Assembly (NCBI GenBank): GCA_945889175.1 | Contig: CAMDBF010000002.1 | Coordinates: 1 to 64,000 of the forward strand | DNA from: Rickettsia typhi | GTDB lineage: Bacteria; Pseudomonadota; Alphaproteobacteria; Rickettsiales; Deianiraeaceae | Reading direction: 5' to 3' | Length of the DNA stretch: 64,000 nucleotides | Shown: positions 1 through 64,000 of the stretch, piece by piece | How the letters are laid out: the number at the start of each line of letters is the position of its first letter | How positions within the stretch are numbered: position 1 is the first letter of the stretch | Translations under genes and position numbers: made by a program | The notes under the pieces: generated by a model | Seen by the model: only the letters and a program-made list of their open reading frames with translations | Databases searched by the model: none | What the model was told of the DNA's origin: nothing

Positions 1-59
1 TAAGGCTCGCACGCCACCCCCCCATGCTTGCCAAAGGCAAGCTGGCGTGGCGAGCCTAA
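1..59. repeat. GC-rich nested palindrome (outer aggctcg..acgcca/tggcgt..cgagcct, inner gcttgcc-aaa-ggcaagc)
   Basis: Direct reading; strong dyad symmetry in an AT-rich background. Confidence 0.6.
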
Positions 60-307
60 AGAAGGAAGGACAGTAGTGGATAATTTATTTACTTGCATTA
101 TAAGTATGGCTTTTTGGTAGATGTTGATTTGGGTTATGGAAGAGGTCTATTGTTAAAAAACTTAATGATGATAGAATTACGGCTTGACCTAATGCAGTAA
201 AATCAAAAAATTTATAAAAATTTATATTGAGATTCATTATAAAGCTACAGAATATTACAAAACAAGGTTCATATTTGAAATTTGTTTTGTAATTATATCT
301 ATCAGTT

Positions 308-1327
308 CTATTCCTTTAGTTTTTTGTATTCAAGTAAAATATCGTCTTTAATTTGATGAGTAGAGAGTAGATTAAATTTTCTTGCAACAATAAGACTATC
401 TATATTTACATCGCCAATACTACTAAGTCCTTTGCCACCTATAAATAAAGGAGACTTAATGATAATAACCCTATCAACAAAGTTACTTTTAATAAAACTA
501 GTCCACACTGCAGATCCACCCTCGATAAGTAGACTATTTACACCCTTTAGATATATTTGCCTTAGGGCTGTTGTTATATCACCTTTTATCAATGTAAAGC
601 CATTCTTAACCTCTTGCAACGAAGAACTTAAAACAAACTTTGTGGGTGAAAAAGCGGCTAAACCATTAACTCTGCAGTCAAGCTTTGGCTCGTCTTTAAG
701 ATAGGTGCCAGAGCCTATTAAAATTCCATCGTAAAACGAGCGTGAAAAATTTGTATAAAGTCTAGTTTCCTCGTGGCTAATCCATTTACTCTCACCGCTT
801 GCAGTTGCAATTTTACCATCAAGAGAGCTTGCAATCTTAAGTGTAACGAATGGTCTTTGGTTTTGCCTTGCAAAAAAATACTCTTTATAAAGCAAATTTG
901 TCGTACATTCTTGCATTATGCCATTTTCGATTAAAATATTTGCACTTTTTATAGCTGCAATGCCACGCCCCATCATTCTTTCGTCTTTATCGAAAGAAGA
1001 AACAAAAATCTTATCAAAAAAACCACTCTCAATAATAGCCTTGGTGCAAGGGGGAGTCTGTCCGTAGTGAACACAAGGTTCTAAGGTTACAAAAAGCTTT
1101 AATTTACCCAAGGGTTTAATGTTCTTTTTTTTTAAAGCTTCAATTAAATTTTGCTCAGCATGAGGCCTTCCATTTGGAGATGTTGTTGCAATTTCGATAA
1201 TCTGCCAATGTGCATCAGTAGCTATAGCACAAACCATAGGGTTTGGGCCAGACATACCCATTTTAGACTTCGCACATCGTATTGCGTTTAGCATAATGGC
1301 ATTAATCTTTGCAGAATCATTAAGCAT
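308..1327 (-). CDS. ribD: Bifunctional diaminohydroxyphosphoribosylaminopyrimidine deaminase / 5-amino-6-(5-phosphoribosylamino)uracil reductase
   Basis: HAEQNLIEAL and PCxHxGxTPPC deaminase zinc motifs; C-terminal reductase domain (TLKIASSLDGKIATASGESKWIS). Confidence 0.93.
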   Translation of the reverse strand: MLNDSAKINAIMLNAIRCAKSKMGMSGPNPMVCAIATDAHWQIIEIATTSPNGRPHAEQNLIEALKKKNIKPLGKLKLFVTLEPCVHYGQTPPCTKAIIESGFFDKIFVSSFDKDERMMGRGIAAIKSANILIENGIMQECTTNLLYKEYFFARQNQRPFVTLKIASSLDGKIATASGESKWISHEETRLYTNFSRSFYDGILIGSGTYLKDEPKLDCRVNGLAAFSPTKFVLSSSLQEVKNGFTLIKGDITTALRQIYLKGVNSLLIEGGSAVWTSFIKSNFVDRVIIIKSPLFIGGKGLSSIGDVNIDSLIVARKFNLLSTHQIKDDILLEYKKLKE

Positions 1328-1339
1328 ATAATCTTGGGG

Positions 1340-2353
1340 CTATTTGTATAGACAGAATTTTAAAAACAGATTGGTAATTAATTCTTTTGCAAATTTTCCG
1401 TGTTGTCTAGAAGAAATTTCCACCTCTTGGAGCTCTTTTAAAAATACATCAATTTTTTTGAGTGTCCAGTAGTTAAGCTGCTGTTTTAACATTGGCATTT
1501 TAATGAACAAAAACTTATTTTTTTGACACTCTTTTTTCAACTCATCCTCTGCACTTACTTCATTGTTTCTTGCAGAGAGTAATAAGTTTTTTAAAAACAA
1601 GGCATCTCTTTTTACAAAAGGCAAAAGGGATGCGAAGGATTCGTTTGTGGCCTCAAGTCGTGAAAGTATTTTTATTGTCTCTTCTGGCTTCATGATAAGC
1701 AAATAATCACTTTGTGCAAAAACATTTTGCTCAACGCCGTCACTAATCAATTGCCTTGCATCCTCTAGTTCGATTGATTTTTCATCTATTTTGTAAGTCA
1801 TTAGCTTGTCAATTTCCATTATCATGTTCATTCTGTTACCCTTGCATGAGGCCGATATAAAAGACAAGGCTTCGCCGCTACATGTATAGCCATTATGTTT
1901 GAATTGATTTAATGCAATAGTTTGTAAGTCCTGCTCGGTATCCGCGTAGCAAGTGATAATTGCAATATTGGGAGAGTCTTCGAGTTTTTTAGCCTTAGAT
2001 TTTAAGCCCTCGTTAAAACAAAAAATTCCAAGACAAGCATCTTCAGCTTTGCCATTAAAATTATTAATGGAGTCAAAGTCTCCAGCTTTTAAATTAAAAA
2101 AATATACAAGTTTTTTGCTCGCAAACATCGACTGAGTGGAAAGTTCTACATCAATGACTCTTGAATCTCCAAGTTCATCCATGTTAAATCTTAAAACCTC
2201 AATGTCTGGATGAATACTTTTACAGAAGCCTTCAAAACTGCTAGCTATTGATTTGATCTTACCCCCTTCTTCGCCGTCTAAAACCAAAATGTTAATTTGA
2301 CCAGACTGAACAAGCTTAAAGATGTTTTGAGTTTGATTGTGAAAAAACTTCAT
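1340..2353 (-). CDS. holA: DNA polymerase III subunit delta
   Basis: HolA-like length and layout; LLLSARN, KELITNLFLKFCL C-terminus. Confidence 0.7.
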   Translation of the reverse strand: MKFFHNQTQNIFKLVQSGQINILVLDGEEGGKIKSIASSFEGFCKSIHPDIEVLRFNMDELGDSRVIDVELSTQSMFASKKLVYFFNLKAGDFDSINNFNGKAEDACLGIFCFNEGLKSKAKKLEDSPNIAIITCYADTEQDLQTIALNQFKHNGYTCSGEALSFISASCKGNRMNMIMEIDKLMTYKIDEKSIELEDARQLISDGVEQNVFAQSDYLLIMKPEETIKILSRLEATNESFASLLPFVKRDALFLKNLLLSARNNEVSAEDELKKECQKNKFLFIKMPMLKQQLNYWTLKKIDVFLKELQEVEISSRQHGKFAKELITNLFLKFCLYK

Positions 2354-2360
2354 AGCTTAC

Positions 2361-3449
2361 CTATAAACTATGTTTACTTTGGTAATATTCGCTTGCAAAA
2401 TAAGCCTTTGCAAAAAATTTGATAAGAGTTGCCGTGATAACAGTTAGTGGCATGGCAAAAAATACTCCTAAAAACCCAAATAGCACACCAAAAACTAACA
2501 TGCCAAAAATAATCCATAATGGGTGAACACCTATTTTGCTACTCATAATTCTTGGGGTTAAAAATGATGCGTCAGTTAATTGAACGCTTAAAAAGATTGC
2601 AAGGGTTAAAACAACCATCATAAGGTCTTTAAATTGAAAAGCGGCAATTAAACATCCTATAACAAGCCAAATAAAAAAACCTATATAGGGTATAATTGCA
2701 AATATTCCCGTGCAAAATCCTATCAAAAACCAATAATCAAGTCCTAAAGCTAATAGTCCAGCCGTGTATAAAGAGCTTAAAATCAGTATTAAATAAAACT
2801 GTCCTTTTAAGTAAGAAGTAATACCTGTTTTAATATTGCTTTGAATATCACTAAAATCATCTTTATAGCGATTTGGTATTAGTTTAGAAAAGGCAATGGT
2901 AACCTTACTAAAGTCCTTAAGTAAGTAAAAGCAAAGAATTGGCGTCAATAAAGCCATCGAAACAATGGTTGCTATTTTTTTGCCAGAGCTTATAACCCAG
3001 TTGACGATTTGATTGCTAAAGTTTTGGGAGTAGGTGTTAAATTTATCCATTATAGACTGATTAACGCCATCAATTTGCACTTCCCTTCCAAGGACATCAG
3101 AAAGCCTTTGGTTAAGAATTGGTATAAATTGATTATCAAATTGCTCTATGTAATGAGGAGTTTTTAATACCAAGGATTTAAACTGGGAGTATAAAATTGG
3201 AGTTAGCAAAGTTGCCATTAATAAAAAGGATCCAAAGAAGCCAAGAACAATGATAAGACTTGAGATGTGGCGGGGAATTCCTTTTTTGTCGAACTTTACC
3301 ACTATGCCGTCGAAGCAATAGGCAAATACAAATGACAGAAAGAATGGCATTAATATGCCTTTGACTTTAAAAAATACAATCAGTGTTATTACAATTGCGG
3401 CGGTAAAAACAAAAATTGTTCTAAGCCAAGGCAATAGAGTTTTGTTCAT
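2361..3449 (-). CDS. AI-2E family transporter / PerM-like permease
   Basis: Multiple TM segments; GLDYWFLIGFCTGIFAIIPYIGFFI and PRIMSSKIGVHPLWIIFGMLVFGVLFGFLGVFFAMP motifs. Confidence 0.9.
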   Translation of the reverse strand: MNKTLLPWLRTIFVFTAAIVITLIVFFKVKGILMPFFLSFVFAYCFDGIVVKFDKKGIPRHISSLIIVLGFFGSFLLMATLLTPILYSQFKSLVLKTPHYIEQFDNQFIPILNQRLSDVLGREVQIDGVNQSIMDKFNTYSQNFSNQIVNWVISSGKKIATIVSMALLTPILCFYLLKDFSKVTIAFSKLIPNRYKDDFSDIQSNIKTGITSYLKGQFYLILILSSLYTAGLLALGLDYWFLIGFCTGIFAIIPYIGFFIWLVIGCLIAAFQFKDLMMVVLTLAIFLSVQLTDASFLTPRIMSSKIGVHPLWIIFGMLVFGVLFGFLGVFFAMPLTVITATLIKFFAKAYFASEYYQSKHSL

Positions 3450-3474
3450 ACCTTGCCCAATTTAATAATTTTTA

Positions 3475-3759
3475 TTAAGCAGATGCTTTTTGGCCATCAA
3501 AAGCAGATTTGATTCTTGCGTAAAGCCTGCTTATTCTACGAGATATTGTGTTGATGTGAAACAATCCTTTGGAGACTGCCTTCATTCCTGTTTTTTCAAA
3601 CAACTTAAGGGCTTGCATAGCTTCGTCCTTACTGCCTTTGGTAATTTGAAGTTCAACTTTTTTAGCGGTTGTTCTAACCTCTGTAATTTTGGATTTGTTT
3701 GCAAGTCTGCGTTTTTCGTTTTGTCTTGCTGCTTTAATAGCAGATGATGTGTTAGCCAT
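3475..3759 (-). CDS. rpsT: 30S ribosomal protein S20 (start trimmed to MANTSSAIKAARQ)
   Basis: MANTSSAIKAARQNEKRRLANKS; GLFHINTISRRISRLYARI. Confidence 0.93.
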   Translation of the reverse strand: MANTSSAIKAARQNEKRRLANKSKITEVRTTAKKVELQITKGSKDEAMQALKLFEKTGMKAVSKGLFHINTISRRISRLYARIKSAFDGQKASA

Positions 3760-3939
3760 AATACTAAGTAAATACATTAATAAATGATAGCATTGTAAAA
3801 ACACAATGCAGATAAAAAAACTTTAAACCAATTAATGACATTTGTAAAGAAAATAAAAATAAAAAATTAGATAGCCTAGCTAAATAAATATTGACTTTTG
3901 CAATTGTGGATAAATTTTAGAAAATTTATAAATGCACAC

Positions 3940-4911
3940 CTAATAGCCAACTGAGCTTGAGATTATTTGCGAAATGCTAGATGAAATTTGTTGAGCGGCC
4001 TGCTGTTGATTGCCAAGAACCTTAGTTGCTAAAACAAAAAGACTTGTATGGTAATTGATGTAATTTACTTGGTTAGAAAACTCCGACCTTCTTACGCTAC
4101 TATCGTCTTGAGTGAAAGATCTTTTGTCGGTTTCAAAGATAGGCTCTAAAGATTTTTCACTTATTTGCATATCCGAGATTAACAAATAGCTACGGGGTTC
4201 AGTTAATTTTGATGCCATTTCAAAAATAAATCCACCAGCTATTGTGCCGTAAATGATTGCTTGAGGCGTACCTATTGCATAGCCGATGAGGTTTCCCGCT
4301 ATTAATCCGCTTATATCAAAGTCCTTATAAGCATTTATAATACTTGATACCAAGTTTTGCGAACCATTGTTTTTGATATGAATACTATCAGTCATATTCT
4401 CTCTTGTTGTTATTGATATTTTAGCATCACCCTCGGAATATCTAGCATAATTTGCAACATCGTACATTATTTGATTTTTTTTGTGTAAGGCTAAGATTTG
4501 CTTATCTAGTAAAAATGTTGAAAGTTCAGTCGTCCAATAATCTTTTATTAAAGTGAAGTTTTTGCCATCGATGCGATTAAAATTTTTAAAATTTACAATA
4601 ATTTTAAACTCTGCCTCTTCGGGATTATTTGTAATTTCAAAGCCCTTGGCAATTAATAGCCGTCTTGTTTGGTCAAAAGTTAAGTCAAAAGATGTTTGTC
4701 CCGTTGTGTTGTTTTGCACGAAATAGAGTTTTTTGTTTGGGTGGTGAAGTTTTGTAAAGATGCTTGAGGTATATTGCGAATTAACATTCCACTTGCCATA
4801 ATTTACAACATTGACCACGCTTTTGCAAGATGTTAATGTTAGCGGGACTAAGAGAAATATTATGATTTTGATGCAAGCCATTATCATTTTTAATTTATAA
4901 AGTTCTACCAT
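3940..4911 (-). CDS. TraT-like outer-membrane lipoprotein
   Basis: Signal peptide with lipobox (LTLTSCKS); glycine-rich membrane segment ISGLIAGNLIGYAIGTPQAIIYGTIAGGF; YLLISDMQISEKS resembles TraT YTMITDVQIAER. Confidence 0.65.
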   Translation of the reverse strand: MVELYKLKMIMACIKIIIFLLVPLTLTSCKSVVNVVNYGKWNVNSQYTSSIFTKLHHPNKKLYFVQNNTTGQTSFDLTFDQTRRLLIAKGFEITNNPEEAEFKIIVNFKNFNRIDGKNFTLIKDYWTTELSTFLLDKQILALHKKNQIMYDVANYARYSEGDAKISITTRENMTDSIHIKNNGSQNLVSSIINAYKDFDISGLIAGNLIGYAIGTPQAIIYGTIAGGFIFEMASKLTEPRSYLLISDMQISEKSLEPIFETDKRSFTQDDSSVRRSEFSNQVNYINYHTSLFVLATKVLGNQQQAAQQISSSISQIISSSVGY

Positions 4912-5992
4912 GGCATTGCTTTTGGTTTTCTATCTCTAAAATGGTACTAACATTAAAAATAGGATGGGCAAGTTTTTTTTCAATCAAAAGATTGCAGCCT
5001 TTTGCAGATAAGTCGTTTGGATTACCAGGTATGGCAAATAGCATTCTGCCCCCGCCTTGTTTAAGAACATTGTAAGCAGTATTCATGCTGCCAGAGCCAG
5101 TGCCAATCATTAGATTAAAATTGTTTTCTTCCTTATGTTTATCAGTCTTGCTGTTGCTTGATTGATTTACCGTATCGCAGTCAAGCGGTTCCTCAGTCGA
5201 TCCTAAATTGATTTGAGAGACTATGGTGTAGTGAGACATGCCGGCTATGATTTTGTTTCTTTCGGGAAAGTTTGTGAAGTTTTTTTTCGCCCTAGCTTGT
5301 TTTGAAGCTGATTTTACACCGATCCATCTTGAGCAATTATGACCCATTGGGTACTCGCTTACAAACAATCCGCCCTTGTCCAAAACTTGTTGATAGAGTT
5401 TTGTATTTGTTTTTGGATAGATGACATCAAGCCCCGTTGCTATTACCTGTATGCAGCCGTAGTCTATTGAGCCTATGCAGGCTGCGGTGTCAACCCCTGT
5501 AGCAAAGCCAGAGACTATGCAAACCCCCCTACTTGCAAGCTCCTTTGCAAAATGCTTTGTAGAATTTATTGAAGCAAGCGAGGCATTGCGTGAGCCTACA
5601 ATTGCAACCTTGGTTTTACTAAGTAGGTCGGTATTGCCTTTAACGCAGATTAGCACTGGAGCAGAGGGAAGTTGTTTTAACAATTCAGGATACCTTGCAT
5701 CGTTAAGGGTAATAATTTGTGCCCCAAAGTTGTTGATTTTTTGTATTTCGTTAATTGCATCCTCCTCGCTAACAATCTCACCCATTAAAGCAAGATCCTC
5801 GACAATTTGGTTAAATGTAGACTCTATAGAATAATTATTTTTAATCCAAGCTTTTTTAAAACTGTTGTTTGTAAGTAAAGATGTTGTTTTTGTTGTTAGC
5901 CAAAGCCTTACCCATTTGATCAAGTCGCTATCGATGATTGCAGATTTGCGAGAATTGGCGTTAAAGCTGGCAAGGTTTGCAGAATCAAACAT
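4895..5992 (-). CDS. dprA: DNA processing protein DprA (divergent, with internal insertions)
   Basis: VAIVGSRNAS, GVCIVSGFATGVDTAA, FPERNKIIAGMSH, LFAIPGNPNDLSAKGCNLLIEK. Confidence 0.88.
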   Translation of the reverse strand: MFDSANLASFNANSRKSAIIDSDLIKWVRLWLTTKTTSLLTNNSFKKAWIKNNYSIESTFNQIVEDLALMGEIVSEEDAINEIQKINNFGAQIITLNDARYPELLKQLPSAPVLICVKGNTDLLSKTKVAIVGSRNASLASINSTKHFAKELASRGVCIVSGFATGVDTAACIGSIDYGCIQVIATGLDVIYPKTNTKLYQQVLDKGGLFVSEYPMGHNCSRWIGVKSASKQARAKKNFTNFPERNKIIAGMSHYTIVSQINLGSTEEPLDCDTVNQSSNSKTDKHKEENNFNLMIGTGSGSMNTAYNVLKQGGGRMLFAIPGNPNDLSAKGCNLLIEKKLAHPIFNVSTILEIENQKQCHGRTL

Positions 5993-6289
5993 CTTAATAC
6001 AAATAAATTACAATAAACTACTACTATATATAATTATATTAGATATTATCATAGAAAACAAGAAAATTTTTGATAATTTTACATAGTATTTTGATTATTC
6101 TAACAATGATTAGAATAATACAACTATAAAAAGAATAATATAACAAAATGTATTAATAATGATGTAACATTCCTGTTGTTAAGTTAAATTAACAATTAAA
6201 TTGTTATTTTTATTACTTTATGTCAAGAATATTTTTCAAAAATAAATTAATTGGCAAAGCTACAGCCCTTCTATAAATCTATATTGTTA

Positions 6290-6440
6290 AACAGACCCCC
6301 CCCTTTAATTCTATTAATCTTAAAAACCATAGCAAAACATAAAGTTATCTTACTAAACTTAACACACACGCCCGCTGCCTTTAGGCAGCTGGGGGCGGGG
6401 GCGTGTGTGTTTAATTGGAATGTCGCTACAGTTTTTTAAC
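6290..6440. repeat. Dispersed palindrome-containing repeat, copy 1 (core hairpin ~6355-6414)
   Basis: acttaacacacacgcccgctgcctttaggcagctgggggcgggggcgtgtgtgttta; related inverted copy with similar flanks at ~59515-59660. Confidence 0.7.
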
Positions 6441-6515
6441 CAAAAATTAAATTAATGAAATAGACATTTTATTTTTTTAAAATCAAGAAGATAGAAAGAG
6501 GTCTAGTATAAAACA

Positions 6516-6556
6516 TTCTCCCCTTTGGGTCGATGCGACAAAGTCGCAGGGGGTGG
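6516..6556. repeat. Partial PPLKGEG-type palindromic repeat (inverted relative to 8046 copy)
   Basis: ctcccctttgggtcgatgcgacaaagtcgcagggggtgg; shares tgcgactttgtcgcat core with 8046/8556 copies. Confidence 0.6.
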
Positions 6557-6640
6557 CTTACGAGGTCTTGTTTTGCAAGGAGTTTTGTTTTAAGAAAAAG
6601 AAGGTATTATCATGTAGCTAATATCGTTGTGTAGTTAGGG

Positions 6641-9600
6641 TTAAGTAATGGATCTGTTAATATCAATTTTGGAAGTTGTAGCTATTGTAAAACCTAAAGC
6701 CTTAATGATATTGGTAACATGCTTAATCTCTTCTTTGTTTAAGACTCTGTCCATGCGTGCTTTAAGATATTTATCAAGCACCTGATAGCCACCAATTTTA
6801 AACTCCCAGATGTCTGGGGAGACTTTTTCAAAATAAGTCTCTTTGTTGATATGTAATGTTTTATTGACATAGTTGTAGTCTGGTTTTTGCACTATGATAT
6901 TATCAAAATTTGGTGAATAACATTCGCCAATGTCAAGCTTAGGAATTTTACGCATTAGGTGTGCCTCAATAAGCTCCTGCCCTATTACTGCTAGGCGATA
7001 GAACTCCTCTGGGGTTACATTAAAATTAATCCGCGGAAAGTCAATTTTCAAAAGTTCCAAATACTTTGCACGGTAGCTTGGTGAGTGCATTTGTGCATAA
7101 ATAAAAGCTAAAACTTCCTCGGGGGAGGGGAGTTTGCTGTCGTATAAAATTTTAAAGTTGTAATTGATATCCTTGCAAATCTCTACATCCTCACGAACGG
7201 AGCCCGAATGAAATATTGAACTAACATCGTATTCTAAAGTCTGCCCCATAGCAACAACCTCCTCTGTGGGTATAAGGCTGTAACCGTAACCATGGTAGTC
7301 TTTTTGTAAAGAGTTTTGTAAAGAGGTGTTTTTTACATCCTCTTGCTTAGGGGCATTAAAAATGTTATGTAACTTTGCTACAAAATCGGGCTTAAAGTTT
7401 GGTATTTTTTGCTTTTGCTTACCTGCAATTTGCAGTTTTTCTTCTAGCTTTCTAGTCCTGTTTTTAAACTCAAGCCTGCTAAGGGGTTGTTCTAGATTCT
7501 CATTTTCTTTTTCAAGTCTTGTAAGCTCGTCTTTAATAATTTCCTCCTCGCTTTTGTAAAGGTAGAGTGCGGCGATATAGGATCCAAGGGTAGCTTCACA
7601 CATTTTACATTCTGATATGTAGTTTGTAACAAAACATGAATCAATCGTCATTAAGTTTGTCATCCTTGCAAAACATAGCCCAATGTTATCTAACAACATG
7701 TGTTGCATAACATCGTTTCTTGTTCTAAAAAGCAGCTTGCTATCGTAGTAAGTTTTACGAATATCAAATGGTCTATACATAATATTTTTCACATTGTCTT
7801 TATAATAATTTTCTACTTTGTTGCAAAAATTATCTTCAAATGTTATAAAATTTTTATCATCGCCAGTCATTAAGCCACTTGTATATTTTGCAAAAATATC
7901 CGTCAAACCCCAAAATTGACCGTATTCAAGCATTGCGGTTGCCTCTTGCATGGGGGCAAAAAACGAGAGGTCATCTTTAAATCTTTCCTTACCCCATTTG
8001 GTAGAGCGGAAAGCTTTGTTGAAATTGTGAATGTCAAGCCTTGCAAACCCCGCCTGCGACTTTGTCGCATCCTCCCCTAAGAGGGGAGGAGTAAATAACG
8101 GACTTGTCGCATCCTCCCCTAAGAGGGGAGGAATGCATAGCGGATACCCCTCCCCTTTTAGGGGAGGCTGGGTGGGGTTGTTTAATATAATATGTTGTAC
8201 TGAATTTTCATTAAGAGCGTTTTTAAGAACTTCAATACAATTATCTAAATTTTCATAAATATCGTTATTCCAAAATCTAATTACTCGAAATCCTTTTTCG
8301 CTCAAATCCTCATCACGCTTTTTGTCATTTAGATTTTCGTAGTGTTGCCCGCCATCAATTTCAATGATTAATCTTTTTTCAAAACATACAAAATCTACAA
8401 TATATTTATCAAACAAAGGAGATTGCCTTCTAAATTTAACTCCAAGCTGCTCTTTGTTTATACTATACCAAAACATTTTTTCATATTTTGTCATATTTTT
8501 TCTTAGCTCTTTTGCTAAATTGTTCATGTTTTTTGATGCTTTTAAGATGTTATTTAACCCCGCCTGCGACTTTGTCGCATCCTCCCCTAAGAGGGGAGGA
8601 GTGCATGATGGATACCCCTCCCCTTTTAGGGGAGGCTGGGTGGGGTTGTTACCAAGCCTCAACTCGTAAAGAAATTTAAACTTATTACTTCTTTTACCAT
8701 AAATATCAATGTGAAAAATGCCTTTGTCCTTAATGCTATCGTTTTTTACAAGTATTATAATACAAACCCCTTGCATTATGTCAAATACATTTTGGTCCAA
8801 AGAGCCATCGGGCGATGTCTCTTTTATTCTTGAGTTGCCGTGTAGGTCAATGATGTAGATTTTATCAAAATCCTTCATTATTTCATTCCTCATCTTGCGG
8901 TGAGTGAGCCCCTTTAAAAAAGAATTATTAACTATAACGCCAATAACGCCCCGCCCTGCATTGGCTATCTTTTTATGTGCAAAGGCTATAAATTTTATAT
9001 AGTCATCCTCAATGTTTCCTTTGGATTTCTCGTCTTTTGGTTTATAACTATCATGAAATACTTTTAAATCGTTTGTATCATGTAAAACATTTTGCGAGGA
9101 GACATTATAAGGCGGATTGCCAATAATTGCTATTATTTCCTTATTATCCTTGATTTTATTAGCTTCCCTGCCTTCCTCCGCAACCGCCTTGGCAAATAAG
9201 TTTGTTTGAATATCCTTTTTGTTTTCAAGAGTATTTGTTAGATAAACTCCGATTCTTTTATTATCTTTAGCCCCGATATCGTAGCCTTTGTCTTTTAAAA
9301 ATTGACTAAGCTTAAGATGGGATATTATGTAAGAGGAAATCATTATTTCAAAGCCATAAAAGTTTGCAAGCAAATGCTCTATTAAGTCGTTATGGGTGTT
9401 GGAGCCTTTTGAACTACCTTCCAAAACTTTTTTGTAGCTTTCAAACAAAAATGTTCCCGTTCCGCAGGCAAAGTCTAATAGTTTTATTTGATTGTTTTTA
9501 AGTCCGCCTTCCAAGTTAAAATCCTCTTGTAAAATATCCGAAACCTGATTAACAATAAACTGCACCACTGCAGGCGGGGTGTAATAAACCCCTCGGTTCA

Positions 9601-10618
9601 CTCTTGACTCTGCATCGTATTCTTTTAAAAAGTATTCGTAAAAGTATATATAAGCATCCTTTTCGGCATCGGTATTTGAGGAGCTTAAATTTTTTGCAAC
9701 CTCAAAGGCATCTATATTGTTAATAACTGATAGTATGTTTTCAACCGCCCATTTAATCTCCTTGTGTTTATCTTCGGAAAGTAAATCTAAAAATTTACTA
9801 AGAGTTTTAATAAGCGAAAAAGCCTGTGGAATATGGTCTTTTGAGTTTCTAATGCTTAAAATTGTGTTTGTATTGAGTTTTGCCAAAAAGATGGAGTAGG
9901 TAAGCATTTGAGCAAAACCATCGGCAAAGTCTTGAGTTGCAAGCTCTTCAAACAAACCTTCCTTAAATATTTCGTAGACGGCATAAAGCTCATCTTGAAT
10001 CTCCTTATTTTTAATCTGTAATTCAACTTGCTCTGCAATGTATTTTTTAAGCTCTATTGAAGGTCTGGCTAGCTTTTCAGCGAGTACCTTTGCACTTGCT
10101 ATTTTATCGGGCTCTGTGCTGTAAAATTTAGCAATTAAATTATAGACTTCTTTTGCTTTTTCCTCACTTAGTTTAAACTTTGCATCATATAAATCCTTAG
10201 CATCGCAAAGCCTCACTCTTACAGGCTCACTATCCTTGTAAATCCAAATCCATTCAAGATAGTCGGTCAAGATTAGATTTTCCGAAAGCTTTTTGTATTT
10301 TTCAATCTGCTTTGACTTAAGGACTTTATTTAGATTTTCATCAATTTGTTTGTTTTCAATGTATCCAATAACTGTATGTTGTTCCGTATGATTTACAGTA
10401 AAATCAGGGGCACCAAAGCCATCCTTGTTTTTACCTTGCCTTGATTGCTCGTTAATAGCCTGTGCATTAAATTCACCTAGCTTTGCAATCTCTGTTAAAA
10501 GAGTATTTAAATACCCCCTGTCTGTATGCTCGGTTTTATCCTGTATTGTAGTTTTGGCAAGGGATGTTATGTATGTATTAAAGACTTCTAATGGCATTTT
10601 AATAAACAAAAAACTCAA
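6641..10618 (-). CDS. Type IIG-like restriction-modification enzyme (N-terminal PD-(D/E)XK-like nuclease plus N6-adenine methyltransferase) with in-frame DUF559 cassette
   Basis: APDFTVNHTEQHTVIGYIENKQ (PD..ExK-like), GVYYTPPAVVQFIV, LLDFACGTGTFLFE (motif I), AIIGNPPYN (motif IV); no helicase motifs seen; internal insert NNPTQPPLKGEG..DUF559..KSQAG. Confidence 0.88.
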   Translation of the reverse strand: MSFLFIKMPLEVFNTYITSLAKTTIQDKTEHTDRGYLNTLLTEIAKLGEFNAQAINEQSRQGKNKDGFGAPDFTVNHTEQHTVIGYIENKQIDENLNKVLKSKQIEKYKKLSENLILTDYLEWIWIYKDSEPVRVRLCDAKDLYDAKFKLSEEKAKEVYNLIAKFYSTEPDKIASAKVLAEKLARPSIELKKYIAEQVELQIKNKEIQDELYAVYEIFKEGLFEELATQDFADGFAQMLTYSIFLAKLNTNTILSIRNSKDHIPQAFSLIKTLSKFLDLLSEDKHKEIKWAVENILSVINNIDAFEVAKNLSSSNTDAEKDAYIYFYEYFLKEYDAESRVNRGVYYTPPAVVQFIVNQVSDILQEDFNLEGGLKNNQIKLLDFACGTGTFLFESYKKVLEGSSKGSNTHNDLIEHLLANFYGFEIMISSYIISHLKLSQFLKDKGYDIGAKDNKRIGVYLTNTLENKKDIQTNLFAKAVAEEGREANKIKDNKEIIAIIGNPPYNVSSQNVLHDTNDLKVFHDSYKPKDEKSKGNIEDDYIKFIAFAHKKIANAGRGVIGVIVNNSFLKGLTHRKMRNEIMKDFDKIYIIDLHGNSRIKETSPDGSLDQNVFDIMQGVCIIILVKNDSIKDKGIFHIDIYGKRSNKFKFLYELRLGNNPTQPPLKGEGYPSCTPPLLGEDATKSQAGLNNILKASKNMNNLAKELRKNMTKYEKMFWYSINKEQLGVKFRRQSPLFDKYIVDFVCFEKRLIIEIDGGQHYENLNDKKRDEDLSEKGFRVIRFWNNDIYENLDNCIEVLKNALNENSVQHIILNNPTQPPLKGEGYPLCIPPLLGEDATSPLFTPPLLGEDATKSQAGFARLDIHNFNKAFRSTKWGKERFKDDLSFFAPMQEATAMLEYGQFWGLTDIFAKYTSGLMTGDDKNFITFEDNFCNKVENYYKDNVKNIMYRPFDIRKTYYDSKLLFRTRNDVMQHMLLDNIGLCFARMTNLMTIDSCFVTNYISECKMCEATLGSYIAALYLYKSEEEIIKDELTRLEKENENLEQPLSRLEFKNRTRKLEEKLQIAGKQKQKIPNFKPDFVAKLHNIFNAPKQEDVKNTSLQNSLQKDYHGYGYSLIPTEEVVAMGQTLEYDVSSIFHSGSVREDVEICKDINYNFKILYDSKLPSPEEVLAFIYAQMHSPSYRAKYLELLKIDFPRINFNVTPEEFYRLAVIGQELIEAHLMRKIPKLDIGECYSPNFDNIIVQKPDYNYVNKTLHINKETYFEKVSPDIWEFKIGGYQVLDKYLKARMDRVLNKEEIKHVTNIIKALGFTIATTSKIDINRSIT
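8046..8180. repeat. Palindromic repeat copy A (contains 42-bp internal tandem duplication)
   Basis: aaccccgcctgcgactttgtcgcatcctcccctaagaggggagga...acccctccccttttaggggaggctgggtggggtt; tgtcgcatcctcccctaagaggggagga occurs twice. Confidence 0.9.
8556..8650. repeat. Palindromic repeat copy B
   Basis: aaccccgcctgcgactttgtcgcatcctcccctaagaggggaggagtgcatgatggatacccctccccttttaggggaggctgggtggggttgtt. Confidence 0.9.
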
Positions 10619-10768
10619 GTAATAAAGATTAAATTAATAATGAATATATTCAATATTAATTTAATTGTATAAGTAATAAATTGTTTAGGATTACCAGAGG
10701 CTTATTTCTTAGATTTATGAAGTAAGATTATGTATAAGATTTTATTGCATAAGGGCTAGTCAAGCAGC

Positions 10769-11197
10769 CTAGTTTAATATTAACAATGTTGAGCCATTTT
10801 TGGTCAAGAGTAGGCCGACTTCAGATTGGTCTTCACAAGTTTTTAAGTAATCTTTAATTTTGCTAAGATTGGTTGTTTTAATGCGTGGTGAGTGGCTTGT
10901 TGATTTGCTTAAAATCTCCTCCTCAATAATTTGACCAGCATGTTTTACCCAGTAATCAACTAGCTGAAAGCTAACCTCGGTATTAAATACTTTATTTATT
11001 GTTCTTGCTATAAATCTTGTTCCGTTTCCCTCGAGGTAAAGGATTATGGCGAGTTTTTTGATTCGCGTTTCGTATTTTTTACGATCATCTTTTTCGATTT
11101 GATTCTTACAGCAGCTCTTGCAAAAAAATCTTTGTAAATTTTTTACAAAACCGTTTTTCACTAGGTCTTTTAAACCGCAGAATTTGCAACTTTGCAC
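10769..11197 (-). CDS. IS1 InsA-like zinc-ribbon/HTH protein (possible transposase fragment)
   Basis: CKFCGLKDLVKNGFVKNLQRFFCKSCCKNQ zinc ribbon followed by HTH-like GNGTRFIARTINKVFNTEVSFQLVDYWVK; no DDE catalytic ORF seen next to it. Confidence 0.55.
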   Translation of the reverse strand: MQSCKFCGLKDLVKNGFVKNLQRFFCKSCCKNQIEKDDRKKYETRIKKLAIILYLEGNGTRFIARTINKVFNTEVSFQLVDYWVKHAGQIIEEEILSKSTSHSPRIKTTNLSKIKDYLKTCEDQSEVGLLLTKNGSTLLILN

Positions 11198-11278
11198 AAA
11201 AAACTAAACAAAAATTCAAATTGTAATAATAAAAATTTATGCTATATTTTTTTAAAGTCAAGCCTCTGGGTTTAAAAT

Positions 11279-13200
11279 TCACCAAAGTGTTCGTAAGATA
11301 TTGCTATTAGAAGTTGTTTGCTTACTCAAATTATCTTTTGCGTTAATTCTTGGCTCTACTTTATCCAACTCCCAATAATAATCGTTTAAGCCGTAGATTT
11401 GATACTTCAAACTTTCAACCCTGTCAAAGATTAAATATTCTTCAATACTTTCCATAAAGTTATTAACATCTGTTTCAGTCATTTTTTCGACATCTAGTGT
11501 AAGCTTGGCATTTTTATGTTTATGTTTGTGTTGTTTAATAGGGTCGTCCTTTTCTGTATCGGACTCACAATCAGTCTCTTCTTCACAATTATTGAAATCA
11601 TGATTGTGAACATTTTTATCTTTATGTTTGTGTTCGTGTTTGTGTTTTTTACTACAGCTATCCTTTGCTTTATCGGCCTCATCATTACTGCTATGTTCAC
11701 AATTATGGTGAACATGCTCCTTATGATCTTTATGTTTGTCATTAGATACTGTAAAGTATTCTTTAGCCTTATTTAATTTTTCTAAATACTTATTCATACT
11801 ATTAATCGATGTATCGTGCCCATCGGTTTTTTGTGCTAATACATGTTTTTTAATAAATTTATCTATAACAAAGGTTTCAAGCTGTAGCTCTTTTAGTATG
11901 TTAAGTGCTTGCTTTAAAATATTTTTGCTTGATTGGTCGTTGCCTTTATCATGCCATTCTTCATCTGTACTAGCTTTGTAGAGTTGTTTAAGCATATTAA
12001 GCCTTTTATTATTATTATTATTAATACTTTTGCCTTGTTTAGCAATGGCAGATTGGTAATTTGAAGTATTTAATTTATGTATGAGCTCGGTTCCCTTTTG
12101 TTCGCAAAATGGTAGAGAGGTAAGTAGTTTGTAACCAAACTTTCTTACTCCATCGGTGCTGGATTTTTTAATCAACTCTTTACGATATTTTTTTAAAACT
12201 TCTTTCTCTTTTTGCCTTTTGCCGATTTCTTCATGGGCTTTATCTGTAGTCAGTTGTAACCTATCAAGTCCTAGATTGCCGTTACGAGGCTTAAATTTAG
12301 TAGTCCAAATATTGTTCATTACAGCTGTTGAAAGCGAGCCTATAACAAGGAGTATAATACCTGCAATCATTAATTCACTACTTGGTGTAATGCCTGATGT
12401 TGATAAAAAAAGAGAAATTCCTCCAGCTGTAAAAACTAAAAATCCAGCTGCATTAGCTGAGTAAAACAATCTTTTTGCCTCTGTGATTTGATTCATTTTG
12501 TCAATTCCTGCCTTTTGTTCTGCAGTTGGACTCTCTGGACATGCAATTATTTCGTTCCAATTTCGCTCAAGGTCGTATAGATTTTTGACTGTTTGGCATG
12601 CTGCATAAAAGCTTATAAATGGCAGAGCCCAAGGCGACTTCCAAATAACTGAGCTTAATACCATTGAAGATGCAATACCATTTACTAACCCCGGTACCCA
12701 AAAATTAAATGCCGTATCAGACCTAGAATATTCTAGCGAGTTTTTATATGCTATTAGATTTTTTTTATTCTTACAATCATGCTCGTTCAATTGTCGCTTT
12801 ATCTTTACCAGTTCCTAGTATAATTTGTCATCTGTATTCAATGTTCCTTTTATGTTTCTTACGGAGGCGGTTAAGCCAAGGATTGCAAAAGCTCCTGAAA
12901 AAGTAAACATTCCCCAATGTGCTCCACTTGAAAAATCAGCTAAAGAGCCACCCAGACCCCCGTGGTCAGATGAATGTTGACTATTGGAAGTTGTGCTACC
13001 CTCCCCTTTCCCATTTCGCTTGCAGCTGCTGCAACCTCATCAAGATCTACACCTATTGCACAACAGGGGCAGCCTTCGTCGCTACTTTTTAAACCGCTTG
13101 CATGTTTATCTGTAGGGTGTACTATGTTTATATGGGAATGAGTTCCATGGCTATGCTCTGTGACAGTAAAGTTTATATTACCACTAATATCGGCTTGCAT
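11279..13200 (-). pseudogene. His-rich membrane protein gene, apparently split: 86-aa ORF (13200-12940), frameshift at a C5/G5 run (12957-12961), ~46 codons, in-frame TAG (12815-12817), 503-aa ORF (12790-11279)
   Basis: Translation across the junctions reads TTG|GLGGSLADFSSGAHWGMFTFSGAFAILGLTASVRNIKGTLNTDDKLY*ELVKIKRQLNEHDCKNKK; TAG is in the frame of the 503-aa ORF; N-terminal HSHGTHSH and internal HKHEHKHKDKNVHNHD runs. Confidence 0.6.
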
Positions 13201-13315
13201 AAAAAACTAAAAATACTCACACAAACGACAAATAAAAGTAGATAGCTTTAATGTATAACATATCTATTTTTATTTGTCAATTAAATGTTAAGCAAATCTT
13301 AAAAAACAAACTCAC

Positions 13316-13344
13316 TTGACAAGTTAAGATAGTTTTAACATAAT
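13316..13344 (+). promoter_or_regulatory. Sigma70-like promoter upstream of dnaE
   Basis: TTGACA - 17 bp - CATAAT, ~55 bp before the dnaE start. Confidence 0.6.
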
Positions 13345-13399
13345 CTTGTTAGCTTTAATAAGATCTAAAGATTTTAAGGTATTAAAATAAATTATCATA

Positions 13400-16300
13400 A
13401 TGTCGGGCATATTTTACAATCACTTACAGGTTAAAACTGAGTATTCAATTGCAAGGGGAACGATTTTTTACGACGAAGCACCAAAGCTTGCAATAGCTGC
13501 TGGCATGGACTGCCTTGGCGTTTGCGATGATTTTAACATGTTTGGCTCTTTTGAGTTTGCCAAAGCATGTATTTCAGCAAAAATAAAGCCAATAATTGGT
13601 TGTAAAATTAACTTAAGATACGAAACACAGGAGGGGTTTTTAAACCTCTTTGCACAAAACGATGAAGGATACAAGAATTTGCTTTGGATATCAAGCATGA
13701 TATCAATAGATAAAAGCTTTGACAGAGCCTTACCCTTTGAATTGTTAAAAGATAAATCAAGTGGTATTATAGCTCTTTCAGCATCAGTAAAAGGTCATGT
13801 TGGCAAAAATTTACTAAAAGAGGACAAGGAAATAGCATTTAATATTGCAAAAGATTTAAGAGAGATATTTGGTGATAATTTTTACTTGGAACTAACAAGA
13901 ACTAACCTGAAAAACGAGTCCATCATTGAGGAGGGGGTTTTTGATATTGCAAAAAATTTATCTATACCGATTTGTGCTGGGCACGAAATTTACTTTAAAA
14001 CCGAAGAAGATTTTGAGGCTCACGATATACTCACCTGCGTTGGGGAGGGTAGATATGTTGCCGAGCAGGACAGGGATGTGTCTTCAAAACAAGAGTTTTT
14101 TAAAACAAAAGAGCAAATGCTTCAAGCTTTTGCCGATGTTCCGGCTGCACTTGAAAATACATTTCACATCTCTCGCAGATGTAGTGTGTACCCCTTGGGC
14201 CGTAAGCCAATGCTTCCGCCATTTAAAACCGAAAGTGGCTTAAGTGAGGATGATGAATTGAAAATTCAGGCACAACAAGGGCTTAAAAAACGCATAGAGC
14301 ATAGCGGCATAGCTGAGGGCTTTACGCAGGAAGACTATACTAAAAGGCTTGAATACGAGCTTGAAGTTATCTTAAAAATGGGTTTTGCGGGTTACTTTTT
14401 GATTGTCTCTGATTTTATTAAGTGGTCAAAAACAAACAATGTACCCGTAGGTCCGGGGCGTGGTAGTGGAGCTGGTAGTATTATTGCTTGGGTTTTGTAC
14501 ATTACCGACCTTGATCCGCTTTATTACGGCTTACTATTTGAAAGGTTTTTAAACCCAGAGCGTGTATCAATGCCCGACTTTGATATAGACTTTTGCCAAG
14601 AAAAGCGGAACATGCCAATAGAATATGTAAAAAATAAATATGGCGAGGGAAATGTTGCTTCAATTATTACCTTTGGTAAATTACAAGCAAGGGCGGCACT
14701 TAAGGATGTTGGAAGGGTGTTGCAGCTATCTTACAACGAGGTTGATAGAATTTGCAAGCTAGTACCATTTAATCCAGTTGACCCAGTGACATTGCAAAAA
14801 GCAATTGATATGGATAAGACCTTGCAGGAGCAGATTCAAAACGATGAAAACATTAAAAAACTAACAACCATAGCCTTAAAGGTTGAGGGGTTAAATAGGC
14901 ATATGTCAACCCATGCGGCGGGCATTATTATTGGTGATAAAAATCTTATTGAGATCGTTCCGCTCTACAGGGGGGACGAGGATGATATGAGTGCTGTTGG
15001 CTATCACATGAAGCCAGCTGAGTCCATAGGGCTTGTAAAGTTTGATTTTTTAGGCTTAAAGACCCTAACTGTTATTGCAAACACGATAAAATTTATTAAA
15101 GAGCAGTGTGGTGACGAGGTGGATATTTCTCGCATTAACATGCATGACCAAAAGGTTTTTACATTGCTGCAGAACGGTTTTACAAGGGGTGTGTTTCAGC
15201 TTGATAGTGTTGTGTGCCGCAGTGCCATGAGGCAAATGCACATAGATAAAATTGAAGATGTAATTGCTCTTACATCGCTTAACAGACCGGGTCCTATGGA
15301 GAACATTCCAAGTTACATTAACCGTAAATTAGGCAAGGAAAAGATTGAATACCCACATCCAATTTTAGCTGAGGTTTTAAACGAAACTTACGGAATTATT
15401 ATTTACCAAGAGCAGGTAATGCGTGTTGCACAGGTTTTGGCTTTGTATAGTCTTGGTCAGGCTGATTTGCTCCGTAGAGCCATGGGTAAAAAAATTAAGG
15501 AAGAGATGGATCAGCAAAGGGCAATTTTTGTTGACGGATGCTCCCGCAATAATATAGCAAAGGAAAAAGCTAATGAAATTTTTGACTTAATTGCAAAGTT
15601 TGCTGGCTATGGTTTCAATAAGTCTCACGCAGCTGCTTATTCGGTAATATCTTATCAAACAGCATACTTAAAAGCTCATTATCCACTTGAATTTTTAACC
15701 GCCTGCCTTAACATGGACATAGACAACGACAAAGATTTAAATATTTTTATTGCCGAGGCAAGGGATATGGGTATTGAAGTTGTTTTGCCAAATGTAAATT
15801 ACTCTGAGGCTAGGTTTGCAATTAAAGATAATAAAATTGTCTACGGACTTGCTGGCATAAAGGCGGTTGGCATTGCAAGCATGCAAGAGCTTGTAAGAAT
15901 TAGAGAGGAGAGTGGGCAGTTTAAATCTATCTTTGATTTTTGCTCAAAGCTTGGGGGTAAAGTTGCAAACAAAAGGGCAATAGAGCATCTTGCAAAGGCT
16001 GGGGCTCTTGACTTTATTCACCCAAACCGCAAGCAAATTATTGATAATGTCGAAAAACTTGTTGGACTTGCTGCCTCAAGTCAAAAAATTAAAGAGAGTG
16101 GTGCTGAAAGTCTCTTTGGTGATGATAGCGATGGGGAAAGTGGTAACAATACAATCGTTTTGTCAAAGACAGAGGATTATAACGAGATGGAAAAACTATC
16201 TGCAGAGTTTGAAGCCTTTGGATTTTACCTTTCAAGCCATCCAATTAAACCTTTTATTGATAGCTTAAATAATATTGGGGTAACTTGGTCTAGCGAGCTT

Positions 16301-16966
16301 GCAAAAATTACCCCTTCCGAAAATCGTAACAGAAGCATTAAAATGGCAGGGGTTGTTAATATTGTTAAGCAAAGAAGTGGCAAGAGTGGTAGGTTTGCCT
16401 TTGTTCACATTTCGGATACTCAGGGTATATACGAGTGTATGATGTTTAACGGTGATTTGATTGTTCAAAAAAAAGATCTAGTAAGTGAAGGTGTCCTTGT
16501 TGGCATTGAGGTTGTTGTTGAGAAGAAAACGGAAGATGAAACCCCAAGATTGAGCATTAAAGATATTTTTGACATCAAAGAGTTTATTGCAAATCCACCA
16601 AAAACAAATCTTACTGGTAGCAAGTTTGACTATAAAAACAAACAGGGCGACAAGCAATACGAGAATAAACAGAGTGAAGCCTCAAAGCCTCAAACGCAAA
16701 ATTTTACAAAGCCAAAGCCTGCAGAGTTAAAGCCTTCTGCAACTAAGCCTAGTTTGCCCCAGCAGGAAGAATATTACACTAGAGATTGCAATTCTTTAAC
16801 TCCATCCCCTCAAAGTAAAAAACATTTATATCAAAATCAAATTACATACATTGACGACACTCGGGATATACAAGATGTTAAAAATGATATCAGTCAAATG
16901 CTCTTAAAAACTTCCAAACCCCTATATGTAAGTTACAAAGGTTTGGTGCTTTGCATTAAGCCTTAA
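13400..16966 (+). CDS. dnaE: DNA polymerase III subunit alpha
   Basis: PVGPGRGSGAGSIIAWVLYITDLDPL, MPDFDIDFCQEKR, YQEQVMRVAQVLALYSLGQADLLRRAMGKK, FNKSHAAAYSVISYQTAYLKAHYP. Confidence 0.98.
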   Translation: MSGIFYNHLQVKTEYSIARGTIFYDEAPKLAIAAGMDCLGVCDDFNMFGSFEFAKACISAKIKPIIGCKINLRYETQEGFLNLFAQNDEGYKNLLWISSMISIDKSFDRALPFELLKDKSSGIIALSASVKGHVGKNLLKEDKEIAFNIAKDLREIFGDNFYLELTRTNLKNESIIEEGVFDIAKNLSIPICAGHEIYFKTEEDFEAHDILTCVGEGRYVAEQDRDVSSKQEFFKTKEQMLQAFADVPAALENTFHISRRCSVYPLGRKPMLPPFKTESGLSEDDELKIQAQQGLKKRIEHSGIAEGFTQEDYTKRLEYELEVILKMGFAGYFLIVSDFIKWSKTNNVPVGPGRGSGAGSIIAWVLYITDLDPLYYGLLFERFLNPERVSMPDFDIDFCQEKRNMPIEYVKNKYGEGNVASIITFGKLQARAALKDVGRVLQLSYNEVDRICKLVPFNPVDPVTLQKAIDMDKTLQEQIQNDENIKKLTTIALKVEGLNRHMSTHAAGIIIGDKNLIEIVPLYRGDEDDMSAVGYHMKPAESIGLVKFDFLGLKTLTVIANTIKFIKEQCGDEVDISRINMHDQKVFTLLQNGFTRGVFQLDSVVCRSAMRQMHIDKIEDVIALTSLNRPGPMENIPSYINRKLGKEKIEYPHPILAEVLNETYGIIIYQEQVMRVAQVLALYSLGQADLLRRAMGKKIKEEMDQQRAIFVDGCSRNNIAKEKANEIFDLIAKFAGYGFNKSHAAAYSVISYQTAYLKAHYPLEFLTACLNMDIDNDKDLNIFIAEARDMGIEVVLPNVNYSEARFAIKDNKIVYGLAGIKAVGIASMQELVRIREESGQFKSIFDFCSKLGGKVANKRAIEHLAKAGALDFIHPNRKQIIDNVEKLVGLAASSQKIKESGAESLFGDDSDGESGNNTIVLSKTEDYNEMEKLSAEFEAFGFYLSSHPIKPFIDSLNNIGVTWSSELAKITPSENRNRSIKMAGVVNIVKQRSGKSGRFAFVHISDTQGIYECMMFNGDLIVQKKDLVSEGVLVGIEVVVEKKTEDETPRLSIKDIFDIKEFIANPPKTNLTGSKFDYKNKQGDKQYENKQSEASKPQTQNFTKPKPAELKPSATKPSLPQQEEYYTRDCNSLTPSPQSKKHLYQNQITYIDDTRDIQDVKNDISQMLLKTSKPLYVSYKGLVLCIKP

Positions 16967-16984
16967 AAGCTAATATAGCTTTAA

Positions 16985-17857
16985 CTAACGATGGCTACCT
17001 TGCATTCTTTTTTTAAGCTCGTCTTTTAGTGTCCACTTTTCCTCTCTCTTTTTTTCACCATCTCCTTGATTTTTGTCGCTTAGCTCTTCTTGGTGTAAAC
17101 TCACTCTTGGTGTTTCACCTTGGTCACCTAAGATAGTCTGGATCGATTTTTCATCTAAGTTTAGCTCTCTTTGGTCTAAATTGTTGTTTTCTTGAGCCTT
17201 TCTTTTTGTAAGAATAGCGCTTATCATCGATGCCACTCCTTGTCTTTGAGCTTGGCTACCTAAGATAGTCTACATCGAGTTTTTATCGGGTGAGTATTCT
17301 AAACCAATTTCCTCTTGGCTTTCTATTTTTTTAGCTGGTTCCTTACTTTCCTCCCGATCGTCATTTTGTTGAGGAGCTGGGTTTGAAGCATGTAGACGCA
17401 ATGTTTTGTATGCAATGTTAAAGTTTTTTGTAATTGCTTTCTTAACTTCGTCACTTTCACTACTTAGTATCTGTTTTAGCAATTGTTTGTATGTTTTTTT
17501 TGAGTCCTCATTGCTTGTTTTACAAATAGCTTCCCACGCTGAGTTCTCCGCAGTTTGGTCATTCCATTTTCTCTCTTTTTCATCTTGTTCTATATCGCCT
17601 TCACTCATATCATCTAAATCACCATCCTCTAATGGTGCCTCATTTTTAATGCTGTATGTTAGTATTTCGTTTTTTTTATCTTGAACAATAGGTGGCAAAG
17701 GTTTGTCGATTAAAGATCCATCGTATGGATCGTATCTATAGGTTGTCTGCGTGTTTGCTCTTAAAAACTCTACTATAGCTTTAACATTGTTGAATATATC
17801 TTGTTCAGTAAACTTTGTGATTGCTGCGTTTAAGTCTTGTGTTATTATGCTCTGCAT
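16985..17857 (-). pseudogene. Lineage-specific charged protein gene split by in-frame TAG (17270-17272) into 195-aa and 83-aa ORFs
   Basis: Both ORFs share a frame; only 11 codons separate the TAG from the next ATG; a 132-bp-spaced direct repeat has CAG where the split site has TAG. Confidence 0.55.
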
Positions 17858-18019
17858 AAATAAATTATAAAAATTAATAATAAAATAGATTAAAATATTG
17901 TTAAAATCTTTTCATTATTAATTCAAGCTTTATTTTATAATTATTTCTTCAATACAAGCCAAAAAACCTTTTTTTGTGAAAGGCTGTATTAGGCGTTGTT
18001 ATGCTTATAAACTTAAATC

Positions 18020-18065
18020 AAACCCCCTGCGACTTTCTCCCCTACTCCCAGAAGGGGAAGAATTT
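18020..18065. repeat. Degenerate PPLKGEG-type palindromic repeat
   Basis: aaaccccctgcgactttctcccctactcccagaaggggaag. Confidence 0.45.
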
Positions 18066-18253
18066 TGATAACATGGGAAAGACCTAATAAACATTGCTCC
18101 GCTCCCATGGTAAAACAAAAGGGAGATGTATATCTTTTTTTTGGAACGAATCATAAAGAGTATTGTATAAGAATATCCTTAAATCTATTTACAATTACTG
18201 GCATCTTCTGTCGCCAATGCCAAAGCTTAAGTTAAACTTGCAATCGATTTCTC

Positions 18254-18321
18254 TATTTTTAAAAGCTATCCAAAGGAGTGTAGATATATCACAAACTTTG
18301 TAATATATCTATCTAAAAATA
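18254..18321. other. Nested inverted repeat in intergenic region (possible structured RNA or regulatory element)
   Basis: tattttta...tagatatatcacaaactttgtaatatatcta..taaaaata, two nested stems. Confidence 0.35.
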
Positions 18322-18468
18322 AAGTATTATTTCTGCTTTTCTGTCCAAGATTGTTTAGCAAGCTTAAGTAAATTATTAGAAAATTCTTGATTAAATCTTT
18401 AGAAAAAATACAATGTAAGGTAACCGATGTTTTGATGGTCTATTGCTAATTAATTTTGCATAAAAAGT

Positions 18469-20004
18469 ATGAATCAAATTCTTTCAATTGATTTTATCAA
18501 TTCCTTTGTGGTCGAAATCACCACTCTTTGCATTGCCTTGCTCAGTGTAGTTTTTGCATCATTTGTAAAAAATGAAGGTTTGAAAAAAAACTTATTTACT
18601 ATCTTTTCAATCCTAAGTATTGCACTTATAGCTGCAATTATTTGTTATAAACACTACGATTCCACGGCTTATTACGATGGAATGTTTTTATCCTACAAAA
18701 AGCTTCGCTTTGCTAAAGGCTTGATGTTAGGATTTCTGTCCCTTTTTGTCATTACTTGTTTTTACAAAAAAAACTATTCCTTTAGTATTTTTGCGCTTAC
18801 TTTGCTTTGTTTTATTGGCGGATGCTTTATGCTATCTGCAACAAGCTTTTTATCATTATATTTATCTCTTGAGCTTCAAGCTATACCTGTTTATTTTATT
18901 GCTGCATCGGGAATTAAAATTACAAACAAAGATGGATTTGAGGGTGTGTTGAAATATTTTATCATTTCAGCCTTACTTTCCTGCCTAATGCTTTATGGAA
19001 TCTCTCTTATTTACTTTAATTATGGGCAGCTTGATTTTAGCGAAATAACCGCAGCTGCAATGATTAATATTTCAAGTGTCAACAGCGGTGCCAATGTTTC
19101 TGGCGGTTCAATGGAGCTTTCAAGCATTATATATGCAATTGCAAACAAGCCAAGTGTTGTATTTGGTTTTTGTTTAATTTTATTTGCTTTATTTGGTAAA
19201 TTGTCTTTGGCACCTTTTCATTTTTGGGCACCTGATTTGTACAGTTCTGTTAAAAAAAATAATCTATTTTTTATTGCAAGCCTTCCAAAGGTTGCCTTAC
19301 TTGTTGCCTTAGCGGAGGTATTAAGGCTTATTTATGTCGTTGTTGGGCAGGATGCCGCACAAACTATTGATCTTGTTTGCCTTGCTACAATTGGGCTTTC
19401 TTTTACATTTGGTTCCTTTGGTGGAATAAGGCAAGCAAATATCAAAAGATTACTTGCCTATAGTGGTATTTTAAATGCAGGTTTTTTGGTGTTAGCTGTT
19501 TTTACTTCGGTTAAATCAAGCGAGGGTTTTGAAATTTTAACCCCACTAATTTATTTAACTTTTTATGGTCTTGGCATCTTCTCTGTTTTGTCATTACTTT
19601 CAGTAGCTGAGGTAAAATCAAGATGTAAGTACAAAACTCTTGAATCCCTTAATGGGCTTGGTAAAAGTTATCCATTACTTTCTTTTTTGATACTTTGTTC
19701 TATTTTTTCAACAATAGGTATTCCGCCATTTGCAGGCTTTATAACTAAATTTGCAGTTTTGTACTCTGCAATTAGCACTGGATTTCTTACCATTGCTGTT
19801 TGTGGGGTTGTGGCTTCGGTAATTGCTTGTTTTTATTACTTAAAAATCTTGCATCACATGTATTTTAAAGATGCTTTAAATCCAAATCATACTAAGCCTC
19901 ATTGCTCTCTTGCTTCAAAGCTAATAATTTCACTGAACATTGCTATTCTTGTTGCGAATGTTTCTTTAATTTTTGTAATGCCAAAGATTAGTGGCTTGAT
20001 GTAA
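18469..20004 (+). CDS. nuoN: NADH-quinone oxidoreductase subunit N
   Basis: LSLYLSLELQAIPVYFIAA, LAPFHFWAPDLY, ANIKRLLAYSGILNAGFLVLA, GIPPFAGFITKFAVL. Confidence 0.93.
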   Translation: MNQILSIDFINSFVVEITTLCIALLSVVFASFVKNEGLKKNLFTIFSILSIALIAAIICYKHYDSTAYYDGMFLSYKKLRFAKGLMLGFLSLFVITCFYKKNYSFSIFALTLLCFIGGCFMLSATSFLSLYLSLELQAIPVYFIAASGIKITNKDGFEGVLKYFIISALLSCLMLYGISLIYFNYGQLDFSEITAAAMINISSVNSGANVSGGSMELSSIIYAIANKPSVVFGFCLILFALFGKLSLAPFHFWAPDLYSSVKKNNLFFIASLPKVALLVALAEVLRLIYVVVGQDAAQTIDLVCLATIGLSFTFGSFGGIRQANIKRLLAYSGILNAGFLVLAVFTSVKSSEGFEILTPLIYLTFYGLGIFSVLSLLSVAEVKSRCKYKTLESLNGLGKSYPLLSFLILCSIFSTIGIPPFAGFITKFAVLYSAISTGFLTIAVCGVVASVIACFYYLKILHHMYFKDALNPNHTKPHCSLASKLIISLNIAILVANVSLIFVMPKISGLM

Positions 20005-20086
20005 TGTATTACTTGATTTAATTTGAGTATTAGAATAAAATTTTGTTTATAAATTAAATTGGAATTTTTATTGTGTAAATTACTTT

Positions 20087-20554
20087 ATGAATCACTTTCA
20101 TTTTGACGAAAAATTTTGGGTTGCCCTCTCTTTTGTAATATTTTGTATCGCCGCCTACAAACCTTTTAAAGCTTTATTTATTAAGGGCTTGGCAAAGAAG
20201 GTTGATTATATTAAAAACTTAATATCCTCTTGCGTTGAGCTTGAAAAAGAGAGTTTAAGTAAATTAAAGCAAATGGAGCTAAATTTAAAACAAATAAAAG
20301 CAGAATCCGAAATTTTAATTAAGCAGGCTAACTCTCAGGCCAGTAAAATTATTGAGGATGCTAAAATTGTTGCAAAAAAAACTTTTGACGATATTGAAAT
20401 AATTAATGTTACAAAAATAAAAAATTTAAAATCAATTTACCTCAAAATAATTGAAGCTAAAATTGTTGAAACAGTTTTTAATAATGTTACTCAAATTACC
20501 AAAGACGATACTCAGCTAAATAGCATTGCTACTTTGTCTAAAAAAATGAAATAA
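20087..20554 (+). CDS. atpF: ATP synthase F0 subunit b
   Basis: N-terminal TM FWVALSFVIFCIAAYKPFK followed by long charged helix EILIKQANSQASKIIEDAK. Confidence 0.72.
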   Translation: MNHFHFDEKFWVALSFVIFCIAAYKPFKALFIKGLAKKVDYIKNLISSCVELEKESLSKLKQMELNLKQIKAESEILIKQANSQASKIIEDAKIVAKKTFDDIEIINVTKIKNLKSIYLKIIEAKIVETVFNNVTQITKDDTQLNSIATLSKKMK

Positions 20555-20616
20555 TAAATAAAATAAATAAAAAGGAATAACTTAGCTTTTAATATTAAAA
20601 TTTATAAAAACTACAA

Positions 20617-21789
20617 ATGAGTTTTGTTTTTACAAGTGAGTCAGTCTCGCCCGGCCATCCCGATAAACTTTGCGACCAAATATCTGACTTATTGCTCGAC
20701 CACATACTAGCCCACGAGCCTGATGCCAGAGGTGCCTTTGAATGTTTTGCAACAAAAAACACATTAATTGTTGGCGGCGAATGTAGGGTACAGGATATGT
20801 CAATTTTGAATAAAGATGTTTTGGAGAAAAAAATAAGAGATTACATAAAATACATAGGTTACGACAAGGATGGCTTTAACTGGAGTGATGTTGATATTCA
20901 GTTTATTTTTCACAAGCAATCTGCCGATATAGCAATTGGTGTTGACGAAACTGCCCAAAAACCCGAGGGAGCAGGTGACCAAGGCATTATGTTTGGCTAT
21001 GCCTGCGACGAAACTCCCCAGTTTATGCCATCGGCAATATATTACGCTCATAAAATTCTTGAAACCATATGGGATTTGGGTAAGAAAGGTAAAATTATAA
21101 ATCTTGGACCTGATGCTAAAAGCCAAGTTAGCCTTGTCTACTCGGACTCTGGCGAGGTTATTGAGACTGACTCTGTAACTCTTTCAATTCAACACCCTCA
21201 GGATGTGTCAATATCGGAAATAAGAAAAACAGTTATACCTATTATTGAATCAATTTTACCTTCAAAAAAACTGCCTAGCCCCGAGAGAATCTTTGTCAAC
21301 CCAACGGGTAACTTTGTAATAGGTGGTCCAGTTTCGGACACTGGTCTTACTGGGCGAAAAATTATTGTTGACACATACGGTGGATATGCCCCTCATGGCG
21401 GCGGTGCTTTTAGTGGTAAAGATCCTACAAAGGTAGACAGGTCAGCAGCTTACATGGCAAGATTTTTAGCAAAAAACATTGTTGCAAGTGGTCTTGCAAA
21501 AAAATGTACAATTCAGCTTTCATATGTCATAGGAATCTCTTATCCTATATCAATTTTTATGGACTGTGCAGGCACTCTTAAGCAGGGGGTCAGGAATCAA
21601 GATGTTATTAATTTTATTAAAAATAACATAGATCTAACTCCTAAAGGTATAAGAACCTTTTTAAAATTAAATAGACCAATCTATCTTAAAACTGCAACCT
21701 TTGGGCACTTTGGTAGAGAGGCTAAGGATGGCTTTTTTACTTGGGAGGAGCTCAGTTTGGTTGACAAGATTAAGGCACATTTTTGTTAA
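20617..21789 (+). CDS. metK: S-adenosylmethionine synthase
   Basis: FTSESVSPGHPDKLCDQISD, GAGDQGIMFGYACDE, GGGAFSGKDPTKVDRSAAY. Confidence 0.98.
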   Translation: MSFVFTSESVSPGHPDKLCDQISDLLLDHILAHEPDARGAFECFATKNTLIVGGECRVQDMSILNKDVLEKKIRDYIKYIGYDKDGFNWSDVDIQFIFHKQSADIAIGVDETAQKPEGAGDQGIMFGYACDETPQFMPSAIYYAHKILETIWDLGKKGKIINLGPDAKSQVSLVYSDSGEVIETDSVTLSIQHPQDVSISEIRKTVIPIIESILPSKKLPSPERIFVNPTGNFVIGGPVSDTGLTGRKIIVDTYGGYAPHGGGAFSGKDPTKVDRSAAYMARFLAKNIVASGLAKKCTIQLSYVIGISYPISIFMDCAGTLKQGVRNQDVINFIKNNIDLTPKGIRTFLKLNRPIYLKTATFGHFGREAKDGFFTWEELSLVDKIKAHFC

Positions 21790-21794
21790 TAGCT

Positions 21795-23774
21795 ATGCAA
21801 AACAACAATTTAAAAGACATGGCAAATGCTTTAAGATTTTTATCTTTGTGGCAAGTTGAGTCTGCTAACTCAGGTCACCCCGGTATGCCACTTGGGGCTG
21901 CGGATATAGTTTGTGTTTTATTTTCAAAATTCATAAAATTTTATGCACCGGATGCAAAGTGGCAAAATAGAGACAGATTTGTTTTGTCTGCTGGGCATGC
22001 GTCGGCTCTTTTGTATTCTTTGTTTTACCTTTGCGGCTATCCTGACATTGATATTGAGGACTTAAAAAACTTTCGTCAACTAAAGGCAAAAACTGCTGGA
22101 CACCCAGAGTATGGCTATCTTGATGCTATAGAGGTAACAACAGGACCATTAGGGCAAGGCTTTGCCAACGCCGTTGGTATGGCAATTGCTGAAAAAAAAT
22201 TACATAATACTTTTTCAAGCACCTTGGTTGACCACTACACATATGTTTTAACGGGCGATGGATGTCTTCAAGAGGGTATATCGCAGGAGGCTATGGAACT
22301 TGCGGGTCACTTAAAGCTTGCAAAACTAATTGCAATTTACGATAGTAACGAAATTACAATTGATGGAAGCACCAAGATTGCAAACTCTACAAACATAAGA
22401 CTTAGATTTGAAGCCTCAGGATGGAATGTATTTGAGTGCGATGGTCATGATTGCAGTCAAATTGAATCATCTTTAAATGCTGCAAAAAACTCAAACAACA
22501 ATAAGCCATCACTCGTTGTTTGTTCAACAAAAATAGGTCTAGGCAGTGCAAAGCAAGGCACGGCGGATGTTCATGGTTCACCACTTAAGGCAACCGAGAT
22601 AGAGGAGGTCGCAAAAAATCTTGATTGGGCATATGGTAAGCTTGAAGTACCGCAAAGTATATTAGGGCAATGGAGAGACCTTGGTGTTAAATGTAAAGCA
22701 GAATATGATAACTGGCATCAAAACCTATCTGTAAGTCCATTAAAGACGAAATTTGAGGAATTTATGCAAATGAACTTTGTAAAATCAGAGTCTTTAATTA
22801 ACGATTATATTAAGTCTCAAGGCGAACTAAAGCAATCAAACTCTACAAGGCAAGTTGGTGGTGATGTGCTTAATTTACTGCAATCAGTCCACGAAAATAT
22901 TATTATTGGCTCGGCTGATTTGGCAAAGTCAAACTGTGTTTATACTAAGCACTCAGTATCAATAAAACCAGATGATTTTAGTGGCAACTTTTTACACTAC
23001 GGTATAAGAGAGCATGCAATGGCAGCTGTCATGAACGGAATATACCTACACGGCGGGCTTTTACCAATTGGTTCGACATTTTTAGTTTTTGCCGATTACT
23101 TAAAGCCTGCAATAAGGCTATCGGCACTTATGGAGATAGGGGTAGTTTATGTTTTTACTCACGACTCGGTAGCTCTTGGTGAGGACGGACCTACTCACCA
23201 ACCCATTGAGCACTTAGCCTCTTTAAGAATGATACCAAACTTAAGAGTTTTTAGACCAAGCGACCAAGCCGAGGTTGCTAAATGTTTTCAAATTGCCTTA
23301 AACTCGCCAAAAGTGCCTTCTGCATTTGCAATGTCAAGACAAAACCTTGGTTATCACAGAACAAGCCAAAATGTAGAAGGTATTGCAAAGGGTGCATATT
23401 TTGTATTTAAATCGCAGGATATATCTAATGATAAATTTAGATTTTTTGCTAGTGGCTCCGAGGTTGCTCTTGCCATAGAGACGGCAAAAGAACTTGGGGG
23501 AATGGGTATTAAGGCATCGGTAATTTCTGTACCTTGTCTTGAACTATTTACCGAGCAAGATGATAATTACAAAGCTTATGTGTTAGGCGGTAAGGATGCA
23601 AAAAGAGTATTTGTTGAAATGGCAAATGTAATGTCTTTTTACAAGTACATTCGTGCCGACAAGGATATTCTTTGCGAAATTGATACTTTTGGCAAGTCGG
23701 GACCTGCTTCAAAAGTTATGGATTATTTTGGATTTACAAAAGAGAAAATACTTTTAAAATGTATGAACTCTTAA
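21795..23774 (+). CDS. tkt: Transketolase
   Basis: ANSGHPGMPLGAAD, TGPLGQGFANAVGMA, GDGCLQEGISQEAMELAGHLKL, GIREHAMAAVMNG, EDGPTHQPIEHLASLR. Confidence 0.98.
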   Translation: MQNNNLKDMANALRFLSLWQVESANSGHPGMPLGAADIVCVLFSKFIKFYAPDAKWQNRDRFVLSAGHASALLYSLFYLCGYPDIDIEDLKNFRQLKAKTAGHPEYGYLDAIEVTTGPLGQGFANAVGMAIAEKKLHNTFSSTLVDHYTYVLTGDGCLQEGISQEAMELAGHLKLAKLIAIYDSNEITIDGSTKIANSTNIRLRFEASGWNVFECDGHDCSQIESSLNAAKNSNNNKPSLVVCSTKIGLGSAKQGTADVHGSPLKATEIEEVAKNLDWAYGKLEVPQSILGQWRDLGVKCKAEYDNWHQNLSVSPLKTKFEEFMQMNFVKSESLINDYIKSQGELKQSNSTRQVGGDVLNLLQSVHENIIIGSADLAKSNCVYTKHSVSIKPDDFSGNFLHYGIREHAMAAVMNGIYLHGGLLPIGSTFLVFADYLKPAIRLSALMEIGVVYVFTHDSVALGEDGPTHQPIEHLASLRMIPNLRVFRPSDQAEVAKCFQIALNSPKVPSAFAMSRQNLGYHRTSQNVEGIAKGAYFVFKSQDISNDKFRFFASGSEVALAIETAKELGGMGIKASVISVPCLELFTEQDDNYKAYVLGGKDAKRVFVEMANVMSFYKYIRADKDILCEIDTFGKSGPASKVMDYFGFTKEKILLKCMNS

Positions 23775-23860
23775 AGATTTAGTATTACAAAGTGCTTGCA
23801 AATTGTTGTATTTTTTGGTATTATAGATAACAAATTGTATAGCATTGTTTTATAAATTTC

Positions 23861-24352
23861 ATGACGAGAAAAATAGTAGTTGATTGCAACTTTCAAGGTA
23901 AAAAAGTGCCTGTTGACTTTTTTATTGGCGAGCCTGACGAGACTCATCACCCATTGCATTTTCAGGCAGATTTTGTATCAAAAAAAGGTGGAATGGTTCC
24001 CCCTGATGTAATGGAGGCAATGTCGAAGGTTAAGCAGTTAGCTGATAAAAACAAGGTTCCTTTTGCTGATCTTTGCTACTATGCCATGCTAATTGCAAAT
24101 GGTAAGGCTGACGATATGGACATTGATGATGTTAATGTATTGAAAAAATTTGACGAAATTCTTGCAAGTGATGATGAGAGTATTAAAAATGAATCTGATG
24201 ATTCAAGCTCGGAAACTCAGAACATAGAAGATGATTCTCAAGATCAGGGCACTAACTCTGTAGAATACGAAGAACTTAGCCACGAGGATGTAAATATTGA
24301 GGAAAGTGAAGAGCAAAAAGAAGAAGGCGAGGAGGAATCGGAAAATAAATGA
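23861..24352 (+). CDS. DUF2610-like protein with acidic C-terminal tail
   Basis: KIVVDCNFQGKKVPVDFFIGEPDETHHPLHFQADFVSKKGGMVPPDVMEAMSKV; C-terminus rich in D/E/S. Confidence 0.6.
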   Translation: MTRKIVVDCNFQGKKVPVDFFIGEPDETHHPLHFQADFVSKKGGMVPPDVMEAMSKVKQLADKNKVPFADLCYYAMLIANGKADDMDIDDVNVLKKFDEILASDDESIKNESDDSSSETQNIEDDSQDQGTNSVEYEELSHEDVNIEESEEQKEEGEEESENK

Positions 24353-24360
24353 TATAAAAA

Positions 24361-25053
24361 ATGTTTAATGAAAAATTTTGTAATTCTAATAGATTTTTGT
24401 CGAGACGATTTGACTATCTAATCTGCGACTTTCAACATTTTACAAAGCAAAATTTAATACTTAATTTAGATAGCCCAAGTGCAGCTAGCTTTTATGCTTT
24501 TATCAAAGAGCAAATTGCAGATGTTGCAAATAGTATCATTCTTTTTGACTCGTCAAATGATACTTGTAATTACAAGGCTGCCGAATCAATCTTTACTCTG
24601 CATTACAAAAATAATATAAAAACAAGACTTGAGCAAATTAGATTGGAGCTTGTCAATAAAAATGTTAAGCTTTTCTATGGTGCATTCTTTGGAGTGCAAA
24701 ACTTGCAGGAATTAAGTAATGTTCTTTTAAATACTCAAAGCTCTATGCTTGGTGGGGCTTATCAGATGGTTATGCCAAGCATTGATACCCAAGTGCTTGG
24801 AATGCTTTTAAGACAAAGTAAATTTTGCGATCCTAGCGTTTTAAACTTAATTTATCAACTGAATTTTACAAGTCTTAAAGAATTGTTAAGCTTTACAAGA
24901 GAGCTTGGTGGACCAGTGTGCCTTTTGGATCAAAATGAAAAAATATTGCCAAAGACTTTTTTTACAGAGGTGCAAAAAGAATATATTGAAAAATATAAAA
25001 GCTATGTCATAACATTAGATATAAATGTTTTTATTGCTAGGGTTTTATCTTGA
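24361..25053 (+). CDS. Hypothetical protein
   Basis: Open reading frame co-directional with neighbours; no family recognised. Confidence 0.6.
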   Translation: MFNEKFCNSNRFLSRRFDYLICDFQHFTKQNLILNLDSPSAASFYAFIKEQIADVANSIILFDSSNDTCNYKAAESIFTLHYKNNIKTRLEQIRLELVNKNVKLFYGAFFGVQNLQELSNVLLNTQSSMLGGAYQMVMPSIDTQVLGMLLRQSKFCDPSVLNLIYQLNFTSLKELLSFTRELGGPVCLLDQNEKILPKTFFTEVQKEYIEKYKSYVITLDINVFIARVLS

Positions 25054-25073
25054 GATTTTTTGTATTTTAAGGA

Positions 25074-25748
25074 ATGTTAATTGTAAAGGTTCTTCTTACT
25101 TTTTTGCTATCGCTTTTTACATTAACTGGGATTGCTATGGCCGACGATGTCATTAAGGTAGAAAATCCTGAAAAAACTTACAAAAATTTTAACTTACCAG
25201 CAAAAAAAATTGAAGAATTTTTTAATTCTTTAAAAACATTTAGTGCAGATTTTATACAAACTGATGGTAGTGGTTTTACTGCAAACGGTAAACTTGTTAT
25301 TAAAAGACCGAACAAAATCTTTTTACAATACGACGATGCCCTGCCATTAACTGTTGTTGTTAATAATGGAATAATCACTTATTATGATAGAAAGCGTGAT
25401 CAGGTTAGTTTTTTGTCAGCTGAAAAAACAATTGTTTCCCTCTTGGTTAAAAGAGTATTTTCTTTTAGCGATAATGATGTTAAGTTGATATCACAGCAGG
25501 AGACAGATACATCAATTACAGTGGAGTTTGAAAAAACGGACATGCCAGAGGAGGGTTCTTTTAGGCTAGTTTTTGCAAAAACAAATAATAATGGATTGGA
25601 TTTAAAGCAAATCTTTGTTATATCTCACGAGGATGCAAGCTCTAAGGCTGTACTTAACATGACAAAAACTATTTACGATGCTAGCGTAAAGGATTCTATT
25701 TTTGACATAACAACAAAAACCCACACTCCAGATAAGTTTAAAAAATAA
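25074..25748 (+). CDS. lolA: Outer membrane lipoprotein carrier protein LolA
   Basis: Signal peptide; LKTFSADFIQTDGSGFTANGKLVIKRPNKIFLQYDDALPLTVVVNNGIITYYDRKRDQVSFL. Confidence 0.88.
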   Translation: MLIVKVLLTFLLSLFTLTGIAMADDVIKVENPEKTYKNFNLPAKKIEEFFNSLKTFSADFIQTDGSGFTANGKLVIKRPNKIFLQYDDALPLTVVVNNGIITYYDRKRDQVSFLSAEKTIVSLLVKRVFSFSDNDVKLISQQETDTSITVEFEKTDMPEEGSFRLVFAKTNNNGLDLKQIFVISHEDASSKAVLNMTKTIYDASVKDSIFDITTKTHTPDKFKK

Positions 25749-25764
25749 TTTATTATAATAGTAA

Positions 25765-26466
25765 ATGGCAATAGATTATAGCGAGCTTAGTGCGATTTAT
25801 AGGGATGCTTTTAATGAGTTTCCTGTAATTTCTGGTATTTTCGATAAGCATGGCAATGAGTATATCTTACGAAAACACACTGAAGCTGATGTTGTGGATT
25901 ATTATACTTTTTACAATACTAATGGCATTAAGGAGTTTTTACCTGATGGTCTTGTTTTTAAAAATCATGACGAAGCCAGAGACGAATTAAATTATAGAGT
26001 AAATAATTTTTATAAAAGAAACATAATTTACTGGTGTATAGCTGAAAAATCAACAAACAAGCTTGTGGGAGGCTGCGGATTTATTGACTGGAGTAAGTAT
26101 AATCGTAGGCTTGAATTTGCATATGACCTAACACCTTCCAACCAAAACAAAGGAATTATAACAAGTGCAATACCAAGAATTATTGCCTTTGGCTTTTTAC
26201 ATCTGCATAGCGTTAGATTGCAGGCAACAACTACGACGGATAACGATAAGTCGATTTACATGCTTAAGCAAAAATTTTATTTTACTCACGAAGGCGTTTT
26301 AAAAAATTACAAATACTGGAAGGAAGAATATATAGATGTTAATATATTCTCTATTACCTTGCAGGATTTTGTTAAGTTTGCCAGAGAGGGTCGTTATAAC
26401 TTTTTGACTAAAGAAGATATTGTTAAAGCGGAGAGCCTTTTGCAAAATTTATTTCCTAAATTATAA
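25765..26466 (+). CDS. GNAT family N-acetyltransferase (RimJ/RimL-like)
   Basis: KLVGGCGFIDWSKYNRRLEFAYDLTPSNQNKGIITSAIPRIIAFGF...HSVRLQATTTTDNDKSIYMLKQ. Confidence 0.85.
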   Translation: MAIDYSELSAIYRDAFNEFPVISGIFDKHGNEYILRKHTEADVVDYYTFYNTNGIKEFLPDGLVFKNHDEARDELNYRVNNFYKRNIIYWCIAEKSTNKLVGGCGFIDWSKYNRRLEFAYDLTPSNQNKGIITSAIPRIIAFGFLHLHSVRLQATTTTDNDKSIYMLKQKFYFTHEGVLKNYKYWKEEYIDVNIFSITLQDFVKFAREGRYNFLTKEDIVKAESLLQNLFPKL

Positions 26467-26469
26467 TAT

Positions 26470-26997
26470 ATGATATTTAAAATTCTTAATTCAGGATCTC
26501 AAAGTATAAACAAGAGACAGAAAATATTATTATTTTTTGTATTTAGCTTAATCTTTGTAATTGACAGAGTAAGTAAAGTTTATGTCTACGGTAATTCCAC
26601 TATAGTAAAGTTTGAAGATATAGCTATAACAAGTTTTTTTAACCTTACCTTAGTGATTAACGATGGTGTTAGTTTTGGTATGCTGTCGGGTCTTGGGGCT
26701 AGGTATTTTATTTTAGCCGTTACAATATTAATATCTTTAGTTTTGATATTTTTAGTTGTTACTGCAAAAAACTTTTACGAAAAGCTAGCTTATTGTACAA
26801 TTTTATCTGGGGCAGCTGGCAATATTACTGACAGGGCAACTATTGGCGGAGTTGTTGATTTTATTGATTTTCACATTGGTGCTTATCACTGGCCAGCTTT
26901 TAATGTTGCCGATTCAGCAATTTTTGTAGGAGTATGCCTTTTGATTTGTATTGAGATTAGGGGTTTCATTAAAAAAAATCGAAGCAATAAAGCTTAA
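26470..26997 (+). CDS. lspA: Lipoprotein signal peptidase (signal peptidase II)
   Basis: FNLTLVINDGVSFGMLS, LSGAAGNITDRATIGGVVDFIDFHIG...WPAFNVADSAIFVG. Confidence 0.95.
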   Translation: MIFKILNSGSQSINKRQKILLFFVFSLIFVIDRVSKVYVYGNSTIVKFEDIAITSFFNLTLVINDGVSFGMLSGLGARYFILAVTILISLVLIFLVVTAKNFYEKLAYCTILSGAAGNITDRATIGGVVDFIDFHIGAYHWPAFNVADSAIFVGVCLLICIEIRGFIKKNRSNKA

Positions 26998-27002
26998 AAT
27001 CA

Positions 27003-27469
27003 TGCAAAGAGTTTTTAAGAACGACTACAGCCTTGAACTTAAAAAAGACTTAATTAAACCAAGAGTTTTATGCCTCGATGTTGGCTCTTTTAAAACTGGG
27101 GTTGCCGTATCTTCTTCTTGCCTTAGATTTGCATCACCTCTTGGACTAATAAAGACTGATTTTGATTTAATTGCCAAATGCTTTGCTGCAAACAATTGCA
27201 AAACACTTGTGGTGGGCTATCCTTTTATTGCAGCCGAGGCTGGTAATAAAAATACAAAAGAAAACCCAGAGCTAAAAATTTGCAATATCATTGACTCTAT
27301 TGTCGATATATTTAGCAAGACCTATATCGATGTTAATATTTTTTATGTTAACGAAAATTTTTCCTCCGAGATAGTCCAAAGCCTACACTGTATAAAAAAA
27401 AATGGAAAACTTAAAAACAAACTAGACTCAAGTGTTGCCTGTTTTTTGCTACAGAATTTTTTAGATTAA
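27003..27469 (+). CDS. ruvX: Holliday junction resolvase-like protein RuvX/YqgF
   Basis: RVLCLDVGSFKTGVAVSS, LVVGYPF, NENFSSEIVQS. Confidence 0.78.
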
Positions 27470-27552
27470 CATTGACATTGAAGTAAGGTGTAAATACAAA
27501 TTTATTATCCTTTTATGCTAATGTTTATTATGTTTTATTATACAAGTTACCC

Positions 27553-29430
27553 ATGAATATAGTGGATTCAGATTTTTTAAAAGAGTTTTTGGAAATGGGA
27601 ACAGTGAATCCTAAAACATATTTACTTCAAAAAATATTTACCGACATACTACCAAATCTTACCCGTCAAGACAAACAAATTATTGGCTACTACCTTAGGT
27701 ACATTGAAGAGGCAAATCAAAAGGCTATCGCAGTAGATAAGTTAATTAATAGTAAAGACTACTTGAGTGTAATCTTGCCAACTGATGAACTTGCGACTTG
27801 TGAGGTAGGAGAAAGAATTAATAAAGATGTTTTAAGGCAATTTGAAGACAAATTGTCGCCATATTTAAAAACTAGGCGTAATCATGGCTTATTTTTAATG
27901 GCTTTATATAATTCTAAAATTAAGTGCACAGATATAAAGGGAAAAGAATACAAACTGAATTATGCCTCTTTAAGTGAATCCGTGAAAAATCATGAACTAA
28001 AGTGCCTACTATTGAAATACTCAAAGACTAATAATATTCTTACAAAGAATATATGGAGTGGTACAAACCTTTCTTTCTCTGATGAATCTTGGTGTCCCGA
28101 AAGAGTACTTCATGATTCTTTGTTTAATCGCACTGAAATTATTAAAAATACTAACCTTCGCATTTGTAGTTTTAAACAAAAAAATGTTACATTAAAATGG
28201 GGTAATCTTGCCTTATCTTCTTTAACGAATAAGTCTCGTGATCAATCTTGTAAAAAGCTGTCCTTCATCTTTTGTAGAATTGTTACCTATTATGCATTAC
28301 CATTCTTATCATTAACAACTTTGATACTTGGAGCAAATCTTTTCTTAACACCTATTGGTTATGAATTTGTAAACGATTCAAAATTGAAAAACCCATTTTT
28401 ACCTGGAGCGTATTTGACTGCACTTGTTATTTTCGGGCAAATGTATTTGATGCGTAGACAATATCTTTATCGAAAGACGGAAGTTTCTAAACTACCATTT
28501 CTTTTAAAAGATGATGGACGATTCACTGATAAAGCACTTCTTAAAGTTACCAATGTTTTAAATCATAACATCTGTCCAGAATACTCTGGAGAAGATATGT
28601 TAGCATATATATGTCTTTTAACATTATATATAAAGGCTCAAAATCAATCTCAAAGCTTAGAGAGTTTTTTAGGGGATAACTCAATTCCTTATGAGCAGTA
28701 TTGTGGTAATTTAGATGTTGACAGATTATTAAGTCAAGATACTGAATTGCAATTTGTCGTTCATATTGCACATGTATTAAACGAATACAATAAAAATACG
28801 ATGCGTGAAAAAATAACACAATCCGAGAACCTTAATCTTGATGACGGTTTCGTACAATTTGAGTTATCACAAAAAAACTATCATATAGGAATACGAAATA
28901 ATCAAATACTTTTGTGGCCGTTTCACTTAGCAAACGGTAATCTACATCAATCACAAACTCAAATGTTCGAAACATTGATGAAATTTGAACAAACAAGTCT
29001 AATAACAAATTTTAATCAAAAACATCAAAGAGATATTAATTCTTGTCAAAATGCCTTGAATGCAGAATTCTTAAATATTTTAATTACGCCAAGTTATAAA
29101 AAACGAATACAGTCTAACAATTTAAATTTACAAACATCAAATCATCCAAATGTTAATGGAATTCAGATTGATGCTAATAACAATTTATCCGGCGAAGAGG
29201 AATTTAAAGAAGGTAATTGTTTATATCGAAAAAATTCACTTAATAAAAGTAAAACTGTTGCAATTCAACCATTGTTTGACAAAAGGGATATTGAAAATCA
29301 AATAAGTCTTTATAACGATCATCAATTTGAAGATTTTCAAAAAAATGGTAATAATAGTGGAAGAATGTTTATTAATGTTGAAAATAGTACACTTCATATT
29401 AATGATATTGAAATGCAAAGATTTAGATAA
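27553..29430 (+). CDS. Hypothetical two-TM protein, Asn-rich C-terminus
   Basis: Long ORF; TM-like YYALPFLSLTTLILGANLFLTPIG and LPGAYLTALVIFGQMYLM; no family recognised. Confidence 0.65.
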   Translation: MNIVDSDFLKEFLEMGTVNPKTYLLQKIFTDILPNLTRQDKQIIGYYLRYIEEANQKAIAVDKLINSKDYLSVILPTDELATCEVGERINKDVLRQFEDKLSPYLKTRRNHGLFLMALYNSKIKCTDIKGKEYKLNYASLSESVKNHELKCLLLKYSKTNNILTKNIWSGTNLSFSDESWCPERVLHDSLFNRTEIIKNTNLRICSFKQKNVTLKWGNLALSSLTNKSRDQSCKKLSFIFCRIVTYYALPFLSLTTLILGANLFLTPIGYEFVNDSKLKNPFLPGAYLTALVIFGQMYLMRRQYLYRKTEVSKLPFLLKDDGRFTDKALLKVTNVLNHNICPEYSGEDMLAYICLLTLYIKAQNQSQSLESFLGDNSIPYEQYCGNLDVDRLLSQDTELQFVVHIAHVLNEYNKNTMREKITQSENLNLDDGFVQFELSQKNYHIGIRNNQILLWPFHLANGNLHQSQTQMFETLMKFEQTSLITNFNQKHQRDINSCQNALNAEFLNILITPSYKKRIQSNNLNLQTSNHPNVNGIQIDANNNLSGEEEFKEGNCLYRKNSLNKSKTVAIQPLFDKRDIENQISLYNDHQFEDFQKNGNNSGRMFINVENSTLHINDIEMQRFR

Positions 29431-29445
29431 AGTAGTTTTGTATTT

Positions 29446-30540
29446 TTACAAAACAAAGATTTTATACCTTGGGTCATCTTCCTTTTGGGGGATGGAGGAG
29501 GTTGAGGAAAAAAAGACTTGTCCAAAGTGCCAGTTTTCAATGTAATTAATTATAAGTGCGAGGTTTTTTGTGTCAAGCTTTGCAAATAAATCATCTAAAA
29601 TAAGTATGATGTTTCTTGCTGGCTCCATTTGCTTTAAGCTTGCAGCAAAGGCAAAGCAAAGCTCTGTAAGTATAAATTTTATCTCTCCTGCCGAAAATTC
29701 GTTTAGTTCAACATGCTTGCCCTTAATGCAAAGCGAGGTTGTAACTTTTAAATGACTAAAGTTTGTTTGTTTTGAAAATTTATCTTTAAGTCTATTCTTT
29801 ACAAAAATATCTTTAATTGATTGCTTTGTAATACCACCTTGACCTTCAAAATATTTAAGTACTTGCTTAACGCTTGCAAGATAGGTTGTATTATTATTTG
29901 CTAGGTATAAGTTTATGTAAGAGGTAAGGCTAATTCTATTTTGCGTAATTTCAAGAATTGTATCGCTAAGCTTGCCCTCTATGTATTCAATGCTTGGTAG
30001 TAGGCTTTGGGGTATAAAGCCTGATTCGTCATTTATTTGCAATAGGGCGTTAAGCCTTTCGCTTGCAAGTGTTTGTGCCTTTGCAAGTAGTGCGTAATGA
30101 TTGTTAAAAAAGCAAAATGTAATCTTATCAAAAAAATCCCTTCTTGTCGACTGCGAATGGGCAAACAAATATTCAAGCTCACTACTAACCCAGATTGTTG
30201 AAATCATTTGCGAAACTTCAAAAAAGCTTTTAAGCGGCGAGCCGTTAAGAGTAAATTTTTTACGAGCCTTTACCCCTTCAAGAAGAACTCTATCTCCATT
30301 TATGTCAATTAAGATTTTAAAATCAAGTTTTGTATCCTTGTTTTTGATCTCCTCTACCTTTGCAGACCTTAAACCCTTTGAGCCATCTATCATAGAAATT
30401 GCCTCAAGGATATTTGTTTTACCAACGCCATTTTTGCCTACAAAGCCTATAATATTAGCTAAATTTTTTGTAGTTTGTAGGTCAAAGCTTTGTTGTTTGT
30501 GGTTTCTAAAATTTTCAATACCTATGTATTCTATTGCCAT
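29446..30540 (-). CDS. recF: DNA replication/repair protein RecF
   Basis: IENFRNHKQQSFDL, GFVGKNGVGKTNILEAISMIDGSKGLR, FSAGEIKFILTELCFA, ILILDDLFAKLD. Confidence 0.93.
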   Translation of the reverse strand: MAIEYIGIENFRNHKQQSFDLQTTKNLANIIGFVGKNGVGKTNILEAISMIDGSKGLRSAKVEEIKNKDTKLDFKILIDINGDRVLLEGVKARKKFTLNGSPLKSFFEVSQMISTIWVSSELEYLFAHSQSTRRDFFDKITFCFFNNHYALLAKAQTLASERLNALLQINDESGFIPQSLLPSIEYIEGKLSDTILEITQNRISLTSYINLYLANNNTTYLASVKQVLKYFEGQGGITKQSIKDIFVKNRLKDKFSKQTNFSHLKVTTSLCIKGKHVELNEFSAGEIKFILTELCFAFAASLKQMEPARNIILILDDLFAKLDTKNLALIINYIENWHFGQVFFSSTSSIPQKEDDPRYKIFVL

Positions 30541-30562
30541 ATTTTACTTTGATATTGTTAAG

Positions 30563-31288
30563 CTAGTTTTTATCAAACCCTTGCAAAACCTGCTTTACAA
30601 GATCGTTCACACCTGCATCCTTGTTGTTTTTGCAGGCTAGGCTTGCCATTGTAAAGGCATTTAATTTGTCGTAACCCAAAGCCTCTAAGGCAAGAGAGAC
30701 ATCATTTATCCTTTCTCTTTGTATTTTTAAATCCTCCTTAGTTGCAGTTTTTACACCCTCACTTAGCTTTGCAGCTTTTGTAGTTTGCTTTGTAGGTTTT
30801 TCAGTGGGCTTAGTTTTCTCCTCTGTAATTGGTGCTGATGGCTTTTCTATAAGCGAACAATCAGTGCTTGCAAGAAGAATGTGTATTTTGTGAGGTTCCT
30901 TTTGCATGTCCGTTACTATTCTATTAGCAGTTTTCTTACCAAGACCTGACACGCTTGCAAATAGAGCCTCGTTGGAATCCTGTATTGCATTCGCAATTTC
31001 GCCTATGCCAATATTTGATATGATATTCAGTGCAGTTTTAGAACCAACACCAGATACTTTAAGCAATGCCCTAAACCATAGTAATTCCTCGTATTCTTTA
31101 AAGCCGTAGAGCATGTGGGAGTCCTCTTTAATTACTTGCTCTGTAAATAAAAATATTTCATCGGATATCTTTGCATTATGTGTTGCGGATGATGTAAGGT
31201 TAACAAAGTAACCAAGTCCAGATTTTGTCTGCAAAATAATGCCATCTTTTGCTACGAGTTTTACAATGCCATCAATTGATGCTATCAT
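30563..31288 (-). CDS. ruvA: Holliday junction DNA helicase RuvA
   Basis: MIASIDGIV, EDSHMLYGFKEYEELLWFRALLKVSGVGSKTALNIIS, FASVSGLGKKTANRIVTDMQ. Confidence 0.95.
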   Translation of the reverse strand: MIASIDGIVKLVAKDGIILQTKSGLGYFVNLTSSATHNAKISDEIFLFTEQVIKEDSHMLYGFKEYEELLWFRALLKVSGVGSKTALNIISNIGIGEIANAIQDSNEALFASVSGLGKKTANRIVTDMQKEPHKIHILLASTDCSLIEKPSAPITEEKTKPTEKPTKQTTKAAKLSEGVKTATKEDLKIQRERINDVSLALEALGYDKLNAFTMASLACKNNKDAGVNDLVKQVLQGFDKN

Positions 31289-31303
31289 GATGCTTTGTTT
31301 TTA

Positions 31304-32275
31304 TTAATCTTCAAAATATAAAAGTAGGGCAGAGGATATAAAGATTGAAGAATAGGTTCCAAATACCACGCCAAACAAAACTGTAAAGGCAAAGCCTTGA
31401 ATTACATGTCCTGCAAAAATAAGTATTGCAAGTATTGAAAAGATGGTAGTTAGCGATGTCACTATTGTTCTTGCAAAAGTTTCGTTTATTGACTTAGATA
31501 TAACAAAGAATTTTGAATGTCTTGATAGCAAGTATTTGTTTGAACGGATTCTGTCAAATATAATAACCGAGTCGTTGACTGAGTATCCTACAACGGTAAG
31601 AATTGCGGCTATAATTGACATATCAAAGCTTACTGATGTTAAGGATACAAAGCCTATAGTTAGCACTGCATCGTGTATTAGAGTTAGCATTACACTTATT
31701 CCTTCGGCAAGTTTAAATCTAAATGCAACATAGATACCTATTGCAACAAATGTTATTGCAAGAGCTAGTATTGACTTAAAAACAAGCTCGCTACTAAAGG
31801 ATTCCAAGATGAAATCGCTTTTTTCAATTACTAAATCAATGCCATTTTGCTGCATTTTAGTTGTTAGATTTTCGATGATTAAGTCTATTTCTTTTTGCGA
31901 CTTTGCCTCCTTAGCATTAAACTGCAATAACACATTATTGTTTTTAACTTTTGCAGTAAATTGTTTGTAGCCATCATTTGTTAATGTTTGTGAGGCTAAG
32001 TTTGCACAGGCCTCAGGGTCGGCACTTGGCACATTTTGACCGCTTGCATTAAGCTTGCAGTAAAATTCAAGCTGTGCACCACCTGCAAAATCGACCGACT
32101 TATTAAATCCTTTTGTAAAAAATAAAACAAAAGAGCCAAGAGTTAAGCAGAGCGAGGCTATTAAAAAAATATGATTCTTTTTTAAAATATTGTATTTAAC
32201 AAAAGGCTTTTCGCTTACATCAAAACTAGTGTTTATTGATTTAAATGGTAGTATCTTCATATTTATAAAAAGCAA
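31304..32275 (-). CDS. secF: Protein translocase subunit SecF
   Basis: GFNKSVDFAGGAQLEFYCK, LTVVGYSVNDSVIIFDRIRSN, NETFARTIVTSLTTIFSILAI. Confidence 0.95.
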   Translation of the reverse strand: MLFINMKILPFKSINTSFDVSEKPFVKYNILKKNHIFLIASLCLTLGSFVLFFTKGFNKSVDFAGGAQLEFYCKLNASGQNVPSADPEACANLASQTLTNDGYKQFTAKVKNNNVLLQFNAKEAKSQKEIDLIIENLTTKMQQNGIDLVIEKSDFILESFSSELVFKSILALAITFVAIGIYVAFRFKLAEGISVMLTLIHDAVLTIGFVSLTSVSFDMSIIAAILTVVGYSVNDSVIIFDRIRSNKYLLSRHSKFFVISKSINETFARTIVTSLTTIFSILAILIFAGHVIQGFAFTVLFGVVFGTYSSIFISSALLLYFED

Positions 32276-32494
32276 ATCAGTGATAACTTAACTAGCTATT
32301 ACTTTAATTCTACAATACTAATATAGCTTTAGCTATTTTCAACTTTTTTATTAAATCCTTTTTAGGACTTGGTTGAAAAAATAAAAGATTTACTTGCAAT
32401 TTGCTGATAAGTGTTTAAGAATATCTATCTAGTTTATTCTAGTGTATTTAAAAAGCTATATATAAAAATAAGCTGTTCTTATTAATAAGTGTTT

Positions 32495-32701
32495 ATGAAG
32501 GTTAAAAAGTATAAATTAAAAAATAAATCTGCCGCAAAAAAAAGATTTAAATTTACTGCAAGTGGCAAGGTTAAAATGACTCAAGCTAACAAGCGTCACA
32601 ACTTGCGTAAAAGATCTAACAGACAAATTAGAGAAAACAGAGGTATGACAGTTGCTTGTGCTGGTGATGAAAAATTAGTAAAAAAATACTTACATAACTA
32701 A
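32495..32701 (+). CDS. rpmI: 50S ribosomal protein L35
   Basis: KKYKLKNKSAAKKRFKFTASGKVKMTQANKRHNLRKRS. Confidence 0.95.
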   Translation: MKVKKYKLKNKSAAKKRFKFTASGKVKMTQANKRHNLRKRSNRQIRENRGMTVACAGDEKLVKKYLHN

Positions 32702-32747
32702 TTCATAGTTTAAAAAATTTATTTAATATTATCTATAATTGTAATAT

Positions 32748-33101
32748 ATGTCTAGAGTAAAAAGAGGCACAATGACCAAAAAAAGCCATTCTAACATTCT
32801 TAAACAAGCAAAAGGATTTAGAGGTAGAGCAAAAAACTGTTTTAGAATAGCAGTTAGAAAAACCCAAAAAGCAATGCAGTATGCTTATATTGGTAGAAAG
32901 ATTAAAAAAAGAGACTTTAGAGGTCTTTGGATAATAAGAATAAATGCTGCTGTTAGAGAGCATGGTTTAAAATATTCAACTTTTATCGACGGTCTTAAAA
33001 AAGCTAACATTGACATTGATAGAAAAAACCTTGCAAGACTAGCTGCCGAAGAGCCTATAGCCTTTGCAAGCATAGTTGAAAAAGTTAAGTCTATTGCCTA
33101 A
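32748..33101 (+). CDS. rplT: 50S ribosomal protein L20
   Basis: [69 protein letters not shown]. Confidence 0.97.
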
Positions 33102-33118
33102 TTTAATTATTTTTGTTT

Positions 33119-33517
33119 ATGAAAACCTTTCAATCAACTAAGTTTGAGAATGCACAAATTACTCAGCTTAAAGCACAAAAAAATTTACCAGATGTTAGAC
33201 CTGGTGCTCAGGTTAAAGTTGGTTATTTAATTGTTGAAGATCAAAATACAAGAACTCAATTTTTTGAAGGTACTTGTATAGCTGTAACAAAAAACGGTCT
33301 AGCAAGTTCTATAGTTGTAAGAAAACTAAGTCTTGGTAAATACGGTATTGAAAGAACTTTTAAAATTTACTCTCCATTAGTTGCTTCTATTGAGGTAATT
33401 AGATATGGTATTGTAAGAAGAGCTAAACTTTACTACTTATCAAAAAGAATTGGTAAATCTGCTAAATTACAGGAAGACTTTTCTTACTTATCTAAAAAAA
33501 AGAATAGTAAGGAGTAA
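33119..33517 (+). CDS. rplS: 50S ribosomal protein L19
   Basis: [61 protein letters not shown]. Confidence 0.95.
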
Positions 33518-33543
33518 TCTACAAAATATTCTTTGAGTATAAA

Positions 33544-34098
33544 ATGACAGAACTTAACGGTGAGGTTAAAATGCATGCAACAACTATTATCTGCGTAAGA
33601 AAAGGCGATAAAGTTGCAATAGCTGGCGATGGTCAGGTTTCGATAGGTAATACTATCTTTAAATCGACTGCAAGAAAGATAAGAAGACTTCACAATAACA
33701 AAATTTTAACAGGTTTTGCTGGCTCAACAAGTGATGCATTCACTTTGTTTGAAAGATTAGAGGGTAAGCTTGAGTCTTTCAATGGCAATCTTTTACGCTC
33801 CTCAGTTGAGCTTGCAAAGGATTGGCGTAAGGAAAGATACTTAAGAAAACTTGAAGCTATGATGATAGTTGCAGACGAAAAAGAAACTTATATCGTAAGT
33901 GGTTCGGGTGATGTTATAGAGCCTGAGTTTGGTGTAGCCGCTATAGGCAGCGGTGGTAATTATGCTAGAGCTGCTGCTCTTGCCCTTATGGAAACCAATT
34001 CAAGCTTAAGTGCAGTTGAAATTGCAAAGAAAAGCATTGAGATTGCAGGCAGAATCTGTGTCTTTACAAACCTTAACATAATTACTGACGAACTGTAG
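33544..34098 (+). CDS. hslV: ATP-dependent protease subunit HslV
   Basis: [56 protein letters not shown]. Confidence 0.96.
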
Positions 34099-34121
34099 TT
34101 AGTGTATTTTTTCATTTTTTA

Positions 34122-35282
34122 ATGTCAAGCAAGCAAACATATAGTGATAATAGTGTTAAGATTGCAACATTTGGCTTTATGAAAAAATATGCTTGCATTC
34201 AAGACAAGTGCATTAACGATTGTTGCAATTCTTGGACCATAGAAATTGACAAACCCACTCTTGAAAAATGGAAGGCTAAGGCTCCTGACTTACTGGAATC
34301 CATTGAACAAAACCCCTACAGACCCGAAACTCTAAGGATGCAAACTACAGGTGAGGAAAAATCCTGCGTGCAGCTTCAAGGTGGAATATGTTCCATACAT
34401 AAAAACAAAGGAGCCGAGATGCTTCCTGAGATATGCAATTATTTTCCGCAGATGTACAAGGCATTTAATTCAAAAATTTATCTTACAGGCACAACATCTT
34501 GCCCTGCGGTTGCCTATATTATCTTAAATGAAGAGGAGGAGACAAACTTTAAAATCTCAGATCATTTTGTTAGCATTAAAAAATCATTAGGACAAATATC
34601 CGAGTATGGTAACGGGCTAGGGGGGCAAAATATTGGATCCATGGTTGCAAAGGTTATGGATTTTGTTTCGTCTTTTTCAAACCCACGGCAGGCAGTAAAA
34701 TCTCTATATTTTGCATCAAAGCTTTTTGACGAAACAAAGCAAAGCCAATTGTCACAAAATATTGATTCTATATTAAAATTAAGTAATGTATCTTTAAAAG
34801 CTTTTACTGTGAACGATGATTTTGAAGAAAACATTTTTGACAATATAATTGATTTAACCCTTAATATAACAACCCGTAATAAGCCATTTATTACTTTAAT
34901 TTTGCAAAAATTAAATGAGCTTAAACTCCAAGGTATTACCCCCTTGGCTTTGTATCGAGAATACGAGGCTGCAAAGGATGGTTTTGTAAAAAATAAAAAA
35001 TATTTACGCAGATTTATTAAGGTTAAGCTTGCTGAAAATTTCTTTCCAGCCTCTAGCTTTGCAAGTCATACTGAAGACTTTATTGTTTTGTACTGCGAAT
35101 ATTTAATTATAGATTTTGTCATTGCTCTTTTCTACTCACATGGATTAAAAGACGAGAGAACGATAGGTGATATAATTCACTCCATAGACAGGGAGTTTTA
35201 TGCCAAAAAACGCTCTCGCATAATGGACTTAATAAAAGCACAAAACCTTGATAAAATTGAAAACCTATTTGCCCTGCAATAA
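34122..35282 (+). CDS. FliB-like lysine-N-methylase
   Basis: KYACIQDKCINDCCNSWTIEIDKPTLEKWKA, CVQLQGGICSIHKNKGAEMLPEICNYFPQMYKAF, TGTTSCPAVA. Confidence 0.8.
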   Translation: MSSKQTYSDNSVKIATFGFMKKYACIQDKCINDCCNSWTIEIDKPTLEKWKAKAPDLLESIEQNPYRPETLRMQTTGEEKSCVQLQGGICSIHKNKGAEMLPEICNYFPQMYKAFNSKIYLTGTTSCPAVAYIILNEEEETNFKISDHFVSIKKSLGQISEYGNGLGGQNIGSMVAKVMDFVSSFSNPRQAVKSLYFASKLFDETKQSQLSQNIDSILKLSNVSLKAFTVNDDFEENIFDNIIDLTLNITTRNKPFITLILQKLNELKLQGITPLALYREYEAAKDGFVKNKKYLRRFIKVKLAENFFPASSFASHTEDFIVLYCEYLIIDFVIALFYSHGLKDERTIGDIIHSIDREFYAKKRSRIMDLIKAQNLDKIENLFALQ

Positions 35283-35354
35283 GCTATTGGGTATAATATT
35301 TATAAATGATAAATCTTATCATACAAGCTCTATTTTCTCTTCGCTCATAAAATA

Positions 35355-36122
35355 TCATGTATTATTATATTTGTTAAGCTCTTTCTTAATGATTTTATCG
35401 ACTTCTTTGGTTACATCGAGGCAGGATCTAATTGTGTTTGAGGCAAAAAAAATATTTGTATAAGTAATAATTTTGTCGCATATGGCGTAGCCATGAATAT
35501 AGTCATCGTTCACCACTTGTTTGTTATTTGTGCGTAGCAAAACGCTTTTATGCACACTTTGGTAGCCGTATGACATTGGTTGGTACACTGGGGAAAGAAT
35601 TATTCCATTATTAACAACCTGCTTAACCTGCATACCGCTTAGTGTGTACAAGCAAGATTTTGTAAATGGCACCCCAATTGCAGCATATGAAAACAAATCA
35701 CATTTTCTATCGATAGATGGATACTTTAGTTTAATTTTTTTCTTAATTGCAGTTGTCAATCTACTAACTTCATATTCTTTGACTTGTTTGTATATATTGT
35801 CTAATTTTTGTTGCAAATCCTTATACTCTTGTTTTTGATTCTGCAAGGTTACCTTTATAGCTTTTTCATTTTCATCCTCAAGGATGTCCGTTATATTTTT
35901 TAAAGTAATGTAAACTTTATAGCTGAATACAACATCCTTAATATTTAAAGGATCTTGCTGCCAAAAATTGTATAAACTATTAGCTTTTTGTAAAATAAAG
36001 TCATGTAAAAGGACACAATCGTGACCCCTTAAAGAGTCATAATAACTCTCTCCAGCACTTCCACCTTGTTTTAAATAAATTTCAAAATCATCTAAAATTA
36101 ACAGGTCTTTGTTAAATCTCAT
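35355..36122 (-). CDS. Hypothetical protein
   Basis: ORF with ATGA overlap to the upstream ORF; no family recognised. Confidence 0.55.
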   Translation of the reverse strand: MRFNKDLLILDDFEIYLKQGGSAGESYYDSLRGHDCVLLHDFILQKANSLYNFWQQDPLNIKDVVFSYKVYITLKNITDILEDENEKAIKVTLQNQKQEYKDLQQKLDNIYKQVKEYEVSRLTTAIKKKIKLKYPSIDRKCDLFSYAAIGVPFTKSCLYTLSGMQVKQVVNNGIILSPVYQPMSYGYQSVHKSVLLRTNNKQVVNDDYIHGYAICDKIITYTNIFFASNTIRSCLDVTKEVDKIIKKELNKYNNT

Positions 36123-36364
36123 TTCTTTAAGTTCTTGAAATGTTTCTGCAAATTCTTTAAAGCTAATTGTAGAAGCTTTTTTTGAGACTCCTGACTACTA
36201 TCTTTTAAGTTGCTAATTACAGCTTGCTTGTTGTCCTCTTGTCTCAAATTGCCCTCTTCAAAACATTTTTTAAGTAAAAGATTAGTGTTTTCATTTTTGA
36301 ATGCATCTTTGGCATCGTTAAACTTAGATAGCCAGCCAGCATAATATTCGGTGATACATTTCAA
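36119..36364 (-). CDS. Hypothetical small protein
   Basis: 81-aa ORF overlapping the next ORF start by 4 nt (ATGA). Confidence 0.4.
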   Translation of the reverse strand: MKCITEYYAGWLSKFNDAKDAFKNENTNLLLKKCFEEGNLRQEDNKQAVISNLKDSSQESQKKLLQLALKNLQKHFKNLKK

Positions 36365-36534
36365 TTCGACTGGATCGATAACAGTTTGTATAAAATATCT
36401 GTTATCATTATCAATATATTCTGCAAGAATATATTAGCAAAATAGCCCAAAGGCAGCAATTGCAACGGTGATATATTTTAGAGAGAAATACACTTAATAA
36501 ATACAAAAGAATTTGATTTATGAAATAAAGAATG

Positions 36535-36786
36535 CTATGCCTGATTCTTCATCCTTTCAACTATACGACCCTTGTCTATAGAGTAGGGTGAAAATTCAAC
36601 TTTGACTATATCGCCGTTTGCAATTTTGATTCTATTGGTTCTAATTTTGCCAGATGGGTGACAAATAACAAGTTTTTTACTTACGGGGTTGTTATTTGCA
36701 TCGGCATTAATTTCAACCCTAAAGTTTGCATCTTTTAGTAATTCGGTAACAAGTCCGTAGTAAATAATAACATCCTCTTTTGACAT
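36535..36786 (-). CDS. infA: Translation initiation factor IF-1 (somewhat divergent)
   Basis: MSKEDVIIYYGLVTELLKDANFRVEI..HPSGKIRTNRIKIANGDIVKVEFSPYSIDKGRIVER. Confidence 0.88.
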   Translation of the reverse strand: MSKEDVIIYYGLVTELLKDANFRVEINADANNNPVSKKLVICHPSGKIRTNRIKIANGDIVKVEFSPYSIDKGRIVERMKNQA

Positions 36787-36796
36787 ATTTTGGTTT

Positions 36797-37828
36797 TTAT
36801 TTGCTTATAATATATTTTTCTTTTATTTCATTCCAGTTTTCAATTGTCATGCCCAATGATAGACCAACAGATTCAAGAACTTCTTTGATTTCATCAAGTG
36901 ATTTTTTACCAAAGTTAGGAGTTTTAATTAAATCAGATTCAGTAAATTGTACAAGTTCACCAACATAGCCTATGTTCTCGCTTCTTAAACAATTACTTGC
37001 TCTAACTGACAATTCAAGTTCGGTAACTTTTTTAATTAAGTTAGGATTGATGTCTATTTGTTTTACGTCGACTTGACCAAGGTCTCTTTCGACAAAGTCC
37101 ACGATAAATCTTAAGTGCTGTCTTATTAAATAAGCAGATACTTTCAGTGCATCTTTAGGCGTAACGGAGCCATTTGTCTCGATAGTTAACACTATTTTGT
37201 CATAGTTGTCATGAGTTTTATTGTTTGATACCATTTGCTCGTCAACAACAAAAGACACACTTGTTACAGGTGAATAGTAGCAATCAATAGGTATTAGCAT
37301 TATGTCTTTTTCATCATCCTGTAAAGTGTTTATAGTAGGTACGTAACCAAAACCACTGTTAATAAATAGCTCAACTTCTATAGGAGATTCTGAAGATACA
37401 CATTCAAGTAGGTACTGATCTGGGTTAAGGATGGTTACATCTTTTGATGATGGGATCATGCCTGCGGTAAAAATACCTTTTTTGTTAATAGTGAAGGATA
37501 TTTTTTTCTCCTCGTTGAAATCAAGTGCAACAACAACTTTTTTTAAGTTTGCAATAAAGGTGGATACATCTTCTTTTGCACCTTGCATGGTTGAAAATTC
37601 GTGTGAAATACCTTTTATTTTTACACCTGCAACGCAAGATCCATGAACAGATGATAATAGGGTTCTTCTAAGGCTGTTTGCCATAGTAACACCAAAACCT
37701 TTTTTTATCGGATAGATAGATATAATTGATTTTTTACCCTCTACAATTACTTCCTCTGTCATTTCGTCGGGAAAGATTATCGAGTCGTAAATTTTAGGAA
37801 TTTCAAAGCCTTGATTTTTACTAGACAT
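36797..37828 (-). CDS. rpoA: DNA-directed RNA polymerase subunit alpha
   Basis: [46 protein letters not shown]; alpha-[51 protein letters not shown]. Confidence 0.97.
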
Positions 37829-37886
37829 AACTAAAATTTTAAAAAACTATATAAATTTATTTTATTTAACCTAAAAAAAAGCAAGA

Positions 37887-38339
37887 CTACACTCTTCTTT
37901 TTTTAGGAGCTCTGCAACCATTGTGTGGAAATGGAGTCGCATCAGCAATGCTATTGACAATAAAATTTGAATTATTAAGACAAAAGTTCTTAATAGATTC
38001 AACTGCTGCATCTCTACCAGATCCTATCCCTTTAACGATAACATCAATTGTTTTGATGTTTAATGAATAAATTTGCTCTAAAAGTTTTGTTGTTACATCT
38101 TTTGCTGCAAATGGTGTTGATTTTTTTGCACCTCTGTAAAATTTACCTGAAGAAATTTGTCCAACAAGTGCATTACCAGCTGGATCTGTGGCTACAACAA
38201 TAGTGTTGTTTTTTGTTGCAAGAATATGAAACTTTGCAACTGTTATTGAAGCAAGGTTTTTAACTCTTTTTTTTTGAGTAGAAGCGGAAGCCTGATTTTG
38301 CTTCTTATCATTACCTTTTTTTTTGTTATCGTTAGACAT
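37887..38339 (-). CDS. rpsK: 30S ribosomal protein S11
   Basis: FHILATKNNTIVVATDPAGNAL, VKGIGSGRDAAVESI, DATPFPHNGCRAPKKRRV. Confidence 0.95.
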   Translation of the reverse strand: MSNDNKKKGNDKKQNQASASTQKKRVKNLASITVAKFHILATKNNTIVVATDPAGNALVGQISSGKFYRGAKKSTPFAAKDVTTKLLEQIYSLNIKTIDVIVKGIGSGRDAAVESIKNFCLNNSNFIVNSIADATPFPHNGCRAPKKRRV

Positions 38340-38392
38340 TTATGAAAATACAAAAATAATACAAATATTTTATTAGAGTTTGGTTACTTCAA

Positions 38393-38755
38393 TTAACTAC
38401 TTTTCTTTTTACCTTTTCTGGTTCTTGCGTTATTTTTAGTTCTTTGACCTCTAACTGGCAAGCCTTTTTTGTGTCTTGTACCTTTGTAGCAGTTCATTGC
38501 TATTAAAGATTTAATATCATCCAAAACTTTTCTTCTCAAGTCAGCCTCAACAACAATATTTTTAGATATATAAGTTCTTATTGAAGCAAGTTGTTCTTCA
38601 GTAAGGTCAGAGAATTTTACCTGATCATTAATTTTTAATGTTTGACAGATAGTTTTTGCTAAAGGAACGCCAACACCATATATGTAACCCAGACCTATAA
38701 ATAGTCTTTTATTAGCAGGAATTGCAACGTTTGCTATTCTAACAGTAGTAGACAT
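38393..38755 (-). CDS. rpsM: 30S ribosomal protein S13
   Basis: RIANVAIPANKRLFIGLGYIYGVG, CYKGTRHKKGLPVRGQRTKNNARTRKGKKK. Confidence 0.97.
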   Translation of the reverse strand: MSTTVRIANVAIPANKRLFIGLGYIYGVGVPLAKTICQTLKINDQVKFSDLTEEQLASIRTYISKNIVVEADLRRKVLDDIKSLIAMNCYKGTRHKKGLPVRGQRTKNNARTRKGKKKSS

Positions 38756-38775
38756 AGAAATAAATAAATATAAAA

Positions 38776-39357
38776 TTAACGTTTTGAAAATTGTTCTTTT
38801 TTTCTCGATTTTCTAAAACCAGGAAGTTTTCTTTCAACAATTCTAGAGTCTGTTGCGATAAGTCCAGCTTGTTTTAATATTTTTTTAAACTCCTCATTGT
38901 TAGCTGAAATATGTTTTGCAAAAGCTGTTGAAAAGGATTCAGCATGACCTTTTATTCCACCTCCGTGAAGGCTTGCAAAAAGATTGACTGACTCAGCGTC
39001 AATAACATGACCAGCTACTTTTAATGTTTTGATAGGTTGTAGGGCAACATCTGTAAAGTACTTTGGAGTAAAGTAGTCCTTAATAGCTTTACCATTAAGA
39101 ATTATACCACCTTTTGAAGTTTCCCTTATTACGCAAACGGAAGTTTTTCTTCTTGCTTTGGTAACTTTAGCTTTTTTAACTTTTGGAGCTTTTACAGGTA
39201 ATTCTGCTACTGGGTTCTCGATACTTTTAATTTGAACTTTTTTTGCAACAGATGGATTTTCTTTTGTTGTGTCTACACTTTGTTGTTTTTGTACTTTTGT
39301 AGGTATTTTTTTTACTTCAGTCTTAACATCTGTTTCGACCTGTTTTTTGGTTGTCAT
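38776..39357 (-). CDS. rpsI: 30S ribosomal protein S9 with Lys-rich N-terminal extension
   Basis: HGGGIKGHAESFSTAFAKHIS, LIATDSRIVERKLPGFRKSRKKEQFSKR. Confidence 0.95.
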   Translation of the reverse strand: MTTKKQVETDVKTEVKKIPTKVQKQQSVDTTKENPSVAKKVQIKSIENPVAELPVKAPKVKKAKVTKARRKTSVCVIRETSKGGIILNGKAIKDYFTPKYFTDVALQPIKTLKVAGHVIDAESVNLFASLHGGGIKGHAESFSTAFAKHISANNEEFKKILKQAGLIATDSRIVERKLPGFRKSRKKEQFSKR

Positions 39358-39378
39358 AATTGAAAAATCAAAAAATTA

Positions 39379-39864
39379 TTAATTATTACTTGTAGTTACT
39401 GTGTTTTTTCTATTAAAAGATGCTATATCAAGTTTAATAGGATTTTGTGCAGCATGAGGATGGGCATCGCCCTTGTAAATAAATAGCTTTGTGAGCTGTT
39501 CGTAAGCGAGTTTTGAGTGATGAGGAAACATGCCTTCAACAGAGTGTTTTACAACTCTTGCAGGGTTTTTACCATTAAGGATATCTCTAATTCTTGCCTC
39601 TTTTATTCCACCAGCATAGCCAGTGTGCTTGTAAAGAACTTTTGTGTATTCCTTGTTAGCGGTAAGACTTACTTTTTCACAGTTTGTAACAATAACATAG
39701 TCTCCAGAGTCGTTGTTAGATGTAAAAGTAGCTTTGTTTTTACCTTTTAAAATTTTTGCAATTTCAACAGACATTCTGCCAAGGCAAAGACCAGTAGCAT
39801 CAATTATATACCATTTTTTCTTTTGTTTGTCGTCGTAAAAAAAATGCGTAGAGTTGGTCAACAT
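39379..39864 (-). CDS. rplM: 50S ribosomal protein L13
   Basis: KKWYIIDATGLCLGRMSVEIAKILKGKNK, GDYVIVTNCEKVSLTANK, HTGYAGGIKEARIRDIL, VEGMFPHHS. Confidence 0.95.
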   Translation of the reverse strand: MLTNSTHFFYDDKQKKKWYIIDATGLCLGRMSVEIAKILKGKNKATFTSNNDSGDYVIVTNCEKVSLTANKEYTKVLYKHTGYAGGIKEARIRDILNGKNPARVVKHSVEGMFPHHSKLAYEQLTKLFIYKGDAHPHAAQNPIKLDIASFNRKNTVTTSNN

Positions 39865-39998
39865 AAAATTTAGAATACTATACTTAAATCACATACATAT
39901 ATCATAGACAAACAAGGTTATATCCTTTACTTGCAATAGTCAATATTTTTTTATATTTTTATTTTTTTACAATATCGCAAAAAATATCAAAAAAAGTG

Positions 39999-41411
39999 TT
40001 ACAAAAAATTAAGCAATTCCTTAATATTTTTAACAGTTTTAATGTTAATCTCGGTGCCCAGTTTGTCTTTAAACACAGATTCTCCGTTAAAATGGGGACA
40101 GATAATAGATTTATATCCCATTTTTACAGAATCTATAATTCTTTGCTCCGTGTTTAAAACTTGACGCACCTGCCCTGAAAGACTCAGTTCACCGAAGCAA
40201 ATCATATTTGGATCAACTATTTTATTAGAGAGGGAAGAGTATATACAAACGCAGGCAGCTAAATCGGCTGCAGTTTCGTTAACCCTCATGCCCCCAGCAA
40301 TATTCAAAAAAATGTCCTTGTCAAAAAGTTTAAGCCCTGCATGTTTATCAAGAATTGCACAGAGCATTGAAAGCCTGTTTGGGTCAAAACCTACAACATT
40401 TCTTCGTGGCATTGGAATAAAAGATTTTGAAACCAATGCTTCAATGTCCGAAGCTATAACTCTAGTTCCCTCAACCCCAGCAAAGGTTACTATACCGTTA
40501 ATTCCTTGCCCCTTGTCAAGTAAAAACACCTGTGAAGGATTTTCAACATCGATAAATCCACCAGCCGACATTTCAAATAATCCTATTTCTCCAGCTGGTC
40601 CATAACGATTTTTAATTGATCTTAATACTCTGTATTTACCACTCTTCTCGCCTTCAAAGTAAAGCACGGCATCAACCATGTGTTCCAAAACTTTAGGTCC
40701 TGCAATTTGGCCGTCCTTTGTTATATGACCCACTAAAAAAACAGAAATATTCTTTGCCTTTGCAATATTAATTATTTCTCCAACGCAAAACCTAATTTGC
40801 GATATACTTCCTGCAAAAGATTGAATATTGGTTGAGTATATTGTCTGTACCGAGTCAACAACAACAACCCCACCATTCATCGAATGCAAAGTGCTAAGAA
40901 CATCCTCTATGCTTGTAGTTGATATTAATTTTACAGGAGATTTTTCGATACCAAGCCTCTTTGACCTTAATTGTATTTGACTTGGCGATTCCTCTGCTGA
41001 AATATAATATACCCCTTCGTTATCAATTGTATTTAACTTTATTTTTGCATCAGGATTTTTACCATCCATGGCAATTTTTGCACATACTTGCAACAAGATT
41101 GTTGACTTACCAACACCAGGATCTCCTCCAATTAAATAAACCCCACCCCTAACAACGCCCCCGCCAAGTGCTCTGTCAAATTCGCTAAACTTGGTTCTTC
41201 TTGGGGTTGAGTTTATAAAAGACTCTGTGTCGCTCTCAAGACTTAAAACCTTAATGTTTTTTACATTTTGAGCAAGATCAAGCCCAGCCTTAAATGCCTC
41301 CTTTTCAACCTCGGATATACAATCCCATTCTTTGCAAGATGTACAACGCCCTGCCCAGTTTAAAAAAACTGTACCACAGTTATTACAAACATAATTAGTT
41401 TTTTTTGCCAT
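39999..41411 (-). CDS. radA: DNA repair protein RadA
   Basis: YVCNNCGTVFLNWAGRCTSCKEWDCI, GGDPGVGKSTILLQ, KNRYGPAGEIGLFEM. Confidence 0.97.
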   Translation of the reverse strand: MAKKTNYVCNNCGTVFLNWAGRCTSCKEWDCISEVEKEAFKAGLDLAQNVKNIKVLSLESDTESFINSTPRRTKFSEFDRALGGGVVRGGVYLIGGDPGVGKSTILLQVCAKIAMDGKNPDAKIKLNTIDNEGVYYISAEESPSQIQLRSKRLGIEKSPVKLISTTSIEDVLSTLHSMNGGVVVVDSVQTIYSTNIQSFAGSISQIRFCVGEIINIAKAKNISVFLVGHITKDGQIAGPKVLEHMVDAVLYFEGEKSGKYRVLRSIKNRYGPAGEIGLFEMSAGGFIDVENPSQVFLLDKGQGINGIVTFAGVEGTRVIASDIEALVSKSFIPMPRRNVVGFDPNRLSMLCAILDKHAGLKLFDKDIFLNIAGGMRVNETAADLAACVCIYSSLSNKIVDPNMICFGELSLSGQVRQVLNTEQRIIDSVKMGYKSIICPHFNGESVFKDKLGTEINIKTVKNIKELLNFL

Positions 41412-41733
41412 GCTTTTTATTTATAATGTAAATAAAGATTATTTAACTTCATTCAAACCATATGGCTTGATGTTCATTATCTTTTTCATGCTCCAATGAT
41501 CTAATATTTAACTGGCGATAAAATAATATTAGATAATTAAGCTATTTGTATTTTAAATATCAATAGTTTTTGCATATTTGTTAAAAACATACGCCACCTT
41601 TGGGGTAGTAAGTTATAATTAAATTAGCACTCTAAAGGACTCTTTACGAAAAATTAATTTACTTGCAATTTCTACAAAAGCTTACAAAATTTAGTGTGTT
41701 AATTATGTCTTTAAATTTTATAAAAAGTAAGTT

Positions 41734-42792
41734 ATGGTAAAAGGTGCTCGCGATTTATACTCGCAGAGTTTTGGCATTGTTGGTAGCGGGCAACTGGGTA
41801 GAATGCTAGCTTACAGAGCCTCTCTACTTGGTTTTATTGTAAATATTTATAGCGACAAACCTCAATCCCCTGCATCAGTTTTTGCAAATAGCGAATTTGT
41901 TGGTAGCTACGACGACAGCCTAGCAATTAATAAATTTATTAATGAAAACGACTTTGCAACTAGTGAGTTTGAAAATATAACAACTAAAAATTTAGATAGC
42001 AAAATAAATCCAAACCCATCGGCAATCTTTACCTGTCAAAACAGACTAAGAGAAAAAACTCTAGCACGCTCTCTTGGTATTAAAACCCCAGTTTTTATCA
42101 AAATTACAAACAAGGATGATGTAAAAGATTTTTTTGCCAAGGAGGGTTCTTTTATACTAAAAACAACAGAGTTTGGTTACGACGGAAAGGGGCAGTGTAA
42201 AATTACTGACCAAGTAAGTATTGATAACATCAGCTTTAATGATAAAGAATATATAGCCGAAAGCTTTATTGATTTTCATCTTGAATTCTCTGTAATTTTA
42301 ACAAGAGGTAATGATGGGCATATTGTGTTCTACCCCTCGCCAATTAATAAACACAAGGATGGCATTTTAATTGAAAGCCTTGTAAGTAAAGCTTTTAACG
42401 AACAGCCATTTATTCTAAGAGCTAAGGAGTATGCCTCGTTAATTGCAAAATCTCTTAATTACAAAGGCACTATGGCGGTAGAGTTTTTTTTGACAAAGAA
42501 TAAAGAGATAATTTTTAACGAGATTGCACCAAGGCCACACAACTCAGCACATTATACCATGGATTTATGTAATGTGTGTCAGTTTGAAAATCACATTAGA
42601 GCTGTTGCAGATAAGCCAATGCTTACCCCTGTTTTGTTGCAAGAGGGTAAGATGATAAACCTAATAGGTAAAGATACAATTGATTTGCTTAGCAAGTATG
42701 AAGGTATGCAAAATGCTAAAATTCATTTATATGGCAAAAGCGAGCTTAGCAAGGGTCGTAAAATTGGACATATAAATATTCTTGATTTATAG
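41734..42792 (+). CDS. purK: 5-(carboxyamino)imidazole ribonucleotide synthase
   Basis: FGIVGSGQLGRMLAYRASLLGF, EFENITTKNLD, LKTTEFGYDGKGQ, FNEIAPRPHNSAHYTMDLCNVCQFENHIRAV. Confidence 0.96.
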   Translation: MVKGARDLYSQSFGIVGSGQLGRMLAYRASLLGFIVNIYSDKPQSPASVFANSEFVGSYDDSLAINKFINENDFATSEFENITTKNLDSKINPNPSAIFTCQNRLREKTLARSLGIKTPVFIKITNKDDVKDFFAKEGSFILKTTEFGYDGKGQCKITDQVSIDNISFNDKEYIAESFIDFHLEFSVILTRGNDGHIVFYPSPINKHKDGILIESLVSKAFNEQPFILRAKEYASLIAKSLNYKGTMAVEFFLTKNKEIIFNEIAPRPHNSAHYTMDLCNVCQFENHIRAVADKPMLTPVLLQEGKMINLIGKDTIDLLSKYEGMQNAKIHLYGKSELSKGRKIGHINILDL

Positions 42793-42873
42793 CTTTTACA
42801 TTATACTCTTTGACAAATGATAAGAAGTAATGTAAAATACCTATTAGCTAATTAGTTGAATTACAGTTTTTTT

Positions 42874-43566
42874 ATGAAGGAGAAGCTTACAAAACAGGAG
42901 CTAGCCGACCTTAGAATGTCGCATTCATGGTATACGGATAGATACTTTATATCTTTAGTACAGAGGAACTTTTTGTTTATCTTTTGTCTTGCCTGCTTTA
43001 CGGCATTGATTGCAAGCTTACTTGTAATCAAGGTAATGATAGAAAAAAACTCCATTGAACCTTATATAATTGAGGTAAGTGATAGCAGCCTTATCCCAAC
43101 AAGTGTTTCAACACAGAGTGTTAAAAGTTATAGTGATGCAAATCCATTAGTCATTGAGCACTTTTTAACCCAGTATGTAAAAAAACGCGAGACTTACGAC
43201 CCGCTATCTTACTCTTACGACTATAATGTTGTTATAAAAACATTATCAAATGATCAGGTTTATGGTCAATTTTTGGCAAGTATGAGAGACGAAAAGATAA
43301 GCCCTATAATGCTAATTGGTAAAAACGGAAGGATTGATACCGTTATTAAGCAGGTTGTGCCTAAAATTAAAAATAATACTTTTATTTTTAGAATCAGCAA
43401 GGTACCAAGTGGTCAAGGTGCTGATAAGGGTCCTAAAAATTATCAAGTGACCATGAAGTATGATTTTAATACAAGTGGAATGTCATACGAAGATTCAATG
43501 ATTAACCCACTTGGCATTAAAATTAATAATTACGAAATTTTAGACGAAAGAAGTTTAAGCGATTAA
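42874..43566 (+). CDS. virB8: Type IV secretion system protein VirB8
   Basis: SHSWYTDRYFISLVQRN, N-terminal TM, KNYQVTMKYDFN..INPLGIKINNYEI. Confidence 0.85.
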   Translation: MKEKLTKQELADLRMSHSWYTDRYFISLVQRNFLFIFCLACFTALIASLLVIKVMIEKNSIEPYIIEVSDSSLIPTSVSTQSVKSYSDANPLVIEHFLTQYVKKRETYDPLSYSYDYNVVIKTLSNDQVYGQFLASMRDEKISPIMLIGKNGRIDTVIKQVVPKIKNNTFIFRISKVPSGQGADKGPKNYQVTMKYDFNTSGMSYEDSMINPLGIKINNYEILDERSLSD

Positions 43567-43578
43567 TAATATCAAATA

Positions 43579-45096
43579 ATGAAAAAAGTATTTTTATGTA
43601 TATTGGATGGCTACTCTATAGCTAATCCAGACTATCAGTTTAATGCAATATTTAAGGCTAAGACTCCAAATATTAAAAGAATTATTTCACAGTATCCAAT
43701 GTCAATGCTTAAAACCTCTGGCTTAAGTGTTGGCTTGCCCGAGGGGCAAATGGGCAACTCCGAGGTTGGACATATGACAATTGGCTCTGGTAGAGTGATT
43801 TATCAAGACTTACCAAAGATAGATAAGGCAATAGTCGATGGTAGTATATTTACAAAAAGCGAAATTATAGATACATTACACTCTCTTAAACTCAGTGGTA
43901 AAAGTTTGCATTTAATAGGTTTGTGCTCCGATGGAGGAGTACATAGCCACTCAAGCCACATTGTTGCCATTGCAAATTTTTTTACAAACAATGGAATAAA
44001 GGTGCACCTACATCTAATTACCGATGGTAGGGATGTGGCACCTCAAAGCTTTGATAGGCATTTTAATAGCTATTTATTACCAAAACTGCATCATTATAAT
44101 TCACTTTGCTTTGTCTCAACTGCCTGCGGTAGATACTATGCCATGGATAGGGACAAAAAAATGGATAGAACAAAAAGCTATTATAACCTCATCAACAGCG
44201 GCGATGCTAATGAGCTAAGATTTACAAACCTTTCGGATGCAATCCAGCAAAGTTACTCAAACGGCGTAAGTGATGAATTTATCAACCCTCTTGCATCAGT
44301 ACACTACAAAGGGGTGGAGGATGGTGATAGTGTTTTAATGGCAAATTTTAGATCCGATAGGGCAAGACAAATTTTTGAATTAATTTGCGATAATCAATTC
44401 TTTGCCCATAAAATATCGATGACGCATTATTCGGATTTTATCTCACAAGGATGCAAGGTATTATTTACAAAGGATAATGTTAAAAACACATTAGGCGAGG
44501 TTTTGTCGCAAAAAGGACTAAGGCAACTTCATATTGCTGAGACCGAAAAATATGCTCATGTTACATTCTTTTTTAACGGTGGAAGAGAAGAGCCATTTGA
44601 AGGTGAGGATAGAATTCTTATAAATTCTCCATCCGTTGCAACTTACGATATTAAGCCTGAAATGTCGCTTCCTGAGCTTCAAGCCAAATTGATTGAGGCA
44701 ATAAGTAGCTTAAAATATGATTTTATTGTTTGTAACATAGCAAACGGCGACATGGTTGGGCATAGTGGTAACTTTGAGGCAGCAAAGAAGGCGGCAGAGC
44801 ATATTGATTCTTTTTTAGCAAGCATAGAGCAAGAGGTTTTGAAAAACGATTACACAATGCTTATTACTGCAGATCATGGTAATTTGGAGGAGATGGTTGA
44901 TAGTCAAAGCGGAGAAATTCATACCCAGCATACAACAAACGATGTTCAGTTTATTTATGTTGCAAATGACTACAAAGGTGTTGATTTAAAACATGGTGGG
45001 CTTAACGACATAGCTCCTAGTATTTTATCTCTGCTTAATATTGCTGCACCAGATGGAATGGATGGAGTGAATTTAGTATCTATTAAAAAAAACTAG
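43579..45096 (+). CDS. gpmI: 2,3-bisphosphoglycerate-independent phosphoglycerate mutase
   Basis: GLPEGQMGNSEVGHMTIGSGRVIYQDL, DGGVHSHSSHI, TDGRDVAPQSF, RPE-type metal motif TADHGNLEEM. Confidence 0.97.
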   Translation: MKKVFLCILDGYSIANPDYQFNAIFKAKTPNIKRIISQYPMSMLKTSGLSVGLPEGQMGNSEVGHMTIGSGRVIYQDLPKIDKAIVDGSIFTKSEIIDTLHSLKLSGKSLHLIGLCSDGGVHSHSSHIVAIANFFTNNGIKVHLHLITDGRDVAPQSFDRHFNSYLLPKLHHYNSLCFVSTACGRYYAMDRDKKMDRTKSYYNLINSGDANELRFTNLSDAIQQSYSNGVSDEFINPLASVHYKGVEDGDSVLMANFRSDRARQIFELICDNQFFAHKISMTHYSDFISQGCKVLFTKDNVKNTLGEVLSQKGLRQLHIAETEKYAHVTFFFNGGREEPFEGEDRILINSPSVATYDIKPEMSLPELQAKLIEAISSLKYDFIVCNIANGDMVGHSGNFEAAKKAAEHIDSFLASIEQEVLKNDYTMLITADHGNLEEMVDSQSGEIHTQHTTNDVQFIYVANDYKGVDLKHGGLNDIAPSILSLLNIAAPDGMDGVNLVSIKKN

Positions 45097-45100
45097 ATAT

Positions 45101-46207
45101 ATGCTGATATTTGAATTTGCAACAATAGTAGGTGTTGTTTTTTTTGTTTTACACGCAATGAAAAATCATTTTATTGCCGTTTTTGTAAATCAAGGATTGA
45201 TGACATTTTGGGCATATTTTGCACTCTTTGTTTGTAGTTTAGATTTTTTCAATACAAGACTGGACCCTGTGCGGGCAGCATTGTTATTTTATTTTTTACT
45301 CATCGGCTTAACAATATTTACCAATGTTTTGTTAAAAGATTTTGTGGCAAATGTAATACGAAATTTAATAATAAATCCTGCAAAGCTTGCCAAGAATACA
45401 GTATTAAGTTTTAGCATTGCAACATCTATTGCCTTTGGTGTTTGCTTTTGTTTGATTAATATAGTTTTTGTTTCAAAATTTTTCATTGAAGCTGAAACAT
45501 TTAAAGCAAGTCCTTTGATTCAGTTTGTTAGAATGAAAAATATTTTTGGTTCAGGCGATACTTATCAAAAGATTACACAAAAAAATAGTGTAGCTAGCTT
45601 TTTAACAAGTTATGATTTTTTTAATACCTTAGGGCTTCCAGTTAACCAATTTGTTGTTATAGAGTCTATGGTAAAGCGTAGTCCAAATTTTGATTTAAAG
45701 GATGTTGAAGTTTATCATAAAAAATATAATGATAATAAAAAAACAATGTTATTTTTTATCAAACTTTATTTAAAGTCTTACCCAACAATTGCAACTGACG
45801 ATGCGGTAAGTATTCAGCAGGTTGATGTTTTAAGGCAGCTTTTACTTTATGGGCGTATAGCTAATCAAGTAACGGAGAAGGAAGACGAGGCTTTGCAGGA
45901 TATTATTAAGCAAGAGGTGAAAAAAGATATAGCCCAAACAGGGCAAGATGCTCAAGATGAAAACATGGAAGAGGTGGATAGCGGTGACGAAAACACTTCA
46001 ATTGCTGCAACGCCAATTGTCTCAAAAAAGCAAGATTTAAATGAGGGCTATCTTGGAGTGCAAAAAAATAATCAATTAGCAGATGGCGATGTTGATTTAC
46101 TTGGTGAAATTGTAAGATACAATATCAAGTCTAATGATTCTAGGCAATTAAGGTTAAATCATGTTGAAACGGATGAGATTGGTAACCTTATAGAGCAAGT
46201 TCAGTAA
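45101..46207 (+). CDS. Multi-TM protein, possibly CvpA-like, with acidic C-terminus
   Basis: Four TM-like segments at the N-terminus then a soluble acidic region. Confidence 0.4.
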   Translation: MLIFEFATIVGVVFFVLHAMKNHFIAVFVNQGLMTFWAYFALFVCSLDFFNTRLDPVRAALLFYFLLIGLTIFTNVLLKDFVANVIRNLIINPAKLAKNTVLSFSIATSIAFGVCFCLINIVFVSKFFIEAETFKASPLIQFVRMKNIFGSGDTYQKITQKNSVASFLTSYDFFNTLGLPVNQFVVIESMVKRSPNFDLKDVEVYHKKYNDNKKTMLFFIKLYLKSYPTIATDDAVSIQQVDVLRQLLLYGRIANQVTEKEDEALQDIIKQEVKKDIAQTGQDAQDENMEEVDSGDENTSIAATPIVSKKQDLNEGYLGVQKNNQLADGDVDLLGEIVRYNIKSNDSRQLRLNHVETDEIGNLIEQVQ

Positions 46208-46219
46208 TGTTGTTAATTT

Positions 46220-47212
46220 ATGGCAGTTTTTTTTAATCTCGATAAAGAGGCGGTCTTGGCAACTTTAGGTAGGTATAGCTATATTTATAACAATTTAGTT
46301 CTTATTAAATCAATAGAAGAGGGTAGTGAAAATTCAAATTACTTTGTACACTTTAAAAAAGAAGGTTTTATTGAAAAATGTGTATTAACAATTTTTGGTC
46401 CAAGAACAAACCAATATAATGTAAATTTTTATATCCAAGTGCAGAACTTGCTAAATAAAAATAACATTCCAAGCCCTTATATTTTAAAAGCAGACAACCA
46501 AAGTAGCTTTGGTTATATTGATGGCAAGCCATTTTTAATAGCATCCTTTTTACATGGTACCTCTAAATCTATAAATGACATTACGGAAGATGATTGTTTT
46601 GAGTTTGGTGCTATGCTGGCGAGGTTTCACTTGCTTGCATCAAGCGAGATAGAGGATATAATTGAAAATACATTTTGGATATTTAAATTTAAAGATATTT
46701 TTAGACAATGTGTTGAATTGGGTCTTGATGGCTGGGAGCTTAACTATTTTCAAAACGAATTAAATAAAATAAATTTTAAACAAAGCTCCTCAAAACAATC
46801 GGCTGGTGACTTGCCATTTGGTATTATTCATGCAGATCCCTTTCCTGATAATGTATTTTTTGACAATGGTAAGATCTCTGGATTTTTTGATTTTTATTTT
46901 TCGTGTAGTGGCTATTTAATTTACGATGTTGCCATAGCAATGCTGGCATGGTGCTTTGACAGTGGTAATAACATAATTGCAGATCGCATAAATGCAATAA
47001 GTCAAGGATATCAATCGGTGAGAAGCTTTACTAAAACTGAAAAACTTTTGTTACCATACTTTATTGATATTGCATCTTTAAGGTTTTACTCAACAAGAAT
47101 GATTGATAGGTTGACAAGCCGTATTGATGTTTCAAAAAAAGCCAAGGATCCAAACGATTTTAGATTAAGAAAGATTTTTTTACAAGATCACATAAAACCA
47201 AACTTTATCTAA
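46220..47212 (+). CDS. thrB: Homoserine kinase, APH-fold type (ThrB)
   Basis: EGSENSNYFVHF, FGIIHADPFPDNVFFDNGKISGFFDFYFSCSGYLIYDVAIAMLAWCF. Confidence 0.85.
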   Translation: MAVFFNLDKEAVLATLGRYSYIYNNLVLIKSIEEGSENSNYFVHFKKEGFIEKCVLTIFGPRTNQYNVNFYIQVQNLLNKNNIPSPYILKADNQSSFGYIDGKPFLIASFLHGTSKSINDITEDDCFEFGAMLARFHLLASSEIEDIIENTFWIFKFKDIFRQCVELGLDGWELNYFQNELNKINFKQSSSKQSAGDLPFGIIHADPFPDNVFFDNGKISGFFDFYFSCSGYLIYDVAIAMLAWCFDSGNNIIADRINAISQGYQSVRSFTKTEKLLLPYFIDIASLRFYSTRMIDRLTSRIDVSKKAKDPNDFRLRKIFLQDHIKPNFI

Positions 47213-47474
47213 ATAAAAAATCTTTAAAAAAATGTATAATTTTTAAAAAATTGTTTGATAATAAAATAAAATAGATTTACATTGTTGTCTAGTATCATTT
47301 TTATATAAATGTAGTTTTTAGTAATAATAATGTGCAAATCACTTATTACTTGCTAAATAACATAAAATATGATATAATTAAATTGTAATTGTTGTTTTAG
47401 CTTAACTTTTTTGATGCAAACATCAATAATCAACTAAGTTTTGTTAAAATATTTATCTTGTATTTAAGCTGTTT

Positions 47475-48233
47475 ATGTCTTTTAGTGACGACGGCAATGG
47501 TAAACCATCACCCATTGCAACTTTTATTAAAAAACCTTTTGGTAATTTTGGTGGTAAAGCAAAACTTTCAGTAAGTGATAGCGAGGGGTACGACCCAACC
47601 TTGGCATCTCAAAAATTTAGCGAATCAACTAGCTTTGTAAAAAAAGATAGTGATGCTGGAGGCGATGGACATAAAACATTTCCTTTTGAGTCTCTTAGTA
47701 AAAAAGAAAGATTTGAGCAATTTTTAACTTATAGAAAACGCTTAACAAGACTTGCATTTTCGCAGTGCTGTTATTTGTACGAAATTCAATTTTTAACAAG
47801 CGACAATAACTTTCAGGACGAGATTACATCCGAGCATCTTGATAAAAAAATTAATCCAGATGATATAGTTAAGTCCGTAGTATTTTTATATAGAAATGTC
47901 TTTTTTTACGGAAGATACGGCTTAATTAACAAGAAGAAAAAACTTGAGGAAAAAAAACTCTGCGATGATGTTACTGGTATAATTAAGTATATTAACGAAA
48001 TTGACGATATCATTAAGCATAAACTTAAACCAAAGTGGACTGTTTATAGGCTGGATCCAATTGTTAGATCGATTCTTAGAGCTGCAGTCTACGAGCTTAC
48101 AAGATGCTTTGATTCTAATAAAAAAATTATTATCAGTGAGTATGTCAAGTTATCGACATCTTACTACGACGACCCAGTTATTATAGGTTTTATAAATGGA
48201 ATTTTGGACAAAATATCTCAAGACTATAGGTAG
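47475..48233 (+). CDS. nusB: Transcription antitermination factor NusB with N-terminal extension
   Basis: RLTRLAFSQCCYLYEIQF; LDPIVRSILRAAVYELTRC..KIIISEYVKLSTSYYDDPVIIGFINGILDKI. Confidence 0.85.
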   Translation: MSFSDDGNGKPSPIATFIKKPFGNFGGKAKLSVSDSEGYDPTLASQKFSESTSFVKKDSDAGGDGHKTFPFESLSKKERFEQFLTYRKRLTRLAFSQCCYLYEIQFLTSDNNFQDEITSEHLDKKINPDDIVKSVVFLYRNVFFYGRYGLINKKKKLEEKKLCDDVTGIIKYINEIDDIIKHKLKPKWTVYRLDPIVRSILRAAVYELTRCFDSNKKIIISEYVKLSTSYYDDPVIIGFINGILDKISQDYR

Positions 48234-48687
48234 CTTTACAAAACAAGTAAAAACATTATTCTTGCTTGTTTTCCCATTATGCCTTGCTTTGCAAGCCTGC
48301 ACTGGCGACCAGCCTGACTTAAGTAACGACCTACCTTTTGATGAAACAAGCTTAGGTGCAAGCCTTACATTTATACCTATGTACAAGGCTAAGGCTGGAT
48401 ACCTTGTTAGCCCAAGCTCAAAGGAGTATTTAAATACCTCGCTTGAAATGAAAAATGGAGTGCCAATAATGCTACAGGCATTTTCCTACAGTTTAACAAG
48501 TAATGTGCAGATAAATCAAAGTCTTATTTTGCAGGATTTAAATCGTTCGCTTTTAGTCTATCCTTTTTGTCAGTTTGGCAGCATTATACTGCACACTTAT
48601 AATGCCAAAAGTGAATTAGAGGAAAACCCAGATGATTTTGTCTACATAGTCAGCGGTTACTGTAAGGATTTTGTGGTAAAAAAATAA
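48196..48687 (+). CDS. Putative lipoprotein
   Basis: Signal peptide ending LCLALQAC (lipobox-like). Confidence 0.55.
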   Translation: MEFWTKYLKTIGSFTKQVKTLFLLVFPLCLALQACTGDQPDLSNDLPFDETSLGASLTFIPMYKAKAGYLVSPSSKEYLNTSLEMKNGVPIMLQAFSYSLTSNVQINQSLILQDLNRSLLVYPFCQFGSIILHTYNAKSELEENPDDFVYIVSGYCKDFVVKK

Positions 48688-48695
48688 ATAGCTTG

Positions 48696-50384
48696 CTAAC
48701 TATATAAAAAGATGTAATTATATGCGTCAAGAAGGGCATAAATACTTGCTGTTACTGGGTCAAACTCTACCCCTGTTGTGTGTAAAATTAACTGGTCTTG
48801 AGAGTTTGTGTTTTGCTGAATAATTTTTATATCAACCCTCACTTTTGATCTTGAGCTGCGTCCTAGGGAGTCTTGAGTGTCGCTTGCGATTACCTTTACC
48901 TTGTAATCTGCTATTTCAATGTCGATAAAATTGTGCCTGTTGATAAAATCGTGCTCGCGGAGAAAACCTCCGCAGTGGACAAAATGGTTCCCAGCATTTG
49001 TAACGGCTTGTTTTATTGCTAAAAATGAAGCATCAACTATGCCGTGATTGCTGCTAGCCTTGTATCTGTGCTGTAAGTTTTGATTGGCTATTTCAATGCA
49101 AATATCGCTATTGCTGATAATATCCTTTGTGCAATCAGTATAGCTAATTGTATTAGTAAAATCCTGAAGTATTAAGCTGTCAACTTTGCCATCGATAAAT
49201 CGTTTTACAAACATGTAAAAGCTGGTTTCGGCATTTTCAAAGCTATAGCCTTGAGACTCCTTTTCCTTAACCAAAAGGGTAATTTCCTTTGCTTTTGAGA
49301 GATATTTTTCATCATTTAAGCCAACTTTTTTTAACATTGCAAGAGTGCTTGCAGTGCCAGCTTGATTTGAACTTGGTATTTTACGCGTGTTGCCTACAAT
49401 CTCGGGGTCAATATGCTCATATGTTGCTGGGTTTTTTAATACTGCCGAGGCATGTAGTCCGCCTTTATGAACAAAGGCACTTGCCCCAACATAGGGTAGG
49501 TTAATTTGAGGTTCTCTGTTAAGTAAGTCATCTAATTTTTTTGATAGGCTTGGAAGCTCTTTTAGTTTGTCGCTTAAAACCCCGCAGTCAAGACCCATTT
49601 TAAGTATTAAGTTTGGTATTACAGAGCAAAGATTTGCATTGCCACATCTTTCGCCAAGTCCGTTGATTGTTCCTTGCACAAGCCTCGCCCCAGCCTTAAC
49701 GGATGCTAGTGTGTTTGCAACTGCACATTCTGTATCGTTATGTGTGTGTATGCCTATCTTTGCTTGAGGTAGGGCATCTACAACCGCTTTTGTAATTGCA
49801 AAAACATCATCTGGCATCATTCCGCCGTTTGTATCGCATAAAACAAGCCAATCAGCTCCGCCTTGCAAGGCTGATTTAAGGCATTTTATTGCATAATCTG
49901 GATTTTTAATATAGCCATCAAAAAAATGCTCAGCATCAAATAAAACCTCGCTTGCCTTCGTTTTTAAGTAACTAACTGACTCCTCTATTGCACTTAAGTT
50001 GTCTTCAAGACTAATATTAAGAGCCTCTTTTACATGAAAATCCCAAGTTTTACCAACAATGCAAAAAAATCCTGCCCCAGAGTTGACAAGCCCAGCAAGA
50101 ACTGGATCGTTATGACTACTATTACCATGTTTTTTAGTCATTCCAAAGGCTGTAATTTTAGTATTTTTAAATTTATCTTTTCCGTTATAACAGGTTTCAA
50201 AAACTTTAGTATCAACATCGTTTGCCCCCGGCCACCCAGCTTCGATGTAATCAACTCCAAAATTATAAAGGCTATTGATAAAACTTACTTTTTCGCTCAC
50301 GCCAAAGCTTACCCCGCTTGTTTGGGCACCATCTCTAAGAGTTGTGTCGTATATGTAGACTCTGTTTTTGTTTTTTGTCATCAA
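48696..50384 (-). CDS. cimA: (R)-citramalate synthase
   Basis: VYIYDTTLRDGAQTSGVSF, YIEAGWPGAND, GTINGLGERCGNANLCSVIPNL, VHKGGLHASAVLKNPATYEHIDPEIVGN. Confidence 0.92.
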   Translation of the reverse strand: MMTKNKNRVYIYDTTLRDGAQTSGVSFGVSEKVSFINSLYNFGVDYIEAGWPGANDVDTKVFETCYNGKDKFKNTKITAFGMTKKHGNSSHNDPVLAGLVNSGAGFFCIVGKTWDFHVKEALNISLEDNLSAIEESVSYLKTKASEVLFDAEHFFDGYIKNPDYAIKCLKSALQGGADWLVLCDTNGGMMPDDVFAITKAVVDALPQAKIGIHTHNDTECAVANTLASVKAGARLVQGTINGLGERCGNANLCSVIPNLILKMGLDCGVLSDKLKELPSLSKKLDDLLNREPQINLPYVGASAFVHKGGLHASAVLKNPATYEHIDPEIVGNTRKIPSSNQAGTASTLAMLKKVGLNDEKYLSKAKEITLLVKEKESQGYSFENAETSFYMFVKRFIDGKVDSLILQDFTNTISYTDCTKDIISNSDICIEIANQNLQHRYKASSNHGIVDASFLAIKQAVTNAGNHFVHCGGFLREHDFINRHNFIDIEIADYKVKVIASDTQDSLGRSSRSKVRVDIKIIQQNTNSQDQLILHTTGVEFDPVTASIYALLDAYNYIFLYS

Positions 50385-50641
50385 ATTTAACCAAAAATAC
50401 CTTAATGCAATTCTAACAAAAGCTTAGAATTATGCAAGTATTTGTGATTGAAAAATAAGATAATTCTACATTAAAACTCCTCCAAGCTATATTAGTAATT
50501 AGAGATCTTAAGTATTCAACATAACTTAGCAACTTTAGTTAAATAATATCAACAAAAATGTTGACAAGGTTTTTTGCAAAATATACAAAGTAAGTCAATA
50601 TCTAACTAGGTTAATGTAAATGATTGATTGCTATTTTTATT

Positions 50642-51859
50642 ATGTCACCTTCAAATCAAATGTTTTTCTCCCAAAGGGTTTTAAGTTTAAAGCCATCTGC
50701 AACCATAGCACTAACAACAAAGGCAAAGCAGCTTAAGGCCGATGGTAAGGATGTTATTGTTTTAGGTGCAGGCGAGCCTGATTTTGACACTCCGAAAAAT
50801 ATTAAAGACTTTGCAAAAAAAGCAATAGATCTAGGTAAAACAAAATATACCCCAGTTGCCGGTACAAACGAGTTAAGACAGGCTGTTGTTAATAAATTTA
50901 AAAAAGAAAACAACATTGATTACAAAATAAACGAGGTAATAGTTGGCACAGGGGCAAAGCAAGTGCTATTTAATGTATTAATGGCAACTGTTGAAGGTGG
51001 CGACGAGGTTATTATTCCTGCTCCTTACTGGGTTAGTTACCCTGATATTGTGAGTTTGTTTGGTGGTGCCAACATTTTTATTAAAACAAAAAAAGAAAAT
51101 TCTTTTAAAGCTACTGCCGTTGAAATTGAAAATGCAATTTCCTCTAAAACAAAATGGGTGATTTTAAACTCTCCTTCAAACCCAAGTGGTGAGGTTTATA
51201 CTAAAGAGGAGCTTATGAGTATAGCTGAGGTTGCAAGAAGGCATAAACATGTTTATTTTTTATGCGACGATATTTACGAGCATATTCTCTACGATGGTAA
51301 GTTTTATACCCTAGCTGAAATTGCCCCTGACTTAGCTGATAGGGTTTTTACTTTAAATGGGGTTTCAAAGTCCTACTCAATGACTGGCTGGCGTATAGGT
51401 TATGGTGCAATTAAAAATGCTGAGCTTATTAAAATGCTTGATAATATTCAATCACAAAGCACATCAAACCCATCATCAATATCGCAGGAAGCTGCACTTG
51501 AAGCTCTAAATGGTACCCAAGACTTTATTGCAACAAACATGGCAATCTTTAAAGCAAGAAGGGACATGGTTGTTAAAGCCCTTAATGATATTCAGGGCAT
51601 TTGGACATCCTTGCCAAGTGGTGCATTTTATGTGTTTTTTTCAATCGAAGGCTTGCTTGGCAAAAAAACCTCCGATGGTTTAACTATTACAAGCTGTATG
51701 GATTTTACAAACTACTTGCTTGACAAACATCTTGTTGCGGGTGTTCCGGGTTCTGCCTTTGGATACGAAAATTACATAAGGATCTCTTACGCCACAAGCG
51801 AGGCTGAGCTTAAAACCGCAATGCAAAGAATTAAAGATGCTGTTGATGCTTTGATTTAG
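50642..51859 (+). CDS. aspC: Aspartate aminotransferase (class I/II PLP)
   Basis: [51 protein letters not shown]. Confidence 0.95.
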
Positions 51860-51870
51860 TTATATTGTTT

Positions 51871-52647
51871 ATGCTAAAAATTGGTAAATATTCTTTTAAC
51901 TCAAGACTTATTGTTGGTACTGGCAAGTATAAAAATCTTGAGGAGACAAAACTTGCAATAGAGGCAAGCGAGGCAGACATAGTAACAGTTGCCGTTAGAA
52001 GGGTTAATATTGAAGATAAAAACCAAGAGATGTTGCAGGACTATCTTGACCCTGCAAAAATTACTTACTTACCAAATACCGCTGGTTGCTTTACCGCTGA
52101 TGATGCAGTGCGTACCCTAAGACTTGCGCGCGACATAGGGGGATGGAACCTTGTAAAACTTGAGGTATTAAGTAATACAAAAACTTTATATCCTGATGTA
52201 GAGGCAACTTTTATTGCTGCAAAAGCCCTAGTTAAGGATGGCTTTGAGGTTATGGTTTATACAAATGACGATCCAATTTCTGCAAAAAAACTTGAAGACC
52301 TAGGCTGCGTTGCAATTATGCCACTTGGCTCGCCAATAGGCTCTGGGCTTGGGCTGCAAAATATATTAAATATTAAATTTATCATAGAGCAATCATCAGT
52401 GCCTGTTATTGTTGATGCTGGTGTTGGGCTTGCAAGTCATGCCTGTGTTGCTATGGAGCTTGGTTGTGATGGTGTATTGATGAACTCAGCAATTGCACTC
52501 TCTCAAAACCCAGTATTAATGGCTAAGGCAATGAAAAATGCCATAATCTCTGGTAGGCAGTGTTACGAGGCAGGCTCAATGCAGACAAAGCAGTATGCTC
52601 AGGCTTCAAGCCCTTTATCTAAGGGACAGATGATTGTTTCTAGTTAG
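51871..52647 (+). CDS. thiG: Thiazole synthase ThiG
   Basis: [88 protein letters not shown]. Confidence 0.97.
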
Positions 52648-53002
52648 TACTTTCAATTATTGCAAAGGCTAGGCAATGATCTTTTTCGTCGCTAATGCTT
52701 ATGTGAGCCCTGTACTTTGCAAGAACTTCATGCTCTGTTACAACTATTGGTTTGCCGTGTGAATCGTTTAAAATTGCAAAATCTTTAAAACCAAGCTTAG
52801 ATGAGATTCCTGTTCCAAAAGCTTTTGCAATTGCCTCTTTTGCAGCAAATCTTTTTGCTAAATAATCGGATTGTTTATCGCCTTTTGTATTATAGATTTC
52901 TTGCTCATCTAGGGTTAAAATTCTTTTTGCAAATCTTAATTTGTCCTTTATTTTGTTTATTCTACTTTTTAAAACAATATCGGTTCCAATTCCAACAATC
53001 AT
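52640..53002 (-). CDS. acpS: Holo-[acyl-carrier-protein] synthase (start trimmed to [10 protein letters not shown])
   Basis: [50 protein letters not shown]. Confidence 0.95.
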
Positions 53003-53003
53003 A

Positions 53004-53450
53004 CTAAGGCGTAGCTTTACAAGCTGGTCCGGAGACGCCAGCCTTACATTTACATCCACCCTCAGCTTTTTTGCCAACAAATAAAACAAGCAAACTCTCG
53101 GATGAAAAGATAACCGCAACTGCAACTGCTATCGAAATAATCATACCCCAGCTTATTTTACCTAAAAAGAAGCCAAGTGCCGTTACAACTAAAACAAAAA
53201 CACAGACAATTTTTAAAACACTACTTGTCATTAAATAAAATAATTTACAAAGTCCATCGGATATTTCGTTTGACTCAGCAAAAGTCACTCTTTTACTATA
53301 CCCAGCTTCGGCATTGTTTAAAAAAGCATAGAGGCATACAATAGCTAGGGTAAAAATACAAATTGGTAAGTATTTTTTTACTAATCGATACCGAAAGAAT
53401 TTAACATTCGTAAAATTAAACATAGATGTAATGGACATATTTTGTAACAA
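53004..53450 (-). CDS. virB2: TrbC/VirB2-like Type IV secretion pilin candidate with Cys-rich C-terminal tail
   Basis: Signal-like N-terminus; two hydrophobic helices with central GKISWG (SDGLCKLFYLMTSSVLKIVCVFVLVVTALGFFLGKISWGMIISIAVAVAVIFSSESLLVLFVG); tail GGCKCKAGVSGPACKATP. Confidence 0.7.
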   Translation of the reverse strand: MLQNMSITSMFNFTNVKFFRYRLVKKYLPICIFTLAIVCLYAFLNNAEAGYSKRVTFAESNEISDGLCKLFYLMTSSVLKIVCVFVLVVTALGFFLGKISWGMIISIAVAVAVIFSSESLLVLFVGKKAEGGCKCKAGVSGPACKATP

Positions 53451-53764
53451 CTTTTAGGCTTTAATTTAATGATTTTTTAATACTTAAATGTTAAAATCAA
53501 ATTAATTTTAAGTCAATAAGATTAATATTGCATTAAGGACTTCTTAATTACTAACAATTAGTTAATCAGTGCAATAAGTCGTTATTGTTTAGTGCTGCTT
53601 AGATAAGGGCAAAAGCAAGCTTAGCTTTTTTTAATGTGGATTGTGTTCGATTTTCAGTCTCTTCTTTTTAATAATTCATTTGCTTGCTAATAATTTTACT
53701 TGATATTTGTTGTTTTTTACAAAAGAATTTTAACAGAATTTTGTTTATAAAAAACTATATTATT

Positions 53765-56787
<3,023 letters not shown>

Positions 56788-56931
56788 AATAAGTCATAAT
56801 ACATTAAACAAGGTTATAGCTAAAACGAAGGCTTTATTTATAAAGTTTAGAATTTTTATTGCATTTATTGAATTTTAATCACAAGATTTACAAAATTTAT
56901 TGTGTTGTTTGTATGATTTATTGGTAAAGAG

Positions 56932-57810
56932 ATGTCTAAAATTTCGTATTTTAATGGCAATTATCAGGAGCATGCAAGCATCAAAGTGTCAGTTGACGAC
57001 AGAGGTTTTGTCTTTGGGGACGGAATTTACGAGGTAATAATGTTTAATAATGGTAATTTTATTGATATTGACGCCCATTACGCAAGGTTTAAACGCACCT
57101 GTGCATTTATGAATTTTGGGATTGAAGGCAATAAATTGCCAGCTACAAAGGAAGCTCTTATACAAATTTGTAATCAACTTCAACAACAAAACAATATTAG
57201 GGATACAGGATATTTTTACATACAGGTAACAAGGGGTGAGCTTGGATCAAGAGCTCATAATGCACCTGCTAACGATTTGGGTCTTAGTTTTTTGGTTACT
57301 ATATCAGAGCCAGTTGTTATACAAAAAAAATGGATGACGGATGGCATATCCTGCATTACAACCCCCGACATTAGATGGCAAAGAAGGGATGTTAAAACAA
57401 TACAATTACTACCAAACATTCGTGCAAGGCAGATGGCGATGGATGTGGGTGCTGATGATGCAATTTTTATTGATGGAGTGGTAACCGAGGCAACGGCAGC
57501 TAATCTTTTTATTGTTAATTCCTTAGGTGAGCTTCAAACCCATCCAAAGACTAACAAAATACTTGGCGGAATTACAAGATACAGAGTAATTGAGCTTGCA
57601 AAGAAAAATAATATTATTGTTAATGAAAGTGTTTTTGGTGTAGATGAGCTATTTGTGGCAAAAGAAGTATTTTTAACAAATTCCAACTCTCGCATAAGAC
57701 CAGTTACAAAAATTGATGGTAGGGCGGTTGCGGATGGCAAGATTGGAGCTGTTTGTCGTAAGATCTTTAACTTTTACGAAGAATTTATTGAATCCCCACT
57801 GCGAATATAG
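56932..57810 (+). CDS. dat: Class IV PLP aminotransferase, D-amino-acid transaminase-like
   Basis: VSVDDRGFVFGDGIYEVI, VTEATAANLFIVNSLGELQTHPKTNKILGGITRYRVIELA, EVFLTNSNSRIRPVTKIDG. Confidence 0.85.
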   Translation: MSKISYFNGNYQEHASIKVSVDDRGFVFGDGIYEVIMFNNGNFIDIDAHYARFKRTCAFMNFGIEGNKLPATKEALIQICNQLQQQNNIRDTGYFYIQVTRGELGSRAHNAPANDLGLSFLVTISEPVVIQKKWMTDGISCITTPDIRWQRRDVKTIQLLPNIRARQMAMDVGADDAIFIDGVVTEATAANLFIVNSLGELQTHPKTNKILGGITRYRVIELAKKNNIIVNESVFGVDELFVAKEVFLTNSNSRIRPVTKIDGRAVADGKIGAVCRKIFNFYEEFIESPLRI

Positions 57811-57824
57811 TATTTTATTGTTTT

Positions 57825-59294
57825 ATGAAATACATATTGGTATTTTTAACCCTATTTGCAGCCTCTTGTACAAATGGAGATATAGAAAAAGTAATTTCAA
57901 AGCAGGAGACTCTTAATCAAAAAGATAATCAAATAATAAACGATGAAGACGAAAGGTTAATATACAAAACTAATACCGACGAAGAAATAACTATCAACAG
58001 ACAGACAGATGGTGAGGATGTAGGCTTGACAATTACCAATGTAAACGAAATAAAGCAATCTACCGAAGGTAATGTGCCAGAGGGAATACTGAATAAAACT
58101 ACAGAGGACAAAGAGCTTGCTGCAAAAAGAAAGGCCGAGCAAGAGATAGAGCATTTTGATTATGAGCAAAGCGAAATTATCGAAAAAAATGAACAACAGG
58201 ACGAAACAAAGCCCCAAGCTCACTTTACTCAAAAAGGTTATAGGTTTGCAAATATTATTTTAAAGCCTACTTCATATAAAAATTTAAAAAATTGGAACGA
58301 TAGTCATAATTTTAATCTTGCAAGATTGTCTTTTTTAAACATATGCAAGCTTGCTAAAACAAGGGATGTTGATTTTAAAAATAGTATTCTTAATTTAGGA
58401 AGTAGTAAGGATTATGAGTTGTTATGCGATAAGATTACTGGACTTAATCGAAATGCTGATATTAGAGACTTTTTTGAGCAAAATTTTACCCCTTTTAAAA
58501 TTTTTGACACAAAGGCCGAAACGGACAAGGGTTTATTTACTGGCTACTACAGAATTGAAATGCAGGGCTGCGTTAGCAAAACGGCACAATGTAAATACCC
58601 AGTGTATAAAAGACCCTTTGACATGAAAAAAGGTGAAAAGTATTACACAAGAAAACAAATATACAATGGTGCGTTAAAAGCTCAAAGGCTTGAAATTATT
58701 TGGCTAAAGGATGTAGTTGACCACTATCTTTTGCATATACAAGGCACTGGTATAGTAACGCTTGACAGTGGGCAAAAAGTGTTTTTGTCTTTTGATGGTA
58801 AAAATGGACACGAGTATTCATCTGTTGCAAGCCATGCTAGGCAAAATGGTTTTGCCGGTAGCGGAATGCACTTTTACGACTGGATGCGACAAGACCCCAA
58901 GAGGGCAGAGGATATTTTATCTTACAATAAATCATATATATTTTTTAAAATATCGGATAACATGGATGTCATTGGTGGCTCTGGCATGTCTCTTTTACCA
59001 TTTGCAAGCATGGCTGTGGATACAAGTTACATACCATATGGTTCAGTTTTATACCTTTCAACCGATAAAACACCATATGCTGACGAAGGGGTGAATGGTA
59101 TTTTTATGGCGCAGGATACAGGATCTGACATAAAGGGGGCAATAAGGGGTGATATATATTTTGGTAGCGGTCAAAATGCTGACTTTATGGCTCATAGAAC
59201 AAAGGTGCAAGGAAGCTATTTTATTTTACTTCCAAATAAATCCCAAACAATGAAGCAAATTAAACAAACTTATCAATCTGCTGATATTAACTAA
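57825..59294 (+). CDS. mltA: Membrane-bound lytic murein transglycosylase A (lipoprotein)
   Basis: Lipobox-like AASC; FTGYYRIEMQG, HYLLHIQGTGIVTLDSGQKVFLSFDGKNGHEYSSV, FMAQDTGSDIKGAIRGDIYFGSGQNADFMAHRTK. Confidence 0.93.
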   Translation: MKYILVFLTLFAASCTNGDIEKVISKQETLNQKDNQIINDEDERLIYKTNTDEEITINRQTDGEDVGLTITNVNEIKQSTEGNVPEGILNKTTEDKELAAKRKAEQEIEHFDYEQSEIIEKNEQQDETKPQAHFTQKGYRFANIILKPTSYKNLKNWNDSHNFNLARLSFLNICKLAKTRDVDFKNSILNLGSSKDYELLCDKITGLNRNADIRDFFEQNFTPFKIFDTKAETDKGLFTGYYRIEMQGCVSKTAQCKYPVYKRPFDMKKGEKYYTRKQIYNGALKAQRLEIIWLKDVVDHYLLHIQGTGIVTLDSGQKVFLSFDGKNGHEYSSVASHARQNGFAGSGMHFYDWMRQDPKRAEDILSYNKSYIFFKISDNMDVIGGSGMSLLPFASMAVDTSYIPYGSVLYLSTDKTPYADEGVNGIFMAQDTGSDIKGAIRGDIYFGSGQNADFMAHRTKVQGSYFILLPNKSQTMKQIKQTYQSADIN

Positions 59295-59416
59295 GCAGAT
59301 TCAATTTTTATAATACATTTGTAATACCAAATCCATTTTATAAATAATATTATAGCAAAATATTTATAGATTATCACTCTTTTGATTCTCTTGATTTTAA
59401 AAAATACATAATAAAG

Positions 59417-59486
59417 ACCCCTCCCCTTTTTAGAGTAAGTAGTCAAAATAACCTCTCCCCTCTTAGGGGAGGCTGGGTGGGGTTTT
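59417..59486. repeat. PPLKGEG-type palindromic repeat, intergenic copy
   Basis: acccctccccttttt...cctctcccctcttaggggaggctgggtggggttt. Confidence 0.75.
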
Positions 59487-59514
59487 AACAGAACTTAAAA
59501 AATACACTTCAAAC

Positions 59515-59660
59515 ATCCCCATTAAACACACGCCCGCTGCCCCCATTTGATTAAAAAGTGCCAGCTAAGGGGCGGGAGCCTGTGTGTTAAGTTTGGTAAG
59601 TAGCTTTATGTTTTTGCATGACTTTGGAAGTAATATTTAAAGTTAATAGAATGGTAAGAG
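59515..59660. repeat. Dispersed palindrome-containing repeat, copy 2 (inverted relative to 6290-6440)
   Basis: Reverse complement aacataaagctacttaccaaacttaacacaca matches aacataaagttatcttactaaacttaacacaca at ~6338. Confidence 0.7.
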
Positions 59661-59673
59661 GTATAATGTATAT

Positions 59674-59741
59674 TACCCAACCCAACCTCCCCTAAAAGGC
59701 GAGGAGTTGTTGACGAACAATCTACCAAAAGGGGAGGAGTT
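59674..59741. repeat. PPLKGEG-type palindromic repeat, intergenic copy (degenerate)
   Basis: acccaacccaacctcccctaaaaggcgaggagtt...ccaaaaggggaggagtt. Confidence 0.65.
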
Positions 59742-59868
59742 ATGTATGATGTCTAGTAAAGTCAATTTGCAAATGCGATTACATCAATAAGCCTCTTTAG
59801 AAATGAGAAATGCTATAAGATATAGCTTTTTTAGTTCATATTGTAATGGGTATGGAAGAGGTCTGTTG

Positions 59869-60771
59869 TTAATTAGCTTTGATTGACTTGAGTCTTATCT
59901 CTTTTAGCTTGGCAAAGTCGCTATCGGCATGGTAGGATGACCTTGTTAGCGGACTTGATGCAACAAGTAAAAATCCTTTTGCATATGCAATTTTTTCGTA
60001 AAATTTAAAAGTCTCAGGGGTTACAAACTCTTTAACATCGGCATGTTTTTTTGTGGGCTGTAGGTATTGCCCTATGGTTAAAAAATCAACCCCTGCACTA
60101 CGCATGTCGTTCATCACCTGTAAAACCTCCTCCTTTGTTTCGCCAAGCCCAACCATAATGCCAGACTTTGTAAATATCTCGGGGGAGACCTCCTTAACTC
60201 TCTCTAAAAGTCTTAGTGAGCCGTAATACCTTGCTCCGGGTCTTATTTTTTGATAGAGTGATGGAACGGTTTCAAGATTATGATTATATACATCTGGCTT
60301 TGCTGCTGCAACTGTATCCATGGCGTTTTTTTTATTTCTAAAGTCTGGGGTTAAAATTTCGATAGTTGTAGAGCTTGTTCTTTTGCGAATCTCCTCTATA
60401 CATTTTACAAACTGCATTGCACCGCCATCAGGCAAATCGTCCCTGTCAACAGAGGTAATTACAACATGCTTTAAGCCTAGGCCCGATACCATCTCGGCAA
60501 GCCTTTGAGGCTCGTGGGGGTCAAGTTTGTCTGGCACTCCGGTTTTAATATTACAAAAGGCACAGGCACGAGTACAAACCGAGCCTAAAATCATTACAGT
60601 AACATGTTTTTTTGCCCAGCATTCGCCTATATTAGGGCAGGCAGCCTCCTCGCAAACAGTATTAAGTTTAAGCTCTTTAACTAAGGCATGCGTTGTTTTA
60701 AATTCGTTTGATGTTGGCGCTTTAACTCTTATCCAGTCAGGCTTTTTAATGTTATTCATAACGCTTTGCAT
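59869..60771 (-). CDS. lipA: Lipoyl synthase
   Basis: [80 protein letters not shown]. Confidence 0.98.
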
Positions 60772-60914
60772 TTTGTTACTTACAAAAATACTTAAGTTTT
60801 TAAAATAAATTTATCATCTTTTAACGATAGATGCAATAAAAAACTAGTAATTGTCAAAAATCTTTTTAAAATCCGCCTGAATTATTGGATTTGACTTGAC
60901 CTTTATCAAAAAAT

Positions 60915-63212
60915 ATGAATATAAAAACAGAAGAAGGCTTTAAGGTTGAAAGCCTTACATCATGGGGCTTTGTAGCGGGCAAAGATTACACACTTGGCAG
61001 AATTGACGCAAAGCTAAAAAACATTTGGATAGAGGCAAAAAAAGGTAGTGAAGACATAGACAAAATGCTAGCACAGATAATATTTACTGCAAGAATACAA
61101 AATGCAATTCTTGGGGAGTCATTGCCGCCTTACTTGGGGTGTTTTAATCAGTTTCAAGGTGCGATTATACACGAGGATGATGTGCACGAGGCACTAAGTC
61201 ACCCAAGTATTAACTGGAACCAAGCCCCTTCAAAAATTAACGAGCAGACGGTTGCAATTATTGCCTCGACACTAAAAAATAAACAGATTTTTTATAACTT
61301 AAAAGATTTTGGTACGGCTTTAAAGCAAATTGCTAGCACTGCTTACTTAAGACAAAGCGAGATAACAAAACACAATGTTATATCAATTTATCACGACTGG
61401 CTTGACACGGTTGGCAAAACACTAAAATACCGAGACCCAAAAGTACTTGACGACCTTAAGGCTGACTGCTTTTTAGCTGATATAATGATTGATGTTGATG
61501 GCTCAAAAACCATAACGCAAAAACTAACTTTAATAAGAAAAACAATTGATGAAAAGCTTTTTTATGTGCCAAAAAACAGAAGGGAACTTGATGTTTTTGA
61601 CGATATAGAAATAACTAATCAAAAGATTTACGAGACATTTTGGAACAAATATAAAAGGCCGCCCGCTGAGGATTTTCAGTCCCTAATACTTGCAAGAAGA
61701 GATCTTTTAGTTTTTAACAAGGATAGGCAAAAGAATGGTGCCTTTTACACGCCATCAACCTTTTCGCAGCTAAGTAAGGACTATCTAACTAAAGCCTTTG
61801 GCGAGGCTTGGCAGGATGATTACTACATTTGGGATTGCTGCTGTGGCACTGGCAATTTAGAGGTAGGGCTTATTAATCAGGAAAGAGTTTTTATGTCCGA
61901 CCTTATGCATCAGTGCATTGATATAATTAAGCAGAATAATTTTATGCCGGACTCTAGCCTGTTTCAATTTGATTTTTTAAATGACGAGTGGAAGCCCAGC
62001 TCCCAAGGCGGCAAAATACCTAATAATCTATGGCACATTATACAAAATGAGCCACAAAAGTTAATCATTTACATCAACCCACCTTACAAAGAGGACGCGA
62101 ACAAAAGAACTATATTTGGCACCGAGTCTAACGATGCTGGACTTACTCAAACGGTAACTAAACAAAAAATGAAACAAGATGCGACCAGCTTAGGTAAAGC
62201 AAGTAACGAGCTTTTTGTGCAGTTTTATTACAATATTTACACAAGAATTAAGGGATGTAAAATTGGAGCCTTCTCGACATTAAAAAATTGTGTCTCACCT
62301 AATTTTGAAGGCTTTAGAAGCTTTTTTAAAGCAAAATTCTGTGGTGGCTTTATTTGCAAGTCCAATACTTTTGATAATGTTAAGGGGCAGTTTCCGATAT
62401 CTTTTCAAATTTGGGATTGTGCTTTAAATCTTGATTTTCCAAAGTCAATCACATTTGATGTCTACGACACAGAGGGTAGCAAAACCGTATTTGCAACTGA
62501 TAAAAAAGATGTAATTAACACTTGGTTTGGCAGCGAGCTTGCCGAGAGTAATTTAATTTTAGCATATTTGCAGCATGAAACAAATGATTTTGCACATCAA
62601 AATGGTATATATTTTTCGCCGGTAAAACCAACAAGACCAATTGCAATTGGCTTTGCAAATCTTGAAAGAGCATTAATTTATCTATCGGTAAGATGGTGTA
62701 TTAAGGCAAATTGGTTTAATAAAAGTGATCAGCTTTTGCATCCAAAAAAAATTACTAAAACTACTGATGATACAGGGCTTTATGCAATCGATGGTAAGGA
62801 GCCCTGTATCTACGATTACGAATATCAAAAAGATAAAAATTTTATTGCAAATTGCATAGCTTTTGCAATTTTACACGGGCATAATTATGCAGATTGGTGC
62901 CTGTTTAAGGACAGTGAGCTAGGCCTGTATAGCTCAGGGCGGGATTTAAGTGTGTATAATTTTGTTATGCAATATCAATTTGGCGAAACAGCAAGTAAAT
63001 TGCTTGAAGTTGCTAGGCAAATTTATATGCTTTATTATAGCAAAATTCATCAAAACACTACAAATTACTCAGTTAGTCGCAAAGTTGTTTGGCAAACACT
63101 TAAGGATAACAATGAATTTACATCATTAAAAGTAGAATTTAAAATTTTACAAGATGATCTTGCAGAGGATATAACTCTTGATATGATTGGATATGGTTTT
63201 TATAGAGTTTAA
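60915..63212 (+). CDS. Type IIG-like restriction-methylase (N6-adenine MTase with N-terminal nuclease-like motif)
   Basis: RIDAKLKNIWIEAKKG (D..ExK-like), KNGAFYTPSTFSQLSKDYL, YYIWDCCCGTGNLEVGL, LIIYINPPYKED. Confidence 0.75.
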   Translation: MNIKTEEGFKVESLTSWGFVAGKDYTLGRIDAKLKNIWIEAKKGSEDIDKMLAQIIFTARIQNAILGESLPPYLGCFNQFQGAIIHEDDVHEALSHPSINWNQAPSKINEQTVAIIASTLKNKQIFYNLKDFGTALKQIASTAYLRQSEITKHNVISIYHDWLDTVGKTLKYRDPKVLDDLKADCFLADIMIDVDGSKTITQKLTLIRKTIDEKLFYVPKNRRELDVFDDIEITNQKIYETFWNKYKRPPAEDFQSLILARRDLLVFNKDRQKNGAFYTPSTFSQLSKDYLTKAFGEAWQDDYYIWDCCCGTGNLEVGLINQERVFMSDLMHQCIDIIKQNNFMPDSSLFQFDFLNDEWKPSSQGGKIPNNLWHIIQNEPQKLIIYINPPYKEDANKRTIFGTESNDAGLTQTVTKQKMKQDATSLGKASNELFVQFYYNIYTRIKGCKIGAFSTLKNCVSPNFEGFRSFFKAKFCGGFICKSNTFDNVKGQFPISFQIWDCALNLDFPKSITFDVYDTEGSKTVFATDKKDVINTWFGSELAESNLILAYLQHETNDFAHQNGIYFSPVKPTRPIAIGFANLERALIYLSVRWCIKANWFNKSDQLLHPKKITKTTDDTGLYAIDGKEPCIYDYEYQKDKNFIANCIAFAILHGHNYADWCLFKDSELGLYSSGRDLSVYNFVMQYQFGETASKLLEVARQIYMLYYSKIHQNTTNYSVSRKVVWQTLKDNNEFTSLKVEFKILQDDLAEDITLDMIGYGFYRV

Positions 63213-63326
63213 TATTTATAAAAACTTTTTATGAATATTAAATGGATTTGAAGCAATAATTTGTAACAAAGTTGAGTTAGTTTTACCTGTTAGCAGCAGA
63301 TAAAACTATTAGTTTTTTTAGGCAGA

Positions 63327-64000
63327 TTAGAATGCGGATATTGAAACAACACCTTTAACAAGTGATTCGCTACCGCTAAATGAGCCACCAACACCAAACA
63401 ATACATTGTTAAATCTTAGTGTTAAGCCAGCAGAAACAGCTTGTTGGTTTTTGTAACCAGCCGAACCTACGATAACATTAAGATGTTTGTTGTCAGATGG
63501 GGCAACAAAGTCAAGTGCTGCAGCCATAGCAATTGCTTTGTTGACTCTGTTACTTAAGTCAGTAACTTGAGCTTTGGTTGCAAAGTTATTGGTTGTTAAA
63601 TTAGCAATCTCAGATTTAGTCGCGAAAGTGTTGTCAACATATGTTTTTGCCAAAGCTATAGAATTGCTTAAATTAGTATCAGATTGAGCTGTTGTATAAA
63701 CGGCAGAGGCATCAGCTTTTGTATTTATAGCTGAAACAAGGTCTGTTTTACCTACTGCGTCCCCTGTTAATGTGCTGAAGTCACCTGTTCTATCATTAAC
63801 TTTATCAGCGGTGTAAATCTCATCACCGTCTTGACCGTTGGTAACGGTAAATGTAATTTTACTTGTAGTAGTAGAACCGGGAATAGAATTGTCTTCAACG
63901 AGCCCGTCAATAGTAGCTGCAGATGCTATGCTAAAAGTAGACAAAGCTGTAGCTGCACTTAGGGTGGCAATTTTTAAAAAAGTATTTGTTGTGATAGACA
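63327..64000 (-). CDS. Minimal YadA-like trimeric autotransporter adhesin (start codon straddles the window end)
   Basis: Frame stays open upstream of the listed ORF: MSITTNTFLKIATLSAATALSTFSIASAA signal peptide (A of ATG would be at 64001); C-terminal anchor DLSNRVNKAIAMAAAL..NVIVGSAGYKNQQAVSAGLTLRFNNVLFGVGGSFSG. Confidence 0.8.
   Translation of the reverse strand, partial: SITTNTFLKIATLSAATALSTFSIASAATIDGLVEDNSIPGSTTTSKITFTVTNGQDGDEIYTADKVNDRTGDFSTLTGDAVGKTDLVSAINTKADASAVYTTAQSDTNLSNSIALAKTYVDNTFATKSEIANLTTNNFATKAQVTDLSNRVNKAIAMAAALDFVAPSDNKHLNVIVGSAGYKNQQAVSAGLTLRFNNVLFGVGGSFSGSESLVKGVVSISAF

Follow-up and report, generated by a model that had tools for sequence, protein, structure and literature searches.

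Hundreds of genomes contain BoxC/triplex repeats, which were already known in the 1990s and have been linked to instability. REP elements are likewise short palindromic repeats, often found as inverted pairs, and have a dedicated DNA enzyme, the RAYT transposases. Rickettsia palindromic elements (RPEs) are ORF-compatible palindromic insertions within genes and, to our knowledge, carry no nuclease. In E. coli K-12, BoxC repeats are always intergenic, and remnants of transposases or integrases were never found beside BoxC/triplex repeats, which carry TTA or CCG second loops and form inverted pairs (Holder et al. 2015, PMC4666352). The Rhizobium-specific intergenic mosaic element (RIME) has been annotated as a repeat of unknown function (PMC2573895), and one DUF559 gene has been assigned to the EDxHD homing-endonuclease family (PMC9403480).

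Here, we describe a DUF559 nuclease cassette enclosed by repeats of this kind, which lies within a restriction enzyme gene in a 64,000-nucleotide stretch of DNA (positions 1 to 64,000 of contig CAMDBF010000002.1, hereafter the window). Its repeats resemble the BoxC/PIT/TM family in their three blocks (a pyrimidine tract, a purine tract and a third purine strand), their GC-richness, their inverted pairing and their bacteria-wide occurrence (PMC4666352), and some copies also have TTA or CCG second loops. In contrast to the published repeats, which are described as intergenic in E. coli K-12 and as lacking a mobility gene, window-type repeats bracket a nuclease and are translatable within genes. 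RIMEs are likened to them by layout, since a short spacer separates their two opposed units, and RIME-like pairs bracket DUF559 in Sinorhizobium. The homing endonuclease I-Bth0305I (PDB ID: 3r3p) is similar to DUF559 in predicted fold and by profile match; however, the DUF559 element is without an intron or intein, shows no extra DNA-binding module, is bounded by repeats and stays in frame unspliced. Inteins with homing endonucleases are also nuclease inserts that sit in frame within essential genes (DnaE, helicases, synthetases), but a Pfam scan of the window's host ORF matched no intein/Hint splicing domain, and the cassette ends are DNA repeats. The REP/RAYT pairing differs in its enzyme, since RAYT is an HUH transposase and DUF559 has an unrelated restriction fold.

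The host gene matches Pfam Type_ISP_C and N6_Mtase as well as the PADLOC model REase_MTase_IIG (E 5e-209), and its features are collected in Table 1. The initial annotation had described an ORF that stays open throughout, and the translation is indeed continuous over both repeats and the insert. It had further described two GC-rich palindromic repeats in the same orientation around a complete DUF559 domain. The repeats are direct and 93–95% identical, and the domain is complete (PF04480; 111.8 bits against a curated cut-off of 20.6, E 2e-32), but each repeat consists of two opposed hairpin units rather than one palindrome, and the spacer measures 373 bp instead of 375 bp.

Table 1. Features of the host gene and the inserted cassette in the window.
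Feature	Position	Strand	Remarks
Host ORF	6641..10618	(-)	1325 aa; Type IIG/ISP restriction-methyltransferase; frame open across insert
Host N6-adenine methylase domain	8867..9655	(-)	aa 322-584; Pfam scan
Host Type ISP C-terminal specificity domain	6695..7822	(-)	aa 933-1308; Pfam scan
Inserted cassette	8051..8647	(-)	aa 658-856; 597 bp; missing from G009 homologue
DUF559 (EDxHD/Vsr-like) nuclease domain, predicted	8213..8530	(-)	aa 697-802; conserved E, D, ExD, H residues
Repeat copy 1	8046..8182	.	Downstream side of host gene; 42-bp duplication extra
Repeat copy 2	8556..8650	.	Two opposed units, short spacer between; RIME-like layout
Perfect intrastrand-triplex motif	8149..8178	(+)	CCTCCCCT-TTT-AGGGGAGG-CTG-GGTGGGGT
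Second perfect intrastrand-triplex motif	8617..8646	(+)	Identical to the motif at 8149-8178

An empty site is provided by the homologue in G009, a member of a different genus in the family; over the first 650 residues, this homologue is 46% identical to the window protein. It reads ...GKRLKKLRSLPALDINS/FEKLDITGFNKAFRSTKWG... (junction ...PALDINS/FEKLDITGFNKAFRSTKWG..., the slash marking the junction), while at the same point the window protein has ...GKRSNKFKFLYELRLGN[199 aa]GFARLDIHNFNKAFRSTKWG.... In the alignment with G009, the edges of the 597-bp insert coincide with the outer repeat ends within a few bases. Because a homologue of the same family has this clean empty site, with a gap matching the outer repeat ends, positions 8046–8650 of the window are an in-frame insertion of about 600 bp. 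Contrary to what ancestral architecture would imply, the domain is absent not only from G009 but also from the homologues in G001 and G007 and from a paralogue in the window's own genome (G000:C6). At the window and Sinorhizobium sites, the flanks are too diverged and no target-site duplication was recognised; the DUF559 element insertions yielded no target consensus. A shared AGGCTTG string at the window site was considered as a duplication and is explained by the coding similarity of the flanks. The structure model of the host enzyme, built from five sequences, has a pLDDT of 48, which is too poor to judge whether the insert loops out. In the paralogous restriction enzyme (L092, G000:C6:12000-17000), other repeat peptides in frame (NPPLEGG...GRGL) give the impression that solo repeats had been inserted there.

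The window repeats are compound. On one side of a short spacer lie a G-rich arm, a small hairpin and a CCTCCCC/GGGGAGG hairpin, and facing them on the other side are another such hairpin and an arm. In copy 1, the G-rich arm, small hairpin and BoxC-type hairpin are followed by a 42-bp duplication and then by the second opposed BoxC-type unit; the duplication of one hairpin accounts for the additional 42 bp of this left copy. In the window, 14 occurrences of the hairpin core compare with a chance expectation of 0.11 (largest count in shuffled sequence 1), and the repeat motif has about 60 copies in the 1.16-Mb genome, which has only one DUF559 domain. The two perfect 8-triad Y-R-R' motifs have the three-block form used to define BoxC/TM repeats with class II triplex potential and, judged by their sequence, the window repeats are predicted intrastrand-triplex motifs of the BoxC/PIT/TM type. 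They had been compared with the ORF-compatible palindromic elements of Rickettsia; they are translatable in frame, as that comparison held, but the architecture that they match is that of BoxC/triplex repeats. Opposed copies of CCCTCTCCC-loop-GGGAGAGGG-linker-GGGGTGAGGGG mark DUF559 boundaries in many phyla. Terminal inverted repeats are present at most of the DUF559 loci scored (see below), and in the window the compound repeats stand in direct order. Loss of the TGA-bearing arm, taken as a sign of coding adaptation, did not differ in embedded copies (p 0.63 overall, 0.57 in the order). Elsewhere in the window, at 59429-59704, an opposed pair of the same triplex motifs about 250 bp apart lies between two genes and is probably a non-autonomous (MITE-like) copy. 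Many contigs of this genome end about 100–500 bp from a repeat, within a longer shared sequence TTAGACCTCTTCCTTAACCCC... (L005-L031), and the assembly is therefore probably interrupted there by a high-copy element.

The DUF559 alignment contains 14 invariant columns, including E23, D52, E63, D65 and H69. The structure model of the domain (pLDDT 91) matches NGO0050, the catalytic domain of I-Bth0305I, AbaSI and Vsr, with 3hrl, 3r3p, 4par and 1vsr among the best PDB matches, and a profile search agrees for NGO0050 and the I-Bth0305I catalytic domain. Based on the modelled fold and the conserved acidic and histidine residues, the insert is predicted to be an EDxHD/Vsr-like endonuclease; the fold family of DUF559 already counts a homing endonuclease among its members. 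The nuclease is maintained under purifying selection, with a median dN/dS of 0.136 and a value of 0.053 for one pair that lies within ValRS.

A search for DUF559 bracketed by this repeat at other loci, proposed with the initial annotation, was successful. Triplex motifs, scored as the pyrimidine-purine-purine motif, lie on both DUF559 flanks at 74/132 loci from many phyla compared with 0/776 control placements within the same loci; this count comprises 30/58 loci of the window's order and 44/74 of a wide set, of which at least four are, under public names, the same places as loci in the order set. For a motif in either flank, Fisher p values were 1e-32 (order) and 7e-50 (wide set), bearing in mind that the wide set was picked by similarity to the order's DUF559 and that related genomes are not independent. 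Shared inverted repeats exceeded the 99% control level at 50/58 (order) and 62/75 (wide set) loci. Among 218 genomes of the order, the motif occurs in 35/47 genomes with DUF559 and 19/171 others (p 7e-17), and the co-occurrence stratified by family gives an odds ratio of 7.8. The 19 repeat-bearing genomes without a strong DUF559 may in part be explained by incomplete genomes. About 20–35% of DUF559 loci have no recognisable triplex motif, and the majority of repeat copies lie well away from any DUF559 gene.

Outside the order, the DUF559 gene ycjD of E. coli has triplex motifs directly downstream in finished genomes. An E. coli strain without ycjD (L277) was inspected as a possible clean empty site and rejected, because the region upstream of fabI, which in other strains contains sapF, ycjD and triplex repeats, is occupied by an efflux operon and regulator. 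A DUF559 gene of Sinorhizobium is flanked on both sides by RIME-like pairs, and the corresponding site in Shinella is empty; the 759-bp gap extends beyond the repeats by about 20 bp on the left and about 18 bp on the right, the junction being approximate. Plasmid copies were also screened for strain-level empty sites: those of Azospirillum were all occupied, and Sinorhizobium gave one usable empty site, that in Shinella.

In the window's order, 43 of the 58 usable DUF559 loci are in frame within long ORFs, and the same cassette is found in frame in about 20 unrelated genes of related bacteria (host genes were named from NCBIfam/Pfam matches). IleRS and ValRS account for 22 loci. The other hosts in the order are DnaE, RecG, RecJ, RecO, PriA, Mfd, CarB, TlyA, LipB, RdgB, HolC, the CCA-adding enzyme, TsaC, YkuD and a PglX-like methylase, with in-frame fusions closer to one end in GltB, AhcY and Pth; outside the order, BioA, IspE, PriA and HsdS were found. 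The restriction enzyme that hosts the window cassette is incidental. The inserts in RecG and PriA are in variable loops and missing from genomes of the same genus, while those in IleRS use two loops, 6 and 9 times, with several origins in the tree, a pattern that could reflect reuse of a target site, as in homing, but that a permissive loop would equally produce. Because well-supported sister nucleases occupy different host genes, the nuclease tree indicates that DUF559 cassettes have moved; the window nuclease itself is placed next to a stand-alone gene of a family member. With the empty site and some 20 unrelated hosts, the earlier idea of a composite, homing-like mobile cassette that brings its own nuclease and has repeats compatible with translation is supported.

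We consider it probable that these loci represent a widespread selfish element, consisting of an EDxHD/Vsr-like nuclease ORF between opposed BoxC-type triplex repeats, that is copied by host repair and retained in frame, and from which solo repeats derive. Such an element would land as a clean insertion and, when it reaches a protein loop in an ORF-compatible frame, would be tolerated, read within the host protein and kept. The nuclease may nick or break DNA, either at the target or at the triplex/hairpin end, and host repair would then copy the element. Residence in an expressed, often essential gene would secure expression and prevent loss by imprecise deletion. Solo and paired repeats, such as BoxC, RIME and the roughly 60 copies in the window genome, could then be non-autonomous derivatives of the nuclease element. 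More tentatively, and with somewhat less than an even chance in our judgement, this may be a previously unrecognised pan-bacterial mobile class, in which an EDxHD nuclease recognises triplex-forming ends, moves BoxC/RIME-type repeats in trans and persists unspliced and in frame in essential proteins.

The main alternative is that DUF559 is a passenger, and that triplex repeats spread by replication slippage, recombination or an unknown enzyme, carrying the nuclease along whenever two repeats bracket it. The excess of solo repeats over the single DUF559 of the window genome and the existence of repeat-bearing genomes without a strong DUF559 fit this explanation, as does the 2015 study, which links the repeats to instability and names no enzyme (PMC4666352). 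Nevertheless, we regard it as unlikely, since across many phyla it is the same nuclease family that stands between the repeats, this nuclease is under purifying selection, and one fixed family is not expected of a passenger. Adaptive domain fusion, in which a second nuclease domain would have been acquired by the restriction enzyme for use in defence, could account for the several hosts that are restriction or methyltransferase genes (the window, L117, L158, L160, L175 and L211). Most hosts, however, are housekeeping enzymes without a defence role, homologues without the domain exist and the ends are marked by repeats, which makes this explanation very improbable.

A known-type RPE that happens to hold an ORF is likewise very improbable. 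In-frame palindromic insertions are familiar from Rickettsia genes, but the present repeat, set against RPEs by description, fits the BoxC/triplex architecture and extends beyond the window's order, the same ends bounding DUF559 in Sinorhizobium, Thiobacillus and others and adjoining ycjD in E. coli. An assembly artefact or chance arrangement might be suspected in a metagenome-style draft genome of 54 contigs, many of which end in a repeat. Nevertheless, neither the two repeats nor the insert interrupt the frame, the same layout recurs in dozens of independent genomes, and ycjD with its adjacent motifs is known from finished E. coli genomes; because of these independent copies, this reading is refuted in practice and its probability is negligible.

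The nuclease family bracketed by BoxC/triplex repeats provides a candidate enzyme for them, and repeat dispersal becomes directly testable. The data suggest that the DUF559 cassette is a mobile partner for the BoxC repeat family, whose spread was unexplained. In the open-access literature, we found no link between DUF559 and palindromic repeats, whether by way of DUF559 itself, COG2852 or in-frame inserts, and a combination of triplex-repeat ends with unspliced in-frame residence and a nuclease was not found described there. Natural synthetase, helicase and replicative polymerase genes carry nuclease inserts of 100–200 codons with the frame open, a tolerance otherwise tied to inteins. For annotation, the DUF559 'fusions' reported by pipelines are probably inserts.

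Several individual loci show further peculiarities. Two RecG inserts (L135 and L104) share the same site in two genera and are absent from close relatives, and the tree does not group their nucleases as sisters; this may reflect homing or a permissive loop. In Binatia and Nitrospira genomes, a Type I specificity subunit carries DUF559 inserts (L175 and L211) at what appears to be one and the same site. The IleRS of the window genome (L276, G000:C3:9900-14200) was rejected as an insert-free reference, as inspection by eye revealed two in-frame acetyltransferase-like (GNAT) inserts, one of them in the loop that holds DUF559 in relatives. Finally, in one ValRS host (L111, G128:C22), repeat-encoded peptides arranged in tandem (KPSPLGRGLGEGTTE) precede the nuclease.
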